In this document: piece by piece, positions 1 through 64,000 of the stretch
Numbering within the stretch: position 1 is the first letter of the stretch
How the letters are laid out: each line of letters opens with the position of its first letter
From: Sphingobacterium rhinopitheci
GTDB taxonomy: Bacteria; Bacteroidota; Bacteroidia; Sphingobacteriales; Sphingobacteriaceae
Assembly (NCBI RefSeq): GCF_022627575.1
Contig: NZ_JADEYQ010000001.1
Location: forward strand, 372,001 to 436,000
DNA length: 64,000 bases
Reading direction: 5' to 3'
The notes under the pieces: generated by a model
The model's input: the letters and a program-made list of their open reading frames with translations, nothing else
Databases searched by the model: none
What the model was told of the DNA's origin: nothing
Translations under genes and position numbers: made by a program

Positions 1-1
1 G

Positions 2-703
2 TTGCCCGATAACAGCAGTAGTTTAATAAGTATAGAGCGGTTTTGTTGGTGGTTTCATATCATTGGTGTATTAGCATTCTTAAATTATCTTCCCTTTTCC
101 AAACACCTTCATATCATACTGGCATTTCCGAATACCTACTTCAGTAAACTAGAGCCTAAAGGAAAATTTGAGAATATGCCTGCGGTAACAGCTGAAGTAA
201 AATCAATGCTCGATCCCAGTATACCTCCGCCAATAGGTGAAGTATCACGATTTGGGGTCAAGGATGTACAAGATCTTACGTGGAAAAACCTTCTCGATGC
301 CTATACCTGTACCGAATGTGGTAGATGTACTGCAGCATGTCCCGCAAATATAACTGGCAAACTATTGTCACCACGGAAAATCATGATGGACACAAGGAGT
401 CGTCTAGATGAAGTGGGGAAGAACATAGATGCTAATAAGAGCTTCATAGACGATAGTAAAACATTATTGGACACATACATTAGAAGGGAAGAAATATGGG
501 CTTGCACAAGCTGCAATGCTTGTGTAGAACAATGTCCCGTAAACATCAATCCGCTTGAAATAATAATGGGCATACGTCAATATATTGTAATGGAAGAATC
601 TCAAGCCCCAAGCACCATCAACAATATGTTGAGTAACCTCGAAAATAATGGCGCACCTTGGAAATATGCACAAGCAGATAGAGCGAATTGGTCACAACAA
701 TAA
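2..703 (+). CDS. Membrane-linked 4Fe-4S oxidoreductase (HdrC/GlpC-like), 5' truncated
   Basis: This is the C-terminal part of a larger protein; the frame is open at the window edge, so the true start lies upstream. Visible residues 11-45 are hydrophobic and look like the end of a membrane domain. Two ferredoxin-type motifs follow: CTECGRCTAACP (Cys 103, 106, 109, 113) and CTSCNACVEQCP (Cys 168, 171, 174, 178), each expected to hold a 4Fe-4S cluster. Proteins of this build pass electrons between a quinone pool and a cytosolic partner that carries CCG domains, and such a partner is the next gene, 11 bases downstream. The donor and acceptor cannot be told from this fragment. The Fe-S assignment is firm; the exact family and partner enzyme are inferred. 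Confidence 0.85.
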   Translation: MPDNSSSLISIERFCWWFHIIGVLAFLNYLPFSKHLHIILAFPNTYFSKLEPKGKFENMPAVTAEVKSMLDPSIPPPIGEVSRFGVKDVQDLTWKNLLDAYTCTECGRCTAACPANITGKLLSPRKIMMDTRSRLDEVGKNIDANKSFIDDSKTLLDTYIRREEIWACTSCNACVEQCPVNINPLEIIMGIRQYIVMEESQAPSTINNMLSNLENNGAPWKYAQADRANWSQQ

Positions 704-714
704 ACAAACGCAAT

Positions 715-1509
715 ATGGAAAACCAACTATATATACCTACTGTAGCCGAATTGATTAGCAAAGGCGAAACACCAGATTTATTATTTTGGGTTGGCTGTTC
801 GGGTTCATTTGATGAGCGAGCACAACGTATCACTAGAGATATTTGTAAGATTTTAAATCATGTAGGCATTAAATATGCGATTTTAGGAACCGAAGAAAGT
901 TGCACAGGTGATCCGGCCAAACGTTCGGGAAACGAATTCCTCTTCCAGATGCAAGCGATGATGAATATCCAAGTATTGGATGGATATGAAATCAAAAAAA
1001 TAGTAACAGCCTGTCCACATTGCTTCAATACAATTAAAAATGAATATCCCAATCTAGGTGGACATTATGAAGTAATTCATCATACCCAATTGATACAAGC
1101 ATTGATTGATGAAGGACGTTTGAAACCAGCGGATGGGCATGAATTTAAAGGTAAAAAAATAACCTACCACGATCCCTGTTATCTAGGCCGTGCCAATGAA
1201 GTATATGAAGCACCACGTAAGGTGTTAGAATCACTAGATGCTGACCTTATTGAATTGAAACGATGCAAAAGCAATGGTCTATGTTGTGGTGCGGGCGGTG
1301 CCCAAATGTTTAAAGAGCCTGAAGCAGGAAATAAAGATATCAATATAGAACGAATGGATGATGTAATAGCATCACAAGCTACTGTAGTGGCCTCTGCATG
1401 TCCCTTCTGTATGACCATGCTTAGTGATGGGGTCAAGATCAAAGAAAAAGAACAACAAATAACTGTTCTAGATATCGCTGAAATAACAGTCAGATCTAAT
1501 AAAATATAA
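715..1509 (+). CDS. CCG-domain Fe-S oxidoreductase subunit (HdrB/LutA-like)
   Basis: The protein has 264 residues and two cysteine-rich CCG domains: GCSG near residue 28 with CPHC at 100-103, and DPCYLGR near 155 with CCGAGG at 190-195, plus a last CPFC near 237. This is the pattern of heterodisulfide reductase subunit B and of lactate-oxidation subunit LutA. It probably works with the Fe-S protein just upstream as a two-subunit electron-transfer module. The ATG at 715 is preferred to the in-frame TTG at 688, which lies inside the upstream gene. No dehydrogenase lies downstream that would name the substrate, so the pathway stays open. Confidence 0.88.
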   Translation: MENQLYIPTVAELISKGETPDLLFWVGCSGSFDERAQRITRDICKILNHVGIKYAILGTEESCTGDPAKRSGNEFLFQMQAMMNIQVLDGYEIKKIVTACPHCFNTIKNEYPNLGGHYEVIHHTQLIQALIDEGRLKPADGHEFKGKKITYHDPCYLGRANEVYEAPRKVLESLDADLIELKRCKSNGLCCGAGGAQMFKEPEAGNKDINIERMDDVIASQATVVASACPFCMTMLSDGVKIKEKEQQITVLDIAEITVRSNKI

Positions 1510-1534
1510 GATTATAAATAGCGGCAAAAACAAA

Positions 1535-1563
1535 AAAGGATCGCTATAAATTTGCGATCCTTT
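1535..1563 (+). terminator. Rho-independent terminator after the Fe-S pair
   Basis: A perfect 10-bp stem (AAAGGATCGC with GCGATCCTTT) and a 9-base loop, flanked by A-rich and T-rich arms. It ends the two-gene Fe-S operon and, being symmetric, may also stop transcripts arriving from the tRNA on the other strand. Confidence 0.75.
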
Positions 1564-1574
1564 ACTTTGTTATG

Positions 1575-1658
1575 TACCTAGAAGCAGATTCGAACTGCCA
1601 CGCCCTTGCAAGCGCCACCCCCTCAAGATGGTGCGTCTACCAATTTCGCCACCTAGGT
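1575..1658 (-). tRNA. tRNA-Leu (anticodon GAG)
   Basis: The 84-base cloverleaf can be folded by eye on the minus strand: a 7-bp acceptor (ACCTAGG with TCTAGGT), D-arm GCG-loop-CGC with GGTAGA, anticodon stem CCATC/GGTGG around loop TTGAGGG giving anticodon GAG, a 15-base class II variable arm and a T-arm with TTCGAAT. It reads CUC and CUU codons. CCA is not encoded. The first acceptor pair is A-U instead of the G-C usual for leucine tRNAs. Confidence 0.93.
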
Positions 1659-1714
1659 ATTAATACGAACAAAAATATATCTTTTTTTTGAAGGTACAAG
1701 AGTTTTTGAGCAGA

Positions 1715-2593
1715 TTATTTAATAAAATTTTTATTTATTAGTGTTTGAATAATACCATCAACCATACCTACTCTAGGAGCGACTATATTTTTGAGATGTC
1801 CAACTTTCATTATAGTCAAAAAAATCTCAGATGCTGGGATAATAACATCTGCACGATCCGAACGCAATCCTAAATTCTGAATACGATCTTTCATCGAAAA
1901 TGAATTTAGGTAAAGATATATAGCATTCAACTTTGCGTATGTAATAGGCATATCATCCTTTGCATTAGCAATTCTTGAGAGCTTATTTATATTACCACCA
2001 GTACCAATACCATATATATTTTTATACCCTTTAGTTATCTCTTTCACCCATATACGCATGTCATCCCAAGTTTCAGGGTTATCTTGATTATCAAGGATAC
2101 GAATCGTACCTAGATTAAAAGAACGCGATGACACAAGAGTTCCATTTGCAAATAGTGAAATCTCTGTACTACCACCACCTACATCAATATATAAATACAC
2201 CTTATCTTTATCTATTTTATCCGATAGATTCGAATTAAAGATAATTTTTGCTTCTTCGGAGCCATCAATAATTTGGATATCAATACCCGATTCTTTACAT
2301 GCCTTAACTATCTCTCCCCCATTTTCAGCATCACGCATTGCTGAGGTAGCGCAAGCGATATAATCAGATACTTTATAAACATCCATCAGACTACGAAAAG
2401 CACTCATAGTCTTGACCATATCCTCAAACTTACCCTTAGAAATACGCTTATCAATAAATGCGTCGTCCCCAAGTCGGAGCGGTACTCGTAAGAGTGTATT
2501 TTTAGTATAAATTACCTCACTACCTTTGTCAATAATGTCTGCAATCAAAAGCCTAACCGCATTTGAGCCAATATCTATCGCTGCGTATCTCAC
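1715..2593 (-). CDS. Ppx/GppA-type phosphatase
   Basis: The 292-residue protein matches the sugar-kinase/actin-like Ppx/GppA domain. The N-terminal phosphate-binding loop is AIDIGSNAVRLLIADI (residues 4-19), the second is YIDVGGGSTEISLF, and the third region is GIGTGGNINKL. Family members remove terminal phosphate from polyphosphate or from pppGpp. It is the short single-domain form, without the C-terminal HD-like extension of E. coli Ppx and GppA, as is common in Bacteroidota. No polyphosphate kinase lies nearby, so the sequence does not separate exopolyphosphatase from pppGpp phosphatase. Confidence 0.88.
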   Translation of the reverse strand: MRYAAIDIGSNAVRLLIADIIDKGSEVIYTKNTLLRVPLRLGDDAFIDKRISKGKFEDMVKTMSAFRSLMDVYKVSDYIACATSAMRDAENGGEIVKACKESGIDIQIIDGSEEAKIIFNSNLSDKIDKDKVYLYIDVGGGSTEISLFANGTLVSSRSFNLGTIRILDNQDNPETWDDMRIWVKEITKGYKNIYGIGTGGNINKLSRIANAKDDMPITYAKLNAIYLYLNSFSMKDRIQNLGLRSDRADVIIPASEIFLTIMKVGHLKNIVAPRVGMVDGIIQTLINKNFIK

Positions 2594-2691
2594 TATGATA
2601 ATATAAATTAATTAATAATTACAAGTATACTACTGTCCTATTATACTTGTATTAATAAATTGTAAACTTACAATTTGCTTTACAATTTAAT

Positions 2692-2722
2692 AAAAAAAGC
2701 ATCCTTTTGAGATGCTTTTTTT
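2692..2722 (-). terminator. Terminator after the small lipoprotein gene
   Basis: An A-tract/T-tract hairpin: about 12 bp of stem built on GCATC/GATGC, loop of 7 bases, with a run of seven A/T on each side. It lies 23 bases beyond the stop of the minus-strand lipoprotein gene and separates it from the Ppx/GppA gene. Confidence 0.75.
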
Positions 2723-2744
2723 ATATTAAGATTATTTTTTTCTT

Positions 2745-3281
2745 TTAATGGTGAGCGTGTGCTTCTGCTTTACCACCAATTTGCGTGTATAGTTCTTCTG
2801 CTTTAGCTAATTGCTCTTTACCAAACTTTTGTAATGTCGGATTTGTATTTTTTGTAAGTCGACCTAGTTGTAGCTTTACAAAAGCAATTTCTTCTTGTGC
2901 ACGATGCACATAATCAATGTGCTCCTGGGCTAAAAATGCATTTCCTGTTGTATCAACAGAAGGCGTAATAGTAGATGGTACAGGATTCAATATAACATCA
3001 AATTCCGTAGAAACACTATCTAACTGTGGTAAAAATTGTGTGTAGAAATCTTTTACCTTAACAGCTACGTCCTTTGACTCTGCCGCATTTTCTGCATTCT
3101 CTGCATACTTAGTACCTTCTATAGCAACCTCATTTACATGTTGAATAATTACATAAGCATCTCCATCCACTAATGATGTATGTGTATATTGTAATTGATT
3201 TTCTTGAGCAGTCTTGAAAACACAAGAATTAAGCAAAGTACTTGCACAAATGGCTGCTACGAATAAAGTATTTAATTTCAT
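2745..3281 (-). CDS. Small lipoprotein of unknown function, His-rich C-terminus
   Basis: The 178-residue protein opens with a signal peptide and lipobox LLNSC (Cys 20), so it should be a lipid-anchored envelope protein. The rest is mostly charged and helical with acidic stretches and no recognised catalytic motif. The helical pattern recalls the DUF4142 ferritin-like group, but that is only a resemblance. It ends KAEAHAHH, a short His cluster that could bind a metal ion. The gene is single, with its own terminator, and lies between PEP carboxylase and the phosphatase. Confidence 0.7.
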   Translation of the reverse strand: MKLNTLFVAAICASTLLNSCVFKTAQENQLQYTHTSLVDGDAYVIIQHVNEVAIEGTKYAENAENAAESKDVAVKVKDFYTQFLPQLDSVSTEFDVILNPVPSTITPSVDTTGNAFLAQEHIDYVHRAQEEIAFVKLQLGRLTKNTNPTLQKFGKEQLAKAEELYTQIGGKAEAHAHH

Positions 3282-3334
3282 TTCTATTCTTTTTTACGTC
3301 TACAAAAGTATAAAATATCTATTAGAATTCCGCA

Positions 3335-5911
3335 TTATGCTAAATTTCTTCCTGCATTTACTACACCATATAGCGTTCTACTAATCAATTTTCTATAAAT
3401 CTGTTCTTGTTTTTCGTCTAGATTTTCTTTTTCTAGTGATCGTGTTGCGTACTGTTGAATAATTAATAGCGGTAGAACGATTTTTTCCCTTTGCAAGATT
3501 GATTCTCTTTCAACCGGATAATTCTCCATTAACACCGAAAAACCTGTCAACTTCTTTAGGTATTTTTTAGTCTTCTCAAACTCTTCATTCAAGTTCATCC
3601 AGAATTCACCGAATACAGCATCATCTTTCATATACGATGTAATATCAAAATTAGATTTTGTCATAGACATCATACAATTATCTAATAATGTATTAAAGAA
3701 GCCTGAATTTTGATATAAATTATGAACGTATGACCATAAGTTGTTTTCCTCTGCCCATTGCAAAGCTGTACCTACACCATAGAATCCTGGGATATTCTGT
3801 TTCAATTGGCTCCATGCTGTAACAAATGATATAGCGCGTAAATCTTCTAAACGAAGCTCTTTATCTGAATTACGTTTTACAGGACGACTACTGATATTGA
3901 TGGATGATAGGGACTTCAACGGGCTCAATGTTTCCAAATATTTAAGAAATTGCGGGTGATTACGCAAACTCATAAATTTATTATAGCTCACTAAAGCAAT
4001 ATCATTAATAATTTCCTTTTGTTTTTTTGTTAATGTATCACCTTCATTTTGCTTCAATTCGGAGATTAATCCGGCGTGTACCAGCTGTTCAATATTGTAT
4101 TGAGCAGTATCCAGAGAACCATATTGGCTACTGATTGTCTGTCCTTGTATTGTCAATTGAATATGCTTATTTTCAATATCTTTACCCATTGAAGCATAGA
4201 ATCGCTGTGTCTTACCTCCACCACGTGCTGGAGGGCCACCACGACCATCAAAAAATACTAAATCTACATCATATTCACGCGCCAAGGCTGTTAATTCAAT
4301 CTTAGCCTTATAAATAGACCAATTGGCCATCAAATAACCACCATCTTTGGTACTATCCGAAAAGCCTAACATAATCGTTTGCTTATTTCCTCTTTTCTTT
4401 AGATGACTAGCATAATTTGTATTTGTATATAATGTACGCATTACATCTGACGCTCTAGATAAATCATCTACCGTCTCAAACAATGGGACAAAATCAATAG
4501 TAAGATCCTCTTTCGTCCATCCTTGCCATAAAAACAATTGCATCAAAGCTAATATATCTGATGCTTGTTGGCAGTTAGAAATGATAAATCGCTGTGCTGC
4601 GCGCTCACTTCCTGAGGCTTGAATATTTTTTAGGTGGCGAATTACGCCAATTGTATCTTGAACCAAAGCTTCGGCATCTTCTTTACAATCGAGTGTAGCT
4701 TCAGTAAATTTTAGCGATGCTTGTTTATTCTCTTCAGATCCGTTTAAATCAGCAATATTGATTCTCGTTTCATCCGGATAATGTTTAGCCAAATAGGTTG
4801 TCGTTTCACGTAACACAGAACTATCTTGGCGGATATCTAATGTTGCAAAGAAGCAACCAAATGTTTTCACTTTATGTATTAAATCCTCTACCAACTCGAT
4901 GAATAAACCATTATGAAGATCATTCAAAACTGATTTAATAGCTTCAAGATTTGTCAAAATCTCCTCTGTATCATTCGTTGGGTTATCTATCGGATTAAAA
5001 CTATTTTCATAAAACAGATTTTGAAGATTATCCAAGTATTGCTCTGCCCCTCTGAAAGTAATTCTTCTTTTTACGATTCTAAAATCACGATAATAACAAC
5101 GGAAAAGTATCGTTCTAAGCATTGAAGCTACACGTTTAGTACTTTCAACAGTCACGTTAGGATTTCCATCTCTATCACCTCCTGGCCAAAAGCCTAATTC
5201 TACAAGTTGCTTCACTTCTTTACCATCAACATCCAATTCGCTATCTATTTTTGATTGAATACCAGAGGTAACTTTATAAAATACATTCTCCAAGTACCAA
5301 GCTAAGCTAATTGCTTCATCAACAGGTGTTGGCTTTTGCTTTTTAATAAATGGTGTTTTACCCAATTGTTGTAATAACAAATTGATATTAGAAATATCAT
5401 TTGCTTTAATAGCTTCAATCAAATCATTTATAATCCCTAATACAGGACCAGGATAAAACTGCGTAGGGTGTGCTGTTAGTACTAATCTTACAGAGAAATC
5501 CTTTAATTTTTCGACGATACGACCTTTTAATTTATCATCATTCCTTACTAAAGAGAACAATGCATCCAAACCAACACTTTCATCGGAACGACCCACCGCT
5601 TGAAATGCAGAATCTTCGATAGCATCAAATAAAACAACCTGTCTCTCGATATATTGTACGATTCTAAAAAGCAAATCTATACGATCTTCAGCAAGAACAT
5701 ATTGTTCGTATTGCCCAAAGAAACTATCAATAATAACCTCAGGTGAAAGATGCTTCTCTACCCCTTCTTCACAATGGGTCGTAAAGAAAGGTAATAATGT
5801 ACCAGTATGCTTAACACGCTGGAATGGCAGGGTTAAGAATAAACTTTTAAATAAATCAAAACGTGTTAAAACCTCTGATTCGAAAAGCGCCTGTTTCTGA
5901 CTTAATTTCAT
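3335..5911 (-). CDS. ppc: Phosphoenolpyruvate carboxylase
   Basis: The 858-residue enzyme fixes bicarbonate onto PEP to give oxaloacetate, refilling the TCA cycle. Signatures: LTAHPTQ with the catalytic His at 148, GFWPGGDRDGNP near 240-251, FATLDIRQDS near 355-364, and MLGFSDSTKDGGYLMANW near 514-531. The second glycine-rich loop reads FFDGRGGPPARGGG (residues 553-566), with Asp 555 where the E. coli enzyme has a conserved His in FHGRGG. The C-terminus is VVNAGRNLA, not the usual ending in RNTG. Both differences fit a divergent clade that I believe is usual in Bacteroidota. Length is close to the family norm. It is monocistronic; the upstream region is the mobile-element graveyard. Confidence 0.93.
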   Translation of the reverse strand: MKLSQKQALFESEVLTRFDLFKSLFLTLPFQRVKHTGTLLPFFTTHCEEGVEKHLSPEVIIDSFFGQYEQYVLAEDRIDLLFRIVQYIERQVVLFDAIEDSAFQAVGRSDESVGLDALFSLVRNDDKLKGRIVEKLKDFSVRLVLTAHPTQFYPGPVLGIINDLIEAIKANDISNINLLLQQLGKTPFIKKQKPTPVDEAISLAWYLENVFYKVTSGIQSKIDSELDVDGKEVKQLVELGFWPGGDRDGNPNVTVESTKRVASMLRTILFRCYYRDFRIVKRRITFRGAEQYLDNLQNLFYENSFNPIDNPTNDTEEILTNLEAIKSVLNDLHNGLFIELVEDLIHKVKTFGCFFATLDIRQDSSVLRETTTYLAKHYPDETRINIADLNGSEENKQASLKFTEATLDCKEDAEALVQDTIGVIRHLKNIQASGSERAAQRFIISNCQQASDILALMQLFLWQGWTKEDLTIDFVPLFETVDDLSRASDVMRTLYTNTNYASHLKKRGNKQTIMLGFSDSTKDGGYLMANWSIYKAKIELTALAREYDVDLVFFDGRGGPPARGGGKTQRFYASMGKDIENKHIQLTIQGQTISSQYGSLDTAQYNIEQLVHAGLISELKQNEGDTLTKKQKEIINDIALVSYNKFMSLRNHPQFLKYLETLSPLKSLSSINISSRPVKRNSDKELRLEDLRAISFVTAWSQLKQNIPGFYGVGTALQWAEENNLWSYVHNLYQNSGFFNTLLDNCMMSMTKSNFDITSYMKDDAVFGEFWMNLNEEFEKTKKYLKKLTGFSVLMENYPVERESILQREKIVLPLLIIQQYATRSLEKENLDEKQEQIYRKLISRTLYGVVNAGRNLA

Positions 5912-6120
5912 TAATAATGAATAATTAGTATCTGTAATTTGTTAAAACTCTTAACCAAATATACGACATTAATATAATTTAGTGTCTATTATTATCATTT
6001 TTATATTTTTAATATTATTTTTTTACAAATCGTACAAAAATAAACTATATAATTCTACATAACTACCATAATAACGAATTACATACCGTCTGTTAATCAA
6101 AATACCCTCAAAAGTATTGA
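5912..6120. other. AT-rich intergenic stretch, no gene seen
   Basis: This 209-base region upstream of ppc is very AT-rich with stops in all frames. It must hold the ppc promoter, but no clear TAnnTTTG box is visible. I see no RNA gene or hairpin. It merges on the right with the decayed relaxase. Confidence 0.5.
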
Positions 6121-6649
6121 TATGTTAAGCGTATTGATATTCAAAAAATAAGAGGAAGTGCCAATGGTATAGCCTACTTATTCGAGGATAAACAAGACCA
6201 ACGTAAAAAACGAGGTTATCAGCTTGATCAAAATAAGCTGATAAGGAAAGCTCCAAGTGAGCTTTTTTCGGAAATCAAACAATGGAATTAAGACAATCCG
6301 AAAGAATTAATTAATGAAGTATTTTTCCATGGTTTTAGCTCCTGCAGGTGATGACGGCTAGTAATTAACTAACAAGGAACTTCGTAAATTATCAAAAAAA
6401 ATTATTGCAAAAACATTGAATATTGACCCCAATAAATAGCCTTACTATATGCATGTTCATGATGATAAAGAAAACAAGCATGTGTATATATACTTACCTC
6501 GAACCGATTATAATGATAAGACTATAAATGATAAACATAGTATGTATAGAGCTATTAATTCAACTGATGAAATAGCAAAAAACAATCTAACCAGGGCAAA
6601 ATATGGTATATTTAGGCACATTTGGAATAAAATATGGTTCAGGTTTTGA
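6121..6649 (+). pseudogene. Decayed relaxase (mobilisation nuclease) remnant
   Basis: Read with frame changes, this stretch gives a broken relaxase. From 6121 the frame reads GSANGIAYLFEDKQDQRKK and then KAPSELFSEIKQWN up to a TAA at 6289. After a shift near 6328 it reads MVLAPAGDDG, TAG and TAA, LTNKELRKLSKKII, another TAG at 6439, then YYMHVHDDKENKHVYIYLPR, the HxD...H histidine region of the relaxase family, and NDKTINDKH. The order of blocks (substrate-side helix, APAGD..L, catalytic His region) matches mobilisation relaxases of PF03432 type. There are at least four in-frame stops and one frameshift, so it is dead. The open 66-codon segment at 6449-6649 is part of it, not a separate gene. 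Confidence 0.72.
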
Positions 6650-6664
6650 GCAAGAGAAAAAAAA

Positions 6665-6962
6665 TACCAAGCTGTAAATTGCACTAATTGTCCGTTAAAA
6701 AGAGCTTATCATCAAAGTACAGGAAATAGAATTATTCAAGTAAATGAAATCCTGAACCGACACAAAGAAATAGCACATGAACTGCTCAATAGCGAAGAAG
6801 GAATTGCTAAACGCAAAAAGTGATGTTGTGATGTGGAACGGGTCTTCGGAAACATAAAAAAAATCAAAAATTCCGCCGCTTTATGCTTCGCGGTAAAACC
6901 AAAGTGTCCATAGAATGGGGTTATTGGCAATAGCACCAAACATTAATAAGAAAGCGGTCTGA
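6665..6962 (+). pseudogene. Decayed IS1182-family transposase, C-terminal remnant
   Basis: The frame starting at 6665 reads YQAVNCTNCPLKRA, then GNRIIQVNEILNRHKEIA and LLNSEEGIAKRKK, a TGA, and CCDVERVFGNIKK. A one-base shift gives FRRFMLRGKTKVSIEWG, and another gives GLLAIAPNINKKAV before TGA at 6960. This order (Cys pair, GNR.I.VN, SEEG..R, DVE.VFGNIK, RFMLRG, GLLA) is the C-terminal DDE domain of IS1182 transposases. One in-frame stop and two frameshifts make it inactive. The N-terminal half and the element ends are missing, and it abuts the decayed relaxase. Confidence 0.85.
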
Positions 6963-7059
6963 AAAGACCATTTTCATACCTGTTTTTTCTAAATATTGAA
7001 AGGATGATCAACTTAAAGCTCACACAAGTAGCTATACGCTGACAGATTCATTTAAAACT

Positions 7060-7093
7060 AAAAAAGGCCGCCTCAATTATTTTGAGACAGCCT
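7060..7093 (-). terminator. guaB terminator
   Basis: On the minus strand a 12-bp stem with two G-U pairs (AGGCTGTCTCAA with TTGAGGCGGCCT) is followed by a run of T. It lies 24 bases beyond the guaB stop. Confidence 0.8.
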
Positions 7094-7116
7094 CTTATTT
7101 CCTAAAAAAGTATGAA

Positions 7117-8657
<1,541 letters not shown>

Positions 8658-8792
8658 TTCCTATGCAACAAAACAGCATCCAAAACTATGAATTACGATA
8701 AAAAATCTTTATAATTGTTGCCAATGCTCTAAATCATGGCAAGAACTTTGCTGTTGATTTAGACAACAAAACAATTTTATAATACAAATTCT

Positions 8793-9269
8793 ATGAAAAA
8801 ATTATTCTTACCATTATTAGCTGCTGTATCTTTCTGTGTACTTTCGCAAGAGGCAAAAGCACAGACGCCTTTCAAATCTGCCTTAGGTATTGTTTTTGAT
8901 GGAAATGATGGATCGAATGTAGGTATTCAATACAAGACAGCATTAAAAGGCCCTCAAGCTTTACAAATTCAAGCAGCTTTCCGTAACAATTGGGTTAGTG
9001 TTGGCGCGGATTGGCAGTACGAAAAAGCAATCAACGGTGCTGAAGGTTTGGCATGGTATGCAGGTATCGGTGCTCAATTAGGTTTTTGGAATTATGATGG
9101 ACACTCTGAAACATATATAGGCTTACGTCCTCAAATCGGTTTAGAGTACAAAATCCCTACTATTCCTATCGCAATGCACTTAGATTACAAACCATTATTA
9201 GGTGTAAACCACAATACAGGTTTCCAAGGTGATGGTTTCACATTTGGTGTTAAATACATCTTAAAATAA
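8793..9269 (+). CDS. Small secreted outer-membrane beta-barrel protein, unknown function
   Basis: The protein has 158 residues: a signal peptide of about 24 residues ending AKAQ, then alternating hydrophobic and polar strands rich in Gly and aromatic residues (VGIQYKTAL, LQIQAAFR, WVSVGADWQYEKAI, WYAGIGAQLGFW, LRPQIGLEYKI) and a C-terminal strand FTFGVKYILK ending in the usual aromatic-rich pattern. This predicts a small 8-strand porin-like barrel of the outer membrane. It resembles the outer membrane beta-barrel domain proteins common in Bacteroidota. No ligand can be named. It is monocistronic with its own terminator. Confidence 0.75.
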   Translation: MKKLFLPLLAAVSFCVLSQEAKAQTPFKSALGIVFDGNDGSNVGIQYKTALKGPQALQIQAAFRNNWVSVGADWQYEKAINGAEGLAWYAGIGAQLGFWNYDGHSETYIGLRPQIGLEYKIPTIPIAMHLDYKPLLGVNHNTGFQGDGFTFGVKYILK

Positions 9270-9277
9270 AAAATTAT

Positions 9278-9312
9278 AAAGGGACGTTATTAAATTAATG
9301 TCCCTTTTTTTT
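9278..9312 (+). terminator. Terminator after the small beta-barrel gene
   Basis: GGGACGTTA pairs with TAATGTCCC (one G-U), extended by AAA/TTT, then a run of eight T. Confidence 0.85.
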
Positions 9313-9480
9313 CAATCTATACTATTGTTAGCTCCCACAGCAACAGACAATCTTGCTTCGGTAGGATTAATCCATTTTTATAGTATTTAGATAAACCTCC
9401 TACAGATATAAAAAACAATTAAGTAAATTAAGAAGAAATAAATCGCTATAAATCGATATATTCTTTATACATTTTTTTTA
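9313..9480. other. Leader region before secDF, nothing recognised
   Basis: 168 bases of AT-rich DNA between the terminator and the secDF -7 box. I see no ORF, hairpin or known RNA motif. Confidence 0.4.
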
Positions 9481-9488
9481 TACCTTTG
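9481..9488 (+). promoter_or_regulatory. secDF -7 box TACCTTTG
   Basis: Exact match to the Bacteroidota -7 consensus TAnnTTTG, 77 bases before the secDF ATG. No clear TTTG is seen at the -33 position. Confidence 0.5.
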
Positions 9489-9565
9489 CGATTCTTGGTA
9501 AATTATGTTATCATTACAGCGCAATAAAATATAAACTATATCAAACTAATAGAAACAATAAGAAA

Positions 9566-12547
9566 ATGCAGAGTAAAGGGCTGATTAAATTTTTGGTAGT
9601 AATAGTGACATTAGCTTGTCTCTATGCGCTATCATTCACTTTTTTCACTAGAAAAGTGGAACGTGATGCTGCATCATACGCAGGAGGTGATATTGCAAAA
9701 GAAAAATCTTACTTAGATTCTATCGCAGGTGAACCAATTTACAATTTAGGTTTTGCTAAGTTTACGTACAGAGAGGCTAAAGCTCAAGAATTAGCTTTGG
9801 GTCTAGACCTTAAAGGTGGTATGAACGTAACTATGGAAATTTCGTTAGATGAGTTAATATCAAATCTAGCAAACAAACCTAAGGATGAAAAGTTCAACCT
9901 TGCATTAGCTAATGCAATTCAAAAAAGTAAATCGGTAAATAAATCCGTTGTTGATTTATTTATTGAAGAATACAAAACATCAGGAGCGTCTACTCCATTA
10001 GCTTCATTCTTTGCAACAAATGATAACTCAAATTTCATTAAATCTACTAGTTCAGATAGTGATGTTAGAAATTTCTTAGCTAAAGAAGCAGATAATGCTA
10101 TCCAAAACTCCTATAAGGTACTACGTACACGTATTGATAAATTTGGTGTAACTTCTCCAAATATTCAAATTCAACAAGGTACAAATCGTATCTTAATCGA
10201 ATTGCCAGGCGTAAATGATGAAAGTCGTGTTCGTAAGTTATTACAAGGTTCCGCAAAATTAGAATTTTACGAAACATTTGATAATGGACAGATCTATCCT
10301 TTATTGGACAATGTTAATAAAACATTAGTATCCTCTTTAAAATCGACTACTAAGCCCAGCACAGATTCTACGAAAGTTGATTCTACGAAAAATGAAAAAA
10401 GCTTATTAGCTAATCTATCTGGAGATAAAAAAGACTCTACAGCTTTAGCAAGTAATCTAGCCGCTGAGAATCCGCTTTTTGCGGTTCTAATGCCTTCTAC
10501 TTATCAAGCAGAAAATGGTCAACAACAATTAGCACCTGGCCCTCAAGTCGGTATTGCTAATCTAAAAGATACAGCTAAAGTTAATGCTTATTTGGCAAGA
10601 CCAGAGGTTAAAAATCAAATCCCAGCCAATTTAAAGTTAATGTGGGCGGTTAAGCCAGAGCAAAACTCACCTAACTTCTTATCGTTATACGCGATCAAAT
10701 TAGCACCGGGAGAAAATCCTTCTGTCTTGACAGGAGATGTAATCACTGATGCTAAAGATAATTTTGATCAGCAAACAAATGCGCCTGTTGTAAACATGCA
10801 AATGAACTCTTATGGTTCAAAAGAATGGCGTAAAATCACTGCAAAAGCAGCACAAAATAGAGAAGCTATTGCTATCGTATTAGATGGTGTTGTTTATTCT
10901 GCACCTTCGGTAAATCAAGAAATTCCAGGTGGTAGTTCAGTAATCTCTGGTAGCTTCACTATTGAAGACACGAAAGATTTAGCGAATGTATTGAAAGCAG
11001 GTCGTCTACCTACTACCGCAAAAATCGTTGAAGAAGCTATCGTAGGTCCATCATTAGGACAAGCAGCTATCGATGCAGGAGTTAACTCTGCTATCATCGG
11101 TATCATCGTAGTAATGATTTTCATGGTTACTTACTACAATAGAGCTGGTTGGGCTGCAAACATCGCTGTATTATTCAACGTATTTTTCTTAATGGGTATA
11201 TTAGCGTCATTAAACGCTGTATTAACATTACCTGGTATTGCCGGTATTGTATTGACAATGGGTACCGCTGTAGATGCCAACGTCCTCATATACGAACGTA
11301 TCCGTGAGGAGCTACGTAATGGAAAAAGTATGCGTCAAGCTATTGCTGACGGTTACAAACATGCATTACCATCAATCCTTGACTCTCAGATCACTACATT
11401 CTTAGTAGGTGTTGTATTATTCTTCTTCGGAACAGGTCCGATATTAGGTTTTGCAACGACATTAATGATAGGTATTATAACGTCATTATTTACGTCGATC
11501 TTTATCTCTCGCTTGATTTTCGAATTCATGTTGGATAGAGATATCAAGATTAGTGTTTCTTTCCCTTGGTCAGCAAACACATTATTGAATGCAAATTTCC
11601 AATTCATTAATAAGCGTAAAATATTCTATATAATTTCTGGAATAGCGGTTATTATTTCAATTGCAAGTATTGCTATTAAAGGTTTCTCTTATGGTGTTGA
11701 TTTCCAAGGAGGACGTACTTATACAGTAAGCTATGATGAAGCTGTAAATGTAGAAGATGTAAGAAAACACCTAGATGATGTATTCCAATCAACTACAGAG
11801 GTGAAAACTTTTGGTAATTCGAATCAAGTACGTGTAACAACAACTTACCATATCCAAGAAACAACAGATGAAGCCGATGCAGAGGTATTAGCGAAATTAA
11901 ATGATGGACTATCAAAAATTGAAGGTAACAAATACGAGATCTTATCATCCCAAAAAGTAGGGCCTTCAATCGCTACAGATATTAAAGAAAGAGCAATCTG
12001 GTCATCAGTATTATCTATTGCAATCATAGCGATATATATCTTAATTCGTTTCCGTAAATGGCAATATTCAGCAGGTGCTGCAGTAGCAACAATCCATGAT
12101 GGTATCATCTTATTAGGTCTATTCTCTATATTAGATGGATTAGTACCTTTCTCTTTAGATATTGACCAACACTTTGTTGCAGCCTTCCTGACGGTATTAG
12201 GCTACTCCGTAAATGATACTGTAGTTGTTTTTGACCGTATCCGTGAAGATGTAAGCAAAGCAAAAGGACAACATAAAAATTTCGGAGATGTAGTTAACCA
12301 TGCGATCAATACTACATTAAGTCGTACAGTTATTACATCGTTAACCATAATATTTGTATTAGTTGTATTATTTATATTCGGTGGAGAAGTAATTAGAGGT
12401 TTCTCTTTCGCGATTTTAGTAGGTATTATAGTAGGTACATACTCTTCTATCATCTTAGCTTCACCTGTAGTTTACGACTTAGGTAAAAATAGCTTATTAG
12501 AAGATGCTGAAAAGGAAGGAAATAAAGTTAAAGTGGTAACACCTTAA
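9566..12547 (+). CDS. secDF: Fused protein translocase subunits SecD-SecF
   Basis: This 993-residue inner-membrane protein joins SecD and SecF, which use the proton gradient to pull exported proteins through SecYEG. An N-terminal transmembrane helix (residues 7-27) and the SecD signature ALGLDLKGGMNVTME (77-91) are followed by a large periplasmic domain, then the first membrane bundle starting near 515 with GTAVDANVLIYERIREE. The SecF half has YGVDFQGGRTYTV, GYSVNDTVVVFDRIRED and a second bundle. Fusion is the norm in Bacteroidota. Residues about 250-300 form a Ser/Thr/Lys/Asp-rich low-complexity insert in the periplasmic domain. The gene is alone and ends in a strong terminator. Confidence 0.97.
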   Translation: MQSKGLIKFLVVIVTLACLYALSFTFFTRKVERDAASYAGGDIAKEKSYLDSIAGEPIYNLGFAKFTYREAKAQELALGLDLKGGMNVTMEISLDELISNLANKPKDEKFNLALANAIQKSKSVNKSVVDLFIEEYKTSGASTPLASFFATNDNSNFIKSTSSDSDVRNFLAKEADNAIQNSYKVLRTRIDKFGVTSPNIQIQQGTNRILIELPGVNDESRVRKLLQGSAKLEFYETFDNGQIYPLLDNVNKTLVSSLKSTTKPSTDSTKVDSTKNEKSLLANLSGDKKDSTALASNLAAENPLFAVLMPSTYQAENGQQQLAPGPQVGIANLKDTAKVNAYLARPEVKNQIPANLKLMWAVKPEQNSPNFLSLYAIKLAPGENPSVLTGDVITDAKDNFDQQTNAPVVNMQMNSYGSKEWRKITAKAAQNREAIAIVLDGVVYSAPSVNQEIPGGSSVISGSFTIEDTKDLANVLKAGRLPTTAKIVEEAIVGPSLGQAAIDAGVNSAIIGIIVVMIFMVTYYNRAGWAANIAVLFNVFFLMGILASLNAVLTLPGIAGIVLTMGTAVDANVLIYERIREELRNGKSMRQAIADGYKHALPSILDSQITTFLVGVVLFFFGTGPILGFATTLMIGIITSLFTSIFISRLIFEFMLDRDIKISVSFPWSANTLLNANFQFINKRKIFYIISGIAVIISIASIAIKGFSYGVDFQGGRTYTVSYDEAVNVEDVRKHLDDVFQSTTEVKTFGNSNQVRVTTTYHIQETTDEADAEVLAKLNDGLSKIEGNKYEILSSQKVGPSIATDIKERAIWSSVLSIAIIAIYILIRFRKWQYSAGAAVATIHDGIILLGLFSILDGLVPFSLDIDQHFVAAFLTVLGYSVNDTVVVFDRIREDVSKAKGQHKNFGDVVNHAINTTLSRTVITSLTIIFVLVVLFIFGGEVIRGFSFAILVGIIVGTYSSIILASPVVYDLGKNSLLEDAEKEGNKVKVVTP

Positions 12548-12567
12548 TCGTAAATCTATTCTTTAAC

Positions 12568-12607
12568 AAAAAAGAGGCTTATCTAACTATAGATAAGCCT
12601 CTTTTTT
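12568..12607 (+). terminator. secDF terminator
   Basis: A perfect 17-bp stem including A6/T6 arms around GAGGCTTATCT, loop of 6 bases, about 20 bases past the secDF stop. Confidence 0.9.
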
Positions 12608-12662
12608 GTGCTATAGCAGATAACATAGCATAATTATGACGTAAAGCAGTTATTATTTTTTA

Positions 12663-12670
12663 TAGATTTG
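12663..12670 (+). promoter_or_regulatory. -7 box TAGATTTG of the thioredoxin-like lipoprotein gene
   Basis: Exact TAnnTTTG match 23 bases before the ATG at 12694, giving a short leader of under 20 bases. No -33 TTTG is seen. Confidence 0.5.
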
Positions 12671-12693
12671 CATATATTCAAAACTATAAAAGT

Positions 12694-13314
12694 ATGAAGA
12701 AAATATTAACTCCAGCTTGCTTTGTTATAGCATCAGCATTAGCTCTATCAAGCTGCTCAAATGCACAAAGTAATAATACCTCAGCGGCAACAGAACAAGC
12801 AGCTCAAGATCCACATGCAGGCCATGATCACAGTGCGCATAGTGCTTCAGAAGATCATGCTTCAGCACCTACATCAGCTGCTCAAACAGCACCGGCACAA
12901 GCTATACCTGCCTTCACATTTTACAAAGTAAAATCAGGCATGTCTTTTAGCAATAATGATATTCCTCAAGGGAAAAAGACAGTTTTTATATTATTTGATC
13001 CAGGCTGTTCACATTGCCAAACAGAAGCTGCAGCATTAGGTAAAAACTATAATAAGATAAAAGATATAAATATCTATTTCGTATCGATGAATGACCCTGC
13101 AATGCAAGCTTCATTCTTAGAAACATTTGGTAAAGAATTAGTAGGTAAGCCCAATATTGAGGTTTTATATGACAAGAACCAAGATTTCATTCAGAAATTT
13201 CATATTCCTAAACAATTCCCAGCAAACTATGTCTATGGTGCAGATATGAAATTACAAACCTCATGGGATGGCGAACGCGATATCAACCAAATTATAGAAG
13301 CATATACTAAATAG
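12694..13314 (+). CDS. Thioredoxin-like lipoprotein with His-rich linker
   Basis: The 206-residue protein has a lipobox ending in Cys 21 and is expected to be anchored in a membrane facing the periplasm. Residues 37-58 form a His-rich linker (His 41, 44, 46, 49, 55), followed by an Ala/Pro/Thr spacer. A thioredoxin/AhpC-like domain then runs from about 73 to the end, with the redox motif DPGCSHCQ (Cys 105 and 108) after a beta strand TVFILF, and a cis-Pro-like region KQFPANYVYG. It could reduce disulfides or handle metal-loaded partners in the periplasm; the His linker hints at copper or zinc binding, which is inference. It sits 10 bases before gap and may be cotranscribed with it. Confidence 0.82.
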   Translation: MKKILTPACFVIASALALSSCSNAQSNNTSAATEQAAQDPHAGHDHSAHSASEDHASAPTSAAQTAPAQAIPAFTFYKVKSGMSFSNNDIPQGKKTVFILFDPGCSHCQTEAAALGKNYNKIKDINIYFVSMNDPAMQASFLETFGKELVGKPNIEVLYDKNQDFIQKFHIPKQFPANYVYGADMKLQTSWDGERDINQIIEAYTK

Positions 13315-13324
13315 CAGCTATACA

Positions 13325-14320
13325 ATGAGATTAGCGATAAACGGGTTTGGAAGGATTGGCAGACATACCCTAAGAAATATAGTAACACGCGCATTGAAAG
13401 ATGTCGAAATCGTTGCTATAAATGATTTAACGGATGCTAGCACCCTTGCTCATTTATTAAAATATGATTCCGTTCACGGACCATTCCCTGGCGAAATCAG
13501 TAGTACAAAAGATTCCATCATTGTAAATGGGAAAACTATAAAAATTATTCAAGAGAAAGACCCTGTAGATTTACCTTGGGATGATCTAAGTATTGATGTC
13601 GTAATTGAATCTACAGGACTTTTCACAAGCAAAGAAAAAGCCAACAGACACTTAATCGCTGGCGCTAAACAAGTGATCATCTCTGCTCCTTCAGCAGATA
13701 AAGAAATACCTACTGTAGTATTAGGTATCAATGATAAAGATTTTGATTGGCAAGCGCCAATCTTTTCTAATGCTTCTTGTACGACAAATAATGTCGCACC
13801 TTTAGTAAAAATATTAGATGAAAACTGGGGTATTCAAGATGGTTATATCACTACTGTACATTCAATGACAGGAGATCAAAATCTGCATGATTCACCACAC
13901 AGAGATTTACGCAGAGCACGTGCAGCCTCGTCCTCTATCATCCCTACTACAACAGGTGCCGCAAAAGCAATCACAAATGTTTTTCCACATCTTGAAGGTA
14001 AGCTCGGCGGTGCAGGTATTCGTGTACCAGTATTGAACGGTTCGCTTACGGATTTCACATGTACATTAACAAAAAAAACAACGGTAGCGGAAATCAATCT
14101 TAAATTTAAAGAAGCTGCTGCAAAGGAGTTAAAACAAGTTCTTTATTATACCGAGGATCCCATTGTATCTATTGATATCATCAACAATCCATATTCATGC
14201 GTATTCGATGCGCAGCTGACATCTATTGTTGGAGGATTAGTAAAAGTAGTAGGATGGTATGATAATGAATTTGGTTATTCTAACCGTTTAGTAGATATCA
14301 TAGAAAAAATAAGTAAATAA
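13325..14320 (+). CDS. gap: Glyceraldehyde-3-phosphate dehydrogenase
   Basis: The 331-residue enzyme converts glyceraldehyde 3-phosphate to 1,3-bisphosphoglycerate with NAD. The Rossmann start is INGFGRIGRHTLRN, and AINDLTD after the second strand suggests NAD preference. The active-site segment is SNASCTTNNVAP, with the catalytic Cys near 153; the family more often has CTTNCLAP. The catalytic His lies in TTVHSMTGDQ and the phosphate-site Arg in HRDLRRARAA. The C-terminus has GWYDNEFGYSNRLVD. The last base of its stop overlaps the ATG of the acetyltransferase that follows, so the two are translationally coupled. Confidence 0.95.
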   Translation: MRLAINGFGRIGRHTLRNIVTRALKDVEIVAINDLTDASTLAHLLKYDSVHGPFPGEISSTKDSIIVNGKTIKIIQEKDPVDLPWDDLSIDVVIESTGLFTSKEKANRHLIAGAKQVIISAPSADKEIPTVVLGINDKDFDWQAPIFSNASCTTNNVAPLVKILDENWGIQDGYITTVHSMTGDQNLHDSPHRDLRRARAASSSIIPTTTGAAKAITNVFPHLEGKLGGAGIRVPVLNGSLTDFTCTLTKKTTVAEINLKFKEAAAKELKQVLYYTEDPIVSIDIINNPYSCVFDAQLTSIVGGLVKVVGWYDNEFGYSNRLVDIIEKISK

Positions 14321-14754
14321 TGATCCGTTTTATTCCTGCTGAACAGACATTGGCATTGCGCTCCCTGGTATTACGTAACGGATTGGCAGAGCAAGAATGT
14401 TTATTTGACCATGACCATTTACCAAGTACTTTTCATTTAGGGTATTTTGATGATACTAATACCCTTCGATGCGTACTTACCTGCATGCGCGAAAAACATG
14501 GTAAATTGGCCAAAGAAGCCTATCGTTTGCGTGGGCTGGCAACGCATCCTGAAGCGCGTCGCAAAGGCTATGCTAAAGCGCTACTAAACGCCGCTATAGC
14601 GCACCTAAAACTACAATTGGAGGTAGAATATCTATGGTTTAATGCGCGCACTGTAGCCTTTCCATTTTACGAATCTTTAGGCTTTGAATTTATGTCCGAC
14701 GAATTTGATATTCCAGGAATAGGTCCACATCGTGAAATGTTTAAATACCTGTAG
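14320..14754 (+). CDS. GNAT-family N-acetyltransferase
   Basis: The 144-residue protein has the GNAT fold: RGLATHPEARRKGYAKALL near residues 69-87 holds the acetyl-CoA pyrophosphate loop (R..GYAKAL), and the C-terminal strand has WFNARTVAFPFYESLGFEFMSD, the usual N-R-x-A-x-x-FY-x-x-x-GF signature. The acceptor substrate cannot be read from sequence. The ATG overlaps the gap stop codon by one base, pointing to joint expression. Local GC is somewhat higher than in its neighbours. Confidence 0.85.
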   Translation: MIRFIPAEQTLALRSLVLRNGLAEQECLFDHDHLPSTFHLGYFDDTNTLRCVLTCMREKHGKLAKEAYRLRGLATHPEARRKGYAKALLNAAIAHLKLQLEVEYLWFNARTVAFPFYESLGFEFMSDEFDIPGIGPHREMFKYL

Positions 14755-14759
14755 TATTC

Positions 14760-15542
14760 TTACATTTCACGTTCAACACCAAGTCCAAAGAGCGCAAAAT
14801 CATACTTTACAGGATCTCTAGCATCTAATAGGGCGAGATTTGCGGTCAACTCAACAGCCGTTTTCCAATTGACCTTATCCAATGTTATGAGTTGAAATTT
14901 GCGGGCTACCCGCTCTACATGCACATCACAGGGGCATATCAATTGAGAAGGTGCAATTCTATTCCATATTCCAAAATCTACGCCATTATCATCTACACGC
15001 ACCATCCATCTCAAAAACATATTCAATCTCTTACAGCTCGACTTTTGCATGGGCGAGCTCACATGCTTTCGGGTTCGAATAGGATAATCTGGTAAAGAGA
15101 AAAAATAACTTTTAAAATTATCCAATGCTTTCTCTATCGCTATCGCTTTGGGTTTTACCTTCTCTTGACCTATCAAAAAAGCATCTTCTAAGGAGTCGAA
15201 TCGTTCATAATGATACCTAAAGAAAGCTACAAAATAAAGTAAATCAGTATCGTTGAAAGTACGATGCTTGAAGCCTAGGAGATTTTTCAAATCATCGTCA
15301 TTATGGTTCATAACAAAAAAATAGGGAGTCCCTCCCATCCTATCGATTAGTTCCTTACATTTATTGATGATAGTCTTACGCTGCCCCCATGCCAATATAG
15401 AAGCAATAAATCCCATTATCTCTATATCCTGCTTTTGGGTAAAAAGATGTGGTATACAAACTGGATCATTAGCAATGAAACTGGTTTGATTATACTCTTT
15501 TACCTTTTTATCTAAAAATTTCTTGATATTAAAATCTGACAT
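14760..15542 (-). CDS. TIGR02757 (DUF2400) family protein
   Basis: The protein has 260 residues from the ATG at 15542 and matches the TIGR02757 family of Bacteroidota and other bacteria: DPVCIPHLFTQKQDIEIMG, ASILAWGQRKTIINKC, HRTFNDTDLLYF, and a C-terminal part with RWMVRVDDNGVDFGIW, CDVHVERVARKF and NWKTAVELTANL. The last blocks recall helix-hairpin-helix DNA glycosylases (HhH-GPD), so a role in DNA or nucleic-acid repair is plausible, but no function is established here. An earlier ATG at 15548 would add two residues and lies within the apparent promoter box, so I chose the later one. Confidence 0.85.
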   Translation of the reverse strand: MSDFNIKKFLDKKVKEYNQTSFIANDPVCIPHLFTQKQDIEIMGFIASILAWGQRKTIINKCKELIDRMGGTPYFFVMNHNDDDLKNLLGFKHRTFNDTDLLYFVAFFRYHYERFDSLEDAFLIGQEKVKPKAIAIEKALDNFKSYFFSLPDYPIRTRKHVSSPMQKSSCKRLNMFLRWMVRVDDNGVDFGIWNRIAPSQLICPCDVHVERVARKFQLITLDKVNWKTAVELTANLALLDARDPVKYDFALFGLGVEREM

Positions 15543-15545
15543 ATA

Positions 15546-15553
15546 CAAAGATA
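15546..15553 (-). promoter_or_regulatory. -7 box TATCTTTG almost touching the TIGR02757 start codon
   Basis: Exact TAnnTTTG match on the minus strand, ending only three bases before the ATG at 15542. If used, the transcript would start at or inside the first codon. Confidence 0.35.
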
Positions 15554-15638
15554 ACGGCGTACATTGGATTTTGTGTTATAAGCAGGTAAATAAAGAAAGC
15601 GCCACACTAACGAGTAGCTGTATTTTTAGCATTTTCCT

Positions 15639-15646
15639 TACCTTTG
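15639..15646 (+). promoter_or_regulatory. -7 box TACCTTTG of the 15.7-kb secreted protein gene
   Basis: Exact TAnnTTTG match, 60 bases before the chosen ATG at 15707. It lies divergent from the box at 15546-15553. Confidence 0.5.
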
Positions 15647-15706
15647 CACTTTAATCGCTAACAATCAACCGACGAGAGCATATAAATGCCGAAAACGTTA
15701 TTTTTT

Positions 15707-16798
15707 ATGAAACATATTTTTATCATTCTAGCACTACTCCTTTCCTACAGTTTTAAAATAAAAGCTCAAGACAGCAAATTGCTCATCACAGAATCTAAAT
15801 TAATTCAATTAGTAAGTCACCCCGTTAATATACAGAACCATCTGCTTAATATGGCTTATCGTAAACAGAATGATAGTTCTTACACGATGATACAAAGCAA
15901 TACATTCGGCCAACGTATTTCCAAAATAACCATACCCAAAAACAATCAAAATATTTCGTTCATATTAGAAGAAAATGTTGATGCTGTTTCAGAAATATTA
16001 AAAATATTGCAAAAAAATAATTTCCTAGCCAAAGAGAAGTCCACAAAAAAATTTGAGTTTATCACCTCCAGATATCCCATGCTAATAAAATTAGATATCG
16101 GTGATAAAACGTTTAGACTGACGGCGACAAATATCCGTCAAAATATGAATACGCTATACGCGAGTTTCCCAAAAACTATAGAAAGTAATACTAAAATATA
16201 TAACAATATAAAATTGTTGTCAGAAGAAGAAGTGCAAAAGATGCTGGAAATAAAAAAGAAAACAGCCAAACAAAATGAATTATTAAGGGAAAAATACTAT
16301 TACCTACAAATGCCTTTTAATTTGGAAACATTGTGCACATATTTTGGCTCGACAACGCAACATTTATCTGACAATCTTATCTACAAAAATAGCTATAATG
16401 CGACTTCAGACAATAGCACGGCCAATTTAAGTAGCATATACTTCAATTACCTTTCGACACAGAATAATAAAAAGTATACAGAATTTTGTTATACTAAAAA
16501 ATTAAACCGCAACCAACCTATTTATACCGTTGTAGATCCTTTCAATAAATTAGTAGCTATACAATATAATATTCTTTCCAGCAATTCAATTGCTTACCTA
16601 GCGGAATGGGAAAGGATGGGCGCCAAAAAAGTAGGTAATAATGATAAATTTGAATTTTACGAATACGACTACACAAAAAAAAGGGAGACTAATTTTCGTA
16701 GTGAATATATCACATTAACTATTGTAGCTGAGAAGCCTATTGCCAATAGTATAGAAACTACAGTAAGAATATTCTTGAAGAATATCAAAGGAAACTAA
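15707..16798 (+). CDS. Secreted protein of unknown function
   Basis: From the ATG at 15707 the protein has 363 residues and begins with a clear signal peptide (MKHIFIILALLLSYSFKIKAQ). An earlier in-frame ATG at 15686 would put seven extra residues before the positive charge, so the later start is preferred. The mature protein is polar and rich in Asn, Lys and Thr, with no motif I recognise and no membrane helix. A short coiled-coil-like stretch (EEEVQKMLEIKKKTAKQNELL) lies mid-protein. It is probably periplasmic or surface-exposed. It is transcribed alone. Confidence 0.7.
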   Translation: MKHIFIILALLLSYSFKIKAQDSKLLITESKLIQLVSHPVNIQNHLLNMAYRKQNDSSYTMIQSNTFGQRISKITIPKNNQNISFILEENVDAVSEILKILQKNNFLAKEKSTKKFEFITSRYPMLIKLDIGDKTFRLTATNIRQNMNTLYASFPKTIESNTKIYNNIKLLSEEEVQKMLEIKKKTAKQNELLREKYYYLQMPFNLETLCTYFGSTTQHLSDNLIYKNSYNATSDNSTANLSSIYFNYLSTQNNKKYTEFCYTKKLNRNQPIYTVVDPFNKLVAIQYNILSSNSIAYLAEWERMGAKKVGNNDKFEFYEYDYTKKRETNFRSEYITLTIVAEKPIANSIETTVRIFLKNIKGN

Positions 16799-16913
16799 AA
16801 TATAATACGAAAGATCAGTAATGCAAACCACGAAAGGTAAATGTACTACTGATCTTGATTTATATTAACATCGAAGCCCAGCTAACGCTTGAAAACTATT
16901 CGATAATGCATAT

Positions 16914-17693
16914 TTAAAATAGTAATGGATCAGCGTATAGGAAGCTGTAATCCAATTCTTGGGTTATCCGCGTACCATGGACTAATTTTTGGAACGAATC
17001 GTTAGGCTCCCAGGCCAAAGGCACTTGATAACCATGCTTCATGGCTGAAGCTATTATAACATCTTTCTTTTTCGGATGTAAAGGCGCTACAATATTATAT
17101 ATAGTACATTTCAGATCAACTTGAAAACCTTGACATATCAATTGTACAACATCATCGACATGCACAAAATTAGACAACTGATCACCTGTAGTACATATCC
17201 TATTTTCAAAATACTTAGCAAAAATACGGTTCTTACCAAATAAACCTCCCAAGCGATAAATTACCGTACTATCCAACGACAGCATAATATCTTCGGCAAC
17301 GATCAATCGTTCATTCATGATATCATCATAATCTTCATCAAAAATATAGTCAATATTTGGATAAACACCGATAGAACTTAAGTATATATTTTTGGTATAA
17401 TTAATACGCTGCAAATAGGCCTTAACATTTTCAAATCTCGCTTTCGTTTGTTGAAGATCTATCTTTGATGAAGCGGGTACAGAAGTCAGTACATAATCAA
17501 ATGATACTGGTATAGATGGAAGATCATTGTCAGTATCAAAATTAACCCTTATAGCATTGATGCCTAGATCATAAAGGCGTGAAGCCTTTTCTTCCTGTGT
17601 AGTAGTAGCCCATACCTGATGGCCGTCAGCTAATAGTTTGGTCGCTAAATCTTCAGCTACCCAACCGCAACCTAAAATCAATACTTTTTTCAT
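16914..17693 (-). CDS. NAD(P)-binding epimerase/dehydratase-like protein (atypical SDR)
   Basis: The 259-residue protein starts with a Rossmann nucleotide-binding motif, KVLILGCGWVAEDLATKLL, in the GCGWVG form found in YeeZ-like atypical SDR proteins. YLSSIGVYPN in the middle corresponds to the SS..VY segment; the canonical YxxxK is not seen, as in many atypical SDRs. The C-terminal part has IYNIVAPLHPKK, typical of sugar epimerases. Substrate unknown. It lies downstream of proS on the same strand, but a strong terminator separates them. Confidence 0.8.
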   Translation of the reverse strand: MKKVLILGCGWVAEDLATKLLADGHQVWATTTQEEKASRLYDLGINAIRVNFDTDNDLPSIPVSFDYVLTSVPASSKIDLQQTKARFENVKAYLQRINYTKNIYLSSIGVYPNIDYIFDEDYDDIMNERLIVAEDIMLSLDSTVIYRLGGLFGKNRIFAKYFENRICTTGDQLSNFVHVDDVVQLICQGFQVDLKCTIYNIVAPLHPKKKDVIIASAMKHGYQVPLAWEPNDSFQKLVHGTRITQELDYSFLYADPLLF

Positions 17694-17715
17694 TCATCTA
17701 AAGATAAAAAACAAA

Positions 17716-17748
17716 AGAAGGAATAAAAGCTAAACTTTTATTCCTTCT
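17716..17748 (-). terminator. proS terminator
   Basis: A perfect 14-bp stem (AGAAGGAATAAAAG with CTTTTATTCCTTCT) and a 5-base loop, followed on the minus strand by a T-rich tract. Confidence 0.85.
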
Positions 17749-17776
17749 TCTATTTATAGTAGTAATAATGTATATA

Positions 17777-19252
17777 CTAGTATGCTCTAGCAAATAGAAC
17801 ACGCTTATTCGTTGCTTTACCGGTAAAGATACAAACACCCTCTTGGTCTTCCGTATAATCTAAAGGAATACAACGTGTTGTAGCTTTCGTTTCTTCTTTA
17901 ACGCGTTTCTCCGTATCTACTTCACCATCCCAGAAACAAGATACAAACCCACCTTTAGTATCCAATACCTCTTTGAATTCATCATATGAAGCTACCTCAG
18001 TAATATGAGAATCACGGAAATTAAGCGCTTTTTGGAAGATATTCTCCTGAATAGCATCTAATAAAGACTCTATATTATCTGCTAATCCTTCTTGAGAAAC
18101 GGTTTCTTTGGTTTGTGTATCACGGCGGGCCAATTCAACTGTACCATTCTGCAAGTCACGTGCACCGATAGCTAAGCGCAAAGGCACTCCTTTCAATTCC
18201 CACTCCGCAAATTTGAAGCCTGGACGTTGGGTATCACGGTCATCATATTTTACAGAGATACCTTTAGCTTTCAATTCTGTATTCAAATTGTCTACAAAAG
18301 TATCAATATTAGCTTTCTCTTCTTCCGTTTTAAAGATAGGAACGATAACAACTTGAATGGGTGCCAACTTTGGAGGAAGTACCAAACCTTGATCATCCGA
18401 ATGCGCCATGATTAACGCACCCATCAGACGTGTAGATACACCCCATGAAGTAGCCCAAACATACTCTTGCTTACCTTCTTTAGATGTAAATTTAACATCA
18501 AAAGCCTTAGCAAAATTTTGACCCAAGAAGTGAGAAGTACCTGCTTGTAAAGCTTTACCATCTTGCATCAATGCCTCGATAGTGAACGTATCTAAAGCAC
18601 CCGCAAAACGCTCATTCTCCGTTTTACGGCCACGAATCACAGGAACAGCCAATGTGCCTTCCGCAAAATCAGCGTATACATTTAGCATTTGCTCCGCTTC
18701 AGCAATTGCTTCAGCGCTAGTAGCGTGTGCTGTATGTCCTTCTTGCCACAAAAACTCCGCTGTACGCAGGAATAAACGCGTACGCATCTCCCAACGTACT
18801 ACATTCGCCCATTGGTTTACCAAAATTGGAAGATCACGATAGGATTCAATCCACCCTCTATATGTATTCCAAATAATAGTTTCAGAAGTCGGTCTTACGA
18901 TCAACTCTTCTTCCAATTTAGCATCTTCGTCCACAACAATATTACCATTGCCATCATTTTTAAGACGGTAGTGCGTCACTACAGCACATTCTGTAGCAAA
19001 ACCTTCTACGTGCGAAGCTTCTTTGGAGAAGAATGATTTGGGGATAAACAAAGGGAAATAAGCATTACTATGTCCTGTTTCTTTAAAGCGCTTGTCCAAG
19101 ATAGCTTGCATACGCTCCCAAATACCATATCCATATGGCTTAATCACCATACACCCGCGCACTGCAGAATATTCTGCAAGATCTGCCTTAATAACTAGGT
19201 CATTGTACCATTGTGAATAATCTTCACTACGACTTGTTATTCCTTTGCTCAT
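17777..19252 (-). CDS. proS: Prolyl-tRNA synthetase, archaeal/eukaryotic type
   Basis: The 491-residue enzyme charges tRNA-Pro. It is the class II archaeal-type form without the INS editing domain: motif 1 around [15 protein letters not shown], motif 2 as [20 protein letters not shown], a Pro-site loop with [14 protein letters not shown], and motif 3 in [15 protein letters not shown]. The anticodon-binding domain follows ([10 protein letters not shown] onward), then the extra C-terminal domain ending in Tyr, as in archaeal-type enzymes. This type is usual in Bacteroidota. It is transcribed alone and is full length. Confidence 0.96.
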
Positions 19253-19431
19253 CGATTATTTAACTATTTAATATTAAAAACTTTATCCCAAAATGGGCTA
19301 TATATATCTTTTCATTGGTCAAATCATAATATTATTTATAATTTTGATACTACGATTAAACCTTTGTAAAAAACTGCGTCTAAGATAGTAAAAAGACACT
19401 GGATTATCTAAACACTTAGAGATAAAGATAT

Positions 19432-20640
19432 ATGAAAACGAATAGATTATTAGTTGGAGGATGGGCATTAGCAGCGATACTATCGCTTGGCGCTTGTTCT
19501 ACAAGTCAGCAAATAGCTACTAAGGATGATATGTATAATAATAAAACCCCACAACGCGTAAGCAATGTGTACCAAAGTCCTGATTATTATTACACTGACA
19601 ACAGTAAGTTAGCAGAGCCACAAGATAACAATAAATATTATAACGACGATTATTCGGATCAAGAATACTATGAAGGAAATGAATATGAAGATCTAGAATA
19701 CGCAAACCGTATCAATAGATTCTACTACTCATCTCCAGGCATGACATACTTTGATCCATTCTTTAACCCTTGGTATGGTTATGGTGGTTTTGGAATGGGA
19801 TTTGGATGGAATAATTGGGGCTGGGGCAATGGATTTGGATTTGGCTTCGGATGGAATAGTCCATATTACGGATTTGGTGGTGGCTGGGGCTACCCATATT
19901 ATGGCTACGGTTACGGCGGTGGCTATTGGGGAGGTAACCCATACTACAACTCCTGGGGACATCCATACTATGGTGGCGGCGGCTACTATGGTGGTGGATA
20001 CTACGGTGGCGGAGGCTACTATGGTGGCGGATATGCATACAACCCTAGGGTAAATCGTACTTCCGTGCGTTCGGAAAGCAGAGACCGATTCAATGCTAGA
20101 GTTGGAAACAACGGTAACACGATCAATAGAGGTACTAATACTACCGTAACTAGAGATAACAATGGTCGTATTGTAACAGGCACAAGAGCAGCCGCAGCGA
20201 ATGTAGTAGATCGTACTTCTACAACGACGACATCAGGCAATAGAGTTTCTTCACCTGATTCACGTAGAGGAGCTGTAGGTACAATTACACGTTCAAACAC
20301 CAATACTACAGGTGATAGAAATTCAAATAATGCAATTAACAATAGTCGTCCTGCGACTGGCAACACCAGCATGACAAATAGAGCTACTACAACAGAAAGA
20401 TCATCATCTGCTGCAAATAGCTCCCGTAGATCGACAAGCTCGCCAATAACGAGTAGAGGTCAATCATATACACCTCCAAGCAGTAATAACTCAAACTCGT
20501 CATCAAATAGAGCGTCATCGAATTCTTCAAACTCGACAATATCTAGAGGATCAACAAGTAGTTCATCTTCAGGTATGTCTAGATCATCAGGAAGTTCTTC
20601 AGGCGGTGCCTCAAGATCATCAGGATCATCGAGAAGATAA
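19432..20640 (+). CDS. Low-complexity lipoprotein, Gly/Tyr-rich then Ser/Asn-rich
   Basis: The 402-residue protein has a lipobox LSLGACS (Cys 22). Residues about 30-100 are acidic and Tyr/Asn-rich; 100-200 are almost only Gly, Tyr, Trp, Phe, Asn and Pro, with tandem YYGGG-type repeats; and the last 200 are Ser/Thr/Asn/Arg-rich with scattered RSS repeats. No catalytic domain can be seen. Such proteins are common in Sphingobacteriaceae and are probably surface-exposed, but their role is unknown. The repeats create long reverse-strand frames that are not genes. It ends in a hairpin before the porin gene and may be independent of it. Confidence 0.75.
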   Translation: MKTNRLLVGGWALAAILSLGACSTSQQIATKDDMYNNKTPQRVSNVYQSPDYYYTDNSKLAEPQDNNKYYNDDYSDQEYYEGNEYEDLEYANRINRFYYSSPGMTYFDPFFNPWYGYGGFGMGFGWNNWGWGNGFGFGFGWNSPYYGFGGGWGYPYYGYGYGGGYWGGNPYYNSWGHPYYGGGGYYGGGYYGGGGYYGGGYAYNPRVNRTSVRSESRDRFNARVGNNGNTINRGTNTTVTRDNNGRIVTGTRAAAANVVDRTSTTTTSGNRVSSPDSRRGAVGTITRSNTNTTGDRNSNNAINNSRPATGNTSMTNRATTTERSSSAANSSRRSTSSPITSRGQSYTPPSSNNSNSSSNRASSNSSNSTISRGSTSSSSSGMSRSSGSSSGGASRSSGSSRR

Positions 20641-20660
20641 TTTTAAATCATTAGCTATAC

Positions 20661-20693
20661 AAATATTAGCTACCCTATGGTAGCTAATATTTT
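20661..20693 (+). terminator. Hairpin between the low-complexity lipoprotein and porin genes
   Basis: AAATATTAGCTACC pairs with GGTAGCTAATATTT around a 4-base loop (14 bp). The T-tract is short, so termination may be partial. Confidence 0.65.
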
Positions 20694-20714
20694 CACATAA
20701 ATATTCTACTTATT

Positions 20715-22271
20715 ATGCAACTAAAATATATTGTACTTTCTGTTTTTATCTCTAGCATTTATTGGGGTTCTGTACAAGCACAATCAATAGATGATGCTGT
20801 AAAATTTTCAAAAGATGACAACCCTGGATCTGCTCGCATCAAGGCTATGGGTAATGTACAGACTGCAGTGGGTGGGGATATATCTTCAATCAATGGCAAC
20901 CCTGCAGGCTTAGGATTTTACTCTAGATCGGATGTTTCGGCTACTTTTAATCTATTAGGCAACAAAAATAAAACGGATTATTTTGGTACAAAAAGCAACA
21001 GTAACAAGACTAATTTTGGAGTAGATCAAGCAGGTGCTGTATTCAACTTCCCTACGTATAACAATTCAGGTTGGCACAATTTCAATATGGGGATAAGCTA
21101 TAATAAAACGCAAAATTACAATAGCAACCTTATCTATGACGGAAATAACAACACATCAACTATCGTAAATACACTAACAGACTTGATGGCAAATGACAAT
21201 ACTTTTGCTAATGATTTTTACTTAGGATCAGGTCTTGTAGAAAAATTTGCGAATACTAATGATGGTTTTTTTCCTATCACATCTGAAAAAGATACTAAAA
21301 ACCAATATAACGAAATATTAACAAGAGGCAACAAAAGCAAAACAGCGCTATCATTTGGTACAAACTATAATGACAAGTTATATTTAGGTGCTAGCTTTGG
21401 GATAACTACCTTTAACTACGAAAAAAGAACTAAATTCATAGAGAATGGTTTCACAAAAACCCCAGACCAAATAAAAGTAGACAACCCAAATTCTAACTTC
21501 GCCAATCCAGACAGTGCCGATTATCAATTTGCCAATAAAAGCTACGAACTGTTTGATAATTTCATTCAAAATACTGCCGGAACAGGTGTTGATCTCAAGA
21601 TAGGTGCTATATATAAACCTACAGCGGATTGGAATCTTGGTATTACAGTCACTACCCCAACATGGATGACTGTTCAAGATGATACTAGAGCATTCACAGA
21701 TGTTTATTATTATGAAACGTCAACATCCTCAAATCCTTTTTATGTATATGAGCAACCAGCTTATTACGATAGTTCTTCAGATTATAATATGACTACACCC
21801 TGGAAATTTAGTGTGGGTGCTACGAAATTATTCTCTAGAGGGTTATTATCTGCAGATGTAGAATATGTAACATACAATACGATACGCTATTCTTCAACAA
21901 ATGGCACGCCTGTACAAAGGTATAAAAACACCAACGAATCCATAAAGAATAATCTACAAGGAGTAGTCAATGTACGTTTAGGCGGAGAGTACTTAATCAA
22001 TAATATCCTTAGTGGACGTGCAGGATTTAATTACTTTGGTAATCCCTACAAATATGCCAATGACACCAATTACAGTGGCAGTTTAGGCTTAGGTGTAAAG
22101 CTAACAAATACAGTATACCTAGACTTAGCGGTGGTACATCAAGTAAATAAATACAATGATGCGCCATATGTATTAAGTGATTTCTGGATTAATAGAGGTA
22201 TTAATCAACCAGTGGCTAAAATAACTAATCAACGTACATCAGGTATTTTAACTATAGGAGCAAAATTTTAA
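20715..22271 (+). CDS. Outer-membrane FadL/OMPP1-type transport protein
   Basis: The 518-residue protein has a signal peptide (cleaved after VQAQ near 23) and the N-terminal pattern of the FadL/TodX/OMPP1 family: PGSARIKAMGNVQTAVGGD, then SSINGNPAGLGFYSRSDVS. The body is a long series of amphipathic beta strands with Asn-rich loops, and the C-terminus is TSGILTIGAKF with a terminal Phe. Proteins of this family let hydrophobic molecules such as fatty acids or aromatics cross the outer membrane. The ligand here is unknown. It lies 74 bases after the low-complexity lipoprotein. Confidence 0.85.
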   Translation: MQLKYIVLSVFISSIYWGSVQAQSIDDAVKFSKDDNPGSARIKAMGNVQTAVGGDISSINGNPAGLGFYSRSDVSATFNLLGNKNKTDYFGTKSNSNKTNFGVDQAGAVFNFPTYNNSGWHNFNMGISYNKTQNYNSNLIYDGNNNTSTIVNTLTDLMANDNTFANDFYLGSGLVEKFANTNDGFFPITSEKDTKNQYNEILTRGNKSKTALSFGTNYNDKLYLGASFGITTFNYEKRTKFIENGFTKTPDQIKVDNPNSNFANPDSADYQFANKSYELFDNFIQNTAGTGVDLKIGAIYKPTADWNLGITVTTPTWMTVQDDTRAFTDVYYYETSTSSNPFYVYEQPAYYDSSSDYNMTTPWKFSVGATKLFSRGLLSADVEYVTYNTIRYSSTNGTPVQRYKNTNESIKNNLQGVVNVRLGGEYLINNILSGRAGFNYFGNPYKYANDTNYSGSLGLGVKLTNTVYLDLAVVHQVNKYNDAPYVLSDFWINRGINQPVAKITNQRTSGILTIGAKF

Positions 22272-22288
22272 TTTAATACTAGTTAGAT

Positions 22289-22332
22289 AAAATAATAGGG
22301 TTACTTTTAAGAAGTAGCCCTATTATTTTTTA
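22289..22332. terminator. Bidirectional terminator between porin and glpR
   Basis: AAAATAATAGGGTTAC pairs with GTAGCCCTATTATTTT (one G-U), loop of 9 bases, A-tract and T-tract on either side. It serves both convergent genes; it overlaps the last codons of glpR. Confidence 0.8.
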
Positions 22333-23087
22333 CATACAATAGTTTCAATACCTAAAGAATTAAAATGCTCTAAAAAATTTTTAGGTATTTCATCCGATAT
22401 AATAACATCGACATTAGCAAAATCTGCTATTTTCCCAAAGCCTTTGCGGCCAAATTTACTAGAGTCAGCGAGAACAATTACTTTTTGTGCAACATCGATC
22501 ATTTTCTGATTTAATATAGCTTCTTGAGCACTCGTAGTAGATATTCCATACTCCAAATCAATACCATCTACACCCAAAAAAAATTTAGAACAGAAGAAAT
22601 TATCTAAGATACTATTCGCATACTGCCCAACTACAGAAGAAGATGTCCTTCTTACAGAGCCTCCTAATTGAATAACTTCGACATTTTGATGCTTGAGTAA
22701 TTCAAGCGTCACGTTGAGTGCTGAAGTAACAACAGTAAGATTTCCTTGAGGGTTAATTTCCCGTGCCAAAAACTGTGTCGTTGTTCCTGATCCTATGATT
22801 ATAGAATCATTATTGTCCACAAGCAAGGCTCCTGCCCTACCAATCAACACTTTCTCTGATTCATAAATTTTCGCCTTTTCATTGACAGGTCTATCTGTTT
22901 GATAAGGATTAGTACTCGTTGCCCCACCGTGTGTACGGTACAATAATCTACTATCTTCCAAAAATTGAAGATCCTTTCTAATTGTTACAGAAGAAACATG
23001 AAGGCTTTCACATAATTCTATTACAGAAACATGACCTTTATCATTTATTTCTTTTATTATATATTGGTGACGCTCTACGTTATTCAT
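22323..23087 (-). CDS. glpR: DeoR/GlpR-family repressor of the glycerol genes
   Basis: The 254-residue regulator has the DeoR helix-turn-helix at residues 6-60 (RHQYIIKEINDKGHVSVIEL, then SSVTIRKDLQFLE and YRTHGGA) and a DeoR sensor domain with IIIGSGTTTQFLAREI and the C-terminal ADSSKFGRKGF. Sensor domains of this group bind phosphorylated sugars or glycerol 3-phosphate. It is divergent from glpD-glpK-glpF with a 126-base gap, which makes glycerol 3-phosphate-responsive control of that operon the natural reading. The symbol rests on this context. Confidence 0.87.
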   Translation of the reverse strand: MNNVERHQYIIKEINDKGHVSVIELCESLHVSSVTIRKDLQFLEDSRLLYRTHGGATSTNPYQTDRPVNEKAKIYESEKVLIGRAGALLVDNNDSIIIGSGTTTQFLAREINPQGNLTVVTSALNVTLELLKHQNVEVIQLGGSVRRTSSSVVGQYANSILDNFFCSKFFLGVDGIDLEYGISTTSAQEAILNQKMIDVAQKVIVLADSSKFGRKGFGKIADFANVDVIISDEIPKNFLEHFNSLGIETIVCKK

Positions 23088-23149
23088 ATTTGAAAGTTAC
23101 AAACTTATTCACAAATACATAAAATTTAGAATTATTTTTTTTCATAACC

Positions 23150-23167
23150 TTTCGTTTGTTTACGTTT
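23150..23167. promoter_or_regulatory. Candidate GlpR operator in the glpR-glpD gap
   Basis: TTTCGTTTGTTTACGTTT contains an imperfect direct repeat of TTTCGTTT. GlpR sites in other bacteria also carry TTCG/TTTCG half-sites. It is placed between the divergent genes, 47 bases before the glpD start. No experimental or comparative support is available here. Confidence 0.35.
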
Positions 23168-23213
23168 TTTATTATTTTTATAAAACAAAACTAATTAAAT
23201 AAAGCAAATCACA

Positions 23214-24779
23214 ATGAATTTCAATAGAAACGAAGCGTTAAAAAACTTATCCACTATTCCAGAATGGGATATTGTGATTATTGGCGGAGGAGCTACAGGA
23301 CTCGGTACCGCATTGGATGCTGCATCTAGAGGATACAAAACTCTTTTAATTGAAAAATATGATTTTGCAAAAGGCACCTCAAGTAAAAGTACAAAGTTAG
23401 TTCACGGCGGTGTGAGATACTTAGCAAATGGAGATATTAAATTGGTTTTATCAGCGTTAAAAGAGCGTGGATTAATTTTTAAGAATGCGCCACATGTTTC
23501 CTTTGTGCAAAGTTTTGTTATTCCTTCTTACAGTATTTTCAATAAGCTAAAATTCTTAATAGGATTAAAGCTATACGATTGGATGGCAGGAAAACTGCGT
23601 ATCGGTAAATCAACACTCCTTAGTAAGGAAACGGTTATAGAGAAGTTACCTAAAATAAAAACTAAAGGTCTTATAGGTGGTGTTCAATATTATGACGGTC
23701 AATTTGATGATGCTAGATTAGCATTAAATTTAGGTCAAACAGCAGCAGAACAAGGCGCAACAATCCTCAATTATACAGAGGCAAAATCTATAGAAAAGGA
23801 TGTCAATGGCAAAGTAATAGGCTTAACATTTGTAGATACTGAAACTAATGAATCTTATAGTGTTAAATCTAAAGCCATCATCAATGCTACAGGCATATTT
23901 GTGGATGACATTTTAAAATTAGATACGCCTACACACAAAAATTTAGTCCGCCCAAGTCAAGGAGCACATATTGTTATAGATAAGAAATTTTTAGGCAACG
24001 AAGATGCATTGATGATTCCTGAAACTAGTGATGGTCGTGTATTATTTGGTGTACCATGGCACGGTAAAGTTTTATTAGGTACTACAGACACACCACTTAA
24101 CGCGCATCAAATAGAACCTAGACCTTTGGAAGAGGAGATTGCCTTTATACTATCTACAGCTAATGATTATCTGGAGCATGCGCCAACACGTAAAGATGTA
24201 TTAAGTATATTTGCTGGTCTACGCCCCCTAGCTGCCCCTACTGCAGGGAATGAAAATAGTACGAAAGAAATTTCTAGAGATCATAAGCTTATAAAGAGTG
24301 ATTCCAATTTGGTAACCATAACAGGTGGTAAATGGACTACCTACCGAAAAATGGCTGAGGAAACTGTTGACATGGCGATTAAAGCAGGTAAACTTGCTCC
24401 TAGCCCTTGTCGAACTACAGATTTACACATCCATGGCTTCACGCATGATAAAAGAGAAGGACATTGGCAGATGTATGGTACTGACACGGATAAAATTCAA
24501 GCCTTAGCCAAAGAATCCCCTGCATTAGCAGAAAAATTACACCAAGACCATGAATATATAGCTGCCGAAGTAATCTGGGCTTGCCGCCACGAGATGGTCG
24601 TAAAAGTAGAAGATTTTTTAGCACGTCGTATTCGACTATTACTTTTAGATGCGGAAGCATCACTAGCAGTAGCTCCTAAAGTTGCTGAATTGATGGCTAC
24701 AGAATTAGATAAAGATCAAACATGGATTGACGAAGAATTACTGAGTTATCAAAAATTAGTAGCGAATTATATGTTATAA
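23214..24779 (+). CDS. glpD: Aerobic glycerol-3-phosphate dehydrogenase
   Basis: The 521-residue flavoenzyme oxidises glycerol 3-phosphate to dihydroxyacetone phosphate and feeds electrons to quinone at the inner membrane. The FAD motif is DIVIIGGGATGLGTALDAASRG (split over residues 19-40), followed by GTSSKSTKLVHGGVRYL, a GlpD signature. Further blocks are RPSQGAHIVID and TDTPL, ADP-binding GGKWTTYRKMAEE, and a C-terminal DAO_C domain. First gene of glpD-glpK-glpF; glpK follows after 22 bases. Confidence 0.96.
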   Translation: MNFNRNEALKNLSTIPEWDIVIIGGGATGLGTALDAASRGYKTLLIEKYDFAKGTSSKSTKLVHGGVRYLANGDIKLVLSALKERGLIFKNAPHVSFVQSFVIPSYSIFNKLKFLIGLKLYDWMAGKLRIGKSTLLSKETVIEKLPKIKTKGLIGGVQYYDGQFDDARLALNLGQTAAEQGATILNYTEAKSIEKDVNGKVIGLTFVDTETNESYSVKSKAIINATGIFVDDILKLDTPTHKNLVRPSQGAHIVIDKKFLGNEDALMIPETSDGRVLFGVPWHGKVLLGTTDTPLNAHQIEPRPLEEEIAFILSTANDYLEHAPTRKDVLSIFAGLRPLAAPTAGNENSTKEISRDHKLIKSDSNLVTITGGKWTTYRKMAEETVDMAIKAGKLAPSPCRTTDLHIHGFTHDKREGHWQMYGTDTDKIQALAKESPALAEKLHQDHEYIAAEVIWACRHEMVVKVEDFLARRIRLLLLDAEASLAVAPKVAELMATELDKDQTWIDEELLSYQKLVANYML

Positions 24780-24801
24780 GAAGAATCCAAAATAAACAAT
24801 T

Positions 24802-26298
24802 ATGAGAAAAGAATATATATTATCGATAGATCAAGGAACTACTAGCTCACGTGCGATTCTATTTAATCCCAAAGGAGAAATTGTAGAGGTAGCACAAAAG
24901 GAATTTAAGCAGATTTATCCAAAATCAGGATGGGTAGAACATGATGCTTTGGAAATTTGGGCGACACAATTTTCTGTAATTACAGAAGTGATAACAAAAG
25001 CTAACGTTAAGTTAGACACTATAAAAGGTATTGGTATTACCAACCAACGCGAGACAACGATTGTATGGAACCGTAAAACAGGACAGCCGATTTACAATGC
25101 TATTGTATGGCAAGATAGACGGACATCAGAATATTGCCAAGAACTCGTCAAAAAAGGTTTAGCAAAAACCATCCAAGAAAAAACTGGATTACCGATAGAT
25201 TCTTACTTCTCGGCATCTAAGATCAATTGGATCCTAAATAATGTCAAAGGAGCAAGAAAATTAGCCGAAAAAGGAGAACTAGCATTTGGTACGGTAGACT
25301 CATGGTTAGTATATAACCTTACAGATGGAAAGACACATGTAACAGATGTTTCTAATGCTTCACGTACATTACTCCTAAACATTCATACCTTAGAATGGGA
25401 TAAGGAATTGTTAGATATATTTGAAATACCCGAATCCATGCTTCCTAAAGTATGTAGTAGCTCAGAAGTATATGCACATACCTCCGTAGAAATCGGCAAT
25501 GTACAAATCCCTATTGCCGGTATTGCGGGAGACCAACAAGCAGCCTTATTTGGACAGTTGTGTACAAAAAAAGGAATGGTTAAAAACACCTATGGCACTG
25601 GCTGTTTCTTATTGATGAATATCGGCAATAAACCTGTTATCTCTACCAATAAACTTGTAACTACAGTGGGTTGGAAAATTGGCAATGAAGTGGCCTATGC
25701 TTTGGAAGGCAGTATATTTATCGGTGGAGCCGTAGTACAATGGTTAAGAGACGAGCTTGGTATCATCAAAAAATCTAGTGATGTGGAAAAACTAGCTACA
25801 AGTGTTCCAGATACCAATGGTGTATACTTAGTACCTGCATTCTCTGGATTAGGAGCCCCACACTGGAATGCGGATGCACGAGGTACACTCGTAGGATTGT
25901 CCCGTGGTGCTAATGATGCCCATATTGCCAGAGCATCATTGGAAAGCATTGCATTTCAGACCTATGATATCCTGAAAGCAATGGAGATAGATTCTAACTC
26001 TAAGATAAAGGAATTAAGAGTAGATGGTGGAGCTACACAAAATACATTCTTAATGCAATTTCAATCAGATTTATTAAAAACGAAAGTAATTAGACCATCC
26101 GTTACAGAGACTACTGCATTAGGAGCTGCTTTCTTAGCAGGCCTCGCTGTTGGATTCTGGAAAGATATTAAAGAACTAGAGGAATTATGGACGGAGGATA
26201 GAACATTTATAGGTACAAAATCATCAAAACTTCCTCAACAGTTACATGAATGGAAACGAGCAACCGAAACAGCTAAGTTTTGGGCTAACTACAAATAA
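24802..26298 (+). CDS. glpK: Glycerol kinase
   Basis: The 498-residue FGGY-family enzyme phosphorylates glycerol with ATP. Signatures: [14 protein letters not shown] at the N-terminus, [57 protein letters not shown] and the C-terminal [19 protein letters not shown]. The full set of family blocks is present and the length is standard. It lies 22 bases after glpD and 24 before glpF, so the three form one operon for glycerol uptake, phosphorylation and oxidation. Confidence 0.97.
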
Positions 26299-26322
26299 AT
26301 ATTAACTAAGAAACCAAACATT

Positions 26323-27048
26323 ATGACACCATTTTTAGCTGAATACATCGGTACAGCCATTATGATACTACTAGGGGGAGGTGTAGTAGCCAATGTTGTA
26401 CTAAACAAAACTAACGGAAATAACTCCGGATGGATAGTTATTACTACAGCATGGGCGCTCGCTGTATTTGTAGGCGTTACCATAGCAGGCCCATATAGCG
26501 GAGCACACTTAAATTGTGCTGTTACTGTGGCCAATTTGATCATAGGGAAGATGGATACACCAACTTCATTATCCTATATAACTGCGCAATTATTAGGTGC
26601 CATGACTGGCGCTGGATTAGTATGGTTATTTTATAAAGATCATTTTGCTGCTACCGAAGACCCGGGACCAAAACAAGCGGTATTCTGTACAAGTCCATCC
26701 ATCAAAAATTTACCTATCAATTTATTTAGTGAAACACTTGGTACGTTTGTATTGATATTTACCATCTTGCACTTTAAAGATGCTACTATGGCTGACAACA
26801 CAACGATAGGATTAGGTAGTATTGGCGCTATTCCCGTAGCATTATTAGTATGGGCAATAGGATTATCTTTGGGTGGAACAACGGGTTATGCTATTAATCC
26901 TGCTCGTGATCTAGGACCTAGAATAATGCATGCAATATTACCTATTAAGAACAAAGCTTCATTCAACGCTAGCTACGCTTGGGTACCTGTATTAGGTCCT
27001 ATTTTGGGAGCATCATTAGCAGCAATAGCATACCTTTTGATTTATTAA
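26323..27048 (+). CDS. glpF: Glycerol uptake facilitator (aquaglyceroporin) with altered NPA motif
   Basis: The 241-residue inner-membrane channel of the MIP family has six helices and two half-helices. The second motif is intact and of glycerol-channel type: GYAINPARDLGPR (Asn 192, Arg 195, Asp 196). The first reads SGAHLNCAVT, so NPA has become NCA (Asn 64, Cys 65, Ala 66), the codon being TGT at 26515. The selectivity-filter Arg is kept. Position after glpK and the NPARD signature support glycerol transport. The altered proline is on the pore surface and may or may not change flux. Confidence 0.93.
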   Translation: MTPFLAEYIGTAIMILLGGGVVANVVLNKTNGNNSGWIVITTAWALAVFVGVTIAGPYSGAHLNCAVTVANLIIGKMDTPTSLSYITAQLLGAMTGAGLVWLFYKDHFAATEDPGPKQAVFCTSPSIKNLPINLFSETLGTFVLIFTILHFKDATMADNTTIGLGSIGAIPVALLVWAIGLSLGGTTGYAINPARDLGPRIMHAILPIKNKASFNASYAWVPVLGPILGASLAAIAYLLIY

Positions 27049-27363
27049 TAAAGCAAAAATATATTGTAATGATATCGTATATGTAGTAATAGACTATATC
27101 ATTACCTACCACACTTCGCTATCCAGCATAAAAGATTCTAGGTAACCCCAAACCTAGAAAAATAAAACTATTCTATTAAATAATGCACTAAAGTGCGCAT
27201 TTTGAATTTCCCAATATGTAAAATACCAACATATTGGGAATTTATTTGGCACAATAATAAGCTTTTATGCAGTTATTAAGTGTAGAAACGCAAAAAACAT
27301 CATAAGTTAATATTCTGTTAACATTACTTTAGCAATTTAGCACCAATTTATTATACATCACAT
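27049..27363. other. Intergenic region between glpF and susC with several inverted repeats
   Basis: 315 bases without a gene. It holds an inverted repeat GTAATGATAT...ATATCATTAC (27066-27105, 20-base loop), a small hairpin TTCTAGGT/ACCTAGAA (27136-27159), a short palindromic stretch around 27184-27197 and the hairpin listed at 27208-27247. The promoter of the SusC operon must lie in the last 100 bases, but I find no good TAnnTTTG box. Confidence 0.5.
27208..27247 (+). terminator. Probable glp operon terminator
   Basis: TTCCCAATATGT pairs perfectly with ACATATTGGGAA (12 bp, 9-base loop), followed by TTTATTT. It lies 160 bases after the glpF stop. Confidence 0.6.
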
Positions 27364-30300
27364 ATGTTAAAACCAATAGAAGAAAAGTGTATTAATCCAA
27401 AAATCACCTCAAAGGTTCTTTGGATTACTTTGGCTATTGCTTGTTATTCACCAAACCAAATATATGCTAACACATATCATACGGTTGAAAAACACATTAG
27501 TCAGCAGCAAACAATTAAAATCAAAGGTAAAATTGTAGATAGTACTACAAAAAAAGCATTAAGCGGAGTATCAATAAGAAGTAATAACAAGGTATTAACA
27601 CAATCAACAAATGACGGATCCTTCGATATCACTATTCCAGTAGATGATAAAATCACGTTCAATCTAATCGGATATCAAGAAATATCGCGACAATTTAGTA
27701 CATCCAACAATAATGTACAAATTGCATTAGAAGAAAGTGCTCAAGATATCGATGAAGTCGTTGTAACAGCATTAGGCATCAAGAGAGATCAAAAAGCATT
27801 GGGTTATGCATCTACTACAGTGGGTGGAGAAGAATTAACGAATGCTATATCAAACAATTGGTCTGATGCTTTAACAGGTAAAGTAGCAGGATTAAATGTC
27901 GTAAAATCAGGTGGTGGACCACTTGGGTCAAACAATATAATCCTTAGAGGAGAGACATCACTTTCGGGAGATAATACAGCTCTTATTGTAATTGATGGAA
28001 TAGTAATGGAAGCTGGTCGCAAAATGACAACTAGCGGAAGCTCGAATTACTTGGATGGAGATTCTCCTGTTGACTTTGGAAGTTCATTATCTGATTTAAA
28101 CCCAGATGATATTGAATCTATCACTGTATTAAAAGGTCCAGCTGCGGCAGCACTTTATGGATCTAGAGGAAGTCGTGGTGCAATCATTATAACAACAAAA
28201 ATTGCAGATAAAAATAAAGGTAAAGTTGGTGTTTCTATAAATTCAAATACTGCTATAGGCACCATTAATAGATGGCCGGAGTATCAATATGAATATGGCC
28301 AGGGTGACGAGGGCCAAGACTTATATTATTCCTACGGACAAAGTGAAGACGGTCCTTCTACATTAAGTACCTCCTCTGCATGGGGTGCAAAATTTAACGA
28401 TCAAATGTTCTATCAATACAATCCTGAATACTATAGAGTATTAGCTCCAGAAAGAACATTATGGCGTCCTTACAAAAACAATAGAAAAGAGTTATTCACT
28501 AACGATTTCACGTCTACGAATAGCATTTCATTATCTGGAGCCAGTGAAAAAACATCAGCTCGTTTTTCGTACACCAATGTATACAATTCATGGATTATTC
28601 CAAATACAGGATACAAAAGAAACTCTATTGCCGCTAATCTAAACAATCAGATTACCAACAAACTAAGCATTGCTACAAAAATAAATTACAATAACCGTAG
28701 TTCGGATAACTTACCTAATACAGGCTATAACAACCAAAGCTACATGTACTTTATTCGTGGTATGACACCGAATATGGATGCTGCCTGGTTTGATAACAAC
28801 TGGCGTCCTGATAAATATGGTATAGAACAGACAACACCATTTTCTAATCTATTGGATAATCCTAAAACCATGTCTTATGATATGTTGAATGGTCAAAACA
28901 AAAATCATATTATTGGAAATATCCAAGCGAACTATAAATTCAATGATGAATTAAATGTAATGGTACGTACAGGTATTGATTTGAGTTACGATAAGCGAAC
29001 ACAGCAAAGGCCTTTCGATACCTATAAATATGCGTATGGCTACTACAAAGAGCAGGGAATCAATGCGCAAGAAACAAATGCTGATTTCTTAATTACTTAC
29101 AACAATAATAGACATCAAGATATCAAATTTGGCGTAAATGTAGGTGGTTCAATGATGAATAATAAATATTCTAGAGAAGATGCATCAACGAACAAGCTGT
29201 CATATCCTAATGTATACTCTTTTGCCAATTCGGCAACGACCGTTGTTTATAAACCACTGCGTGAAGAATATGCTGTTCACAGTTTATATGGTTTAGCAAA
29301 CTTTAGCTACAAAGAGACATTCTTTATCGATGGAACATTACGCGTTGATTGGTCTAGTACCCTTGCTTCTCCCCTCAAGAATGAGGTATCACCATTTTTC
29401 TATCCTTCCGTAAACGGAAGTGTTCTACTATCCCAATTGTTTGAATTACCGACACAAATATCATTTTGGAAATTTAGAGCTTCGATAGCTGGAGTAGGTG
29501 GTGGCGGTAAGAACCCTTACCTTAATAGTTATACGTACCAAAGATTAGCCCAATTTTCGGGAGGAACATCTAATCCTACAACCATTCCTGATTTAAACTT
29601 GAAATACGAAAACACTGTTTCCTATGAGTTAGGTACGGATTTTCGTATGTTCAAAAATAGATTGAAAATAGATCTTACAGCTTATAAGAACTTTTCATAC
29701 AATCAAATCTTAAAAACACCAATCGATCCGTCAAGCGGTTATCAAACACAGATCATCAATGCTGGTAAAGTTCAGAATACAGGATTTGAGTTAGAAGCGA
29801 ATTTTGATATTCTCAAAAATAAAGATGCCTTTAACTGGTCATTATTTGGTAATTATACCAAATACAACACCCGCATCAATGAATTACCAAATATGGTAGA
29901 CAACTTAGTGCTATCTACAATCTATGGATCTAGAGGTACGGTTGAAGCGCGAGTTGGTGGACGTTTTGGGGATATGTACGGCTTAGGCTACCTACGTAAT
30001 GAGGAAGGACAGATAATCTATAAAAATGGATTACCCGAATATACCGAAGACTTAATCTACATAGGCAATGCTAATGCGACCTCAAAATTTGGTATTGGAA
30101 GTCAATTTAGATATAAAAACATAGGCTTAAACTTCTTAGTCGATGGCCAATTTGGTGGTGTAGGATATTCCCTAACGCATGCTGTATTAATGGAAGAAGG
30201 AAAATTGACCAAAACAATTCCCGGAAGAACAAATGGTATAATAGGTGTAGGTGTTGTTGATAATGGTGATGGTACATTCTCCCCAAATACCACGATTGTT

Positions 30301-30609
30301 ACCGCACCGAGCTACTATAGAAAACATTTCAACAGAGATAATATTGAATCTAATACTTTTTCTACTGATTACATCAAATTAAGGGAAGTAAGAATTGACT
30401 ATACCATACCAAAATATGTGTTATCAAAAATGAAATTGCAAAGAGCAACAATAGGCTTATATGGTCGCGACCTATTTGTATTTTCTAAATGGCCTTCTTT
30501 TGACCCTGAATTTGGATCTTTAAATAGTAGTGGTGTTGAAAAAGGAGCTGAAATAGCACAATTCCCTTCTACACGCAACTATGGTATCAACCTATCCCTA
30601 TCTTTTTAA
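27364..30609 (+). CDS. SusC/RagA-family TonB-dependent outer-membrane receptor
   Basis: The 1081-residue protein has an N-terminal signal region, a CarboxypepD_reg-like domain (about 55-125: IKGKIVDSTTKKALSGVSI), the SusC linker and plug start VVVTALGIKRDQKALGYAST, plug blocks GGPLGSNNIILRG and LYGSRGSRGAIIITTK, and a 22-strand TonB-dependent barrel. SusC proteins import large nutrients with a SusD partner, encoded 10 bases downstream. No glycoside hydrolase or regulator is attached, so the substrate could be a glycan, peptide or another polymer. It is intact and of usual length. Confidence 0.93.
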   Translation: MLKPIEEKCINPKITSKVLWITLAIACYSPNQIYANTYHTVEKHISQQQTIKIKGKIVDSTTKKALSGVSIRSNNKVLTQSTNDGSFDITIPVDDKITFNLIGYQEISRQFSTSNNNVQIALEESAQDIDEVVVTALGIKRDQKALGYASTTVGGEELTNAISNNWSDALTGKVAGLNVVKSGGGPLGSNNIILRGETSLSGDNTALIVIDGIVMEAGRKMTTSGSSNYLDGDSPVDFGSSLSDLNPDDIESITVLKGPAAAALYGSRGSRGAIIITTKIADKNKGKVGVSINSNTAIGTINRWPEYQYEYGQGDEGQDLYYSYGQSEDGPSTLSTSSAWGAKFNDQMFYQYNPEYYRVLAPERTLWRPYKNNRKELFTNDFTSTNSISLSGASEKTSARFSYTNVYNSWIIPNTGYKRNSIAANLNNQITNKLSIATKINYNNRSSDNLPNTGYNNQSYMYFIRGMTPNMDAAWFDNNWRPDKYGIEQTTPFSNLLDNPKTMSYDMLNGQNKNHIIGNIQANYKFNDELNVMVRTGIDLSYDKRTQQRPFDTYKYAYGYYKEQGINAQETNADFLITYNNNRHQDIKFGVNVGGSMMNNKYSREDASTNKLSYPNVYSFANSATTVVYKPLREEYAVHSLYGLANFSYKETFFIDGTLRVDWSSTLASPLKNEVSPFFYPSVNGSVLLSQLFELPTQISFWKFRASIAGVGGGGKNPYLNSYTYQRLAQFSGGTSNPTTIPDLNLKYENTVSYELGTDFRMFKNRLKIDLTAYKNFSYNQILKTPIDPSSGYQTQIINAGKVQNTGFELEANFDILKNKDAFNWSLFGNYTKYNTRINELPNMVDNLVLSTIYGSRGTVEARVGGRFGDMYGLGYLRNEEGQIIYKNGLPEYTEDLIYIGNANATSKFGIGSQFRYKNIGLNFLVDGQFGGVGYSLTHAVLMEEGKLTKTIPGRTNGIIGVGVVDNGDGTFSPNTTIVTAPSYYRKHFNRDNIESNTFSTDYIKLREVRIDYTIPKYVLSKMKLQRATIGLYGRDLFVFSKWPSFDPEFGSLNSSGVEKGAEIAQFPSTRNYGINLSLSF

Positions 30610-30619
30610 GCATTAGATT

Positions 30620-32089
30620 ATGAAAGCATTTATTAAATCAACTATACTATGTACCGCTTTAAGTATAAGCTTATCTAGCTGTACCAAGGATTTTGTTAAA
30701 ATCAATACAAATCCCAATGAAAGCACTGCCGTAGCACCTCAAAGTCTATTAGGTCCTGCAATATATAGTGTTATCACGGCGAATCTAGATCGTAATTTCC
30801 GTATAAACAATGAGTTTATGCAAGTAACGGTTACCCGAAATGATAACCGCGAATTTCATAGATATGAAGTTAGAGCTACAGAAACAGAGTATATGTGGAA
30901 AAATTGGTACTTACAATTGACTAATATCCGTGATATCTATAACAAAGCAGAAATCGGTCGTCAAACTGGATACCAAACTTACCAAGGGATCTCTTTAATA
31001 TTGGATGCCTGGGTAACATCACTTTTGACAGACACCTATGGAGATATTCCTTATTTTGAAAGTAATCTAGGCTATACAAACAATAATACAACGCCTTATT
31101 TTGATAATCAAATAGATATATACCGCGATATATTATTAAAGTTAGAACGCGCAAATGAATTACTTAAAGAAAATGTTGCTGTTGAGTCAGGCAATAATGG
31201 TTTTGACCCTATATATGGTAGTGATCCAACAAAATGGAGGAAACTAGGCAATTCATTATATCTACGTCTTTTATTGAGAACTTCTCATAAGCCAGAACTA
31301 AACTCCGTCGAGAAAATTAAAGAAATAGTAGACAATAATCCTGCAGAGTATCCAATAATGAATTCAAATGATGAGTCTGCGATTCTAAAATTCATTTCTC
31401 AAGAGCCTTATTTAAATCCTTTTTACAATGCTAGAGATTTAGATTTCAATGGTGATAAAGGATATTCGGAATTCTTTATTAACAATTTATTAGAGTTGGG
31501 TGATCCTAGGTTAAGCATTTGGGCGACAGAAGCTACTTTAGGCGTATATGGAGGTATAGAATCAGGATACCCTAAAGGAAGTATCCCCGAACTTCAATCT
31601 AGATTTCAACTCACATTGAAAGGACCATTATTGCCCGGAATAATAATGAGTTATCCGGAGTTACTATTCATATTAGCAGAATTGGGAGAAAGAGGAATAA
31701 TACAAAAAAATGCTATCGATTATTACAATAAAGGAGTACAATCCTCAATTGAAATGTGGGGAGCAACTGTACCTGTCAACTACTTTGACAATCCCAAAGT
31801 AGCTATACAGCAGTCCGATTCTCAAACAACAATATTAAAGAAAATACATCTACAGAAGTACTATACGCTAATGTTTACAGATTTTCAACAATGGTTTGAA
31901 TACCGTAGAACAGGCTTTCTAGATCTATATACTGGTGTTTCCTTACAAAATGATGGCAAAATGCCCGTACGCTTGAGCTATCCATTAATCACGCAGTCCT
32001 TAAACAAAGCTAATTATGAAACGGCTATCAGCCGAATTGGTGGTGACAAAATTAGCAGTCAAATGTGGTGGCAAGTAGGAATAAATTAA
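30620..32089 (+). CDS. SusD/RagB-family nutrient-binding lipoprotein
   Basis: The 489-residue lipoprotein has lipobox LSSCT (Cys 21) and is of the SusD-like_2 type: KDFVKINTNPNESTAV at the start of the mature chain, LTDTYGDIPYFE near 140, DPTKWRKLGNSLYLRLLLRTS near 195-215, and a C-terminal YTLMFTDFQQWFEYRRTGF. It caps the SusC barrel at the cell surface and captures the substrate. It lies between the SusC gene and the DUF5689 lipoprotein with gaps of 10 bases on both sides, so all three are one operon. Confidence 0.92.
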   Translation: MKAFIKSTILCTALSISLSSCTKDFVKINTNPNESTAVAPQSLLGPAIYSVITANLDRNFRINNEFMQVTVTRNDNREFHRYEVRATETEYMWKNWYLQLTNIRDIYNKAEIGRQTGYQTYQGISLILDAWVTSLLTDTYGDIPYFESNLGYTNNNTTPYFDNQIDIYRDILLKLERANELLKENVAVESGNNGFDPIYGSDPTKWRKLGNSLYLRLLLRTSHKPELNSVEKIKEIVDNNPAEYPIMNSNDESAILKFISQEPYLNPFYNARDLDFNGDKGYSEFFINNLLELGDPRLSIWATEATLGVYGGIESGYPKGSIPELQSRFQLTLKGPLLPGIIMSYPELLFILAELGERGIIQKNAIDYYNKGVQSSIEMWGATVPVNYFDNPKVAIQQSDSQTTILKKIHLQKYYTLMFTDFQQWFEYRRTGFLDLYTGVSLQNDGKMPVRLSYPLITQSLNKANYETAISRIGGDKISSQMWWQVGIN

Positions 32090-32099
32090 TAGAAAGACA

Positions 32100-33374
32100 A
32101 TGAAAAAATTCAAAAACATATCATTAATAGCGCTTATATCGAGCACGCTATTAACATCCTGTTTAAAGGAGGATGAGAACTATGCTATAGGAATAAGCAA
32201 TCCTGAGACATCGCTATTTACGATAAGAAACCTATACAAAGGATCTGACGTAAAATTAGAAGCACAAAAACTAAATGAGGCTAAATATTTCAAGGGTGTA
32301 GTTATCTCAAATAGTACAGAGAATAATATGCCTAAAAATTACCTTGCCGTACAGAATACTTGGCGTGGACAAACAAGAGGTATATTAATAGATTTAAATG
32401 ATGCTTATCCTACGGGAACGAATACCTACAAATTTGGTGATTCGGTATATGTAAATATTGATAATACGACACTTACTACGCAGGATGAATTATTAGTATT
32501 GAAAAATTTTAACAGTGAAAATATCAAAGTCATAAACTCTGGAAATCAAGTAGAATCTAGGTCTATATCGATAGCATCATTAATTAATAATTTCTCAGAT
32601 TATGAATCTACCTATGTAAACATAACATCAGATCTAGAAACGGAGCCTTCCAATGGTACACCACTAAAAGGTAATAAAATCCTTTCCGATGGGGAGAATG
32701 CTATAAATCTATTTACCGAAGATGAGGCAAAATTTGCAAATAATCCAGTCGCTCCAAGTGCTACATTTGTAGGCATCGCCTTCAAAAAAAACAAAGAGAT
32801 TCAACTGAGACTTCAATCTTATGACGGCATGATGTACCCTAGTGGTCGCATATATGCTGGATGGCCCGAAACCTTTGAAAATCCTGACACCGCAAAAGGT
32901 AGCTACAACATGACAGCCATCAATAATAATGTAGGTTTTCAAACTGGACAATGGCACCTATTCCAATCTATAATTGGTGACACACAAGGTAGAGATCGAA
33001 TTGTATCAGGAAAAAATGCAATCCGTTTTCAGCAAAATCTTGCTGTACCTGCCTATCTACAGATGAATTTTGATTTACCTAATGGAGCGTCAAAAGTAAC
33101 ATTTTGGTATGGTGCATACTATACTGATAGATCAAGCTCCTTCAAACTAGAGTACTCTACAGACCAAGGGACTACATGGACACAATTAGGCGAAATCATA
33201 AACGATGCACATAAAACATCGGAGAGTCTAAGCGCTAAACAAGCTGTTTTCTTAATGAATATCCAAGAGCCAGTTCGGTTTAGAGTACATAAATTAGGAT
33301 TAGGAACAAGTTCTAATACGATTGAGAATGGTCGCTTAGGAATCGATGATATATCGATTTTCAGAAGTTACTAA
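32100..33374 (+). CDS. DUF5689 surface lipoprotein with choice-of-anchor J-like domain
   Basis: The 424-residue lipoprotein has lipobox LTSC (Cys 21). The first half matches DUF5689: a beta-rich OB-like domain that starts ISNPETSLFTIRNLYKG and continues with FKGVVISN, YLAVQ and RGILIDLN. The second half (about 260-424) has YAGWPETFEN, RIVSGKNAIRF and LGIDDISIF, resembling choice-of-anchor or jelly-roll carbohydrate-binding domains. In other Bacteroidota such proteins travel with SusC/SusD pairs as additional binding proteins. It is the third gene of the operon, which closes with a GC-rich hairpin. Function beyond surface binding is not known. Confidence 0.85.
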   Translation: MKKFKNISLIALISSTLLTSCLKEDENYAIGISNPETSLFTIRNLYKGSDVKLEAQKLNEAKYFKGVVISNSTENNMPKNYLAVQNTWRGQTRGILIDLNDAYPTGTNTYKFGDSVYVNIDNTTLTTQDELLVLKNFNSENIKVINSGNQVESRSISIASLINNFSDYESTYVNITSDLETEPSNGTPLKGNKILSDGENAINLFTEDEAKFANNPVAPSATFVGIAFKKNKEIQLRLQSYDGMMYPSGRIYAGWPETFENPDTAKGSYNMTAINNNVGFQTGQWHLFQSIIGDTQGRDRIVSGKNAIRFQQNLAVPAYLQMNFDLPNGASKVTFWYGAYYTDRSSSFKLEYSTDQGTTWTQLGEIINDAHKTSESLSAKQAVFLMNIQEPVRFRVHKLGLGTSSNTIENGRLGIDDISIFRSY

Positions 33375-33412
33375 ACTTTAAGAGGGCAACAATCACAAAC
33401 AATATTGCCATT

Positions 33413-33452
33413 ATATCTATGCTCCTGACGTAACCGTCAGGAGCATAGATAT
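33413..33452 (+). terminator. Terminator of the SusC-SusD-DUF5689 operon
   Basis: A perfect 18-bp stem with 4-base loop TAAC; the inner arm is CTCCTGACG/CGTCAGGAG. The following tract is A-rich, not T-rich, so it may act as an RNA 3'-end protector as much as a terminator. Confidence 0.7.
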
Positions 33453-33514
33453 TCAAAAAAGCAAGAAGCAGTTTTTCAAACAAACGTAAGTTTATGACTG
33501 CACGAGATCATCAA

Positions 33515-34360
33515 CTAAGAAATATCTTTTGGAAACGGATTATTCTTAATGGACATTTCTGTTTGTGGATATGGAATTGAAATTCCTTGCTCATCTAAGG
33601 CGATCTTAATTTTCTCGCGTAAATTATTTACCGTCAACCAATATACTTCACGTTTAACCCAACCTCTAATGGTTAAATTAATAGAACTATCAGCCAAATC
33701 ACCTACAAAAACATCTGGCGCAGGCTCTTGATTCATATTGGGATCATTTTTCAAAACCTCAAGAATAGCTTCCTTAGCTATCTTGATGTTATCATCATAA
33801 CTAATACCTACTATAAACTGAAATCTTCGTGAAGAAACCTTAGTAAAATTACGTATTACAGAATTAGCTAACGTACCATTCGGGCTAAATACACGTATGC
33901 CATTATCATCGGTAATGGCGGTATATAACAAATCTATTTTGTCAACAGTACCTGTAGAACCATTTGCTGAATCTATATAATCTCCTACCTCAAACGGTCT
34001 AAATATTAAAATTAATACGCCTCCAGCAAAATTAGCCAAACTCCCCTGAAGGGAAAGACCTATAGCTAAACCAAATGCAGATAAAACAGCAATAAATGAA
34101 GTCGTCTGTATACCTACAGTACTCGCCACTGTCAATATCAATAAACCATAAAAGATAAATCTTATCAAACTAAGAATAAAACCAGAAACTGACTTATCAA
34201 AATTTCTTCGCTCAAACCTACGTTGTATTAAACTAATAGCAAATCTAATTACATACTTACCGATGATAAGAATTACAATGGCAGCCACCACTTCTGGCAC
34301 CTTTAATACAACTAAATCAATTAATTTCTCTATCCTTGTTTGTATATCAAATTGTTCCAT
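33515..34360 (-). CDS. Small-conductance mechanosensitive channel (MscS family)
   Basis: The 281-residue inner-membrane protein has the three-helix MscS core: a hydrophobic N-terminus, TM2 around residues 60-85, and pore-lining TM3 with ALSAFGLAIGLSLQGSLANFAGGVLI. The beta domain has RPFEVGDYIDSANGSTGTVDKIDL and FSPNGTLANSVIRNFTKVSSRR, both family signatures. The channel opens on hypo-osmotic shock to release solutes. It is monocistronic and divergent from the cysteine desulfurase gene. Confidence 0.93.
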   Translation of the reverse strand: MEQFDIQTRIEKLIDLVVLKVPEVVAAIVILIIGKYVIRFAISLIQRRFERRNFDKSVSGFILSLIRFIFYGLLILTVASTVGIQTTSFIAVLSAFGLAIGLSLQGSLANFAGGVLILIFRPFEVGDYIDSANGSTGTVDKIDLLYTAITDDNGIRVFSPNGTLANSVIRNFTKVSSRRFQFIVGISYDDNIKIAKEAILEVLKNDPNMNQEPAPDVFVGDLADSSINLTIRGWVKREVYWLTVNNLREKIKIALDEQGISIPYPQTEMSIKNNPFPKDIS

Positions 34361-34439
34361 AACGATTATTCTTTATACTCAAATGTATAAAATTAAACCT
34401 TGAATACCCTATTTAATATATTTTAAATAACTTTAGCTG

Positions 34440-35612
34440 ATGATTTATTTAGATAATAACGCTACGACAAGAATTGATGACACTGTACTAGAGACAATGT
34501 TACCTTATCTAAAAGAAGAGTATGGAAATGCAGCGAGTATACAGCATAAACTAGGAAGAAATGCTCATCAAGCTATAGAAAAGGCACGTAATAATATAGC
34601 TCGCCACCTACAGGTACAAGCTAAAGAAATCTTCTTTACAAGTGGTTCCACGGAATCTATATCAACTGTCCTTAAGGGGATATGTGAAAGGTATAACTCA
34701 ATTGGCAATCACATTATCACATGCCAAACAGAACACAAAGCTGTGTTATCAACCTGCGAAGCATTATCAAAAAAAGGAGCTAACATTACTTACCTCGCTG
34801 TAGATGATCAAGGCAATATTAACTTAGAAGAGCTCCGTAATCATATCACTAAAGATACTATTCTAATATGCCTGATGGCAGCGAATAATGAAACTGGTAT
34901 AATACATCCTATAGCTGAAATAGCAACAATATGCCAAGAAAAAGGTATTCTTTTCTTTTGTGACGGCACACAATACATTGGAAAGGAAAACATTAACTTA
35001 AGTGCCACACCGATAGATATATTTTGCTTCAGTGCACACAAATTTCATGGCCCAAAAGGAATTGGTGCTGTTTATATCCGTAGAAAAACTAAACCTATCC
35101 AAATAGCCCCACTAATAATGGGTGGAAAACAAGAAAATAGCTTCCGAGCAGGCACGCATAACGTACCCAATATTGTAGGAATTGGCACTGCAATTGAGGT
35201 ACTTTCAAATGCAGATAAAGAACAAATAGCGGAATTACGTAATTATTTTGAAAAACGTATCGAAACAGAGATTGACGAATGTATTGTTTTAGCAAAAAAA
35301 GCAAATCGTATTGCTAACACAAGTAATATACTTTTCAAGTATGTACCAAATAGTCAGTTAATAGCAAAGCTACCAAATATAGCATTATCTTCAGGTTCAG
35401 CATGTGTTTCCGGGGATCGTAACCCTTCCCATGTACTCAAGGCTATGCATCTTTCGGATAATGATGCTTTAAGTTGTATACGATTTTCATTATCTAAATA
35501 CACTAAAAAAATAGAATTAGATACTGTTATCGACGAACTAAAAAAAACAATACATAAAATAAGAATGGAATCCCCTATATGGCAAATGTACAAAAGCGGA
35601 CTGTTACACTAA
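34440..35612 (+). CDS. Cysteine desulfurase, IscS/NifS type
   Basis: The 390-residue PLP enzyme removes sulfur from cysteine for Fe-S clusters or thio-modification. The start is MIYLDNNATTRIDDTV; the PLP-binding Lys is in CFSAHKFHGPKGIGA; and the mobile active-site loop is SSGSACVSGDRNPSHVLKAM, the group I form with the persulfide Cys. An IscA-like carrier gene follows after 84 bases, so the two may act together. It is distinct from the group II enzyme at 54.8-56.1 kb. The region just before the ATG has no clean promoter box. Confidence 0.92.
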   Translation: MIYLDNNATTRIDDTVLETMLPYLKEEYGNAASIQHKLGRNAHQAIEKARNNIARHLQVQAKEIFFTSGSTESISTVLKGICERYNSIGNHIITCQTEHKAVLSTCEALSKKGANITYLAVDDQGNINLEELRNHITKDTILICLMAANNETGIIHPIAEIATICQEKGILFFCDGTQYIGKENINLSATPIDIFCFSAHKFHGPKGIGAVYIRRKTKPIQIAPLIMGGKQENSFRAGTHNVPNIVGIGTAIEVLSNADKEQIAELRNYFEKRIETEIDECIVLAKKANRIANTSNILFKYVPNSQLIAKLPNIALSSGSACVSGDRNPSHVLKAMHLSDNDALSCIRFSLSKYTKKIELDTVIDELKKTIHKIRMESPIWQMYKSGLLH

Positions 35613-35696
35613 TTTATGACAGTATATAAACTCTTTTAGTATTGCTATTGGAAAATTAATTACGAACTTTGTAAGGAATAAATATAATATTACACC

Positions 35697-36023
35697 ATGG
35701 TAACGATAACTGATAAAGCAAAAGAACGTATTCTTCATATTATGGAAACGGAAAAATACGATGAACATTATTTTGTACGTGTCGCTGTTGAAAGTGGCGG
35801 TTGCTCGGGTTTATCGTATAAACTAAATTTTGATAACGAAGAAAAAAAAGGAGATCAATTTTGTGAAGATAAAGGGATAAAAGTATGTCTCGATATTAAA
35901 TCATACTTATACCTTGCGGGAACAGAATTAGATTATTCAGACGGATTAAATGGTAAAGGCTTCGAATTTCATAATCCCAATGCTTCAAGAACTTGTGCTT
36001 GTGGAGAAAGCTTCTCTGTATAA
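35697..36023 (+). CDS. Iron-sulfur assembly protein of the IscA/SufA/ErpA family
   Basis: The 108-residue A-type carrier has the three conserved cysteines: GGCSGLSYKLNF near residue 37 and the C-terminal ASRTCACGESF (C-x-C). These bind an Fe-S cluster or iron for delivery to target proteins. Length is standard. It lies after a cysteine desulfurase and before sdhCAB, whose B subunit needs three clusters; an A-type protein placed here could serve it, though that is only a positional inference. Confidence 0.93.
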   Translation: MVTITDKAKERILHIMETEKYDEHYFVRVAVESGGCSGLSYKLNFDNEEKKGDQFCEDKGIKVCLDIKSYLYLAGTELDYSDGLNGKGFEFHNPNASRTCACGESFSV

Positions 36024-36126
36024 AGTAATAGATTAATCTTTTACAAAATAAATAGTCGGAGTAAATCCTAAATCTTTATTTTTTCAGATAATCCTTTTAT
36101 TATTTAATAAATAAAAATACGATAAA

Positions 36127-36171
36127 TACATAATTGGCCAATGATTCTTAGGATCGTTGGCCAATTATGTA
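36127..36171. repeat. 19-bp inverted repeat between the IscA-like gene and sdhC
   Basis: Positions 36127-36145 pair with 36153-36171 over 19 bases with a single G-U and a 7-base loop; the core is AATTGGCCAA/TTGGCCAATT. There is no T-tract. It could end the IscA transcript, or form an RNA structure or protein site upstream of sdhC. Confidence 0.75.
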
Positions 36172-36264
36172 GTATATACATTCAAATGCATCTTTATCGG
36201 TTTAGAACAATTCTAAATTGCATCTTTTTTATTGGTTTAAAGTCATTTTTATAAATGATTTAGA

Positions 36265-36272
36265 TATTTTTG
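36265..36272 (+). promoter_or_regulatory. sdhC -7 box TATTTTTG
   Basis: Exact TAnnTTTG match 22 bases before the sdhC ATG, giving a short leader of about 15 bases. No TTTG is seen at the -33 position. Confidence 0.5.
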
Positions 36273-36294
36273 TAGAAATAAATTTTAAACGATA

Positions 36295-37074
36295 ATGAGT
36301 AGTAAATCAAAGCCGCTATTTAGTTCCTCACTAGGAAAGAAACTAATCATGAGCTTAACAGGACTATTTTTATGTATGTTCTTGTTAATTCATTTGATTG
36401 GTAACTTGCAGTTATTTAATAATGACGCAGGCTACGCTTTCAACAAGTACGCTGTCTTCATGACAACCTTCCCTCCTATTAAAGTAGTATCGTATCTACT
36501 TTACGCTTCTGTTATCATTCACGCAATCTACGCACTTGTATTAACGTTGAAAAACAAGTCAGCTAGGCCAGTAGGTTATAATCAAAGCGCTGGTAGCGCA
36601 AACAGCAAGTGGAATTCTCGTAATATGGGTATCTTAGGTACTGTATTATTAGTTTTTATTGCAACTCACATGTCTAACTTTTGGTGGAAGTACCACAACG
36701 ACCAAGTTCCTTACATTGAGTACAAAACTGATTTAAAAACAGGTCAACAATTAGAAGTAAGAGAGCTTACAGCAAATGAGTTTACCGTTTATTCTGTTCA
36801 AGTAGAAAATGGAATTGAAACTGTACAAGCAAGAGATTTGTACAAACAAGTAGATTTCGCTTTTCAAAGTTTACCATTAGTGGCATTATATGTTATTGCT
36901 ATGGCTGCATTAGCATTCCACTTAATTCACGGATTCCAATCGGCTTTCCAAACAGTGGGTTTTAACCACAAAAGATACATAGGCTGCATCAGAACTATTG
37001 GTGTATGGTTATTTGGCGTTATAATCCCTGTATTATTTGCTTTAATGCCGTTATATTTCTTTTTCAAAGGTTAG
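36295..37074 (+). CDS. sdhC: Succinate dehydrogenase cytochrome b subunit
   Basis: The 259-residue inner-membrane subunit anchors the enzyme and binds haem and menaquinone. It is the fused five-helix type of Bacteroidota and epsilon-proteobacteria (TIGR02046): SSLGKKLIMSLTGLFLCMF and LIHLIGNLQLF at the start, a second helix with His in HAIYALVLT, a third around THMSNFWWK, and FHLIHGFQSAFQTVGF, carrying the other haem His candidates. A polar loop of about 50 residues (near 140-190) separates helices 3 and 4 and makes it longer than many homologues. sdhA follows after 24 bases. Confidence 0.95.
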   Translation: MSSKSKPLFSSSLGKKLIMSLTGLFLCMFLLIHLIGNLQLFNNDAGYAFNKYAVFMTTFPPIKVVSYLLYASVIIHAIYALVLTLKNKSARPVGYNQSAGSANSKWNSRNMGILGTVLLVFIATHMSNFWWKYHNDQVPYIEYKTDLKTGQQLEVRELTANEFTVYSVQVENGIETVQARDLYKQVDFAFQSLPLVALYVIAMAALAFHLIHGFQSAFQTVGFNHKRYIGCIRTIGVWLFGVIIPVLFALMPLYFFFKG

Positions 37075-37098
37075 TAATCTCTATTTAAAAATAAAGAT

Positions 37099-39033
37099 AT
37101 GTTAGATTCTAAAGTACCAGCAGGCCCATTAGCCGAAAAATGGTCAAAACATAAATTCAATATGAAGTTGGTGAATCCTGCCAACAAACGTAAATTTACT
37201 ATTATCGTAGTAGGTACAGGTTTAGCAGGAGCTTCAGCAGCAGCTTCATTAGCAGAATTAGGTTACAATGTAAAAACATTCTGTTACCAAGATTCACCTC
37301 GTCGTGCACACTCTATTGCAGCTCAAGGTGGTATCAATGCTGCTAAAAACTATCAAAATGACGGTGACTCTGTTTTCCGTTTATTCTATGATACAATCAA
37401 AGGTGGTGATTACCGTGCACGTGAAGCCAACGTATACCGTTTGGCTGAAGTTTCTGTAAACATCATCGATCAATGTGTTGCTCAAGGTGTTCCTTTTGCT
37501 CGTGAGTACGGTGGTTTATTGGATAACCGTTCATTCGGTGGTTCTCAAGTATCACGTACATTCTATGCTCGTGGTCAAACTGGACAACAATTATTATTAG
37601 GTGCTTATTCGGCATTAAACCGTCAAATCCACAAAGGTAAAGTTAAATCTTACACACGTCACGAGATGTTAGATTTAGTGAAAATCGACGGACAAGCGAA
37701 AGGTATCATTACACGTGATTTGGTAACAGGTAAAATTGAATCGCACGAAGCACATGCGGTATTGTTATGTACTGGTGGTTACGGAAACGTATTCTTCTTA
37801 TCGACAAATGCGATGGGATGTAACGTAACAGCTTCTTGGAGAGCACACAAACGTGGCGCTTTATTCGCGAACCCTTGTTATACACAAATCCACCCTACAT
37901 GTATCCCTGTAACTGGTGACCACCAATCAAAATTAACATTGATGTCAGAGTCATTACGTAATGATGGTCGTGTATGGGTTCCAAAAACAAAAGAATTAGC
38001 GGCTAAACTTCGTAAAGGAGAATTAACAGCTGCAGATATCAAAGAAGACGATAGAGATTATTTCTTAGAGCGTAAGTACCCATCATTCGGTAACTTAGTG
38101 CCTCGTGACGTTGCTTCTCGTAACGCGAAAGAAATGGTTGATGACGGCCGTGGTGTTGGTAAAACAGGTGTTGCTGTATACTTAGACTTTGCTGAAGCAA
38201 TTGAGCGTTTGGGTGAAGATACAGTACGTGCTAAATATGGTAACTTATTTGACATGTATGCTAAGATTACAGATGAGAATCCGTACAAACAACCAATGCG
38301 TATATACCCTGCTGTTCACTATACAATGGGTGGTGTATGGGTTGATTACAACTTGATGACTACTATCCCAGGTTTATACTGTTTAGGTGAAGCTAACTTC
38401 TCGGATCACGGTGCTAACCGTTTAGGTGCTTCTGCATTGATGCAAGGTCTATCGGATGGTTACTTTGTTATCCCTTACACTGTAGGTGATTACTTAGCAA
38501 ACTTAGGATCATTTGCGCCAGTTGACAAAAACCACCCTGCTTTCGAACAAACTCGTAAAGAAGTAGAAGAGAATGTGAATAAATTATTAGCTCTTCGTGG
38601 TACTAAGACTGTAGATGATATTCATAAAGAATTAGGTCTTATCATGTGGGAATACTGTGGTATGGCACGTACAGCTGAAGGCTTAACAAAAGCTAAAGGA
38701 TTGATTCAAAACTTGAAGAAAGATTTCTGGACTAATGCGAATGTATTAGGCGAGAACGAAGAGATGAATATGTCTTTAGAAAAAGCTGGTCGTGTGGCTG
38801 ACTTTATTGAGTTAGGAGAATTAATGGTTGACGATGCATTGAACCGTGCGGAATCATGTGGTGGTCACTTCCGTTTGGAATCACAAACTGAAGAAGGTGA
38901 AGCAAAACGTAATGACGAAGAATACGCTTACGTAGCTGCATGGGAATACAAAGGTGAAAACCAACCAGAAGTTCTTCATAAAGAAGAATTAATATTCGAA
39001 AACGTTAAGTTAACACAAAGAAGTTATAAATAG
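37099..39033 (+). CDS. sdhA: Succinate dehydrogenase/fumarate reductase flavoprotein
   Basis: The 644-residue subunit oxidises succinate to fumarate. The FAD Rossmann motif is [20 protein letters not shown]. The covalent flavin His lies in [16 protein letters not shown]. Substrate-site blocks include [12 protein letters not shown], a PTCIP segment, and [20 protein letters not shown]. Long N-terminal and C-terminal regions are those of the menaquinone-linked B-type enzyme. Codon use (many GGT, CGT, AAA, GAA) is strongly biased, as in highly expressed genes. It is the middle gene of sdhCAB, followed by an intercistronic hairpin. Confidence 0.97.
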
Positions 39034-39042
39034 ATTTAAAAA

Positions 39043-39071
39043 TACAGCTATTAGATTTACTAATAGCTGTA
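39043..39071 (+). repeat. Perfect hairpin in the sdhA-sdhB gap
   Basis: TACAGCTATTAG pairs with CTAATAGCTGTA around the 5-base loop ATTTA. It occupies almost half of the 65-base gap between sdhA and sdhB, starting 9 bases after the sdhA stop, and has no T-tract. Confidence 0.85.
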
Positions 39072-39098
39072 CTTTCAAATCTCAAATCATATATAGAT

Positions 39099-39872
39099 AT
39101 GAGTAATCACATGAATTTAACGCTAAAAGTATGGCGTCAAAAAAATGATAAATCAACTGGTCAATTCGTGACTATTCAAGCAAAAGACATCGCTGATGAT
39201 ATGTCTTTCTTAGAAATGCTTGATATTGTAAACGACGATTTGACACGTAAGGGTGAAGACCCTATATATTTCGACCACGATTGTCGTGAAGGTATCTGTG
39301 GTATGTGTTCATTGGTAATCAATGGTCGTGCACACGGTCCTAACCAAGGAACTACAACATGTCAATTGCACATGCGTTCTTTCCATGACGGACAAACTAT
39401 CGTAATCGAACCTTGGAGAGCAGCGGCATTTCCAGTATTAAAAGATTTAGCGGTAGATCGTACGGCATTCGATCGTATCCAACATGCTGGTGGTTATGTA
39501 AATATCAATACTGGTGGTGTACCTGATGCTAATACTATAGCTATCCCTAAGGTAATCGCTGACGAGGCTTTCGAATCTGCTACTTGTATCGGTTGTGGTG
39601 CTTGTGTGGCAGCTTGTAAAAATGCTTCTGCTATGTTATTCGTATCAGCTAAAGTATCTCAATTTGCATTATTACCTCAAGGTCAAACAGAGCGTTACGA
39701 GCGTGCTCAAGCAATGGTTGATCAAATGGATGCTGAAGGCTTTGGTAACTGTACAAATACAGGTGCTTGTGAAGCTGAATGTCCAGTAGGTATCAAATTG
39801 ACAAATATCGCTAGGTTAAATAGAGAATATTTAAGCGCTAAAGTTTTATCTCAAAGAGATATTCACGCTTAA
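39099..39872 (+). CDS. sdhB: Succinate dehydrogenase/fumarate reductase iron-sulfur subunit
   Basis: The 257-residue subunit passes electrons from the flavin to quinone through three clusters: a 2Fe-2S site [11 protein letters not shown] with a fourth Cys in TTCQLH, a 4Fe-4S site [13 protein letters not shown], and a 3Fe-4S site [16 protein letters not shown]. All expected cysteines are present. It ends sdhCAB; a long perfect hairpin lies directly behind. Chain length and spacing fit the Bacteroidota B-type enzyme. Confidence 0.96.
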
Positions 39873-39877
39873 CATTT

Positions 39878-39940
39878 ATTCTTATAAATAAAAAAGGGCT
39901 TATTCTTTTAAAGAGTAAGCCCTTTTTTATTTATAAGAAT
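39878..39940 (+). terminator. sdhCAB terminator with a 25-bp perfect stem
   Basis: Bases 39878-39902 pair with 39916-39940 without a mismatch (25 bp, loop of 13 bases). The core GGGCTTA/TAAGCCC is flanked by A6/T6. It starts 6 bases after the sdhB stop. Confidence 0.9.
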
Positions 39941-40014
39941 AATATACATTAAATAATGAAAAAATATATAATATCATTATATTTATCATTACAAATCACT
40001 TTATACCTACACAG

Positions 40015-42039
40015 ATGCTTTTTAAAAGTCTCTTAAGAGTATTTATTATACTTTTTATGTATGTTTTTCACTTAGGAAACATCATAGGCCAAACTATGCA
40101 AACCGATAGTTTACTTAAACTTATTAGTCCACAAAACCCTGACTCTATAAATGCCAACATTTATTATGAATTAGCAAAACAAAATTATGCTAGTGACACA
40201 AAAAATGCAATATTATGGGCACAACAGGGGGCTACATATTTTAAGAAAATAGAATCATACGCTAAAATGTCAAGCTGTATGAATATTGAAGCTGTTTGTT
40301 TACTTATATTAGATAAACCCGATGAGAGTATAAAAATGCATTATGAGATTCTCAAATTAAGAGAGAATCTAAACGATTCCAATTTAATAGCTGAAACATT
40401 AATCAACATAGGAAATATATTCTATAAAGGTCAAGATAAAGAACAAGCATTAGAATTTTACCAGCGAAGTAAACAATTAGTCCTTCAAAACAACAACACT
40501 AACCTTTTAGCAAGAATTTATAATAATATAGCGAATTATTATAAAGATAAGTACTACGATCATAAAAATATAAAAGATAAAGATGCCGCTATAAAATATG
40601 CAAAAATAGCCATCCAATATAAAGAAAAACTAAAAACAGACAAAACACTAGAAAATTCATATTTAACCTTAGCAAGGTTATATTTTGATGCTAGGGAATT
40701 TAATTATGCAGCTAACTATGCTTTAAAAGGAGAGAAAATAGCCCTTCAAAATCGAAATGATGAATCAGTAGCAACAAGTAAACTCCTACTATCAGAATTA
40801 GCATTAACAAAGAACAATTTTGAGGAAGCACAAAATAAAATAAACGAACTATATACCTATATAACAACAAACAAGGCATTTCATCTCTTAAATACAAATG
40901 ATAAAAATATCATTGTGATAAGTAATAAAATTAGAAATTCTAATGCCAACCATACGAATCAACCTAGTATAGAATCTCAAATAGATAATAATACACTTTT
41001 AGCGTCCAGGGAAAAATTAAGAGAAGAGCTAAAAATAAAATATGAATCCGAGAAAAAAGGACTTGATAATATAAATCTGATGCTCAAAAATAAGATTGAA
41101 CAGAATAGAGCAGAAAAAAATAAAGTTATCAGCATCATATCTATAATTTTCTCATTGGTACTGATCATGTTAGTCGTAGATCTTGTAAAGAAAAATAGAT
41201 CCATACTAAGATCAAAGGATTCCATGCAAGCTAAAGCTAACCAGTTGTATAATCAAAATAGCTTTTTAAAACAATCAGAAACCTTCAAAACTAAACTATT
41301 TTCTATTATTTCGCATGATTTAAAATCACCTATATCAAATTTAAAATCTATAGTTGAATTATCTTCTGAAGTTCAATTGAGTCCTGAACAAAACTCATTT
41401 TTAATGAAAGAGATCAAGCAAGAATTAGACATAACGTCAAATTTATTAAACGATCTACTATTTTGGTCAAAAGTGCAAATGAAAACAAATTCAATCGCAT
41501 GGTCATCATTCAATATACATACAGTCACAGTCAAATGTTTTAACACTTTACGCTCTAATATTAAAGTAAAACATTTAAAAATAATTAACAATATCCCTAC
41601 AAATACATTTGTATGGGGAGATGAAATGCGAACAGAGTTTATAATCCGTAATATTCTACACAATGCTATAAAGTATAGTGAATTTTATCAACGCATAGAA
41701 ATTGGTATTATTGAAAACAATGATTCTTGGGATTTATATATTAAAGATAATGGTGTAGGTATGGGAGAAGAACATGTAAAAAGAATATTTTATACAGATA
41801 AATCGAAGATCAGTTCAAAAGGTACATTAAATGAACAAGGAGCTGGTATAGGACTTTTACTATGTTATAATTTTGCTGAAAGTCTAAACTGGAAATTACA
41901 GGTAGAATCAAAAATTAGGATAGGCACTACTTTCCATATCCATATTAACAAGAAAAATCAAGACATTAAAACAAGCGATAACGCAAGTTTAGAGAACACT
42001 AAAAAACAAATTCATAAGCCAATTCACTCCGATATATAA
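40015..42039 (+). CDS. Orphan TPR-containing sensor histidine kinase
   Basis: The 674-residue protein has an N-terminal signal/anchor segment, a helical TPR region facing the periplasm (about 40-310, with pairs such as ALEFYQRSKQL and ARIYNNIANYYKDK), a coiled coil, one membrane helix (about 370-390, ISIISIIFSLVLIMLVV), and a kinase core: H-box FSIISHDLKSPISNL, N-box RNILHNAIKYSE, G1 DNGVGMGEEH and G2 GAGIGLLLC. TPR kinases of this kind are common in Bacteroidota and probably sense a protein or peptide outside the membrane. No response regulator lies next to it. Confidence 0.9.
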   Translation: MLFKSLLRVFIILFMYVFHLGNIIGQTMQTDSLLKLISPQNPDSINANIYYELAKQNYASDTKNAILWAQQGATYFKKIESYAKMSSCMNIEAVCLLILDKPDESIKMHYEILKLRENLNDSNLIAETLINIGNIFYKGQDKEQALEFYQRSKQLVLQNNNTNLLARIYNNIANYYKDKYYDHKNIKDKDAAIKYAKIAIQYKEKLKTDKTLENSYLTLARLYFDAREFNYAANYALKGEKIALQNRNDESVATSKLLLSELALTKNNFEEAQNKINELYTYITTNKAFHLLNTNDKNIIVISNKIRNSNANHTNQPSIESQIDNNTLLASREKLREELKIKYESEKKGLDNINLMLKNKIEQNRAEKNKVISIISIIFSLVLIMLVVDLVKKNRSILRSKDSMQAKANQLYNQNSFLKQSETFKTKLFSIISHDLKSPISNLKSIVELSSEVQLSPEQNSFLMKEIKQELDITSNLLNDLLFWSKVQMKTNSIAWSSFNIHTVTVKCFNTLRSNIKVKHLKIINNIPTNTFVWGDEMRTEFIIRNILHNAIKYSEFYQRIEIGIIENNDSWDLYIKDNGVGMGEEHVKRIFYTDKSKISSKGTLNEQGAGIGLLLCYNFAESLNWKLQVESKIRIGTTFHIHINKKNQDIKTSDNASLENTKKQIHKPIHSDI

Positions 42040-42063
42040 AGAGTATAACTTATATTTGCGTCT

Positions 42064-42336
42064 ATGGATATAGATAAAGAAATTATAGTAAATATAGCGT
42101 TAGTAATTCATATGGCTTTGACAGGAATTGCGTTAATTCGTCTTTTCAAAGTTAAAAATGCTACAGGAGGGTTAGTTATTCTTTCACTGCTATCTATGAT
42201 GATCCCTGTATTAGGGCCATCAGCCTTAATCGTTTATCTTAATAACTTAATAAAAAAACAAGAGCAAGAAAAAAAGAATACTAAGCAGTATTCTTTTTCT
42301 CCTAAACCAAAAATAAAAAACGGTAATAAAAAATAA
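42064..42336 (+). CDS. Small two-helix membrane protein, unknown function
   Basis: The 90-residue protein has two membrane helices (about 8-25 and 36-60, the latter LVILSLLSMMIPVLGPSALI) and a basic tail rich in Lys and Gln. The helix pair with P-x-x-GP resembles the PLDc_N-type N-terminal domain of cardiolipin synthases and small related membrane proteins, without a catalytic part. It starts 24 bases after the orphan kinase and could be cotranscribed with it. Function unknown. Confidence 0.65.
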   Translation: MDIDKEIIVNIALVIHMALTGIALIRLFKVKNATGGLVILSLLSMMIPVLGPSALIVYLNNLIKKQEQEKKNTKQYSFSPKPKIKNGNKK

Positions 42337-42342
42337 TATTTT

Positions 42343-42378
42343 AATATTGAGCTATTAAGATTTTGATAGTTCAATATT
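42343..42378 (-). terminator. Hairpin straddling the stop of the 42.4-kb unknown gene
   Basis: AATATTGAGCTAT pairs with ATAGTTCAATATT (one G-U, 10-base loop). It overlaps the end of the minus-strand gene and is followed there by AT-rich DNA. It may serve both convergent genes. Confidence 0.5.
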
Positions 42379-43347
42379 ATCCCTAAAATTCCCTTCCTTA
42401 TCCACAATAAAAGTCATTGGATTTTCAGGATCTTTTATTATCTCAAACAATAGATAGCCCCAAGGTTTCCAGAAACTCTCCAACACTTGGCCGTATGTCT
42501 TTCCATTCCAATTGTCAAAAATAGGTTTCAGCGTCCAGTCATTCAACGGCATAGGTTCTACAAATACTTTTGTAGGAGTTTCCATTATCGTATATTCAGG
42601 TAATCTATTAAATAAATAAGCTGAATAAAAATAACGTGCACATATCTCTTCAAACTGAATAGGATGTAATTTTTTATTGACAATTTTGGCTAATAATTCA
42701 TCGTGAAAGATAGCATTTGTACCATTATCCTGAAGTGTAGCAATGATGGCAAAATCTTTCATTCGTAATGAAAATATCAACGTATTAATTTCATCGCGGT
42801 ACATAAAAGTATCCGCATCATTATCAACCTCAAAAATCTCTATCGTAAATGGGTTTCTTTCTTCAAACTCCATTGTTACCAATAAAGACTGCAACATAGC
42901 ATGTAAGTTTCTAAACTTATGAACCAGCGATTGAGAAAAATTCATTTCCTCACCAGACAGGACAGCTTGTCGCATACCCGCTTGAATTTCATTAAATACA
43001 ACACCGTACAAGATCTTTGAAACCCATTGAAACAAACTCAGCTGATCTAAATCCTTTACTGCAGCATAGCCTTCGTTCATAGCTTTTTCAACCTTCAACT
43101 CAAGCTCTTCTATTACCGCAGAAACTTCAGGAGAACAAGGTAATTGAAGTTTTTTATAGGTAGAGAAGCTCTCATCTAACATTTTGAAAGGCTTTTCTTC
43201 TAAATCAAAAGCACGCATCATCCAAACCGGAAAAACTGGAATACGCTCTTCCTCTGACATTAACTGATGACCCGTCAAAAAGCAAGATTTATTATCAAAT
43301 TTGAAATCCAAAAAAGGATTATAAAGTTTCGTTGTCATAGATGACAA
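42355..43347 (-). CDS. Conserved protein of unknown function, possible degenerate HNH-type N-terminus
   Basis: The 330-residue soluble protein has no signal or membrane segment. I recognise the type as conserved in Bacteroidota but without known function. Residues 12-80 recall a zinc-binding HNH-like module: CFLTGHQL in place of CxxCGKxL, PVFPVWMM in place of HVFPxWL, and LQLPCSPEV before a helix in place of a PCCxxCN segment. Most expected metal ligands are missing, so if related it is inactive or repurposed. The rest is mainly helical. It is divergent from the symporter gene and transcribed alone. Confidence 0.7.
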   Translation of the reverse strand: MSSMTTKLYNPFLDFKFDNKSCFLTGHQLMSEEERIPVFPVWMMRAFDLEEKPFKMLDESFSTYKKLQLPCSPEVSAVIEELELKVEKAMNEGYAAVKDLDQLSLFQWVSKILYGVVFNEIQAGMRQAVLSGEEMNFSQSLVHKFRNLHAMLQSLLVTMEFEERNPFTIEIFEVDNDADTFMYRDEINTLIFSLRMKDFAIIATLQDNGTNAIFHDELLAKIVNKKLHPIQFEEICARYFYSAYLFNRLPEYTIMETPTKVFVEPMPLNDWTLKPIFDNWNGKTYGQVLESFWKPWGYLLFEIIKDPENPMTFIVDKEGNFRDNIELSKS

Positions 43348-43512
43348 AGTTAATTTTTTTATCTACTAATCACGAGATAGATTAGTAGATTGACTAAAAT
43401 TTGACGCTTCAATATAAAGGCTATTCATTTATAATTTGAGATCAAATACTACATTTACTGAAATACTAATCCGTATTAAATTAAATATAAATTATAACAC
43501 CTAAATTTAAGT

Positions 43513-44775
43513 ATGAAAAAACTAATTAAATCTCTTTATTTCCAAGTCATTATAGCTATATTAATAGGTATTGCATTAGGGCACTATTATCCAAACATAG
43601 GTGTTTCATTAAAGCCCTTTGGAGATGGCTTTATCCGCCTTATAAAAATGATAATCGCTCCACTAATTTTCTGTAGTATCGTACTCGGTATATCGGGGAT
43701 GGAAGATGTTCGTAAAGTAGGAAAAATTGGAATCCGCTCGATGATGTATTTCCAATGTACTACATTCGTAGCTATGTTTATTGCTTTAGCGGTTATAAAT
43801 ATAGCAGAACCAGGCGTAGGTATGAATATAAACCTCGAAAATATCGATACCTCCCAGGTTGGTACTATCATTGAAAATACGAAGGAACAAAAAGGTATTA
43901 CACAATTTTTGTTAGATATCATCCCGCATAATGTCATTGGATCCCTAGCAGAAGGAAATATCCTTCAAGTTTTATTCTTTGCTGTGTTAATAGGTTTTGC
44001 ATTCGCTAGAATGGGTGAAAAAGCCGAACCTGTTAAGATTGTGTTGCAATCCTTTTTAGATGGTATATTTATCGTCATAAAGATGATTATGAAAGTAGCA
44101 CCACTCGGTGCGATGGGTGCTATAGGCTTCACTGTAGGAAGATTTGGGCTAGAGATATTGAAATCATTGGGTTTAATGATGTTTTGGTTTTACATGGCAT
44201 GTTTGATATACATATTTGTATTTATAGGATTGATATTATATAGAAACAAAATAAGTCTGTGGAAATTTTTGGGGTACATAAAAGATGAACTGCTAATAGT
44301 GTTAGGTACCTCCTCATCAGAATCAGTGCTACCTGCTATCATGGAAAAATTAGAAAAAGCAGGCTGCAGTAAATCTGTAGTACGTTTAGTTATCCCTACA
44401 GGATATTCCTTCAATCTCGATGGAACGGCTATATACCTTACGATGGCTGCCATTTTCTTAGCACAGGCGATCAATCAACCCATGGACCTAGGGGATCAAC
44501 TATTCTTATTACTTGTTTTGACATTTACGTCAAATGGTGCTGCAGGGGTAACGGGATCAGGCTTCATTATATTGGCGGCGACGTTGCCTGTGGTAGGTCA
44601 TATCCCAGTAGAATCCATTGCTATAGTATTTGGTATTGATAGGTTTATGAGTGAAGCACGTGCCTTGACAAATATTATAGGTAATGCGACGGCCGGCTTG
44701 GTATTATCCAAATGGGAAAATGAACTAGATATGAACCAATTAGAGCGTGTATTAAATGAGAAAGACGCTGCATAA
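43513..44775 (+). CDS. Dicarboxylate/glutamate:cation symporter (DAACS family)
   Basis: The 420-residue inner-membrane carrier matches the GltP/DctA family: RLIKMIIAPLIFCSIVLGI near residues 42-60, the serine-rich hairpin GTSSSESVLPAIMEKLEKAG, the substrate-site PTGYSFNLDGTAIYLTMAAI and the C-terminal hairpin with FTSNGAAGVTGSGFIILAATL. The Asn-Asp pair in SFNLDGT is typical. It carries glutamate, aspartate or C4-dicarboxylates with Na+ or H+; the sequence alone does not choose. Monocistronic with its own terminator. asnA follows, which uses aspartate, but it has a separate promoter region. Confidence 0.92.
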   Translation: MKKLIKSLYFQVIIAILIGIALGHYYPNIGVSLKPFGDGFIRLIKMIIAPLIFCSIVLGISGMEDVRKVGKIGIRSMMYFQCTTFVAMFIALAVINIAEPGVGMNINLENIDTSQVGTIIENTKEQKGITQFLLDIIPHNVIGSLAEGNILQVLFFAVLIGFAFARMGEKAEPVKIVLQSFLDGIFIVIKMIMKVAPLGAMGAIGFTVGRFGLEILKSLGLMMFWFYMACLIYIFVFIGLILYRNKISLWKFLGYIKDELLIVLGTSSSESVLPAIMEKLEKAGCSKSVVRLVIPTGYSFNLDGTAIYLTMAAIFLAQAINQPMDLGDQLFLLLVLTFTSNGAAGVTGSGFIILAATLPVVGHIPVESIAIVFGIDRFMSEARALTNIIGNATAGLVLSKWENELDMNQLERVLNEKDAA

Positions 44776-44807
44776 TTGAGGTGTAAAAACAACAGCTAAA
44801 TTTTAAT

Positions 44808-44845
44808 AAAAAAGGAGTACTGATAATTATTAGTACTCCTTTTTT
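44808..44845 (+). terminator. Terminator after the symporter gene
   Basis: A perfect 14-bp stem including A6/T6 and GGAGTACT/AGTACTCC, loop of 10 bases. Confidence 0.9.
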
Positions 44846-44888
44846 ATTAATTAACAAAACGATTACACTAAATGATTACATTTTTGTT

Positions 44889-44896
44889 TACATTTG
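44889..44896 (+). promoter_or_regulatory. Candidate asnA -7 box TACATTTG
   Basis: Exact TAnnTTTG match 69 bases before the ATG; no clear -33 box. Confidence 0.4.
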
Positions 44897-44965
44897 ATGA
44901 ATTTTATTAAAATATTAGTAATTTAAAATTTTACAAGCTTAATAATATAAAGCTAAAACATTTAC

Positions 44966-45970
44966 ATGGGACGTAACTTATTAAAAAGAGAACAAGCGAT
45001 TACTTTTGTTAAAGAAACATTTTCGAGTAATCTAAAAAATATATTAAAACTTATCCCCGTATCGTCACCACTGATTGTATTAGATGGGACAGGAATTAAT
45101 GATGACTTAAATGGTATTGAAAGGCCAGTGGCTTTCCCTATTAAATCTTTGGACGAGCAACGTGCTGTAGTAGTACATTCACTAGCAAAGTGGAAAAGAG
45201 TACGTCTTAAAGAATTAGAAATTGAACCTCACGAAGGAATTATTACAGATATGCGTGCCTTGCGTCCTGACGAAGATTACTCCCCTATTCACTCGATCTA
45301 TGTGGATCAATGGGATTGGGAAAAAGTAATATTACCTCAAGACCGCAACTTGCAATATCTTAAAGATACCGTTTCAAATATTTATGCTGCATTAGTAGCT
45401 ACAGAAAAAAGTGTCGAAGCACAGTACCCTGATAAAAAGGCTATTCTTCCTGCACAGATTACATTTTTATCTTCTCAGGAAGTATTAACAATGTATCCGG
45501 ATAAAACCCCGAAAGAACGAGAAAATATCATCGCTAAAGAATACGGTGCGGTATTCTTATACGGTATTGGAGGGGAGCTATCTAATGGATTTACGCATGA
45601 TGGTAGAGCAGCTGACTATGATGATTGGAGTACCGAAAATGAAGCCGGATGGCATGGTCTAAATGGAGACATCTTGGTATGGAATCCGCTTATAAATAGC
45701 GCTTTTGAACTATCTTCTATGGGAATCCGTGTCGATAAAAAAGCACTCCTGAGACAATTGGAAATCAGAAATTGTACGGAGAGAGCAGAATTATCATTCC
45801 ATAAAATGTTATTAAATGACGAACTACCTGAAGCTATTGGCGGTGGTATCGGTCAATCTCGTGTTTGTATGTTCATGCTTAAATTAGCACACATCGGTGA
45901 AGTGCAAGTAAGTATTTGGGATCAACAAAGAAAAGATAATCTAGCAAAAGAGAATATCTTCTTATTGTAA
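44966..45970 (+). CDS. asnA: Aspartate--ammonia ligase
   Basis: The 334-residue enzyme makes asparagine from aspartate, ammonia and ATP. It is the AsnA form related to class II tRNA synthetases. Signatures: VSSPLIVLDGTGINDDLNG, RAVVVHSLAKWKRVRL, DMRALRPDED, HSIYVDQWDWEKVI, YGIGGELSNG and the C-terminal GGGIGQSRVCMFML. Length is standard. It is transcribed alone, and ends at a terminator shared with the convergent GNAT-nitrilase gene. Confidence 0.96.
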   Translation: MGRNLLKREQAITFVKETFSSNLKNILKLIPVSSPLIVLDGTGINDDLNGIERPVAFPIKSLDEQRAVVVHSLAKWKRVRLKELEIEPHEGIITDMRALRPDEDYSPIHSIYVDQWDWEKVILPQDRNLQYLKDTVSNIYAALVATEKSVEAQYPDKKAILPAQITFLSSQEVLTMYPDKTPKERENIIAKEYGAVFLYGIGGELSNGFTHDGRAADYDDWSTENEAGWHGLNGDILVWNPLINSAFELSSMGIRVDKKALLRQLEIRNCTERAELSFHKMLLNDELPEAIGGGIGQSRVCMFMLKLAHIGEVQVSIWDQQRKDNLAKENIFLL

Positions 45971-45991
45971 TAGAATATCATCTTCATAAAT

Positions 45992-46025
45992 ATAAAGGGG
46001 ATAATAAAAAAATTATCCCCTTTAT
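45992..46025. terminator. Bidirectional terminator between asnA and the GNAT-nitrilase gene
   Basis: ATAAAGGGGATAAT pairs perfectly with ATTATCCCCTTTAT (14 bp, 6-base loop) between convergent genes. Confidence 0.85.
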
Positions 46026-46033
46026 GTTTTATA

Positions 46034-47542
46034 CTATTTAAGAAGATTGACCTCGTATAAATCTTTCCTTCTATCTTTCATTACTTTTACTGTACCATAT
46101 TCATGGAGATCACGAAGGGCATATAAATCAACATCAGCGATTAATACCATTTCCGTATTCGGTGTAGCTTCTGCTTTAATGGCATTATTAGGAAAAGCAA
46201 AATCCGATGGCGTAAATACAGCAGATTGCGAATATTGAATATCCATATTATTGACGCGTGGCAAGTTACCAACAGACCCAGCTATAGCGACATAACATTC
46301 ATTTTCTATAGCACGTGCTTGGGCACAATGCCGGACACGAATATATCCATTTTGCGTATCTGTCATAAAAGGAACAAATAATATCTGCATTCCTTGATCA
46401 GCCAATATTCTACTCAACTCTGGAAATTCAACATCATAACATATAAGTAGTCCTATTTTTCCACAATCGGTATCAAATACTTTAACCTCACTCCCGCCGA
46501 CCATACCATAGTATTTGAATTCGTTGGGTGTGATATGAACCTTACGATAGGAATCTACATGCCCATTGCGATGGCAAAGATAAGTTACATTATAGAGCTT
46601 ACCACGCTCCACCAAAGGCATCGACCCGGCTATAATATTAACATTATAAGAAACCGCAAACTGTTGTATACGTTGACAGATCTCTTTGGTATGTTCGGCC
46701 AATTTCTCCATCGCTAAGCGCTCAGGAAGATCATTATAAGGTTTCATCAATGGGGAATTGAAGAACTCTGGAAACATGATAAAGTCAGTGCCATAATCAC
46801 TTACGGTATCCACGAAAAACTCTATTTGATCATAAAATTCGTCTATATCCGTAAATAAGCGCATTTGCCATTGTACTAATCCCAAACGAATCGTCTGTTT
46901 ACTTGCAGAATTTGATCTTGCATCAGGATCGTAATAAATATTGTTCCATTCCAACAATGTCGCAAACTGCGCTGACTCTTTATCTTCAGGAAGGTAATTT
47001 TTAAGGATTTTTTTTACGTGAAAATCATTCGACAGCTGGAACGTTAAGGTAGGATCATAGATTTCCTTTCTTTTTACTTTCTCGATATATACACGAGGAC
47101 TCATTTCATTCACGTAATTATAATAATTAGGAATTCGTCCTCCCGCAACAATACTTTTTAAATTCATCTCCTCACAGAGTTCCTTGCGCGCATCGTACAA
47201 TCTACGTCCCAGTCTTAGTGCTCTAAAATCAGGATGAACAAATACTTCTATGCCATACAAAATATCACCTTCATAGTCATGGTTCAAAAATTTGCCATCG
47301 TCAATTATCTGATAATAATTATTATAGATATTCGTATTTTTTGAATTGATCATTAGTGACAAAGCACAAGCAACGACATGGCCATTAGCTTCGACACAAA
47401 GCTGCCCCTCAGGAAACATGTCTATCAAATCAACAATATTCTCCCGTGTCCATACATCACCTATTCCATCATAGGCTTCCGTCATGGTTTTTTTGAGATC
47501 TTTATAATCTTGCTTGGTTAATAATCTAACATTAATATCCAT
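46034..47542 (-). CDS. Fused GNAT acetyltransferase and nitrilase-family amidohydrolase
   Basis: The 502-residue protein has an N-terminal GNAT domain (1-210, with FVHPDFRALRLGRRLYDARK as the acetyl-CoA loop) and a C-terminal carbon-nitrogen hydrolase domain (215-502). The nitrilase triad is visible: Glu in FIMFPEFF, Lys in YRKVHITPNE and Cys in GLLICYDVEFPE. Such fusions are widespread and annotated as bifunctional, but the substrate is not settled; an amide is cleaved in one domain and an amine may be acetylated in the other. It is intact and monocistronic, convergent with asnA. Confidence 0.92.
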   Translation of the reverse strand: MDINVRLLTKQDYKDLKKTMTEAYDGIGDVWTRENIVDLIDMFPEGQLCVEANGHVVACALSLMINSKNTNIYNNYYQIIDDGKFLNHDYEGDILYGIEVFVHPDFRALRLGRRLYDARKELCEEMNLKSIVAGGRIPNYYNYVNEMSPRVYIEKVKRKEIYDPTLTFQLSNDFHVKKILKNYLPEDKESAQFATLLEWNNIYYDPDARSNSASKQTIRLGLVQWQMRLFTDIDEFYDQIEFFVDTVSDYGTDFIMFPEFFNSPLMKPYNDLPERLAMEKLAEHTKEICQRIQQFAVSYNVNIIAGSMPLVERGKLYNVTYLCHRNGHVDSYRKVHITPNEFKYYGMVGGSEVKVFDTDCGKIGLLICYDVEFPELSRILADQGMQILFVPFMTDTQNGYIRVRHCAQARAIENECYVAIAGSVGNLPRVNNMDIQYSQSAVFTPSDFAFPNNAIKAEATPNTEMVLIADVDLYALRDLHEYGTVKVMKDRRKDLYEVNLLK

Positions 47543-47601
47543 AATTGGTTGTTCTATAATTAGAATTAAGAATACTCAAAAGTAATACCAAAGTAGAAAA
47601 G

Positions 47602-47634
47602 AAAAAGCTCTATCAAAATATGATAGAGCTTTTT
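47602..47634 (-). terminator. Terminator of the M42-DUF3467 operon
   Basis: AAAAGCTCTATCA pairs with TGATAGAGCTTTT (13 bp, 5-base loop), lying 7 bases after the DUF3467 stop on the minus strand. Confidence 0.85.
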
Positions 47635-47640
47635 AAGAAA

Positions 47641-47970
47641 TTATGCTTCTCCTTTAGAGTTCCCAAAATCTAATGGATATGGGATATCTATAGGACCATT
47701 GGCAACTTCAGTTTTACCTTGACTATCAAAACGGTCGATATTATCTTTTAATACGGTCAATAAAGCCTTAGCATGATCTGGAGTCAATACGATTCTAGAT
47801 TTAACTTTCGCCTTAGGTACACCTGGCATCACGCGGATAAAATCTAAAACGAATTCTGTATTTGAATGCGTAACTATAGCTAGGTTAGCATATACTCCTT
47901 CTGCAATTTCCTCACTTAACTCAATGCTAATTTCGTTTTTTTCTGTGTTGTTTTTATTAATGTCGCTCAT
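47641..47970 (-). CDS. DUF3467 protein
   Basis: The 109-residue soluble protein matches DUF3467: YANLAIVTHSNTEFVLDFIRV, a loop PGVPKAKVKSRIVLTPDHAK, and LLTVLKDNIDRFDSQ. Members are found in many bacteria, some archaea included, and have no known activity. It starts 19 bases after the M42 peptidase stop and is almost certainly cotranscribed with it. The pairing gives no more than a hint of a joint role. Confidence 0.88.
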   Translation of the reverse strand: MSDINKNNTEKNEISIELSEEIAEGVYANLAIVTHSNTEFVLDFIRVMPGVPKAKVKSRIVLTPDHAKALLTVLKDNIDRFDSQGKTEVANGPIDIPYPLDFGNSKGEA

Positions 47971-47989
47971 ATCTAATTACTATTTGTTT

Positions 47990-49105
47990 TTATTTTGTGA
48001 AAGTTCTAAAATCTTGACCATCTTGAATAGTTAATACCGTTTCGTAAATCAAACGAATCACATTATCTACATCTTCTTTATGTATCATCTCTACGGTCGT
48101 ATGCATATAGCGCAATGGTAATGATATTAATGCGGAAGGCACACCACCATTAGAATAGGCAAAAGCATCCGTATCTGTACCTGTATAACGGGATGATGCC
48201 TGGCGCTGAAAAGGGATATTATTCGCCTCCGCTACCGCGATCAATTGTTTATTAAGATTAATTTGCACAGCTGGAGCATACGATACTACAGGTCCTTTGC
48301 CACAAGCTAAATCACCTTGTGTGATCTTATTGATCATCGGTGTTTGCGTATCATGTGTAACGTCCGTCACAATGGCTACATTTGGCTTGATATAATTAGC
48401 AATCATTTCAGCACCACGAAGACCAATTTCCTCTTGTACCGAATTTACAATATATAAACCAAAAGGAAGCTCTTTTTTATTTTCTTTTAATAAACGTGCT
48501 ACCTCAGCTATCATAAAACCACCTGCACGGTTGTCCATAGCACGACCAACAAAATAACGATCATTTAGCACCATGAATTCGTCTTCATAGGTCACTACCG
48601 AACCTACATGAATACCCAATTCTTCAACTTCTTCTTTGGTTGTACAGCCACAATCCAAAAAGATATTCTTAAGTGTTGGTGCTTCTTCTTTCTCCCCGGA
48701 GCGCGTATGAATAGCAGGCCATCCAAATACGGCTTTCACAATACCTTTATCAGTATGAATATTTACGCGTTTGGAAGGTGCTATTTGATGATCAGAGCCA
48801 CCATTACGAATCACATAGATCAATCCATCTTTTGTAATATAATTTACAAACCATGAAATCTCATCTGCATGAGCTTCAATTACTACTTTATAATTAGCCT
48901 CAGGGTTAATAATCCCTACTGCAGTACCATAATTATCGATATATGTTTCATCAACATAAGGTTTTAGATAATCTAACCACAATCTTTGTCCTTGCCACTC
49001 AAAACCTGTCGGAGATGGGTTGTTAATATAATTTTCAAAAAACGCTAAGGAATCTTTCGTAACCACGGTTTGGTGATTTACAGCATTATTATTCTTCTCT
49101 GCCAT
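47990..49105 (-). CDS. M42-family metallopeptidase
   Basis: The 371-residue cytosolic aminopeptidase has the M42/M20 di-metal fold: VIEAHADEISWFV with first metal ligands His and Asp, FVGRAMDNRAGGFM with the bridging Asp, VNSVQEEIGLRGAE with the catalytic and ligand Glu, VTDVTHDT with another Asp ligand and RYMHTTVEM near the C-terminus with the last His. All expected ligands are present. It removes N-terminal residues from peptides and probably forms large tetrahedral shells, as the family does. First gene of a two-gene operon. Confidence 0.93.
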   Translation of the reverse strand: MAEKNNNAVNHQTVVTKDSLAFFENYINNPSPTGFEWQGQRLWLDYLKPYVDETYIDNYGTAVGIINPEANYKVVIEAHADEISWFVNYITKDGLIYVIRNGGSDHQIAPSKRVNIHTDKGIVKAVFGWPAIHTRSGEKEEAPTLKNIFLDCGCTTKEEVEELGIHVGSVVTYEDEFMVLNDRYFVGRAMDNRAGGFMIAEVARLLKENKKELPFGLYIVNSVQEEIGLRGAEMIANYIKPNVAIVTDVTHDTQTPMINKITQGDLACGKGPVVSYAPAVQINLNKQLIAVAEANNIPFQRQASSRYTGTDTDAFAYSNGGVPSALISLPLRYMHTTVEMIHKEDVDNVIRLIYETVLTIQDGQDFRTFTK

Positions 49106-49229
49106 TTCGTATTTTGTTTGGTCCCAAAATAAAAATAATTATCCTAATCCAAAAATTATAATCTATTCCTTTTAGAATATGAGTGTAAATAAAATTATGT
49201 GCTTATATTTACAGCACAAATATCAATTT

Positions 49230-50081
49230 ATGGATTTAATTTTAGGTGCAATTCATTGGAACATATCCGAAGAGATTTTTAATATAGGCTCTTTTGGTAT
49301 TCGATACTATTCACTATGTTGGTTGTTAGCATTTGTGGTCTCTTATATTTTGATGCTCAAAGTATTCAAAATAGCAGGCAAAACACAAGAAGATTTAGAT
49401 AAATTTACGATTTACATATTTTTAGGAACATTTATCGGCGCTCGTTTAGGACATTGTTTCTTTTACGAATGGAGTGAATATTATAAATACCATTTCTTAG
49501 AGATTTTTATTCCTTTTAGAGAATTAAATGGTAGCTGGCAATTTACGGGATTCCAAGGGCTCGCTTCACATGGTGCAGCGATAGGTATTTTGACAGCACT
49601 ATATCTATATGCTAAGAAAACAAAAATTGATTTTCTGTGGATTGCAGATCGATTGATGCTTGTTGTTCCGATTGCTGGAGCATTAATTAGATTGGGCAAT
49701 TTTTTCAATTCTGAAATCATTGGTAAACCGACGGAATCAGACCTTCCATGGGCTGTAGTTTTTGAAAAAGCTAATCTACAACCACACGAATTAAATTTGT
49801 TACCTAGACATCCAGCTCAATTATACGAAGCATTAGGCTATTTTATTTTATTTATAATACTATGGTCTATGTTCCAGAAGAATAATAAACCTAAACCAGG
49901 GCTATTCTTTGGAATATTTTTGGTTGTTATGTTTTCCATTCGATTTGTAATGGAGTTTTTTAAAGAAAACCAAGTTGATTTTGAAAATGGAATGCTATTA
50001 AATATGGGGCAACTGCTAAGTATACCTTTTATTCTAGCCGGTCTATACTTGATAGTTAGAAAACCTACTACAACAAAATAA
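49230..50081 (+). CDS. lgt: Prolipoprotein diacylglyceryl transferase
   Basis: From the ATG at 49230 the inner-membrane enzyme has 283 residues; it adds diacylglycerol to the lipobox Cys of prolipoproteins, and the window encodes many. Signatures: GAIHWNISEEIFNIGSFGIR, GARLGHCFFYE, GLASHGAAIGIL, RLGNFFNSEIIGKPTE and the final RFVMEFFKENQ. The in-frame ATG at 49179 would add 17 residues not seen at the family's usual N-terminus, so 49230 is preferred with moderate certainty. A terminator lies just after the stop. Confidence 0.93.
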   Translation: MDLILGAIHWNISEEIFNIGSFGIRYYSLCWLLAFVVSYILMLKVFKIAGKTQEDLDKFTIYIFLGTFIGARLGHCFFYEWSEYYKYHFLEIFIPFRELNGSWQFTGFQGLASHGAAIGILTALYLYAKKTKIDFLWIADRLMLVVPIAGALIRLGNFFNSEIIGKPTESDLPWAVVFEKANLQPHELNLLPRHPAQLYEALGYFILFIILWSMFQKNNKPKPGLFFGIFLVVMFSIRFVMEFFKENQVDFENGMLLNMGQLLSIPFILAGLYLIVRKPTTTK

Positions 50082-50082
50082 T

Positions 50083-50108
50083 AAAAAGCTCCAATAGGAG
50101 CTTTTTTT
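50083..50108 (+). terminator. lgt terminator
   Basis: AAAAAGCTCC pairs with GGAGCTTTTT around loop AATA, then more T. Confidence 0.9.
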
Positions 50109-50134
50109 AATGCTATTACCTTTTTATATATACC

Positions 50135-51322
50135 GTGAAAATAAATAAAACGACAATCCTTTTAATATTAGGTTTACTATCCGCTGTAGGTCCGTTTTCA
50201 ATAGATATGTATCTTCCTGCTTTCGATACGATAGCCAGGGATTTTAATACATCAATAGATAAAGTCCAACTATCTTTAACAGCCTTTTTTATTGGAATCG
50301 CTATTGGGCAGATGTTTTATGGACCATTGTTAGATAGGTTTGGTCGCAAAAAACCATTAATAGTAGGCTTATGTATTTACCTTATCACTACGATATTTTG
50401 TGTTTTTACCAGAAACATTGATAGTCTAATCTTATTACGTTTTTTGCAAGCCCTCGGTAGTTGTGCTGGTATGGTAGCATCACGCGCAATGATTCAAGAC
50501 TATTACGACAGCAAAGAAGCAGCAAGAGTATTTAGTTTACTGATGTTAGTTGTTGCTATATCACCAATTTTGGCTCCTTCAGCAGGTGCATTTCTATTAG
50601 CACATCTAGATTGGCATTATATTTTTATAAGTTTATTTATAATAGGTTTTATTATCCTTGTTGGAACTATCTTTTATCTGCCGGAAAGCTACAGCGGCGA
50701 TAAAAATTTCTCACTTAGTCCCACATCTATTGTCAAAAATTATTGGTCAGTATTTGTGAACAAGACATTTATAGGCTATTGCTTAGTAGGCTCTATAGCA
50801 GCGGCCGGTCTATATGCCTATCTTGCAGGATCATCATTTATATTTCAAGAGATATATGGTTTGTCCCAAAAACAATATGGTTTAATCTTCGCATTTGCTG
50901 CCTCCGCACTGATAATTGCAACCCAATTGAACCGTTACTTTTTGAAGAAATGGTCGATGTCACAAATCAGTAAAATAGCCAATATTGGTCAATCATGCGT
51001 TGGTATTTCAATGTTAGTATTTGCTTTTACTGGCACTGTAAACCTTCCCGTATTAGTAGGCTTATTATTCTGTTATTTGCTATGTCAAGGTTTTATATTC
51101 CCTAATGCATCTGCGATGGCGCTGGCACCATTTAAAGCATCAGCAGGAAGTGCATCAGCATTATTAGGATTCCTACAGATGGGCTTAGGGGCCTTATCCT
51201 CTGGATTAGTCAGCATATTACACAACAAAACACAAGTACCGATGCTCGTAGTAATGTGCATCTGTGCTTGTGCTTCATTTGCTATTCATTTTCTTTCCTA
51301 CAGAAAGAAAAACACGTATTAG
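50135..51322 (+). CDS. Bcr/CflA-type MFS drug efflux transporter
   Basis: The 395-residue inner-membrane protein has twelve hydrophobic helices and family blocks GPFSIDMYLPAF near the N-terminus, IGQMFYGPLLDRFGRKKPLI (motif A) and LRFLQALGSCAGMVASRAMI. Members expel drugs such as bicyclomycin or chloramphenicol, or sulfonamides, by proton antiport; real substrates cannot be told. The start codon is GTG; the next upstream stop and the family's N-terminus leave no better choice. Its stop overlaps the stop of the convergent aroQ gene by four bases. Confidence 0.9.
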   Translation: MKINKTTILLILGLLSAVGPFSIDMYLPAFDTIARDFNTSIDKVQLSLTAFFIGIAIGQMFYGPLLDRFGRKKPLIVGLCIYLITTIFCVFTRNIDSLILLRFLQALGSCAGMVASRAMIQDYYDSKEAARVFSLLMLVVAISPILAPSAGAFLLAHLDWHYIFISLFIIGFIILVGTIFYLPESYSGDKNFSLSPTSIVKNYWSVFVNKTFIGYCLVGSIAAAGLYAYLAGSSFIFQEIYGLSQKQYGLIFAFAASALIIATQLNRYFLKKWSMSQISKIANIGQSCVGISMLVFAFTGTVNLPVLVGLLFCYLLCQGFIFPNASAMALAPFKASAGSASALLGFLQMGLGALSSGLVSILHNKTQVPMLVVMCICACASFAIHFLSYRKKNTY

Positions 51323-51735
51323 ATAAAACTCTCTATTGCTAGTCTATAACTATCGAGACCAAAGCCTAGAATCACACCTTTACAATTTTTGGACAGATAA
51401 GAGTGATGTCTAAATGCTTCTCGTTGGTGTACATTAGAAATATGCACTTCGATGACAGGCGTATTTATGGCAGCGATGGCATCTGCTATCGCTACAGAAG
51501 TATGCGTATAAGCACCTGCATTCAATACTACACCATCATAGCTAAATCCTACTTCATGTAATTTATCGATTATTGTACCTTCAGAATTGGATTGAAAATA
51601 TTCCAATTCGAGGGTATCATACTTATTCTTTAGGTCACCAAAATATTGATCAAAAGACTGATCACCATATATACTTTTCTCCCTAACACCAAGAAGATTT
51701 AGATTTGGACCATTTAATACTAATATTTTTTTCAT
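51319..51735 (-). CDS. aroQ: Type II 3-dehydroquinate dehydratase
   Basis: The 138-residue shikimate-pathway enzyme makes 3-dehydroshikimate. It has VLNGPNLNLLGVREKSIYG with the catalytic Tyr, FQSNSEGTIIDKLH, LNAGAYTHTSVAIADAI and VIEVHISNVHQREAFRHHS with the catalytic His. Standard length for the dodecameric type II form. It is monocistronic; its stop interlocks with the stop of the convergent transporter gene. Confidence 0.95.
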   Translation of the reverse strand: MKKILVLNGPNLNLLGVREKSIYGDQSFDQYFGDLKNKYDTLELEYFQSNSEGTIIDKLHEVGFSYDGVVLNAGAYTHTSVAIADAIAAINTPVIEVHISNVHQREAFRHHSYLSKNCKGVILGFGLDSYRLAIESFI

Positions 51736-51775
51736 CGCTTATAGGCTTAGTCATGTAAATATAGGAAATCAACGA

Positions 51776-53413
51776 TTAAATATCACCATTGAAGCTACGG
51801 AATGATGATCGCAAGCCTAATGAAATTACGCCTGATTTTTGGGTCTGTTGGCCTTCAATTGTATTGATACGATGTGTATATCCGGCTTCAATTCTAAGGT
51901 TATACTTAGGATTGAATACATATGCTGCTTTAAAATCTCCATAGTAAAGATTGTTCCTGATCCCTTGGCCTATTTTATTGCCATATATATTAGGATAATT
52001 CTCATATGATTTGAATATATCACCGCCATAATTTGTTTCCCTATCCGGATCTGTCCCATACAAAGTATACATACCTTGCAGCGAAAAATCAAATCTTTTG
52101 TAGGTGTAATTTACCAAGCCTACTAACTCTCTAAAGTTAGCTCCTTTTGGATGTGCCAAAGGCTCTCCATTATTACTGTAATTAGATGCCGATATAAAAT
52201 GTTGATACGTATAAGGGCGTACCATATTATATTCGCCCAAGAAATTCAAATTCTTAATGCCGAATGCATCGTATCCACGCACACCAATTTGTGCTCCCCA
52301 TTTATTGTGTACATAACCATTGTTAGCAAAGAATTCCTTGGCTGTAAATTCTCCCAATAAGAATTGTCCGTAAGCAGAAACATTTTTCAAAACTTTATAC
52401 TTAGCATTCAACCCTAAAAACATTTTATCTGGAGAAGTCCTATTATTATTTTCTACAGGGCGAACGAAAATACCTGGGATAAAATAATTAAAATCTAATC
52501 CTCTGTATCCACCTTGGTTTCTATCAGCCCAAACTACAGCCTGAAAAAAACCTACAGACAATCTATTCGTAGCATTGTAATCTAAATATTGAAATGCCCC
52601 ATATTTAGTACCATCACCATATCTTCCTTCGGTATTTAATCCATCCGTGCGCGGATTAACAGGGTCGTTCATAACACCCCATATAGACGTATAATGTACA
52701 TTACCGATGGTACCTGTCAATTTCAAATTGGTATAATTGGAGGAGAAGTCTGATAATAATAAAGATCTATAACCATCACCGATATGATTTTTATCGTATG
52801 CTAAAGTAGCTTGAAAATAAGGGCTAAAATCATAAGTCATACTTGCAGATGCATACATCCAATCTTTCGTTCGCTGAGTTGCACCTTTAGCTGATGATTG
52901 ACCAGGTACAACACCTGTCGCACTGATATAATCATCTAAATAGTTGGCAAAAACGGCTTGATTCTCATAGAAGCTAGATTTAAAGATAAACTTATCCTTT
53001 ATAGTAAGGCCAATTTCTATACCGCGCGTATTCAAGGAAGTAGAACGCTTGTCGGAAGCCATTATTTCTTTACCAATTACCAAATCAGGAATAAAATCCA
53101 AATAAAAGGTATGATCTTCTTTTTCAACTTGTACAAGATGCTCGTTAAAAATTTTACGCATAAACCAATTTTTTGAATCTACATGATTTAAATTGGCTAA
53201 AGAATCCTTTTTCGCTAATAATTCTCCTCTAAATAAAAATGGCTTTGATGCCGTATGTAATCTTGTTTCAGGAGAATATAAAACATCATTAAATTTTTGA
53301 TAATATTGATACGAATAAGGTTGACTACCTATTTGGGAATACAATCTTTGTGGATCAATAAGTAAAGCAGCAAAAGTCCCAATTATCAAAAAAGCAATGT
53401 TCTTACAATTCAT
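51776..53413 (-). CDS. Wzi/RemB-like outer-membrane beta-barrel protein
   Basis: The 545-residue protein has a signal peptide (cleaved near residue 27) and a long chain of aromatic beta strands ending with GVISLGLRSSFRSF. The block IGDGYRSLLLSD in the first third and the WGVMNDP segment are typical of the capsule-assembly Wzi family and of RemB-like proteins of Flavobacteria. It probably forms an 18-strand barrel at the outer membrane, holding surface polysaccharide or helping surface adhesion. No gliding or capsule genes are close by, so the role is not settled. Confidence 0.75.
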   Translation of the reverse strand: MNCKNIAFLIIGTFAALLIDPQRLYSQIGSQPYSYQYYQKFNDVLYSPETRLHTASKPFLFRGELLAKKDSLANLNHVDSKNWFMRKIFNEHLVQVEKEDHTFYLDFIPDLVIGKEIMASDKRSTSLNTRGIEIGLTIKDKFIFKSSFYENQAVFANYLDDYISATGVVPGQSSAKGATQRTKDWMYASASMTYDFSPYFQATLAYDKNHIGDGYRSLLLSDFSSNYTNLKLTGTIGNVHYTSIWGVMNDPVNPRTDGLNTEGRYGDGTKYGAFQYLDYNATNRLSVGFFQAVVWADRNQGGYRGLDFNYFIPGIFVRPVENNNRTSPDKMFLGLNAKYKVLKNVSAYGQFLLGEFTAKEFFANNGYVHNKWGAQIGVRGYDAFGIKNLNFLGEYNMVRPYTYQHFISASNYSNNGEPLAHPKGANFRELVGLVNYTYKRFDFSLQGMYTLYGTDPDRETNYGGDIFKSYENYPNIYGNKIGQGIRNNLYYGDFKAAYVFNPKYNLRIEAGYTHRINTIEGQQTQKSGVISLGLRSSFRSFNGDI

Positions 53414-53512
53414 ATAAATATATTTTTTCTTTTAAAACAACAAATTTCAAGCCGTAATAGTAAATTACGTCAGAATAATCTTGTCATCCTTAGTTTTTTA
53501 AATGTTGATGTG

Positions 53513-53520
53513 CAAAGGTA
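53513..53520 (-). promoter_or_regulatory. -7 box TACCTTTG of the Wzi/RemB-like gene
   Basis: Exact TAnnTTTG on the minus strand, about 100 bases before the start codon. It lies in the divergent gap shared with murI. Confidence 0.5.
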
Positions 53521-53571
53521 TCAAAAATAAAGTCCATCTTTGTTCATTAATAGCTTTTACAAGACTTTGAT

Positions 53572-54387
53572 ATGGACAAATTATCTCCAATAGGGATTTT
53601 TGATTCTGGATATGGTGGCTTAACTGTATTCAAAGAAATAAAAAAACTGTTACCGCAATACGACTATATTTACTTGGGCGATAATGCGCGTGTCCCTTAT
53701 GGTACACGATCATTTGATGCTGTATATCAATTTACCAAGGAGTGCGTATTCAAACTATTTGACTTAGGTTGCAATTTAGTAATATTAGCCTGCAATACTG
53801 CATCAGCCAAAGCACTGCGTAGCATTCAACAAAATGATTTGCCGCCAGGCAAAAAAGTATTGGGTGTAATAAGACCTACAACAGAATCCATAAATAAATA
53901 TACCAGTAGCCAAAATATCGGGATACTTGCTACCCAAGGAACAGTGATATCAGAATCCTACCCTATCGAGATCGCAAAATTCCATCCTAATATTCAAGTA
54001 TTTCAACAGGCATGTCCATTTTGGGTACCTCTTGTGGAGAACAATGAAATTGAAAGCGAAGGAGCACAATATTTTATTGAGAAAGATATCATGGAGCTAT
54101 TAAGTAAATCTCCTACAATAGATACTATTGTATTAGCATGCACCCATTATCCTATATTGCTTCCTATCATCAATACATTTATTCCTGAAGGAATTACTGT
54201 ACTTTCACAAGGCAAATTAGTAGCCGAAAGCCTGATTGATTATTTAAAACGACATATTGAAGTGGAAGAAAAATGTTCTAAAAATGGCACTTTAGCATTC
54301 TATACAACAGACAACCCTACCGATTTTCAAGAAAAAGCAAGGATATTCTTCGGTAAGGAAATAATCGCCAAACACATAAAAGTATAA
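53572..54387 (+). CDS. murI: Glutamate racemase
   Basis: The 271-residue enzyme makes D-glutamate for peptidoglycan. Signatures: IGIFDSGYGGLTVF with the catalytic Asp, LGDNARVPYG, LVILACNTASAKAL with the first catalytic Cys, and IVLACTHYPIL with the second. Length is standard. The terminator behind it is shared with the convergent sufE gene. Confidence 0.96.
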   Translation: MDKLSPIGIFDSGYGGLTVFKEIKKLLPQYDYIYLGDNARVPYGTRSFDAVYQFTKECVFKLFDLGCNLVILACNTASAKALRSIQQNDLPPGKKVLGVIRPTTESINKYTSSQNIGILATQGTVISESYPIEIAKFHPNIQVFQQACPFWVPLVENNEIESEGAQYFIEKDIMELLSKSPTIDTIVLACTHYPILLPIINTFIPEGITVLSQGKLVAESLIDYLKRHIEVEEKCSKNGTLAFYTTDNPTDFQEKARIFFGKEIIAKHIKV

Positions 54388-54388
54388 C

Positions 54389-54422
54389 AAAAAAGGCTTG
54401 AATACTATTCAAGCCTTTTTTT
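54389..54422. terminator. Bidirectional terminator between murI and sufE
   Basis: AAAAAGGCTTGAAT pairs with ATTCAAGCCTTTTT around a 3-base loop; A- and T-tracts on both sides. Confidence 0.9.
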
Positions 54423-54423
54423 A

Positions 54424-54843
54424 TTATACTTTGCTCTGTAATGCTATAGCGTACATTTTCATTTGCTTCACCATTGATAGCAATCCATTAGCTCTAGTAG
54501 GTGACAAATGCTCTTTCAAACCAATCTGATCTATAAAGTACAAATCCGCATTGGCTATCTCTTTAGGTGAATGTCCTGAAAGAACCTTTACCATTAAACT
54601 AACCAATCCTTTGGTGATAATAGCATCTGAATCTGCTGTAAAAAGGATTTTCCCCTCTTTCAACTCTGGGTACAACCATACTCTAGATTGGCACCCTTTG
54701 ATGATAAATTGGTCTTGCTTGTGTGCTTCATCGATCAAAGGAACCTCTTTACCCAACTGAATGATATATTCATATTTCTCCATCCAATCACCATAGAATG
54801 CAAAATCTTCTATTAGTTCGTCTTGTATTTCGTTTATTGTCAT
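54424..54843 (-). CDS. sufE: SufE-type sulfur acceptor
   Basis: The 139-residue protein takes persulfide sulfur from SufS and passes it to the cluster scaffold. The acceptor Cys is in FIIKGCQSRVWLY, the family signature; KYEYIIQLGKEVP lies before it and LSPTRANGLLSMVKQMK near the end. It starts 4 bases after the sufS stop, so the two are cotranscribed. The rest of the SUF set (B, C, D) is not in this window. Confidence 0.94.
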   Translation of the reverse strand: MTINEIQDELIEDFAFYGDWMEKYEYIIQLGKEVPLIDEAHKQDQFIIKGCQSRVWLYPELKEGKILFTADSDAIITKGLVSLMVKVLSGHSPKEIANADLYFIDQIGLKEHLSPTRANGLLSMVKQMKMYAIALQSKV

Positions 54844-54847
54844 TATA

Positions 54848-56071
54848 CTATTTTAACATCGTTACAGCACGCTGTAAACCTTTAATAAATGTATCTATAT
54901 CTTCTTTGGTATTATACATCGCCAAGCTGGCGCGTACGGTGCCAGGAATTTCAAATTGTGCCATCACGGGTTGTGCACAATGATGCCCCGTTCTTACAGC
55001 TATACCTAATTTGTCCAAAATAACGCCTATATCATACGGATGAATACCATCCACAATAAAAGATAATACGGATGATTTTTTGTTTGCTGTTCCTATTATA
55101 CGGACACCTTCGATTTTTAATATTTCGGCTGTAGCATAAGCTAATAAATCATCCTCATATTTCTGGATAGCATCAAGACCAATTTCATTGATATAGTCGA
55201 TAGCATGAGCCAAACAAATACCTGCCTCAATATTAGGTGTACCCGCTTCAAATTTAAAGGGCAACTCATTATAAGTTGTTTTTTCAAAGGTAACATCTTT
55301 GATCATGTCTCCACCTCCTTGGTAGGGAGGCATCGCATTCAACCATTTTTCTTTACCATACAAAACTCCAACTCCTGTAGGAGCATACATCTTGTGGCCT
55401 GAAAAAACTAAGAAATCAGCATCTAACTTTTGAACATCCAGCGCGATATGTTGAACTGCTTGAGCAGCGTCAACCAATACAGGTGTATTATTGCTATGTG
55501 CAAGTGCAATAATCTCTTCAATAGGATTGATAGTTCCCAATGAATTCGATACATAAGTAACAGAAACAATTTTTGTCTTTGCAGATAATAGCGCTTTATA
55601 GGCTTCCATATCAAGATCACCGTGATCATTCATCGGTATAACTTTCAATACAGCCCCTTTGGCATCACAAAGCATCTGCCAAGGCACAATATTGGAGTGA
55701 TGCTCCATAGCTGAGATGATTATTTCATCATCTTTATCGATAAATGCTTGACCAAAACATTGAGCCACTAAATTGATACTATCAGTAGTCCCTTTAGTAA
55801 TAATAATTTCGTAATCATGCTCCGCATTGATAAATGATTGTACCTTTTGTCGTGTTACTTCAAAAGCATCTGTTGATATCTGACTCAAATAATGAACACC
55901 ACGGTGTACGTTAGCATTCATATCAGTATAATAATTTACTAAGGCATCTATAACTACTTGGGGTTTTTGCGTTGTTGCGCCGTTATCCAAATACACAAGA
56001 GGTTTACCATTTACTTCTCTCTTTAATAGAGGAAAATCAGCACGTATATTATTAATATCGAAGTTTTTCAA
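54848..56071 (-). CDS. sufS: Cysteine desulfurase, SufS type
   Basis: The 407-residue PLP enzyme is of group II: YLDNGATTQKPQVVIDAL near the start, MEHHSNIVPWQ, the PLP Lys in FLVFSGHKMYAPTGVG and the active-site Cys in VRTGHHCAQPVM. SufE follows directly. Group II enzymes depend on SufE for activity, which fits the pairing. It is distinct from the group I enzyme at 34.4-35.6 kb. Confidence 0.96.
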   Translation of the reverse strand: MKNFDINNIRADFPLLKREVNGKPLVYLDNGATTQKPQVVIDALVNYYTDMNANVHRGVHYLSQISTDAFEVTRQKVQSFINAEHDYEIIITKGTTDSINLVAQCFGQAFIDKDDEIIISAMEHHSNIVPWQMLCDAKGAVLKVIPMNDHGDLDMEAYKALLSAKTKIVSVTYVSNSLGTINPIEEIIALAHSNNTPVLVDAAQAVQHIALDVQKLDADFLVFSGHKMYAPTGVGVLYGKEKWLNAMPPYQGGGDMIKDVTFEKTTYNELPFKFEAGTPNIEAGICLAHAIDYINEIGLDAIQKYEDDLLAYATAEILKIEGVRIIGTANKKSSVLSFIVDGIHPYDIGVILDKLGIAVRTGHHCAQPVMAQFEIPGTVRASLAMYNTKEDIDTFIKGLQRAVTMLK

Positions 56072-56095
56072 AATTATTGTTTAAATATATATAGA

Positions 56096-56103
56096 CAAAG
56101 TTA
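56096..56103 (-). promoter_or_regulatory. sufS -7 box TAACTTTG
   Basis: Exact TAnnTTTG on the minus strand, 24 bases before the sufS ATG. A TTTG at 56127-56130 lies 23 bases upstream, slightly more than the usual spacing. Confidence 0.5.
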
Positions 56104-56225
56104 CTATATAAATCAGCAAAAAGTATCAAAGTATTGTATTCTTTTCGATTTTATTGTCACGCTTTAATTAACATTTTTTAATAGTTATCGACAAAAATTA
56201 CTATATTAAAAGAACATTATTTATT

Positions 56226-56233
56226 TATCTTTG
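56226..56233 (+). promoter_or_regulatory. -7 box TATCTTTG next to the desaturase start codon
   Basis: Exact TAnnTTTG, ending only 8 bases before the ATG at 56242. If active, the leader would be a few bases long or the first ATG would be skipped in favour of the next one at 56290. Confidence 0.4.
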
Positions 56234-56241
56234 TATCAATT

Positions 56242-57234
56242 ATGCAAGAACAACCTTTAAATATTCCAGAAGGGTCAAGAAAAGAAGTAATGACTTATCT
56301 AGAGCCATTCATGTTGAATGAGATGAGTGAATACCTTAAGCCTGTTGAACAAATGTGGCAACCTGCGGATTTTCTTCCCGATTCTTCTAGAAGCACTTTT
56401 TTCGAAGAAGTACGTGATCTTCAAGAAAGCGCTAAAGAGTTACCTTATGATTTGGTCGCAGTATTAATTGGGGATACCATTACAGAGGAAGCTCTTCCTA
56501 CCTATGAATCGTGGTTAATGATGGTCGATGATGTCGATAAAAATGAGCAAGGTGGCTGGATGAAATGGGTACGTGCGTGGACGGCAGAGGAAAACAGACA
56601 TGGGGATTTATTAAACAAATATTTGTATCTATCGGGACGTGTAAACATGCGCGAATTCGAGATGAGTACACAATATTTGATTCAAGATGGATTTGATATC
56701 GGTACAGGAGCAGATCCTTACCGTAACTTTATATATACCTCTTTTCAAGAGATAGCAACAAATATATCGCACCGTCGTGTTTCAGGTATATCCAAGAAAA
56801 GTGGTGATAAACTATTGGCAAAAATGTGTGGGGTAATTGCTGCTGATGAAGCACGTCATGCTAAGGCCTATATGTCATTTATATCGAAAGCTTTTACGGT
56901 AGATCCGAGCGAAGTAATGTTAGCATTTGAAGATATGATGCGCAAGAAGATCGTTATGCCAGCGCACTTGTTACGTCAATCTGGTGAATTGCAAGGACAA
57001 ACATTTGCACACTTCTCTGATGCAGCACAACGCCTAAATGTTTATACAGCTTTAGACTATGTAGATATTCTTAAAGAATTGATCGCAGATTGGAAGATAG
57101 ACAAGGTATCAGGATTAAATGAGCAAGGCGAAAAAGCGCGTGATTATTTAATGAAATTACCTGATCGTTTGATTCGTTTGGCTGATCGTATAAAAATCCC
57201 TGAATTGGAATACAAATTCAAGTGGATTTATTAA
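56242..57234 (+). CDS. Acyl-ACP desaturase (di-iron, plant-type FA_desaturase_2)
   Basis: The 330-residue soluble di-iron enzyme introduces a double bond into acyl chains. Both iron-binding motifs are clear: AEENRHGD (E-E-x-x-H) near 116 and ADEARHAK (D/E-E-x-R-H) near 206, with an earlier Glu ligand in DTITEEALPTYESW. The first ATG is chosen, but a nearby promoter box leaves the ATG at codon 17 possible. Such enzymes set membrane fluidity. It is monocistronic. Confidence 0.92.
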   Translation: MQEQPLNIPEGSRKEVMTYLEPFMLNEMSEYLKPVEQMWQPADFLPDSSRSTFFEEVRDLQESAKELPYDLVAVLIGDTITEEALPTYESWLMMVDDVDKNEQGGWMKWVRAWTAEENRHGDLLNKYLYLSGRVNMREFEMSTQYLIQDGFDIGTGADPYRNFIYTSFQEIATNISHRRVSGISKKSGDKLLAKMCGVIAADEARHAKAYMSFISKAFTVDPSEVMLAFEDMMRKKIVMPAHLLRQSGELQGQTFAHFSDAAQRLNVYTALDYVDILKELIADWKIDKVSGLNEQGEKARDYLMKLPDRLIRLADRIKIPELEYKFKWIY

Positions 57235-57239
57235 TACTA

Positions 57240-57277
57240 CAAAAAAGAGGGTTTATATAATAAACCCTCTTTTTTGT
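57240..57277 (+). terminator. Desaturase terminator, shared with the PepSY lipoprotein gene
   Basis: AAAAAAGAGGGTTTAT pairs perfectly with ATAAACCCTCTTTTTT (16 bp, 3-base loop) between convergent genes; it may serve both. Confidence 0.9.
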
Positions 57278-57279
57278 GA

Positions 57280-57732
57280 TTAAGGATCAATTCTTAAAAA
57301 ATCACCCTCTCCATTAAATTCCAAATCCAAGCCATTTGTTAATTCTACATCAAAGTTAGACTTTTCTTTATCTATACTATTGATCAATGCCGGAGCATAT
57401 TTTGTGTTCACGTAATCGACGATTTTAGGATTAATAAAAGCTGTTGGTATACCTTGACGATCATCTCTCGCATCTACCTCGTCCCAATCACCGTTGCTAT
57501 CAAACTTGACTTCAATACCATTATTTAATAATACTTCATAAGTCGCACGTCCTACAATTTCATTTTCTTTTACAACAGAAAGGATTTGTGAACCATTAAA
57601 ATTATCTTTCAGAAATAAAACCGCATTGCTTGGCAAATCATTGGAAGAGATAACCTCTTCTTTTTCACAAGCTGTAAATAACAATACTACAGCACTTAAA
57701 GCGGATAAATTAAAACCGATCTTTCTCTTCAT
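57280..57732 (-). CDS. PepSY-like lipoprotein
   Basis: The 150-residue protein has a lipobox ending at Cys 22 (LLFTACEKEE) and so is lipid-anchored. The mature part carries two copies of a PepSY-like (PF11396) beta module: LLNNGIEVKFDSNGDWDEVD and VELTNGLDLEFNGEGDFLRI. It is a paralogue of the upstream gene, with the same two modules and the linker NPKIVDYV. It lies 39 bases after that gene, in the same direction, without a terminator between. Domains of this kind are small periplasmic folds that may inhibit or sense envelope enzymes; here the nearby two-component system suggests an envelope-signal role. Confidence 0.85.
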   Translation of the reverse strand: MKRKIGFNLSALSAVVLLFTACEKEEVISSNDLPSNAVLFLKDNFNGSQILSVVKENEIVGRATYEVLLNNGIEVKFDSNGDWDEVDARDDRQGIPTAFINPKIVDYVNTKYAPALINSIDKEKSNFDVELTNGLDLEFNGEGDFLRIDP

Positions 57733-57771
57733 TTTATTTTTCTCTTGTTATATGATTACAATTAAAAAGAA

Positions 57772-58212
57772 TTAATGCTCAATTCCTATAAACTTCCCTT
57801 GTTTATTGAAAACTAATTCTAAACCATTAGTCAACTCGACTTCTATCTTTCTACCATCCAATGAAATCTGTACTATCTCATTATTAGGGAAGCTCTTTTT
57901 CACGTATGCTACTATTTTAGGGTTTACGATTTGATAAGGAACCGCTTTCTTTTTAGCATCTACTTCTGTCCAATTACCTTTGCTATCAAATTCTATTTCA
58001 ACACCATTATTCAACTTAACATCATAAGATTTTGAAAATAGTTCTTTTTCCATTTTGATATAAGAAACCTGATTCACCGCATAATAAGTAGTTATAAAAT
58101 TTTGGGCCACCTTTGGCAAATCTCCAAATTGAACCAATTTATCTTGCGCTTTAACGCCTACTGCTACAAAAGCTAAAGCTACTACTAGGAATAATTTTTT
58201 TATTGTATTCAT
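57772..58212 (-). CDS. Secreted PepSY-like protein
   Basis: The 146-residue protein has a signal peptide cleaved near VKAQ (about residue 23) but no lipobox, so it is soluble in the periplasm or exported. The two PepSY-like modules are KLNNGVEIEFDSKGNWTEVD and VELTNGLELVFNKQGKFIGI, and the linker is NPKIVAYVKKSF. It is the first gene of a two-gene operon with the lipoprotein, placed behind the histidine kinase and preceded by a copy of the 25-bp element that also precedes the response regulator. This makes it a probable target of that regulator. Confidence 0.87.
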   Translation of the reverse strand: MNTIKKLFLVVALAFVAVGVKAQDKLVQFGDLPKVAQNFITTYYAVNQVSYIKMEKELFSKSYDVKLNNGVEIEFDSKGNWTEVDAKKKAVPYQIVNPKIVAYVKKSFPNNEIVQISLDGRKIEVELTNGLELVFNKQGKFIGIEH

Positions 58213-58237
58213 CTGTTTATGTTTTTAATTTATACTA

Positions 58238-58272
58238 CAAATAACAACAATGAATTAGGAAAGATTTGGGAA
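58238..58272 (-). promoter_or_regulatory. Direct-repeat operator and -7-like box of the PepSY operon
   Basis: On the minus strand TTCCCAA (58266-58272) and TTCCTAA (58255-58261) are repeated with 11-bp spacing, followed by TTCATTG and, 2 bases later, a -7-like box GTTATTTG (58238-58245). 22 of 25 bases match the element at 60248-60272. The layout fits activation by an OmpR-family dimer in the -33 region. Start of the PepSY gene is 25 bases further on. Confidence 0.6.
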
Positions 58273-58276
58273 TAAT

Positions 58277-59551
58277 CTATTTTTTTATAGAAAAAGTATG
58301 TAAATCATCTACATACAAATACTGCAACGTTAAAAAGGGATATTTGTTCAAAATAGAACTCACTATTGATAAACCTAAACCATTAGATTGATTATCTTGT
58401 TTTCCTTTATAAAAACGCTCAAATATATAATCCGGATTTAGGGCTCCTGAATTTGAGGTATTTGATATACGTATCTCATTAACGGATATATCTACCATTA
58501 TCTTACCCTCATCCATATTATATTTTATAGCATTACGGATAAGATTAGAGAACAAAATAGATGCTAGATTGGTATTCATATTTACGGTAAATTCTCCTTG
58601 GATATTAACATCAATAGAAAGACCTTTAAATTCAATAATCTCTTTCAACTCATTTATGATATCCAATAATAGCGTATTGCCATTCACTTGACCTACACTA
58701 TTATACTGATCATTATCAATCCGGGACAGCAACAACAACGATTTATTTAGATTCACCATACGAAGCAATGATTTCTTAGCATCTGCTATTTTTATCATTT
58801 GCTCTTCACTCAGGGATTCATCTGACAATACTAATTCTAACTTATTAATGGTAATAGCTAGTGGTGTTTGCAACTCATGAGAAGCATTTTCCAAGAAAAC
58901 TTTTTGATTGTCAAATGCTTTCTCATTCCGAGCAATCATGGATTCGATATTCGCATTCAACACCTCAAACTCCTTCACATTGGTAACAACAGGAATAAAT
59001 GATGTTACTTCCCCAAATCTATATTCATTCAAATTATGCAAAATCCGAGTGAAAGGTTTCCAAGCCTTAGAAAGTACATAATAATTGACCATCAAAATAC
59101 TCAATACAATGACAATATATAAGACAGTCAATGAAATTGCTAAATTGATTAAATAATCGTCTTCTTCGACAGTAGATGTTCTTATCTCGAGACTATATGG
59201 AGTACCATCTGCCGTATTAAAACTAGTCCTCAGAACTCTGTAGGGTTCATCTTCGCCGTCATACGGCATAAAAATAAACTCTCTAGAAAAAACATCCTTA
59301 ACTGGTACATTCTTTTCAACAGAGGGGGTAATACGAAATTGATTGATACCGAAATCTTTAGTTTCTAACAACGTACTATCAGAATAAACAGCACGTATAA
59401 TTTCAATTTTTTGATTCTTCAGGCCATCATCGATATTATCGTAAACCTCATCCATCATAAAGGCATAAAAAAGCAAAGCCCAAATTGCCATTACAATCAA
59501 AATAACGACTGCAATATAGCGGCTTGTATAATTTTTTACGGAAATAGACAT
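58277..59551 (-). CDS. Membrane sensor histidine kinase
   Basis: The 424-residue kinase has two membrane helices (about 13-33 and 133-155) around a periplasmic domain of about 100 residues rich in acidic residues. A HAMP-like linker leads to the H-box FLENASHELQTPLAITINKLE (His near 229), N-box SNLIRNAIKYNMDEG, and the F/G2 region FERFYKGKQDNQSNGLGLSIV. The G1 site reads ISNTSNSGALN without the usual DxGxG, common in Bacteroidota kinases. Its start codon overlaps the response-regulator stop by one base, so the pair is coupled. The PepSY operon follows immediately. Confidence 0.94.
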   Translation of the reverse strand: MSISVKNYTSRYIAVVILIVMAIWALLFYAFMMDEVYDNIDDGLKNQKIEIIRAVYSDSTLLETKDFGINQFRITPSVEKNVPVKDVFSREFIFMPYDGEDEPYRVLRTSFNTADGTPYSLEIRTSTVEEDDYLINLAISLTVLYIVIVLSILMVNYYVLSKAWKPFTRILHNLNEYRFGEVTSFIPVVTNVKEFEVLNANIESMIARNEKAFDNQKVFLENASHELQTPLAITINKLELVLSDESLSEEQMIKIADAKKSLLRMVNLNKSLLLLSRIDNDQYNSVGQVNGNTLLLDIINELKEIIEFKGLSIDVNIQGEFTVNMNTNLASILFSNLIRNAIKYNMDEGKIMVDISVNEIRISNTSNSGALNPDYIFERFYKGKQDNQSNGLGLSIVSSILNKYPFLTLQYLYVDDLHTFSIKK

Positions 59552-60222
59552 TATATCAATTTATATCCTACACCATACACTGCTTGAATATCAAAATCTG
59601 CCTTTGCCTCTTTGAGCTTCTTTCGTAAATTCTTTACTTGCGAATAAATAAAATCTAAATTATCTGCTTGATCCGCATTGTCACCCCATACCGTTTCTGC
59701 TATAGTGGTTTTCTCTAATAATTTGGTAGGGCGAAGTATGAAATAATAAAATATATCAAATTCCTTACGATTCAATGTTACGATCTGATTATTAATCCTC
59801 ACTTCTCTATTTTCAGGATTTAAAGTTGCATTTTTATAGGTAATAACTTGCTCACCACCTTGCTTACCTCTTCTAATAATAGATTTGATACGTGCTAAGA
59901 GTTCAGAAAAATGAAAAGGCTTTGCTAAGTAATCATCAGCACCAAGCTCTAACCCGGCAACTTTATCTTCAACAGAATCTTTAGCAGACAATATCAAAAT
60001 AGATTGCTTTTTTCCCTCCTCCTTCAATCGTTGTAAGAGCTCTAAACCAGTACCTCCAGGCAACATTATGTCTAATAGAATACAATCATAATCATAAGTC
60101 AAAACTTTTTCCAAAGCCGCATCAAAAGACATAGCAGTTTCTATCAGAAAATTTTCTTTTTCTAAAAATTCCTTAATACTAGCTATTAATTCTATTTCGT
60201 CCTCTATTAGTAATATCTTCAT
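59551..60222 (-). CDS. OmpR/PhoB-family response regulator
   Basis: From the ATG at 60222 the regulator has 223 residues: receiver domain 1-115 with IEDE, phosphoacceptor Asp 51 in ILLDIMLPGG, ILSAKDS and LAKPFHFSELL, and a winged-helix domain (125-223) with TLNRKEFDIFYYFI and AVYGVGYKLI. The earlier ATG at 60240 is rejected because it lies inside the -7-like box at 60238-60245. The kinase overlaps by one base (TAATG). An operator of two TTCCTAA half-sites precedes the gene, which suggests self-activation. Confidence 0.95.
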   Translation of the reverse strand: MKILLIEDEIELIASIKEFLEKENFLIETAMSFDAALEKVLTYDYDCILLDIMLPGGTGLELLQRLKEEGKKQSILILSAKDSVEDKVAGLELGADDYLAKPFHFSELLARIKSIIRRGKQGGEQVITYKNATLNPENREVRINNQIVTLNRKEFDIFYYFILRPTKLLEKTTIAETVWGDNADQADNLDFIYSQVKNLRKKLKEAKADFDIQAVYGVGYKLI

Positions 60223-60237
60223 AGTTGTATGAAAGTA

Positions 60238-60272
60238 CAATTATAAGCAATGAATTAGGAAAATTTTAGGAA
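60238..60272 (-). promoter_or_regulatory. Direct-repeat operator and -7-like box of the response-regulator operon
   Basis: On the minus strand two TTCCTAA copies (60266-60272 and 60255-60261) are 11 bp apart, followed by TTCATTG and a -7-like box TATAATTG (60238-60245), one mismatch from TAnnTTTG. Both the element and its distance to the -7-like box are the same as at 58238-58272. Confidence 0.6.
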
Positions 60273-60411
60273 TTTGCTATTTCTTAAAAAAAACAATTAA
60301 TTTAATTTTAAAAAAAATATTGTTTTTCATTAGTATAATTGCTTTATAGCAAACATTTACCTTATTTTTACGTTAGAAATAATAGTGACAACTTAAATAA
60401 AAATACAAAAA

Positions 60412-63400
60412 TTGAATAGATTCACGAAGTTTTTTTTACGTACTATACTATGGATAGTAGGCGTGGTTATAGCCTTCGTTCTATTATTAATATTTTTAAT
60501 AAGACTGCCTAGTATACAAAACTATGTAGTCGGAAAAGTAACAGAATATGTAGAGCATAAAATTGGGACAACCGTAAAAATAGGTTACGTAAATATAGAG
60601 ATTCCTAAAAAAATAGTGCTTGAGGATATTTATTTTGAAGATCAAAGCAAAGACACCTTATTAGCCGGAGAAAAGCTAAAAGTGGACATTGATATGTTTC
60701 AACTTCTAAAAAGCACTATAAAAATCCAAGAAATCGATTTTGAAGGAATTACGGCAAAAATAAACCGAGACACAACAGGAGATTTCAACTTTGACTATAT
60801 TATTAAAGCATTTGTCACAGAAGACAAAAAAGAAACAACTACTTCTTCTACACCATTAATCTTTGATATAGACAAGGTAAATTTAGATCGTATATATTTT
60901 GTATATACAGATGATATGATTGGCACTGCAGCGACCATCTCCTTAAAGCATTTTGATACCCGAATCAAGACCTTCGATCTAGAAAAAAATATGTCTTTCA
61001 ACTTACCTAATATCGCAATAGATGGGTTGACAGCTATTGTTAAACAATGGGCTCCAAGTACAGCAAGTCAAGCAATACAGCAGAGTAACTTTGGTATCAC
61101 AGACAGTACCGCGAGCACTCTACTTCCTAATCTAGCTACAGAAAATATAGATTTAAAAAATATCTTGGTAAAATATCAAGAAACAACATCAGGCATTGAC
61201 ACCAAATTTGATATCAAAAATTTGTCCGCTACGGTTGAAGAAATCGATTTGAATAAAGAAATAGTACGATTGAATGAAGTAAAACTAGATCAATCAGATT
61301 CATACGTAGTAATTAATAAAACTTCAAAAATAGAAAAAAATAAGGAGCCTGCTACAGCAGTAAATTGGATTGTTTCGGCTAATAAAATACAGATAGACAA
61401 GACAAATTTACTTTACAAAGATAATAATGAAGCCCGTATGAAAGGGTTTGATTACTTTAATATAGGTATTAAAGACTTAGCTGGTACGCTTGATCAACTA
61501 TATTATGCTAGTGATTCTATATCAGGATCATTAAAAAATTTGACAGCAAAGGATCATTCTGGCTTTTACTTAAAAAGAATAAAAGGTGATTTTGTATACA
61601 CAAATAAAGGAGCAACAATCAACGGATTATTAGCAGAAACACCAAATACGGTAATTCGTGATTATATCGCCATCTCCTACCCTTCTTTGGATGCTATTAC
61701 AAAGTATCCTAATCTATTAAAGATTGATGCTAACATAGTCAAGAGTCATGTAGATATGCGTGATATCTTATACTTCGCTCCATTTTTAGATCAAATGGAT
61801 GTTATGCGTCCTTTATTGACCAATAAATTCTATATCGACGGTAAGGTAAAAGGAAATTTAAATGATTTAAACATATTAGCTTTAAATTTTCGAACGTTAG
61901 ATAATACCGAAATATTAGCGTCTGCAAATATTAAAGGGTTGCCCGATGTAGACAAAATGCAAATTGATTTAACGCTAAAAAAACTTATTACTGGTAGAAA
62001 AGATTTAGATCGATTGGTAGATCGATCACTCCTTCCTGAAGGAATGGAAATTCAATATCCAAATTCAATATCGCTTACCGGGAACTTCAAAGGAGGTTTG
62101 AAAGGATTTGACACCAATCTAAAATTAGTAACCGAAAAAGGGGATGCTTCGGTAAATGGTTATTTAAATATGGCCGGCAAAGATACTACATATGACGCTA
62201 CAGTATCTATTCAAAACTTCAACTTAGGCCATTTTATCAAACAAGATACGGTATTAGGGTTTATCTCTGCAGAAGCTAAAGTAAAGGGAACAGGACTAAA
62301 CCCTAAAACAATGGTCGCAGAAGTAGCAGGAAATATTAATAGACTTGAAGCATTAGGCTATAACTATAACAGTATAAACTTAGATCTTAATGCTCAAAAA
62401 GGCGCTATTGATGGCAAGGTCAATAGTTTGGATCCAAATATCAAATTTGATGTGGATATGGCTGCCGATATGACGGCCCACTATCCAAAAGTATATTTCA
62501 ATGTGAATATTGATTCTGTCAATCTTCAAAATTTGAATTTAATGAAGGATAACTTACGTTATCACGGTAAAATAAAAGGGAATTTCCAAACTGCAGATCT
62601 TAACCATTTAAATGGGGAAATTATCATTTCTGAATCATCTATAGCATACAATAAAGAGCGATATGCACTAGATAGCATATCATTGATCGCCTCAGCAGAT
62701 ACCAACAGAAATACCATTGTCCTCAAGTCAGAGTTAATTAATGCCCATTTAGTAGGCAAATTTATGCTTACGGAACTTAGTAATGCGGTACAAGATGTAG
62801 CCAAAATATACTACAATCCTAACAATGATCCTCCAAGCATTGTTAAATATGAAAATCAGAATTTTGAGTTTTCTGCTACCTTAACAAGTTCTAAGTTTAT
62901 TAAGGATTTCTTCCCTGATCTGGAAAAAATGGATAATATATCACTCGATGGTACATTTAATAGTGGTCAAAAAAGTATAATGGCCAAATTGATAGCGCCA
63001 GAAGTTATTTATTCGGGAATACATATCAAAGATGTCGGTGTAGATATTATTACAGTAGATAGTACGATGTATTATTCTGCATTAATAAACAAAATCAAGA
63101 TCAATAACATAGAGCTTAATAACACGACACTTAGTGGTCAAGTAATTGAAAACAATCTAGATATAGGACTATGGATTAAGGATAAAGAGCAAAAAGATAA
63201 ATATCACCTCGGTGGAAAAGTCGCAATACATCAAAATAATTATGTGTTTAGCCTATTTGAAAATGGATTAATGCTAAATTACGACAAATGGGATATTTCT
63301 CCTGAAAACCAATTGTCCTTTGGTAAAGATGGGATCAGAGCAAATGATTTTAGATTATCCAAAAATGACCAGGTTCTACTCATACAATCTACGGATTCAA

Positions 63401-64000
63401 CCCTGAATGCACCTATTCAAATGTCGTTTAACAATTTCAGAATCGAGACATTATCAAATATGTTGGAATCTGAAACATTTAATTTAGGCGGAGGAATTAA
63501 TGGTGAAGCTACTATTTCTAGATTAGCTAGCAGTCCCGTTTTAGTTTCAGATATTGATATTGACAAAGTATACTTTGGAAAAGATACGATAGGTGATATT
63601 TGTATAAAAGTAAATAACCTTAAAGAAGATACCTACACAGCAGATATCTCCATCAGTGAAAATGGTAATGATGTGCGACTAGTAGGTGATTATTATGCCC
63701 CTACAACTGGTGCATCAAATATTAATGCTACATTAACATTAAACCCACTAAAAATAAAAACTATTGAAGCATTTAGTATGGGTTATTTAAAAGATAGCGA
63801 AGGAGATTTGAATGGTAAATTATCTATCACCGGCAATTTAGAAAAACCAAATATTACTGGAGATTTGACTTTCAACAAAGCGAATATAAATATCGCTATG
63901 CTTAATGCTAATTTATTGATCGATAATCAAAAAATAAACTTCAATGAAAAAGGCATTAATTTCAAACAATTTGCTTTAACAGATTTAAAAGGAAATCAGG
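60412..64000 (+). CDS. tamB: TamB-like translocation and assembly module protein, 3' truncated
   Basis: The frame is open from 60412 to the window end (1196 codons visible) without a stop. It begins with TTG; a TAA lies six codons upstream and the first in-frame ATG is about 90 codons further on, past the membrane helix, so TTG is the only sensible start. A membrane helix at residues 11-30 is followed by AsmA-like/TamB repeats of beta strands, e.g. SIQNYVVGKVTEYVEHKIG near the start, VKIGYVNIEIP, and GNLEKPNITGDLTFNKANI near the end. TamB proteins bridge inner and outer membrane and move lipids or help outer-membrane protein assembly. The DUF490 domain would lie past the window. Confidence 0.9.
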   Translation, partial: MNRFTKFFLRTILWIVGVVIAFVLLLIFLIRLPSIQNYVVGKVTEYVEHKIGTTVKIGYVNIEIPKKIVLEDIYFEDQSKDTLLAGEKLKVDIDMFQLLKSTIKIQEIDFEGITAKINRDTTGDFNFDYIIKAFVTEDKKETTTSSTPLIFDIDKVNLDRIYFVYTDDMIGTAATISLKHFDTRIKTFDLEKNMSFNLPNIAIDGLTAIVKQWAPSTASQAIQQSNFGITDSTASTLLPNLATENIDLKNILVKYQETTSGIDTKFDIKNLSATVEEIDLNKEIVRLNEVKLDQSDSYVVINKTSKIEKNKEPATAVNWIVSANKIQIDKTNLLYKDNNEARMKGFDYFNIGIKDLAGTLDQLYYASDSISGSLKNLTAKDHSGFYLKRIKGDFVYTNKGATINGLLAETPNTVIRDYIAISYPSLDAITKYPNLLKIDANIVKSHVDMRDILYFAPFLDQMDVMRPLLTNKFYIDGKVKGNLNDLNILALNFRTLDNTEILASANIKGLPDVDKMQIDLTLKKLITGRKDLDRLVDRSLLPEGMEIQYPNSISLTGNFKGGLKGFDTNLKLVTEKGDASVNGYLNMAGKDTTYDATVSIQNFNLGHFIKQDTVLGFISAEAKVKGTGLNPKTMVAEVAGNINRLEALGYNYNSINLDLNAQKGAIDGKVNSLDPNIKFDVDMAADMTAHYPKVYFNVNIDSVNLQNLNLMKDNLRYHGKIKGNFQTADLNHLNGEIIISESSIAYNKERYALDSISLIASADTNRNTIVLKSELINAHLVGKFMLTELSNAVQDVAKIYYNPNNDPPSIVKYENQNFEFSATLTSSKFIKDFFPDLEKMDNISLDGTFNSGQKSIMAKLIAPEVIYSGIHIKDVGVDIITVDSTMYYSALINKIKINNIELNNTTLSGQVIENNLDIGLWIKDKEQKDKYHLGGKVAIHQNNYVFSLFENGLMLNYDKWDISPENQLSFGKDGIRANDFRLSKNDQVLLIQSTDSTLNAPIQMSFNNFRIETLSNMLESETFNLGGGINGEATISRLASSPVLVSDIDIDKVYFGKDTIGDICIKVNNLKEDTYTADISISENGNDVRLVGDYYAPTTGASNINATLTLNPLKIKTIEAFSMGYLKDSEGDLNGKLSITGNLEKPNITGDLTFNKANINIAMLNANLLIDNQKINFNEKGINFKQFALTDLKGNQ

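Follow-up and report, generated by a model that had tools for sequence, protein, structure and literature searches.

A relaxase gene fragment joined to an IS1182-family remnant between ppc and guaB in Sphingobacterium rhinopitheci

Two coding remnants between ppc and guaB

The window analysed herein is a stretch of 64,000 nucleotides from the genome of Sphingobacterium rhinopitheci. Near its left end, a gap of 1,208 bp (5912-7116) lies between the start of one long open reading frame and the stop codon of another; we take these frames to be ppc and guaB, following the initial annotation and general knowledge. Within the gap, two unrelated coding remnants follow one after another, both on the plus strand. 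The features of the locus are listed below.

3335 to 5911, minus strand: ppc (phosphoenolpyruvate carboxylase), left neighbour, an open reading frame of 858 aa
6148 to 6324, plus strand: relaxase remnant, first frame, corresponding to residues 9-67 of the L117 relaxase with 58% identity (tblastn); one in-frame stop
6323 to 6601, plus strand: relaxase remnant, second frame, corresponding to residues 67-160 of the L117 relaxase with 62% identity; three in-frame stops, and the HxD...H motif with its last His as Tyr
6592 to 6611, plus strand: relaxase/IS join, a short GGGCAAAA attributable to either side by comparison with L117, L118 and the G011 IS copy
6612 to 7094, plus strand: decayed 3' end of an IS1182-family element (C-terminal part of the transposase and right end), identified by DNA identity, PF13751 and NF033551
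7062 to 7096, minus strand (that of guaB): terminator-like hairpin of the IS right end, 15 pairs followed by a T run
7117 to 8592, minus strand: guaB (IMP dehydrogenase), right neighbour, an open reading frame of 491 aa

The segment 6148-6601 represents a decayed relaxase gene of the MobA/VirD2 type (PF03432), of which the 5' part, about 60%, is left. Two intact relaxases of a congener, L117 and L118, were searched by tblastn against the 1,221 bases of 5900-7120, and both aligned in two successive frames, with identities of 58% and 62% for L117 (joint E 3e-47) and of 51% and 60% for L118 (joint E 6e-45). The initial annotation had read a relaxase across frames and stops at this place, and the alignments bear it out. 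The second-frame piece matched the Pfam Relaxase model (PF03432) with an E of 1.3e-7 and 32.3 bits, the curated cut-off being 24.6, and this match was found again in a six-frame search of the genome. Its match to the NCBIfam model Bacteroid_MobB was weak (2.1e-4, 20.4 bits; cut-off, 400), and the first-frame piece alone matched no relaxase model in Pfam or NCBIfam.

The relaxase reading shifts frame near 6323 and meets four in-frame stops: one at about 6290, a pair at about 6360 and one at 6438. The remnant stops after about residue 160, the C-terminal 100 residues or so being absent, and the single open frame of about 265 codons that a functional relaxase gene would have is not found. The HxD...HxH motif forms the metal site of relaxases. 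In the window this motif is incomplete: where intact relaxases have HVHDDTxNKHVHIY, the remnant reads HVHDDKENKHVYIY, with Tyr in place of the last His, so the HxD...H segment pointed out in the initial annotation is the motif region but lacks its final histidine in the alignment with intact relaxases. By its sequence, the remnant is non-functional as a relaxase. A sequencing error is unlikely to have broken the frame, given the four stops and the truncated IS. Agreement with L117 was 82-85% at second codon positions and 34-46% at third positions. Since third positions are far more divergent than second, most of the divergence from L117 predates the decay and comes from a time when the gene was under selection.

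The second remnant starts at 6612 or a few codons earlier (about 6594) and ends at 7094, 22 bp from the guaB stop codon. It is 82% identical at the DNA level, over 488 columns, to an IS1182-family copy in a congener (G011:C11), and 81% identical to a copy in G001. The pieces matched PF13751 (E 1.7e-11) and NF033551 (E 6.5e-10); the score against the latter, 38.5 bits, is far below the full-length cut-off of 270, as expected of a fragment. The transposase frame is broken, with two TGA counted. The 5' part of the transposase was not matched, and of the two inverted-repeat ends the right end alone was. Judged from these breaks, the transposase remnant is likewise non-functional. The identity of both fragments, relaxase and IS1182, is practically certain from the matches.

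The GGGCAAAA shared by the two sides at the join fits a deletion between short similar sequences, without proving one. An open reading frame at 6449-6649 runs across this join and is a chimaera of the two genes. A decayed relaxase had been proposed for the whole of 6121-6649; the relaxase itself stands, but the matched part is limited to 6148-6601 (tblastn), and the interval is not one gene, since 6612-6649, probably from about 6594, belongs to the IS1182 remnant. Similarly, the 66-codon fragment that automated callers were expected to report does exist as the frame at 6449-6649, but about its last quarter is IS.

Relatives of the fragments and of the gap

The second-frame relaxase piece had matches in 11 of the 93 genomes of the genus, its own counted. 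The best places, with 59% identity and uninterrupted frames, were both in one genome (G080, contigs C28 and C43), whose intact relaxases, L117 and L118, are 264 and 267 aa long. The contigs bearing them are 6,493 and 4,861 bp long, and their two ends are identical over 43 and 44 bases, respectively, which is typical of circular contigs. On the L117 contig, the relaxase is accompanied by genes for a Rep_3 initiator and a NikA-like protein. Given the identical ends and the plasmid gene set, these contigs are most likely small mobilisable plasmids. When the NikA-like proteins of L117 and L118 were compared with 5900-7120, the best E was 0.03, inside the IS part, and no accessory mobilisation gene was detected beside the remnant.

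More distant relatives were sought in plasmid records. The whole insert found no relatives there at the DNA level; at the protein level, the relaxase fragment matched 12 plasmid records with 26-34% identity. The L118 relaxase matched 85 plasmid records, all below 60% identity and 54 of them from Bacteroides, and among the 20 of the 85 that were listed identity was 26-36%. A scan of a contig database with the relaxase fragment gave 119 pattern matches, none of which was confirmed. Six other relaxase matches above the Pfam cut-off were present in the window's own genome; five of them lie in long open frames, and the sixth is short and interrupted. The same genome holds four further IS1182 matches, none above the family cut-off (e.g. 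C59:107119-107743, C59:19333-19605 and C5:59633-59920), and no complete IS1182 copy was detected in it. An intact close relative of the relaxase fragment or of the IS fragment was not found in this genome either, and the join therefore cannot be read against parent sequences.

The gap was then compared among congeners. The N-terminal 200 aa of ppc were matched in 91 of 93 genomes (own counted), and guaB was found in 91 of 93, with 85-95% identity in 90 of the 92 other congeners; these genome counts depend on the search thresholds applied. Besides the window, 13 of the 92 other congeners have ppc next to guaB on the same contig (tables read by eye), and contig breaks may hide a few more cases beyond the 13. 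All 13 relatives have a ppc-guaB gap of 400-683 bp, against 1,208 bp in the window, and neither the insert DNA nor the relaxase or IS1182 transposase protein matched any of these 13 gaps (blastn, tblastn). The earlier proposal that a mobilisable element once sat between ppc and guaB is thus upheld as regards foreign origin, by the 13 same-pair congeners without the insert and by the plasmid-like contigs of the closest intact relatives. A whole mobilisable element at this site is another matter: what is left is the 5' 60% or so of a single gene, with no accessory mobilisation gene detected, fused to an IS1182 remnant.

The gap contains thx in 11 of the 13 relatives; this small gene, about 40 codons long, encodes a ribosomal protein (TIGR04560 in two examples). 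G010 has just a decayed thx-like stretch (by eye), and G063 has none. In many members of the genus thx sits directly downstream of guaB. It was not found in the window's genome with PF17070 or TIGR04560. Across the genus, thx is present in 75 of 93 genomes and missing from 18 (own counted; 17 of the 92 others), several of which are single-contig assemblies. Because its absence is not rare, the loss of thx here need not be due to the insert. A scan with the N-terminus of the window's ppc led to named genomes, nine of the first ten being Sphingobacterium. At the first 12 loci so matched, neither guaB nor thx was found in up to 2.5 kb upstream of ppc; as a control, the same upstream test on the 13 gap loci recovered guaB in 13 of 13 and thx in 11 of 13. 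A literature search found nothing on thx.

The guaB terminator and the edges of the insert

The right end of the IS forms a stable hairpin. The fold of 7050-7116 has an energy of -24.3 kcal/mol (z -5.81), and none of 200 shuffled sequences was as stable. Ten of the 13 relatives have a hairpin of strict terminator-like form on the strand of guaB; counted from the first base of the guaB stop codon, it begins at 17-30 nt. In the case of the window, the IS1182 right end supplies the first hairpin of this kind, with its start at 23 nt. The IS end therefore occupies the usual place of the guaB terminator. In G034 and G063 the hairpin has an interrupted stem (by eye). In G022 (L111) the guaB hairpin that sister genomes possess is absent, apparently deleted between short repeats, which indicates that guaB can do without a terminator at this place. 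In the window the IS hairpin would now end guaB transcription, and it is the sole part of the insert that may still act.

The placement of IS1182 in the genus was assessed on 17 intact copies from five genomes (four in G037, three in G087, four in G060, two in G065 and four in G007), with boundaries set by comparison of copies within a genome. Taking open reading frames of at least 100 codons as genes, 16 of the 17 copies lie at most 60 bp from the stop codon of a gene pointing at the copy, as compared with 21% of intergenic positions at the same loci, and 12 of the 17 lie between convergent genes, as compared with 15% of intergenic positions. An inward terminator-like hairpin, that is, a hairpin followed by a T run, was found at all 34 ends of these copies and at 48 of 2,550 internal positions; the 34 ends represent a handful of distinct elements, copies within one genome being more than 99% alike. 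An intact relaxase beside IS1182 was not seen in any locus examined.

This placement just past stop codons, together with the hairpin ends, fits the terminator targeting described for IS1272 in PMC4923244. As reported there, IS1272, a member of the IS1182 family, and TnSha1 insert into hairpins, with five of seven sites confirmed as terminators and the target partly deleted. The same source cites a review according to which some IS1182 members target palindromes. IS1182 is also named in PMC9208149 among the families over-represented between convergent genes. Literature searches on IS1182 and its targeting returned the staphylococcal precedent and, among the titles listed, none on IS1182 targeting in Sphingobacterium, and a search on IS target specificity returned unrelated work alone.

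At the left edge, relaxase similarity in tblastn begins at 6148. The N-termini of six intact relatives, four named plasmid relaxases among them, approximate M(I/V)xKxKxxxGS, and the window reads VKRIDIQKIRGS, which does not fix the start of the remnant. Upstream of this, 5912-6045 resembles the gaps of the 13 relatives weakly, the best score being reached by 2 of 200 shuffles and seven others by more than 50. Against every one of the 13 gaps, no fewer than 48 of 200 shuffles equalled the score of 6046-6121. A hidden thx or a remnant of the relatives' spacer in this stretch was rejected on these scores, and the stretch did not resemble the L117 and L118 NikA-like proteins either.

A proposed history of the insert

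On balance, we favour the view that the insert combines pieces of two mobile elements, neither still functional, and was probably produced by entry of an IS at the guaB terminator, acquisition of plasmid DNA, a fusing deletion and decay. An IS1182 element would have entered the intrinsic terminator of guaB, a kind of target favoured by this family, and relaxase-bearing plasmid DNA may have come in with the element or recombined with it. A deletion, possibly a single one, would then have joined the front of the relaxase gene to the back of the transposase gene, after which both fragments would have undergone point decay; thx may have been lost along the way. The order of these events, the entry of plasmid DNA by means of the IS and the connection with thx loss are inferred. 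One stretch sits poorly with this history: 6046-6121 matches neither the relatives' gap nor the NikA-like proteins, which leaves the left boundary unexplained. That no examined locus has an intact relaxase beside IS1182, and that no further plasmid gene was detected next to the remnant, also speaks against it.

A broader form of this reading can be put forward tentatively. IS1182 of the genus might enter intrinsic terminators silently, bringing a replacement terminator at each end, and guaB might have kept such an end as its only terminator as the remainder of the element decays, with the relaxase piece perhaps carried as one unit.

Alternatively, a mobilisable plasmid or element could have integrated by its own means, IS1182 having entered into or beside the relaxase gene later, with joint decay of the two. 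A relaxase fragment brought with or beside an IS would look the same as one from an integrated mobilisable element, and the relaxase is the sole identified cargo; moreover, the five further relaxase matches that lie in long open frames elsewhere in the genome suggest that mobilisable elements are common in this lineage. The IS end, however, lies at the guaB terminator place, a preferred kind of target, and not inside relaxase DNA, and an accessory mobilisation remnant was not found in the NikA-like search of 5900-7120. The IS1182 remnant explains the position of the insert better than integration of a mobilisable element does, and we regard integration by the element's own means as unlikely.

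Separate arrival of the relaxase piece and the IS piece at an intergenic hotspot, followed by fusion through a deletion, is considerably less probable. It would agree with the few bases common to both sides at the join, which fit illegitimate deletion, and with the observation that no examined locus has a relaxase and IS1182 side by side. A hotspot is nevertheless not indicated by the 13 same-pair congeners, whose short gaps have no match to the insert.

One particular form of the favoured history, to which we give slightly less credit still, is that relaxase and IS moved as one unit, with a surrogate left end in the start of the relaxase gene, into the palindrome of the guaB terminator, of which AAATAA would remain as the left flank and TTATTT as the right. 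An imperfect inverted repeat, 6146-6164 / 7082-7100, with 79% identity over 19 nt, bounds the insert. When the 19-nt inward right end was searched in 5912-6611, its best match was at 6146-6164 (15 of 19), a score reached by 0 of 500 shuffles, and TnSha1 offers a precedent, since according to PMC4923244 it uses a surrogate IRL' beside fabI. This 19-nt query was, however, chosen after the repeat had been seen, and the 15-nt IS core alone matched at best 9 of 15, as did 471 of 500 shuffles. Given this weak core match, most of the 19-nt match consists of the flanking AAATAAGAGG, and on the core alone an IS1182 left-end-like stretch at 6146 is unconvincing. The N-terminus of the relaxase may also simply run on upstream of 6148.

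Finally, that the relaxase likeness arose by chance or belongs to an unrelated gene, for which the lack of a family match to the first-frame piece could be cited, is rejected as exceedingly improbable in view of the joint E in two adjoining frames (3e-47), the PF03432 score above the curated cut-off, the excess divergence at third codon positions over second and the relatives' gaps without relaxase or transposase match.

Collectively, the insert is an ordinary genomic fossil and nothing of a new kind. It records past traffic of plasmid and IS in a housekeeping region, and it illustrates that a small open reading frame reported by a gene caller (6449-6649) can span two unrelated dead genes. The replacement of the terminator at guaB is a small point of interest; if the hairpin truly terminates guaB, it would show, neatly and on a small scale, how a host can retain one working end of a dead IS. 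The many intact IS1182 copies in the genus are suited to testing terminator replacement.

Three known systems can be set beside this insert. With the PF03432 relaxases that small mobilisable plasmids of Bacteroidota carry, and that are intact in G080, it shares the nuclease domain and the HxD...H region, at 51-62% identity depending on the stretch, whereas the copy in the window is truncated, carries four stops and a frameshift, lacks the last His of the motif and has no accessory gene detected. With the IS1182-family insertion sequences of the genus (NF033551; copies in G011, G001, G037, G087, G060 and G007), it shares the C-terminal transposase sequence, the right-end hairpin and the place just past a stop codon, but unlike the copies in congeners it is without the 5' part and its transposase frame is broken. 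The third system is that of staphylococcal IS1272, TnSha1 and TnSha2, of which TnSha2 is, according to PMC4923244, a plasmid that bears mobilisation genes and integrates at IS1272 copies in the chromosome. Whereas these elements are largely intact and spread fabI, and the window holds a decayed remnant with no identified cargo beyond the relaxase piece, the two cases have in common the IS1182 family, entry at a terminator hairpin with loss of part of the target and, in TnSha2, mobilisation genes of a plasmid.

Follow-up and report, generated by a model that had tools for sequence, protein, structure and literature searches.

A tandem 11-bp repeat stands ahead of both a response regulator-kinase gene pair and two PepSY-like genes in the 64-kb stretch of DNA analysed here (the window). 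This repeat is probably the operator of the linked OmpR-family response regulator (RR), which would use it for class II activation of its own operon and of the PepSY-like genes, PepA and PepB. Judging from sequence, the two-component system very probably switches on its own genes along with the PepSY-like pair.

Two-component systems that regulate themselves and have PepSY-type neighbours are already known. As far as our searches show, what is new is the operator itself, its fixed promoter geometry and its spread over two orders, together with the separate operator of the PepSY-like pair and the finding that a 'PorY family' kinase is linked to an RR of OmpR type. Among open-licence papers we found neither a published TTCCTAA operator in Flavobacterium nor a description of this operator. 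OmpR-type operators have been little mapped in Sphingobacterium, Chryseobacterium and Flavobacterium, as far as searches show, and these genera now have a precise operator consensus, a candidate regulator and a list of targets. In addition, PepSY-like proteins of PF11396, for which many structures exist but no function, gain a concrete candidate partner.

The locus and its twin operators

The RR gene (59551-60222, minus strand; MKILLIEDE...) is best read from the ATG at 60222, a start conserved among the loci of the genus; a TTG start at 60240, given in the list of open reading frames, is unlikely. The sensor histidine kinase (58277-59551, minus strand; 424 aa) scores 475.6 bits against the NCBIfam model NF052314 'PorY family' (cut-off 350) and is the sole kinase of this type in the genome. 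The NCBIfam name, which refers to type IX secretion, may mislead, as the linked regulator is OmpR-type. A structure search with the full kinase returned kinase cores only, among the matches listed, and one with the sensor domain gave weak matches of PAS-like type, the WalK sensor domain (TM of about 0.5) included, none of which reached E<=0.001.

The PepSY-like proteins were originally described as two secreted proteins. PepA (57772-58212, minus strand; 146 aa), preceded by an intergenic gap of 64 bp, does carry a signal peptide and matches PF11396 proteins of known structure, 3due among them. PepB (57280-57732, minus strand; 150 aa) also belongs to PF11396, but its lipobox (LLFTAC) makes it a likely lipoprotein rather than a simply secreted protein, and the description needs amending to that extent. 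The two are the only PF11396 proteins of the genome, and they match PF11396 alone; the PepSY domain itself (Pfam PepSY/IPR025711) was not found in either.

Two 25-mers on the minus strand, TTCCCAAATCTTTCCTAATTCATTG at 58248-58272 and TTCCTAAAATTTTCCTAATTCATTG at 60248-60272, are identical at 22 of 25 positions, just as originally described. Only three same-strand pairs of 25-mers in the window are as alike, and the operator pair is one of them. The operator of the RR-kinase promoter reads TTCCTAA-AATT-TTCCTAA (60255-60272, minus strand, within the 25-mer at 60248-60272). That of the PepSY-like pair reads TTCCCAA-ATCT-TTCCTAA (58255-58272, minus strand, within the 25-mer at 58248-58272) and starts 4 bp past the kinase stop codon. 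The TTCCYAA half-sites of the original description, 11 bp apart, are present in each element; they run head-to-tail with a period of about one helical turn at both sites of the window and likewise in 103 aligned sites. When two mismatches are allowed, the motif is found four times in the 64-kb window against 1.92 expected, which is not significant. Since counts within the window are close to chance, the case rests on exact matches, on the whole genome and on conservation. The exact pattern TTCCYAA-N4-TTCCTAA, for which a whole-genome search had been proposed, occurs twice in the complete 3.69-Mb genome, both times at these sites.

Each operator is followed by a -7-like box: TATAATTG at the RR-kinase promoter (60238-60245, minus strand; TAnnTTTG with one mismatch) and GTTATTTG at the PepSY-like promoter (58238-58245, minus strand). 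Reading the sequence confirms the gap of two bases between each 25-mer and its box. At both promoters the TTG of the box begins 14 bases past the operator, and the -33 TTTG is absent. We compared 80 loci from named genomes (Sphingobacterium, Algoriella, Empedobacter, Faecalibacter, Chryseobacterium, Flavobacterium, Paenimyroides, Capnocytophaga, Bergeyella and others), in which the same offset of 14 holds at 72 of 72 PepSY sites and 29 of 38 RR sites. The consensus, wTTCCYAAWTBTTTCCYAAWTY, is made of two 11-bp units (wTTCCYAAWTY twice) and is followed by TAnnTTTG, which starts 9 bases after the second half-site; in most PepSY promoters the box is GAnnTTTG. That is, the operator overlaps the -33/-35 region at a fixed spacing to the -7/-10 box, which is class II geometry. 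A repeat that takes the -33 place and keeps an invariant spacing to the -7 box agrees with a class II activator in contact with RNA polymerase. The suggestion that the direct repeat replaces the -33 element gains support from this distance, which is fixed across two orders.

In the mechanism that we propose, two subunits of the neighbouring OmpR-family RR would bind the tandem 11-bp repeat head-to-tail. With the operator overlapping the -33 place, RNA polymerase would be held at a constant spacing to the -7 box, and transcription would depend on the phosphorylated RR (class II activation). The site at 60255-60272 would provide positive autoregulation of the RR-kinase operon and that at 58255-58272 the induction of PepA and PepB. 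Both binding by the linked RR and activation rather than repression are steps that we infer. A divergent gene (from about 60414, plus strand; AsmA/TamB-like by eye) is not favoured as the target of 60255-60272, because the orientation and spacing of the site fit the RR promoter.

Conservation across two orders

Across the loci of the genus and of the named genomes, essentially all those with a PepSY-like gene carry the tandem 11-bp repeat upstream of it. Within the genus we compared 30 loci, the window's included, the 29 relatives having kinases of 51-63% identity. The RR is present in all 30 and PepA in 28, and the tandem repeat accompanies PepA in every one of the 28: in 24 it has no more than one mismatch, and in the other four its second half-site is of the TTCCAGA type. 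The repeat upstream of the RR is also found in most genus loci and is absent, for example, from L010, L023, L028, L029, L031 and L035. Two loci (L036 and L037) have no PepSY genes and keep the RR site. Over 61 genomes of the genus, exact TTCCYAA-N4-TTCCYAA gives about 100 matches versus about 17 for the reversed pattern.

Among the 80 named-genome loci, 72 of 77 regions upstream of PepSY-like genes or gene clusters hold a site matching at least 13 of 14, compared with 0.16% of shuffled sequences. Many Chryseobacterium loci have the order Pep-(Pep)-RR-kinase, with a single operator ahead of Pep. A leave-one-out matrix run over the 577 kb of these 80 loci gave zero matches on the opposite strand; its same-strand matches all lie before RR or PepSY starts, save two that reflect gene calls (L104 and L125). 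Eight named loci lack PepSY genes: the RR site is present in three, and five have no gene-assigned match, although in one of the five (L104) a site sits at a mis-called RR start. With a matrix built from Flavobacteriales sites only, the two operators are the two best hits of the window, at 37.6 and 29.9 bits, and the next hit in the 64 kb scores 12.5. A broader model (R1) ranks the same two first and second in their own genome, both being among its training sequences. In 20 more distant kinase loci the RR-promoter repeat is recognisable in about seven, so we do not claim class-wide conservation.

Loss of the repeats upstream of orthologous genes had been named as grounds for abandoning the original prediction. 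They are instead kept ahead of orthologous RR and PepSY-like genes in two orders, which supports the prediction of an OmpR-type operator at both promoters.

Two side observations belong here. In one distant locus (L168, genome G184), the RR promoter and the PepSY promoter share one altered half-site, TTCTAAA, as if the operators change together. In L045, L047, L048 and L056 (site at 1501), which lie elsewhere in the genomes of relatives, the operator lies just upstream of PepSY-like proteins of 66-77 aa that have no signal peptide.

Attribution, regulon and output

The operator tends to be found where the kinase is, and most kinase-less genomes lack it. Four of the 61 genus genomes have no kinase at E<=1e-40, and the only three without an operator (E<=0.01) fall among these four (P of about 1e-4, kinship ignored); one of the three, G006, is 80% complete. 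A class-wide sample of 149 genomes has strong operators (E<1e-5) in four. The strong operators outside the genus belong to two genomes (G199 and G166), and each directly follows a PorY-family kinase. As the window's genome encodes seven OmpR-family regulators, attribution to the linked RR rests on linkage and co-occurrence. Together with the conserved RR-promoter repeat and its fixed spacing, the co-occurrence of operator and kinase points to the self-regulation that had been predicted. Two genomes (G005 and G041) have no close match to the kinase and yet keep an isolated site, which may be left over from the loss of RR and kinase or may mark a missed gene. In both, this operator and its -7 box (L049 and L057; site at 1501) follow a long open reading frame that looks glycoside hydrolase-like by eye.

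These observations bear on who binds the sites and to what effect. It is rather improbable that the RR binds both as a repressor, covering the promoter between -33 and -7 in a negative loop. The operator does sit within the promoter, and a protein bound there could obstruct polymerase. A repressor would tolerate varied spacing, however, whereas the missing -33 element and the spacing, invariant at all 72 PepSY sites, are as expected for polymerase contact; moreover, BqsR is an activator (PMC4682146) and phosphorylation of DbfR raises its own operon (PMC12714742). Slighter still is the chance that the sites belong to another regulator, such as a global OmpR-type factor or one for envelope stress, with the linked RR merely one of its targets. 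This would agree with the number of OmpR-family regulators in the genome, with operators ahead of other genes and with the isolated operators that persist in two genomes, but operators are strictly tied to RR-kinase loci across orders, and kinase-less genomes mostly lack them. Chance or structural similarity with no regulatory role, to which the two-mismatch counts in the window might seem to lend something, has a negligible probability: it is contradicted by the uniqueness of the repeats in the genome and by their conservation across two orders, and we regard it as ruled out. Activation by the linked RR is the reading that we carry forward.

The circuit was predicted to be compact and self-activating, with two envelope proteins as its output. 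Its compactness and its self-site are supported by the sequence evidence, and closure is not, because two extra operators precede other exported proteins in the same genome. One (G000:C11:283499-283538; 28 bits) lies before a 105-aa exported protein of unassigned family (L142:1145-1459, minus strand), downstream of which come an unassigned gene and an RND-type adaptor protein. The other (G000:C6:38516-38545; 21 bits) lies before an exported protein containing HAEPLYLDLMRDLGARKGE. In relatives, the targets include the HAEPLY protein (as at C6), RND adaptors, a PALP-family enzyme and a Porin_O_P protein. A conserved exported protein with the motif HAEPLYLDLMRDLGARKGEAE and no Pfam match is encoded in L050-L052 and L143, with an operator ahead of it in several species. 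The notion that the output consists of two envelope proteins is not supported as it was put: other exported proteins are candidate targets, the RR self-site is lost in nine of the 80 loci, which retain the PepSY site downstream of the kinase, and the PepSY-like pair may be inputs or modulators instead.

As for what PepA and PepB do, the chances are about even that they are periplasmic modulators of the kinase in a feedback role, by analogy with DbfQ in Vibrio. Only slightly short of even is the chance that they are ordinary outputs, for example inhibitors of periplasmic hydrolases or buffers of metal or heme, which would oppose the feedback step and leave the operator circuit as it is. PF11396 structures resemble beta-lactamase inhibitor protein, and the proteins have been proposed to be inhibitors that bind their partners (PMC2954215), and the PepSY-like BT_0922-0923 of B. 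thetaiotaomicron are up under iron limitation (PMC10434189). Against this stand the lasting linkage to one kinase family with a dedicated operator, and the binding of DbfQ, a PepSY protein, to the sensor domain of its kinase (PMC12714742), both of which are compatible with an ordinary output too. More tentatively, one operator, kept in at least two orders of Bacteroidota, may drive the RR together with a soluble and a lipoprotein PepSY-like partner that bind the kinase sensor and set the balance of kinase and phosphatase, so that twin copies of a single promoter would encode an activating and an inhibiting loop.

Relation to known systems

Among the nearest known systems is DbfQRS of V. cholerae (PMC12714742), in which an RR and a kinase have one PepSY gene, or in some modules two, as neighbours. 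DbfQ is encoded together with DbfRS; by binding the sensor domain of the kinase it turns the kinase towards phosphatase activity, and the dbfQRS operon is positively autoregulated, its promoter rising with RR phosphorylation (PMC12714742). In the window the PF11396 genes are likewise adjacent, that is, within four genes of the RR and kinase. The two differ in that DbfQ is a Pfam PepSY protein, surveyed as IPR025711 (PMC12714742), whereas PepA and PepB are PF11396 proteins. PF11396 and PepSY have been assigned to one superfamily (PMC2954215). Moreover, DbfQRS is one operon, while here the PepSY-like pair has a separate conserved operator. Because PepA and PepB match PF11396 only, the module may work like DbfQRS and is not filed as DbfQRS. 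The groups named in the DbfQRS survey are Proteobacteria, Terrabacteria and Fusobacteria; a search of the paper's text gave no word beginning with Bacteroid (PMC12714742).

The window kinase shares its sequence family (NF052314) with PorY of P. gingivalis, an orphan kinase whose partner is the PglZ-type PorX and whose role is the control of type IX secretion (PMC4800418). Unlike that PorY, it directly adjoins an OmpR-type RR; it is thus not an orphan, and we do not place the pair among PorXY regulators. Kinases labelled 'PorY' can therefore belong to a linked OmpR-type system, and a role in type IX secretion is not transferable by name. P. gingivalis also has HaeSR (PG0719/PG0720), a Bacteroidota system whose genes lie near that of PG0717, a lipoprotein in which DUF2874 (PF11396) occurs four times. 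HaeR binds its own promoter, as is predicted for the RR of the window. HaeSR differs in its known role, which is to regulate hemin uptake and gingipains (PMC3764172).

For the operator, the nearest parallel is BqsR of P. aeruginosa, which activates from tandem pentamers (TTAAG-N6-TTAAG), the downstream one overlapping -35 (PMC4682146). BqsRS/CarSR (PMC4682146, PMC12666569) uses another half-site in a gammaproteobacterial promoter and senses Fe2+; what it has in common with the system in the window is a predicted or known activating RR whose half-sites lie 11 bp apart.
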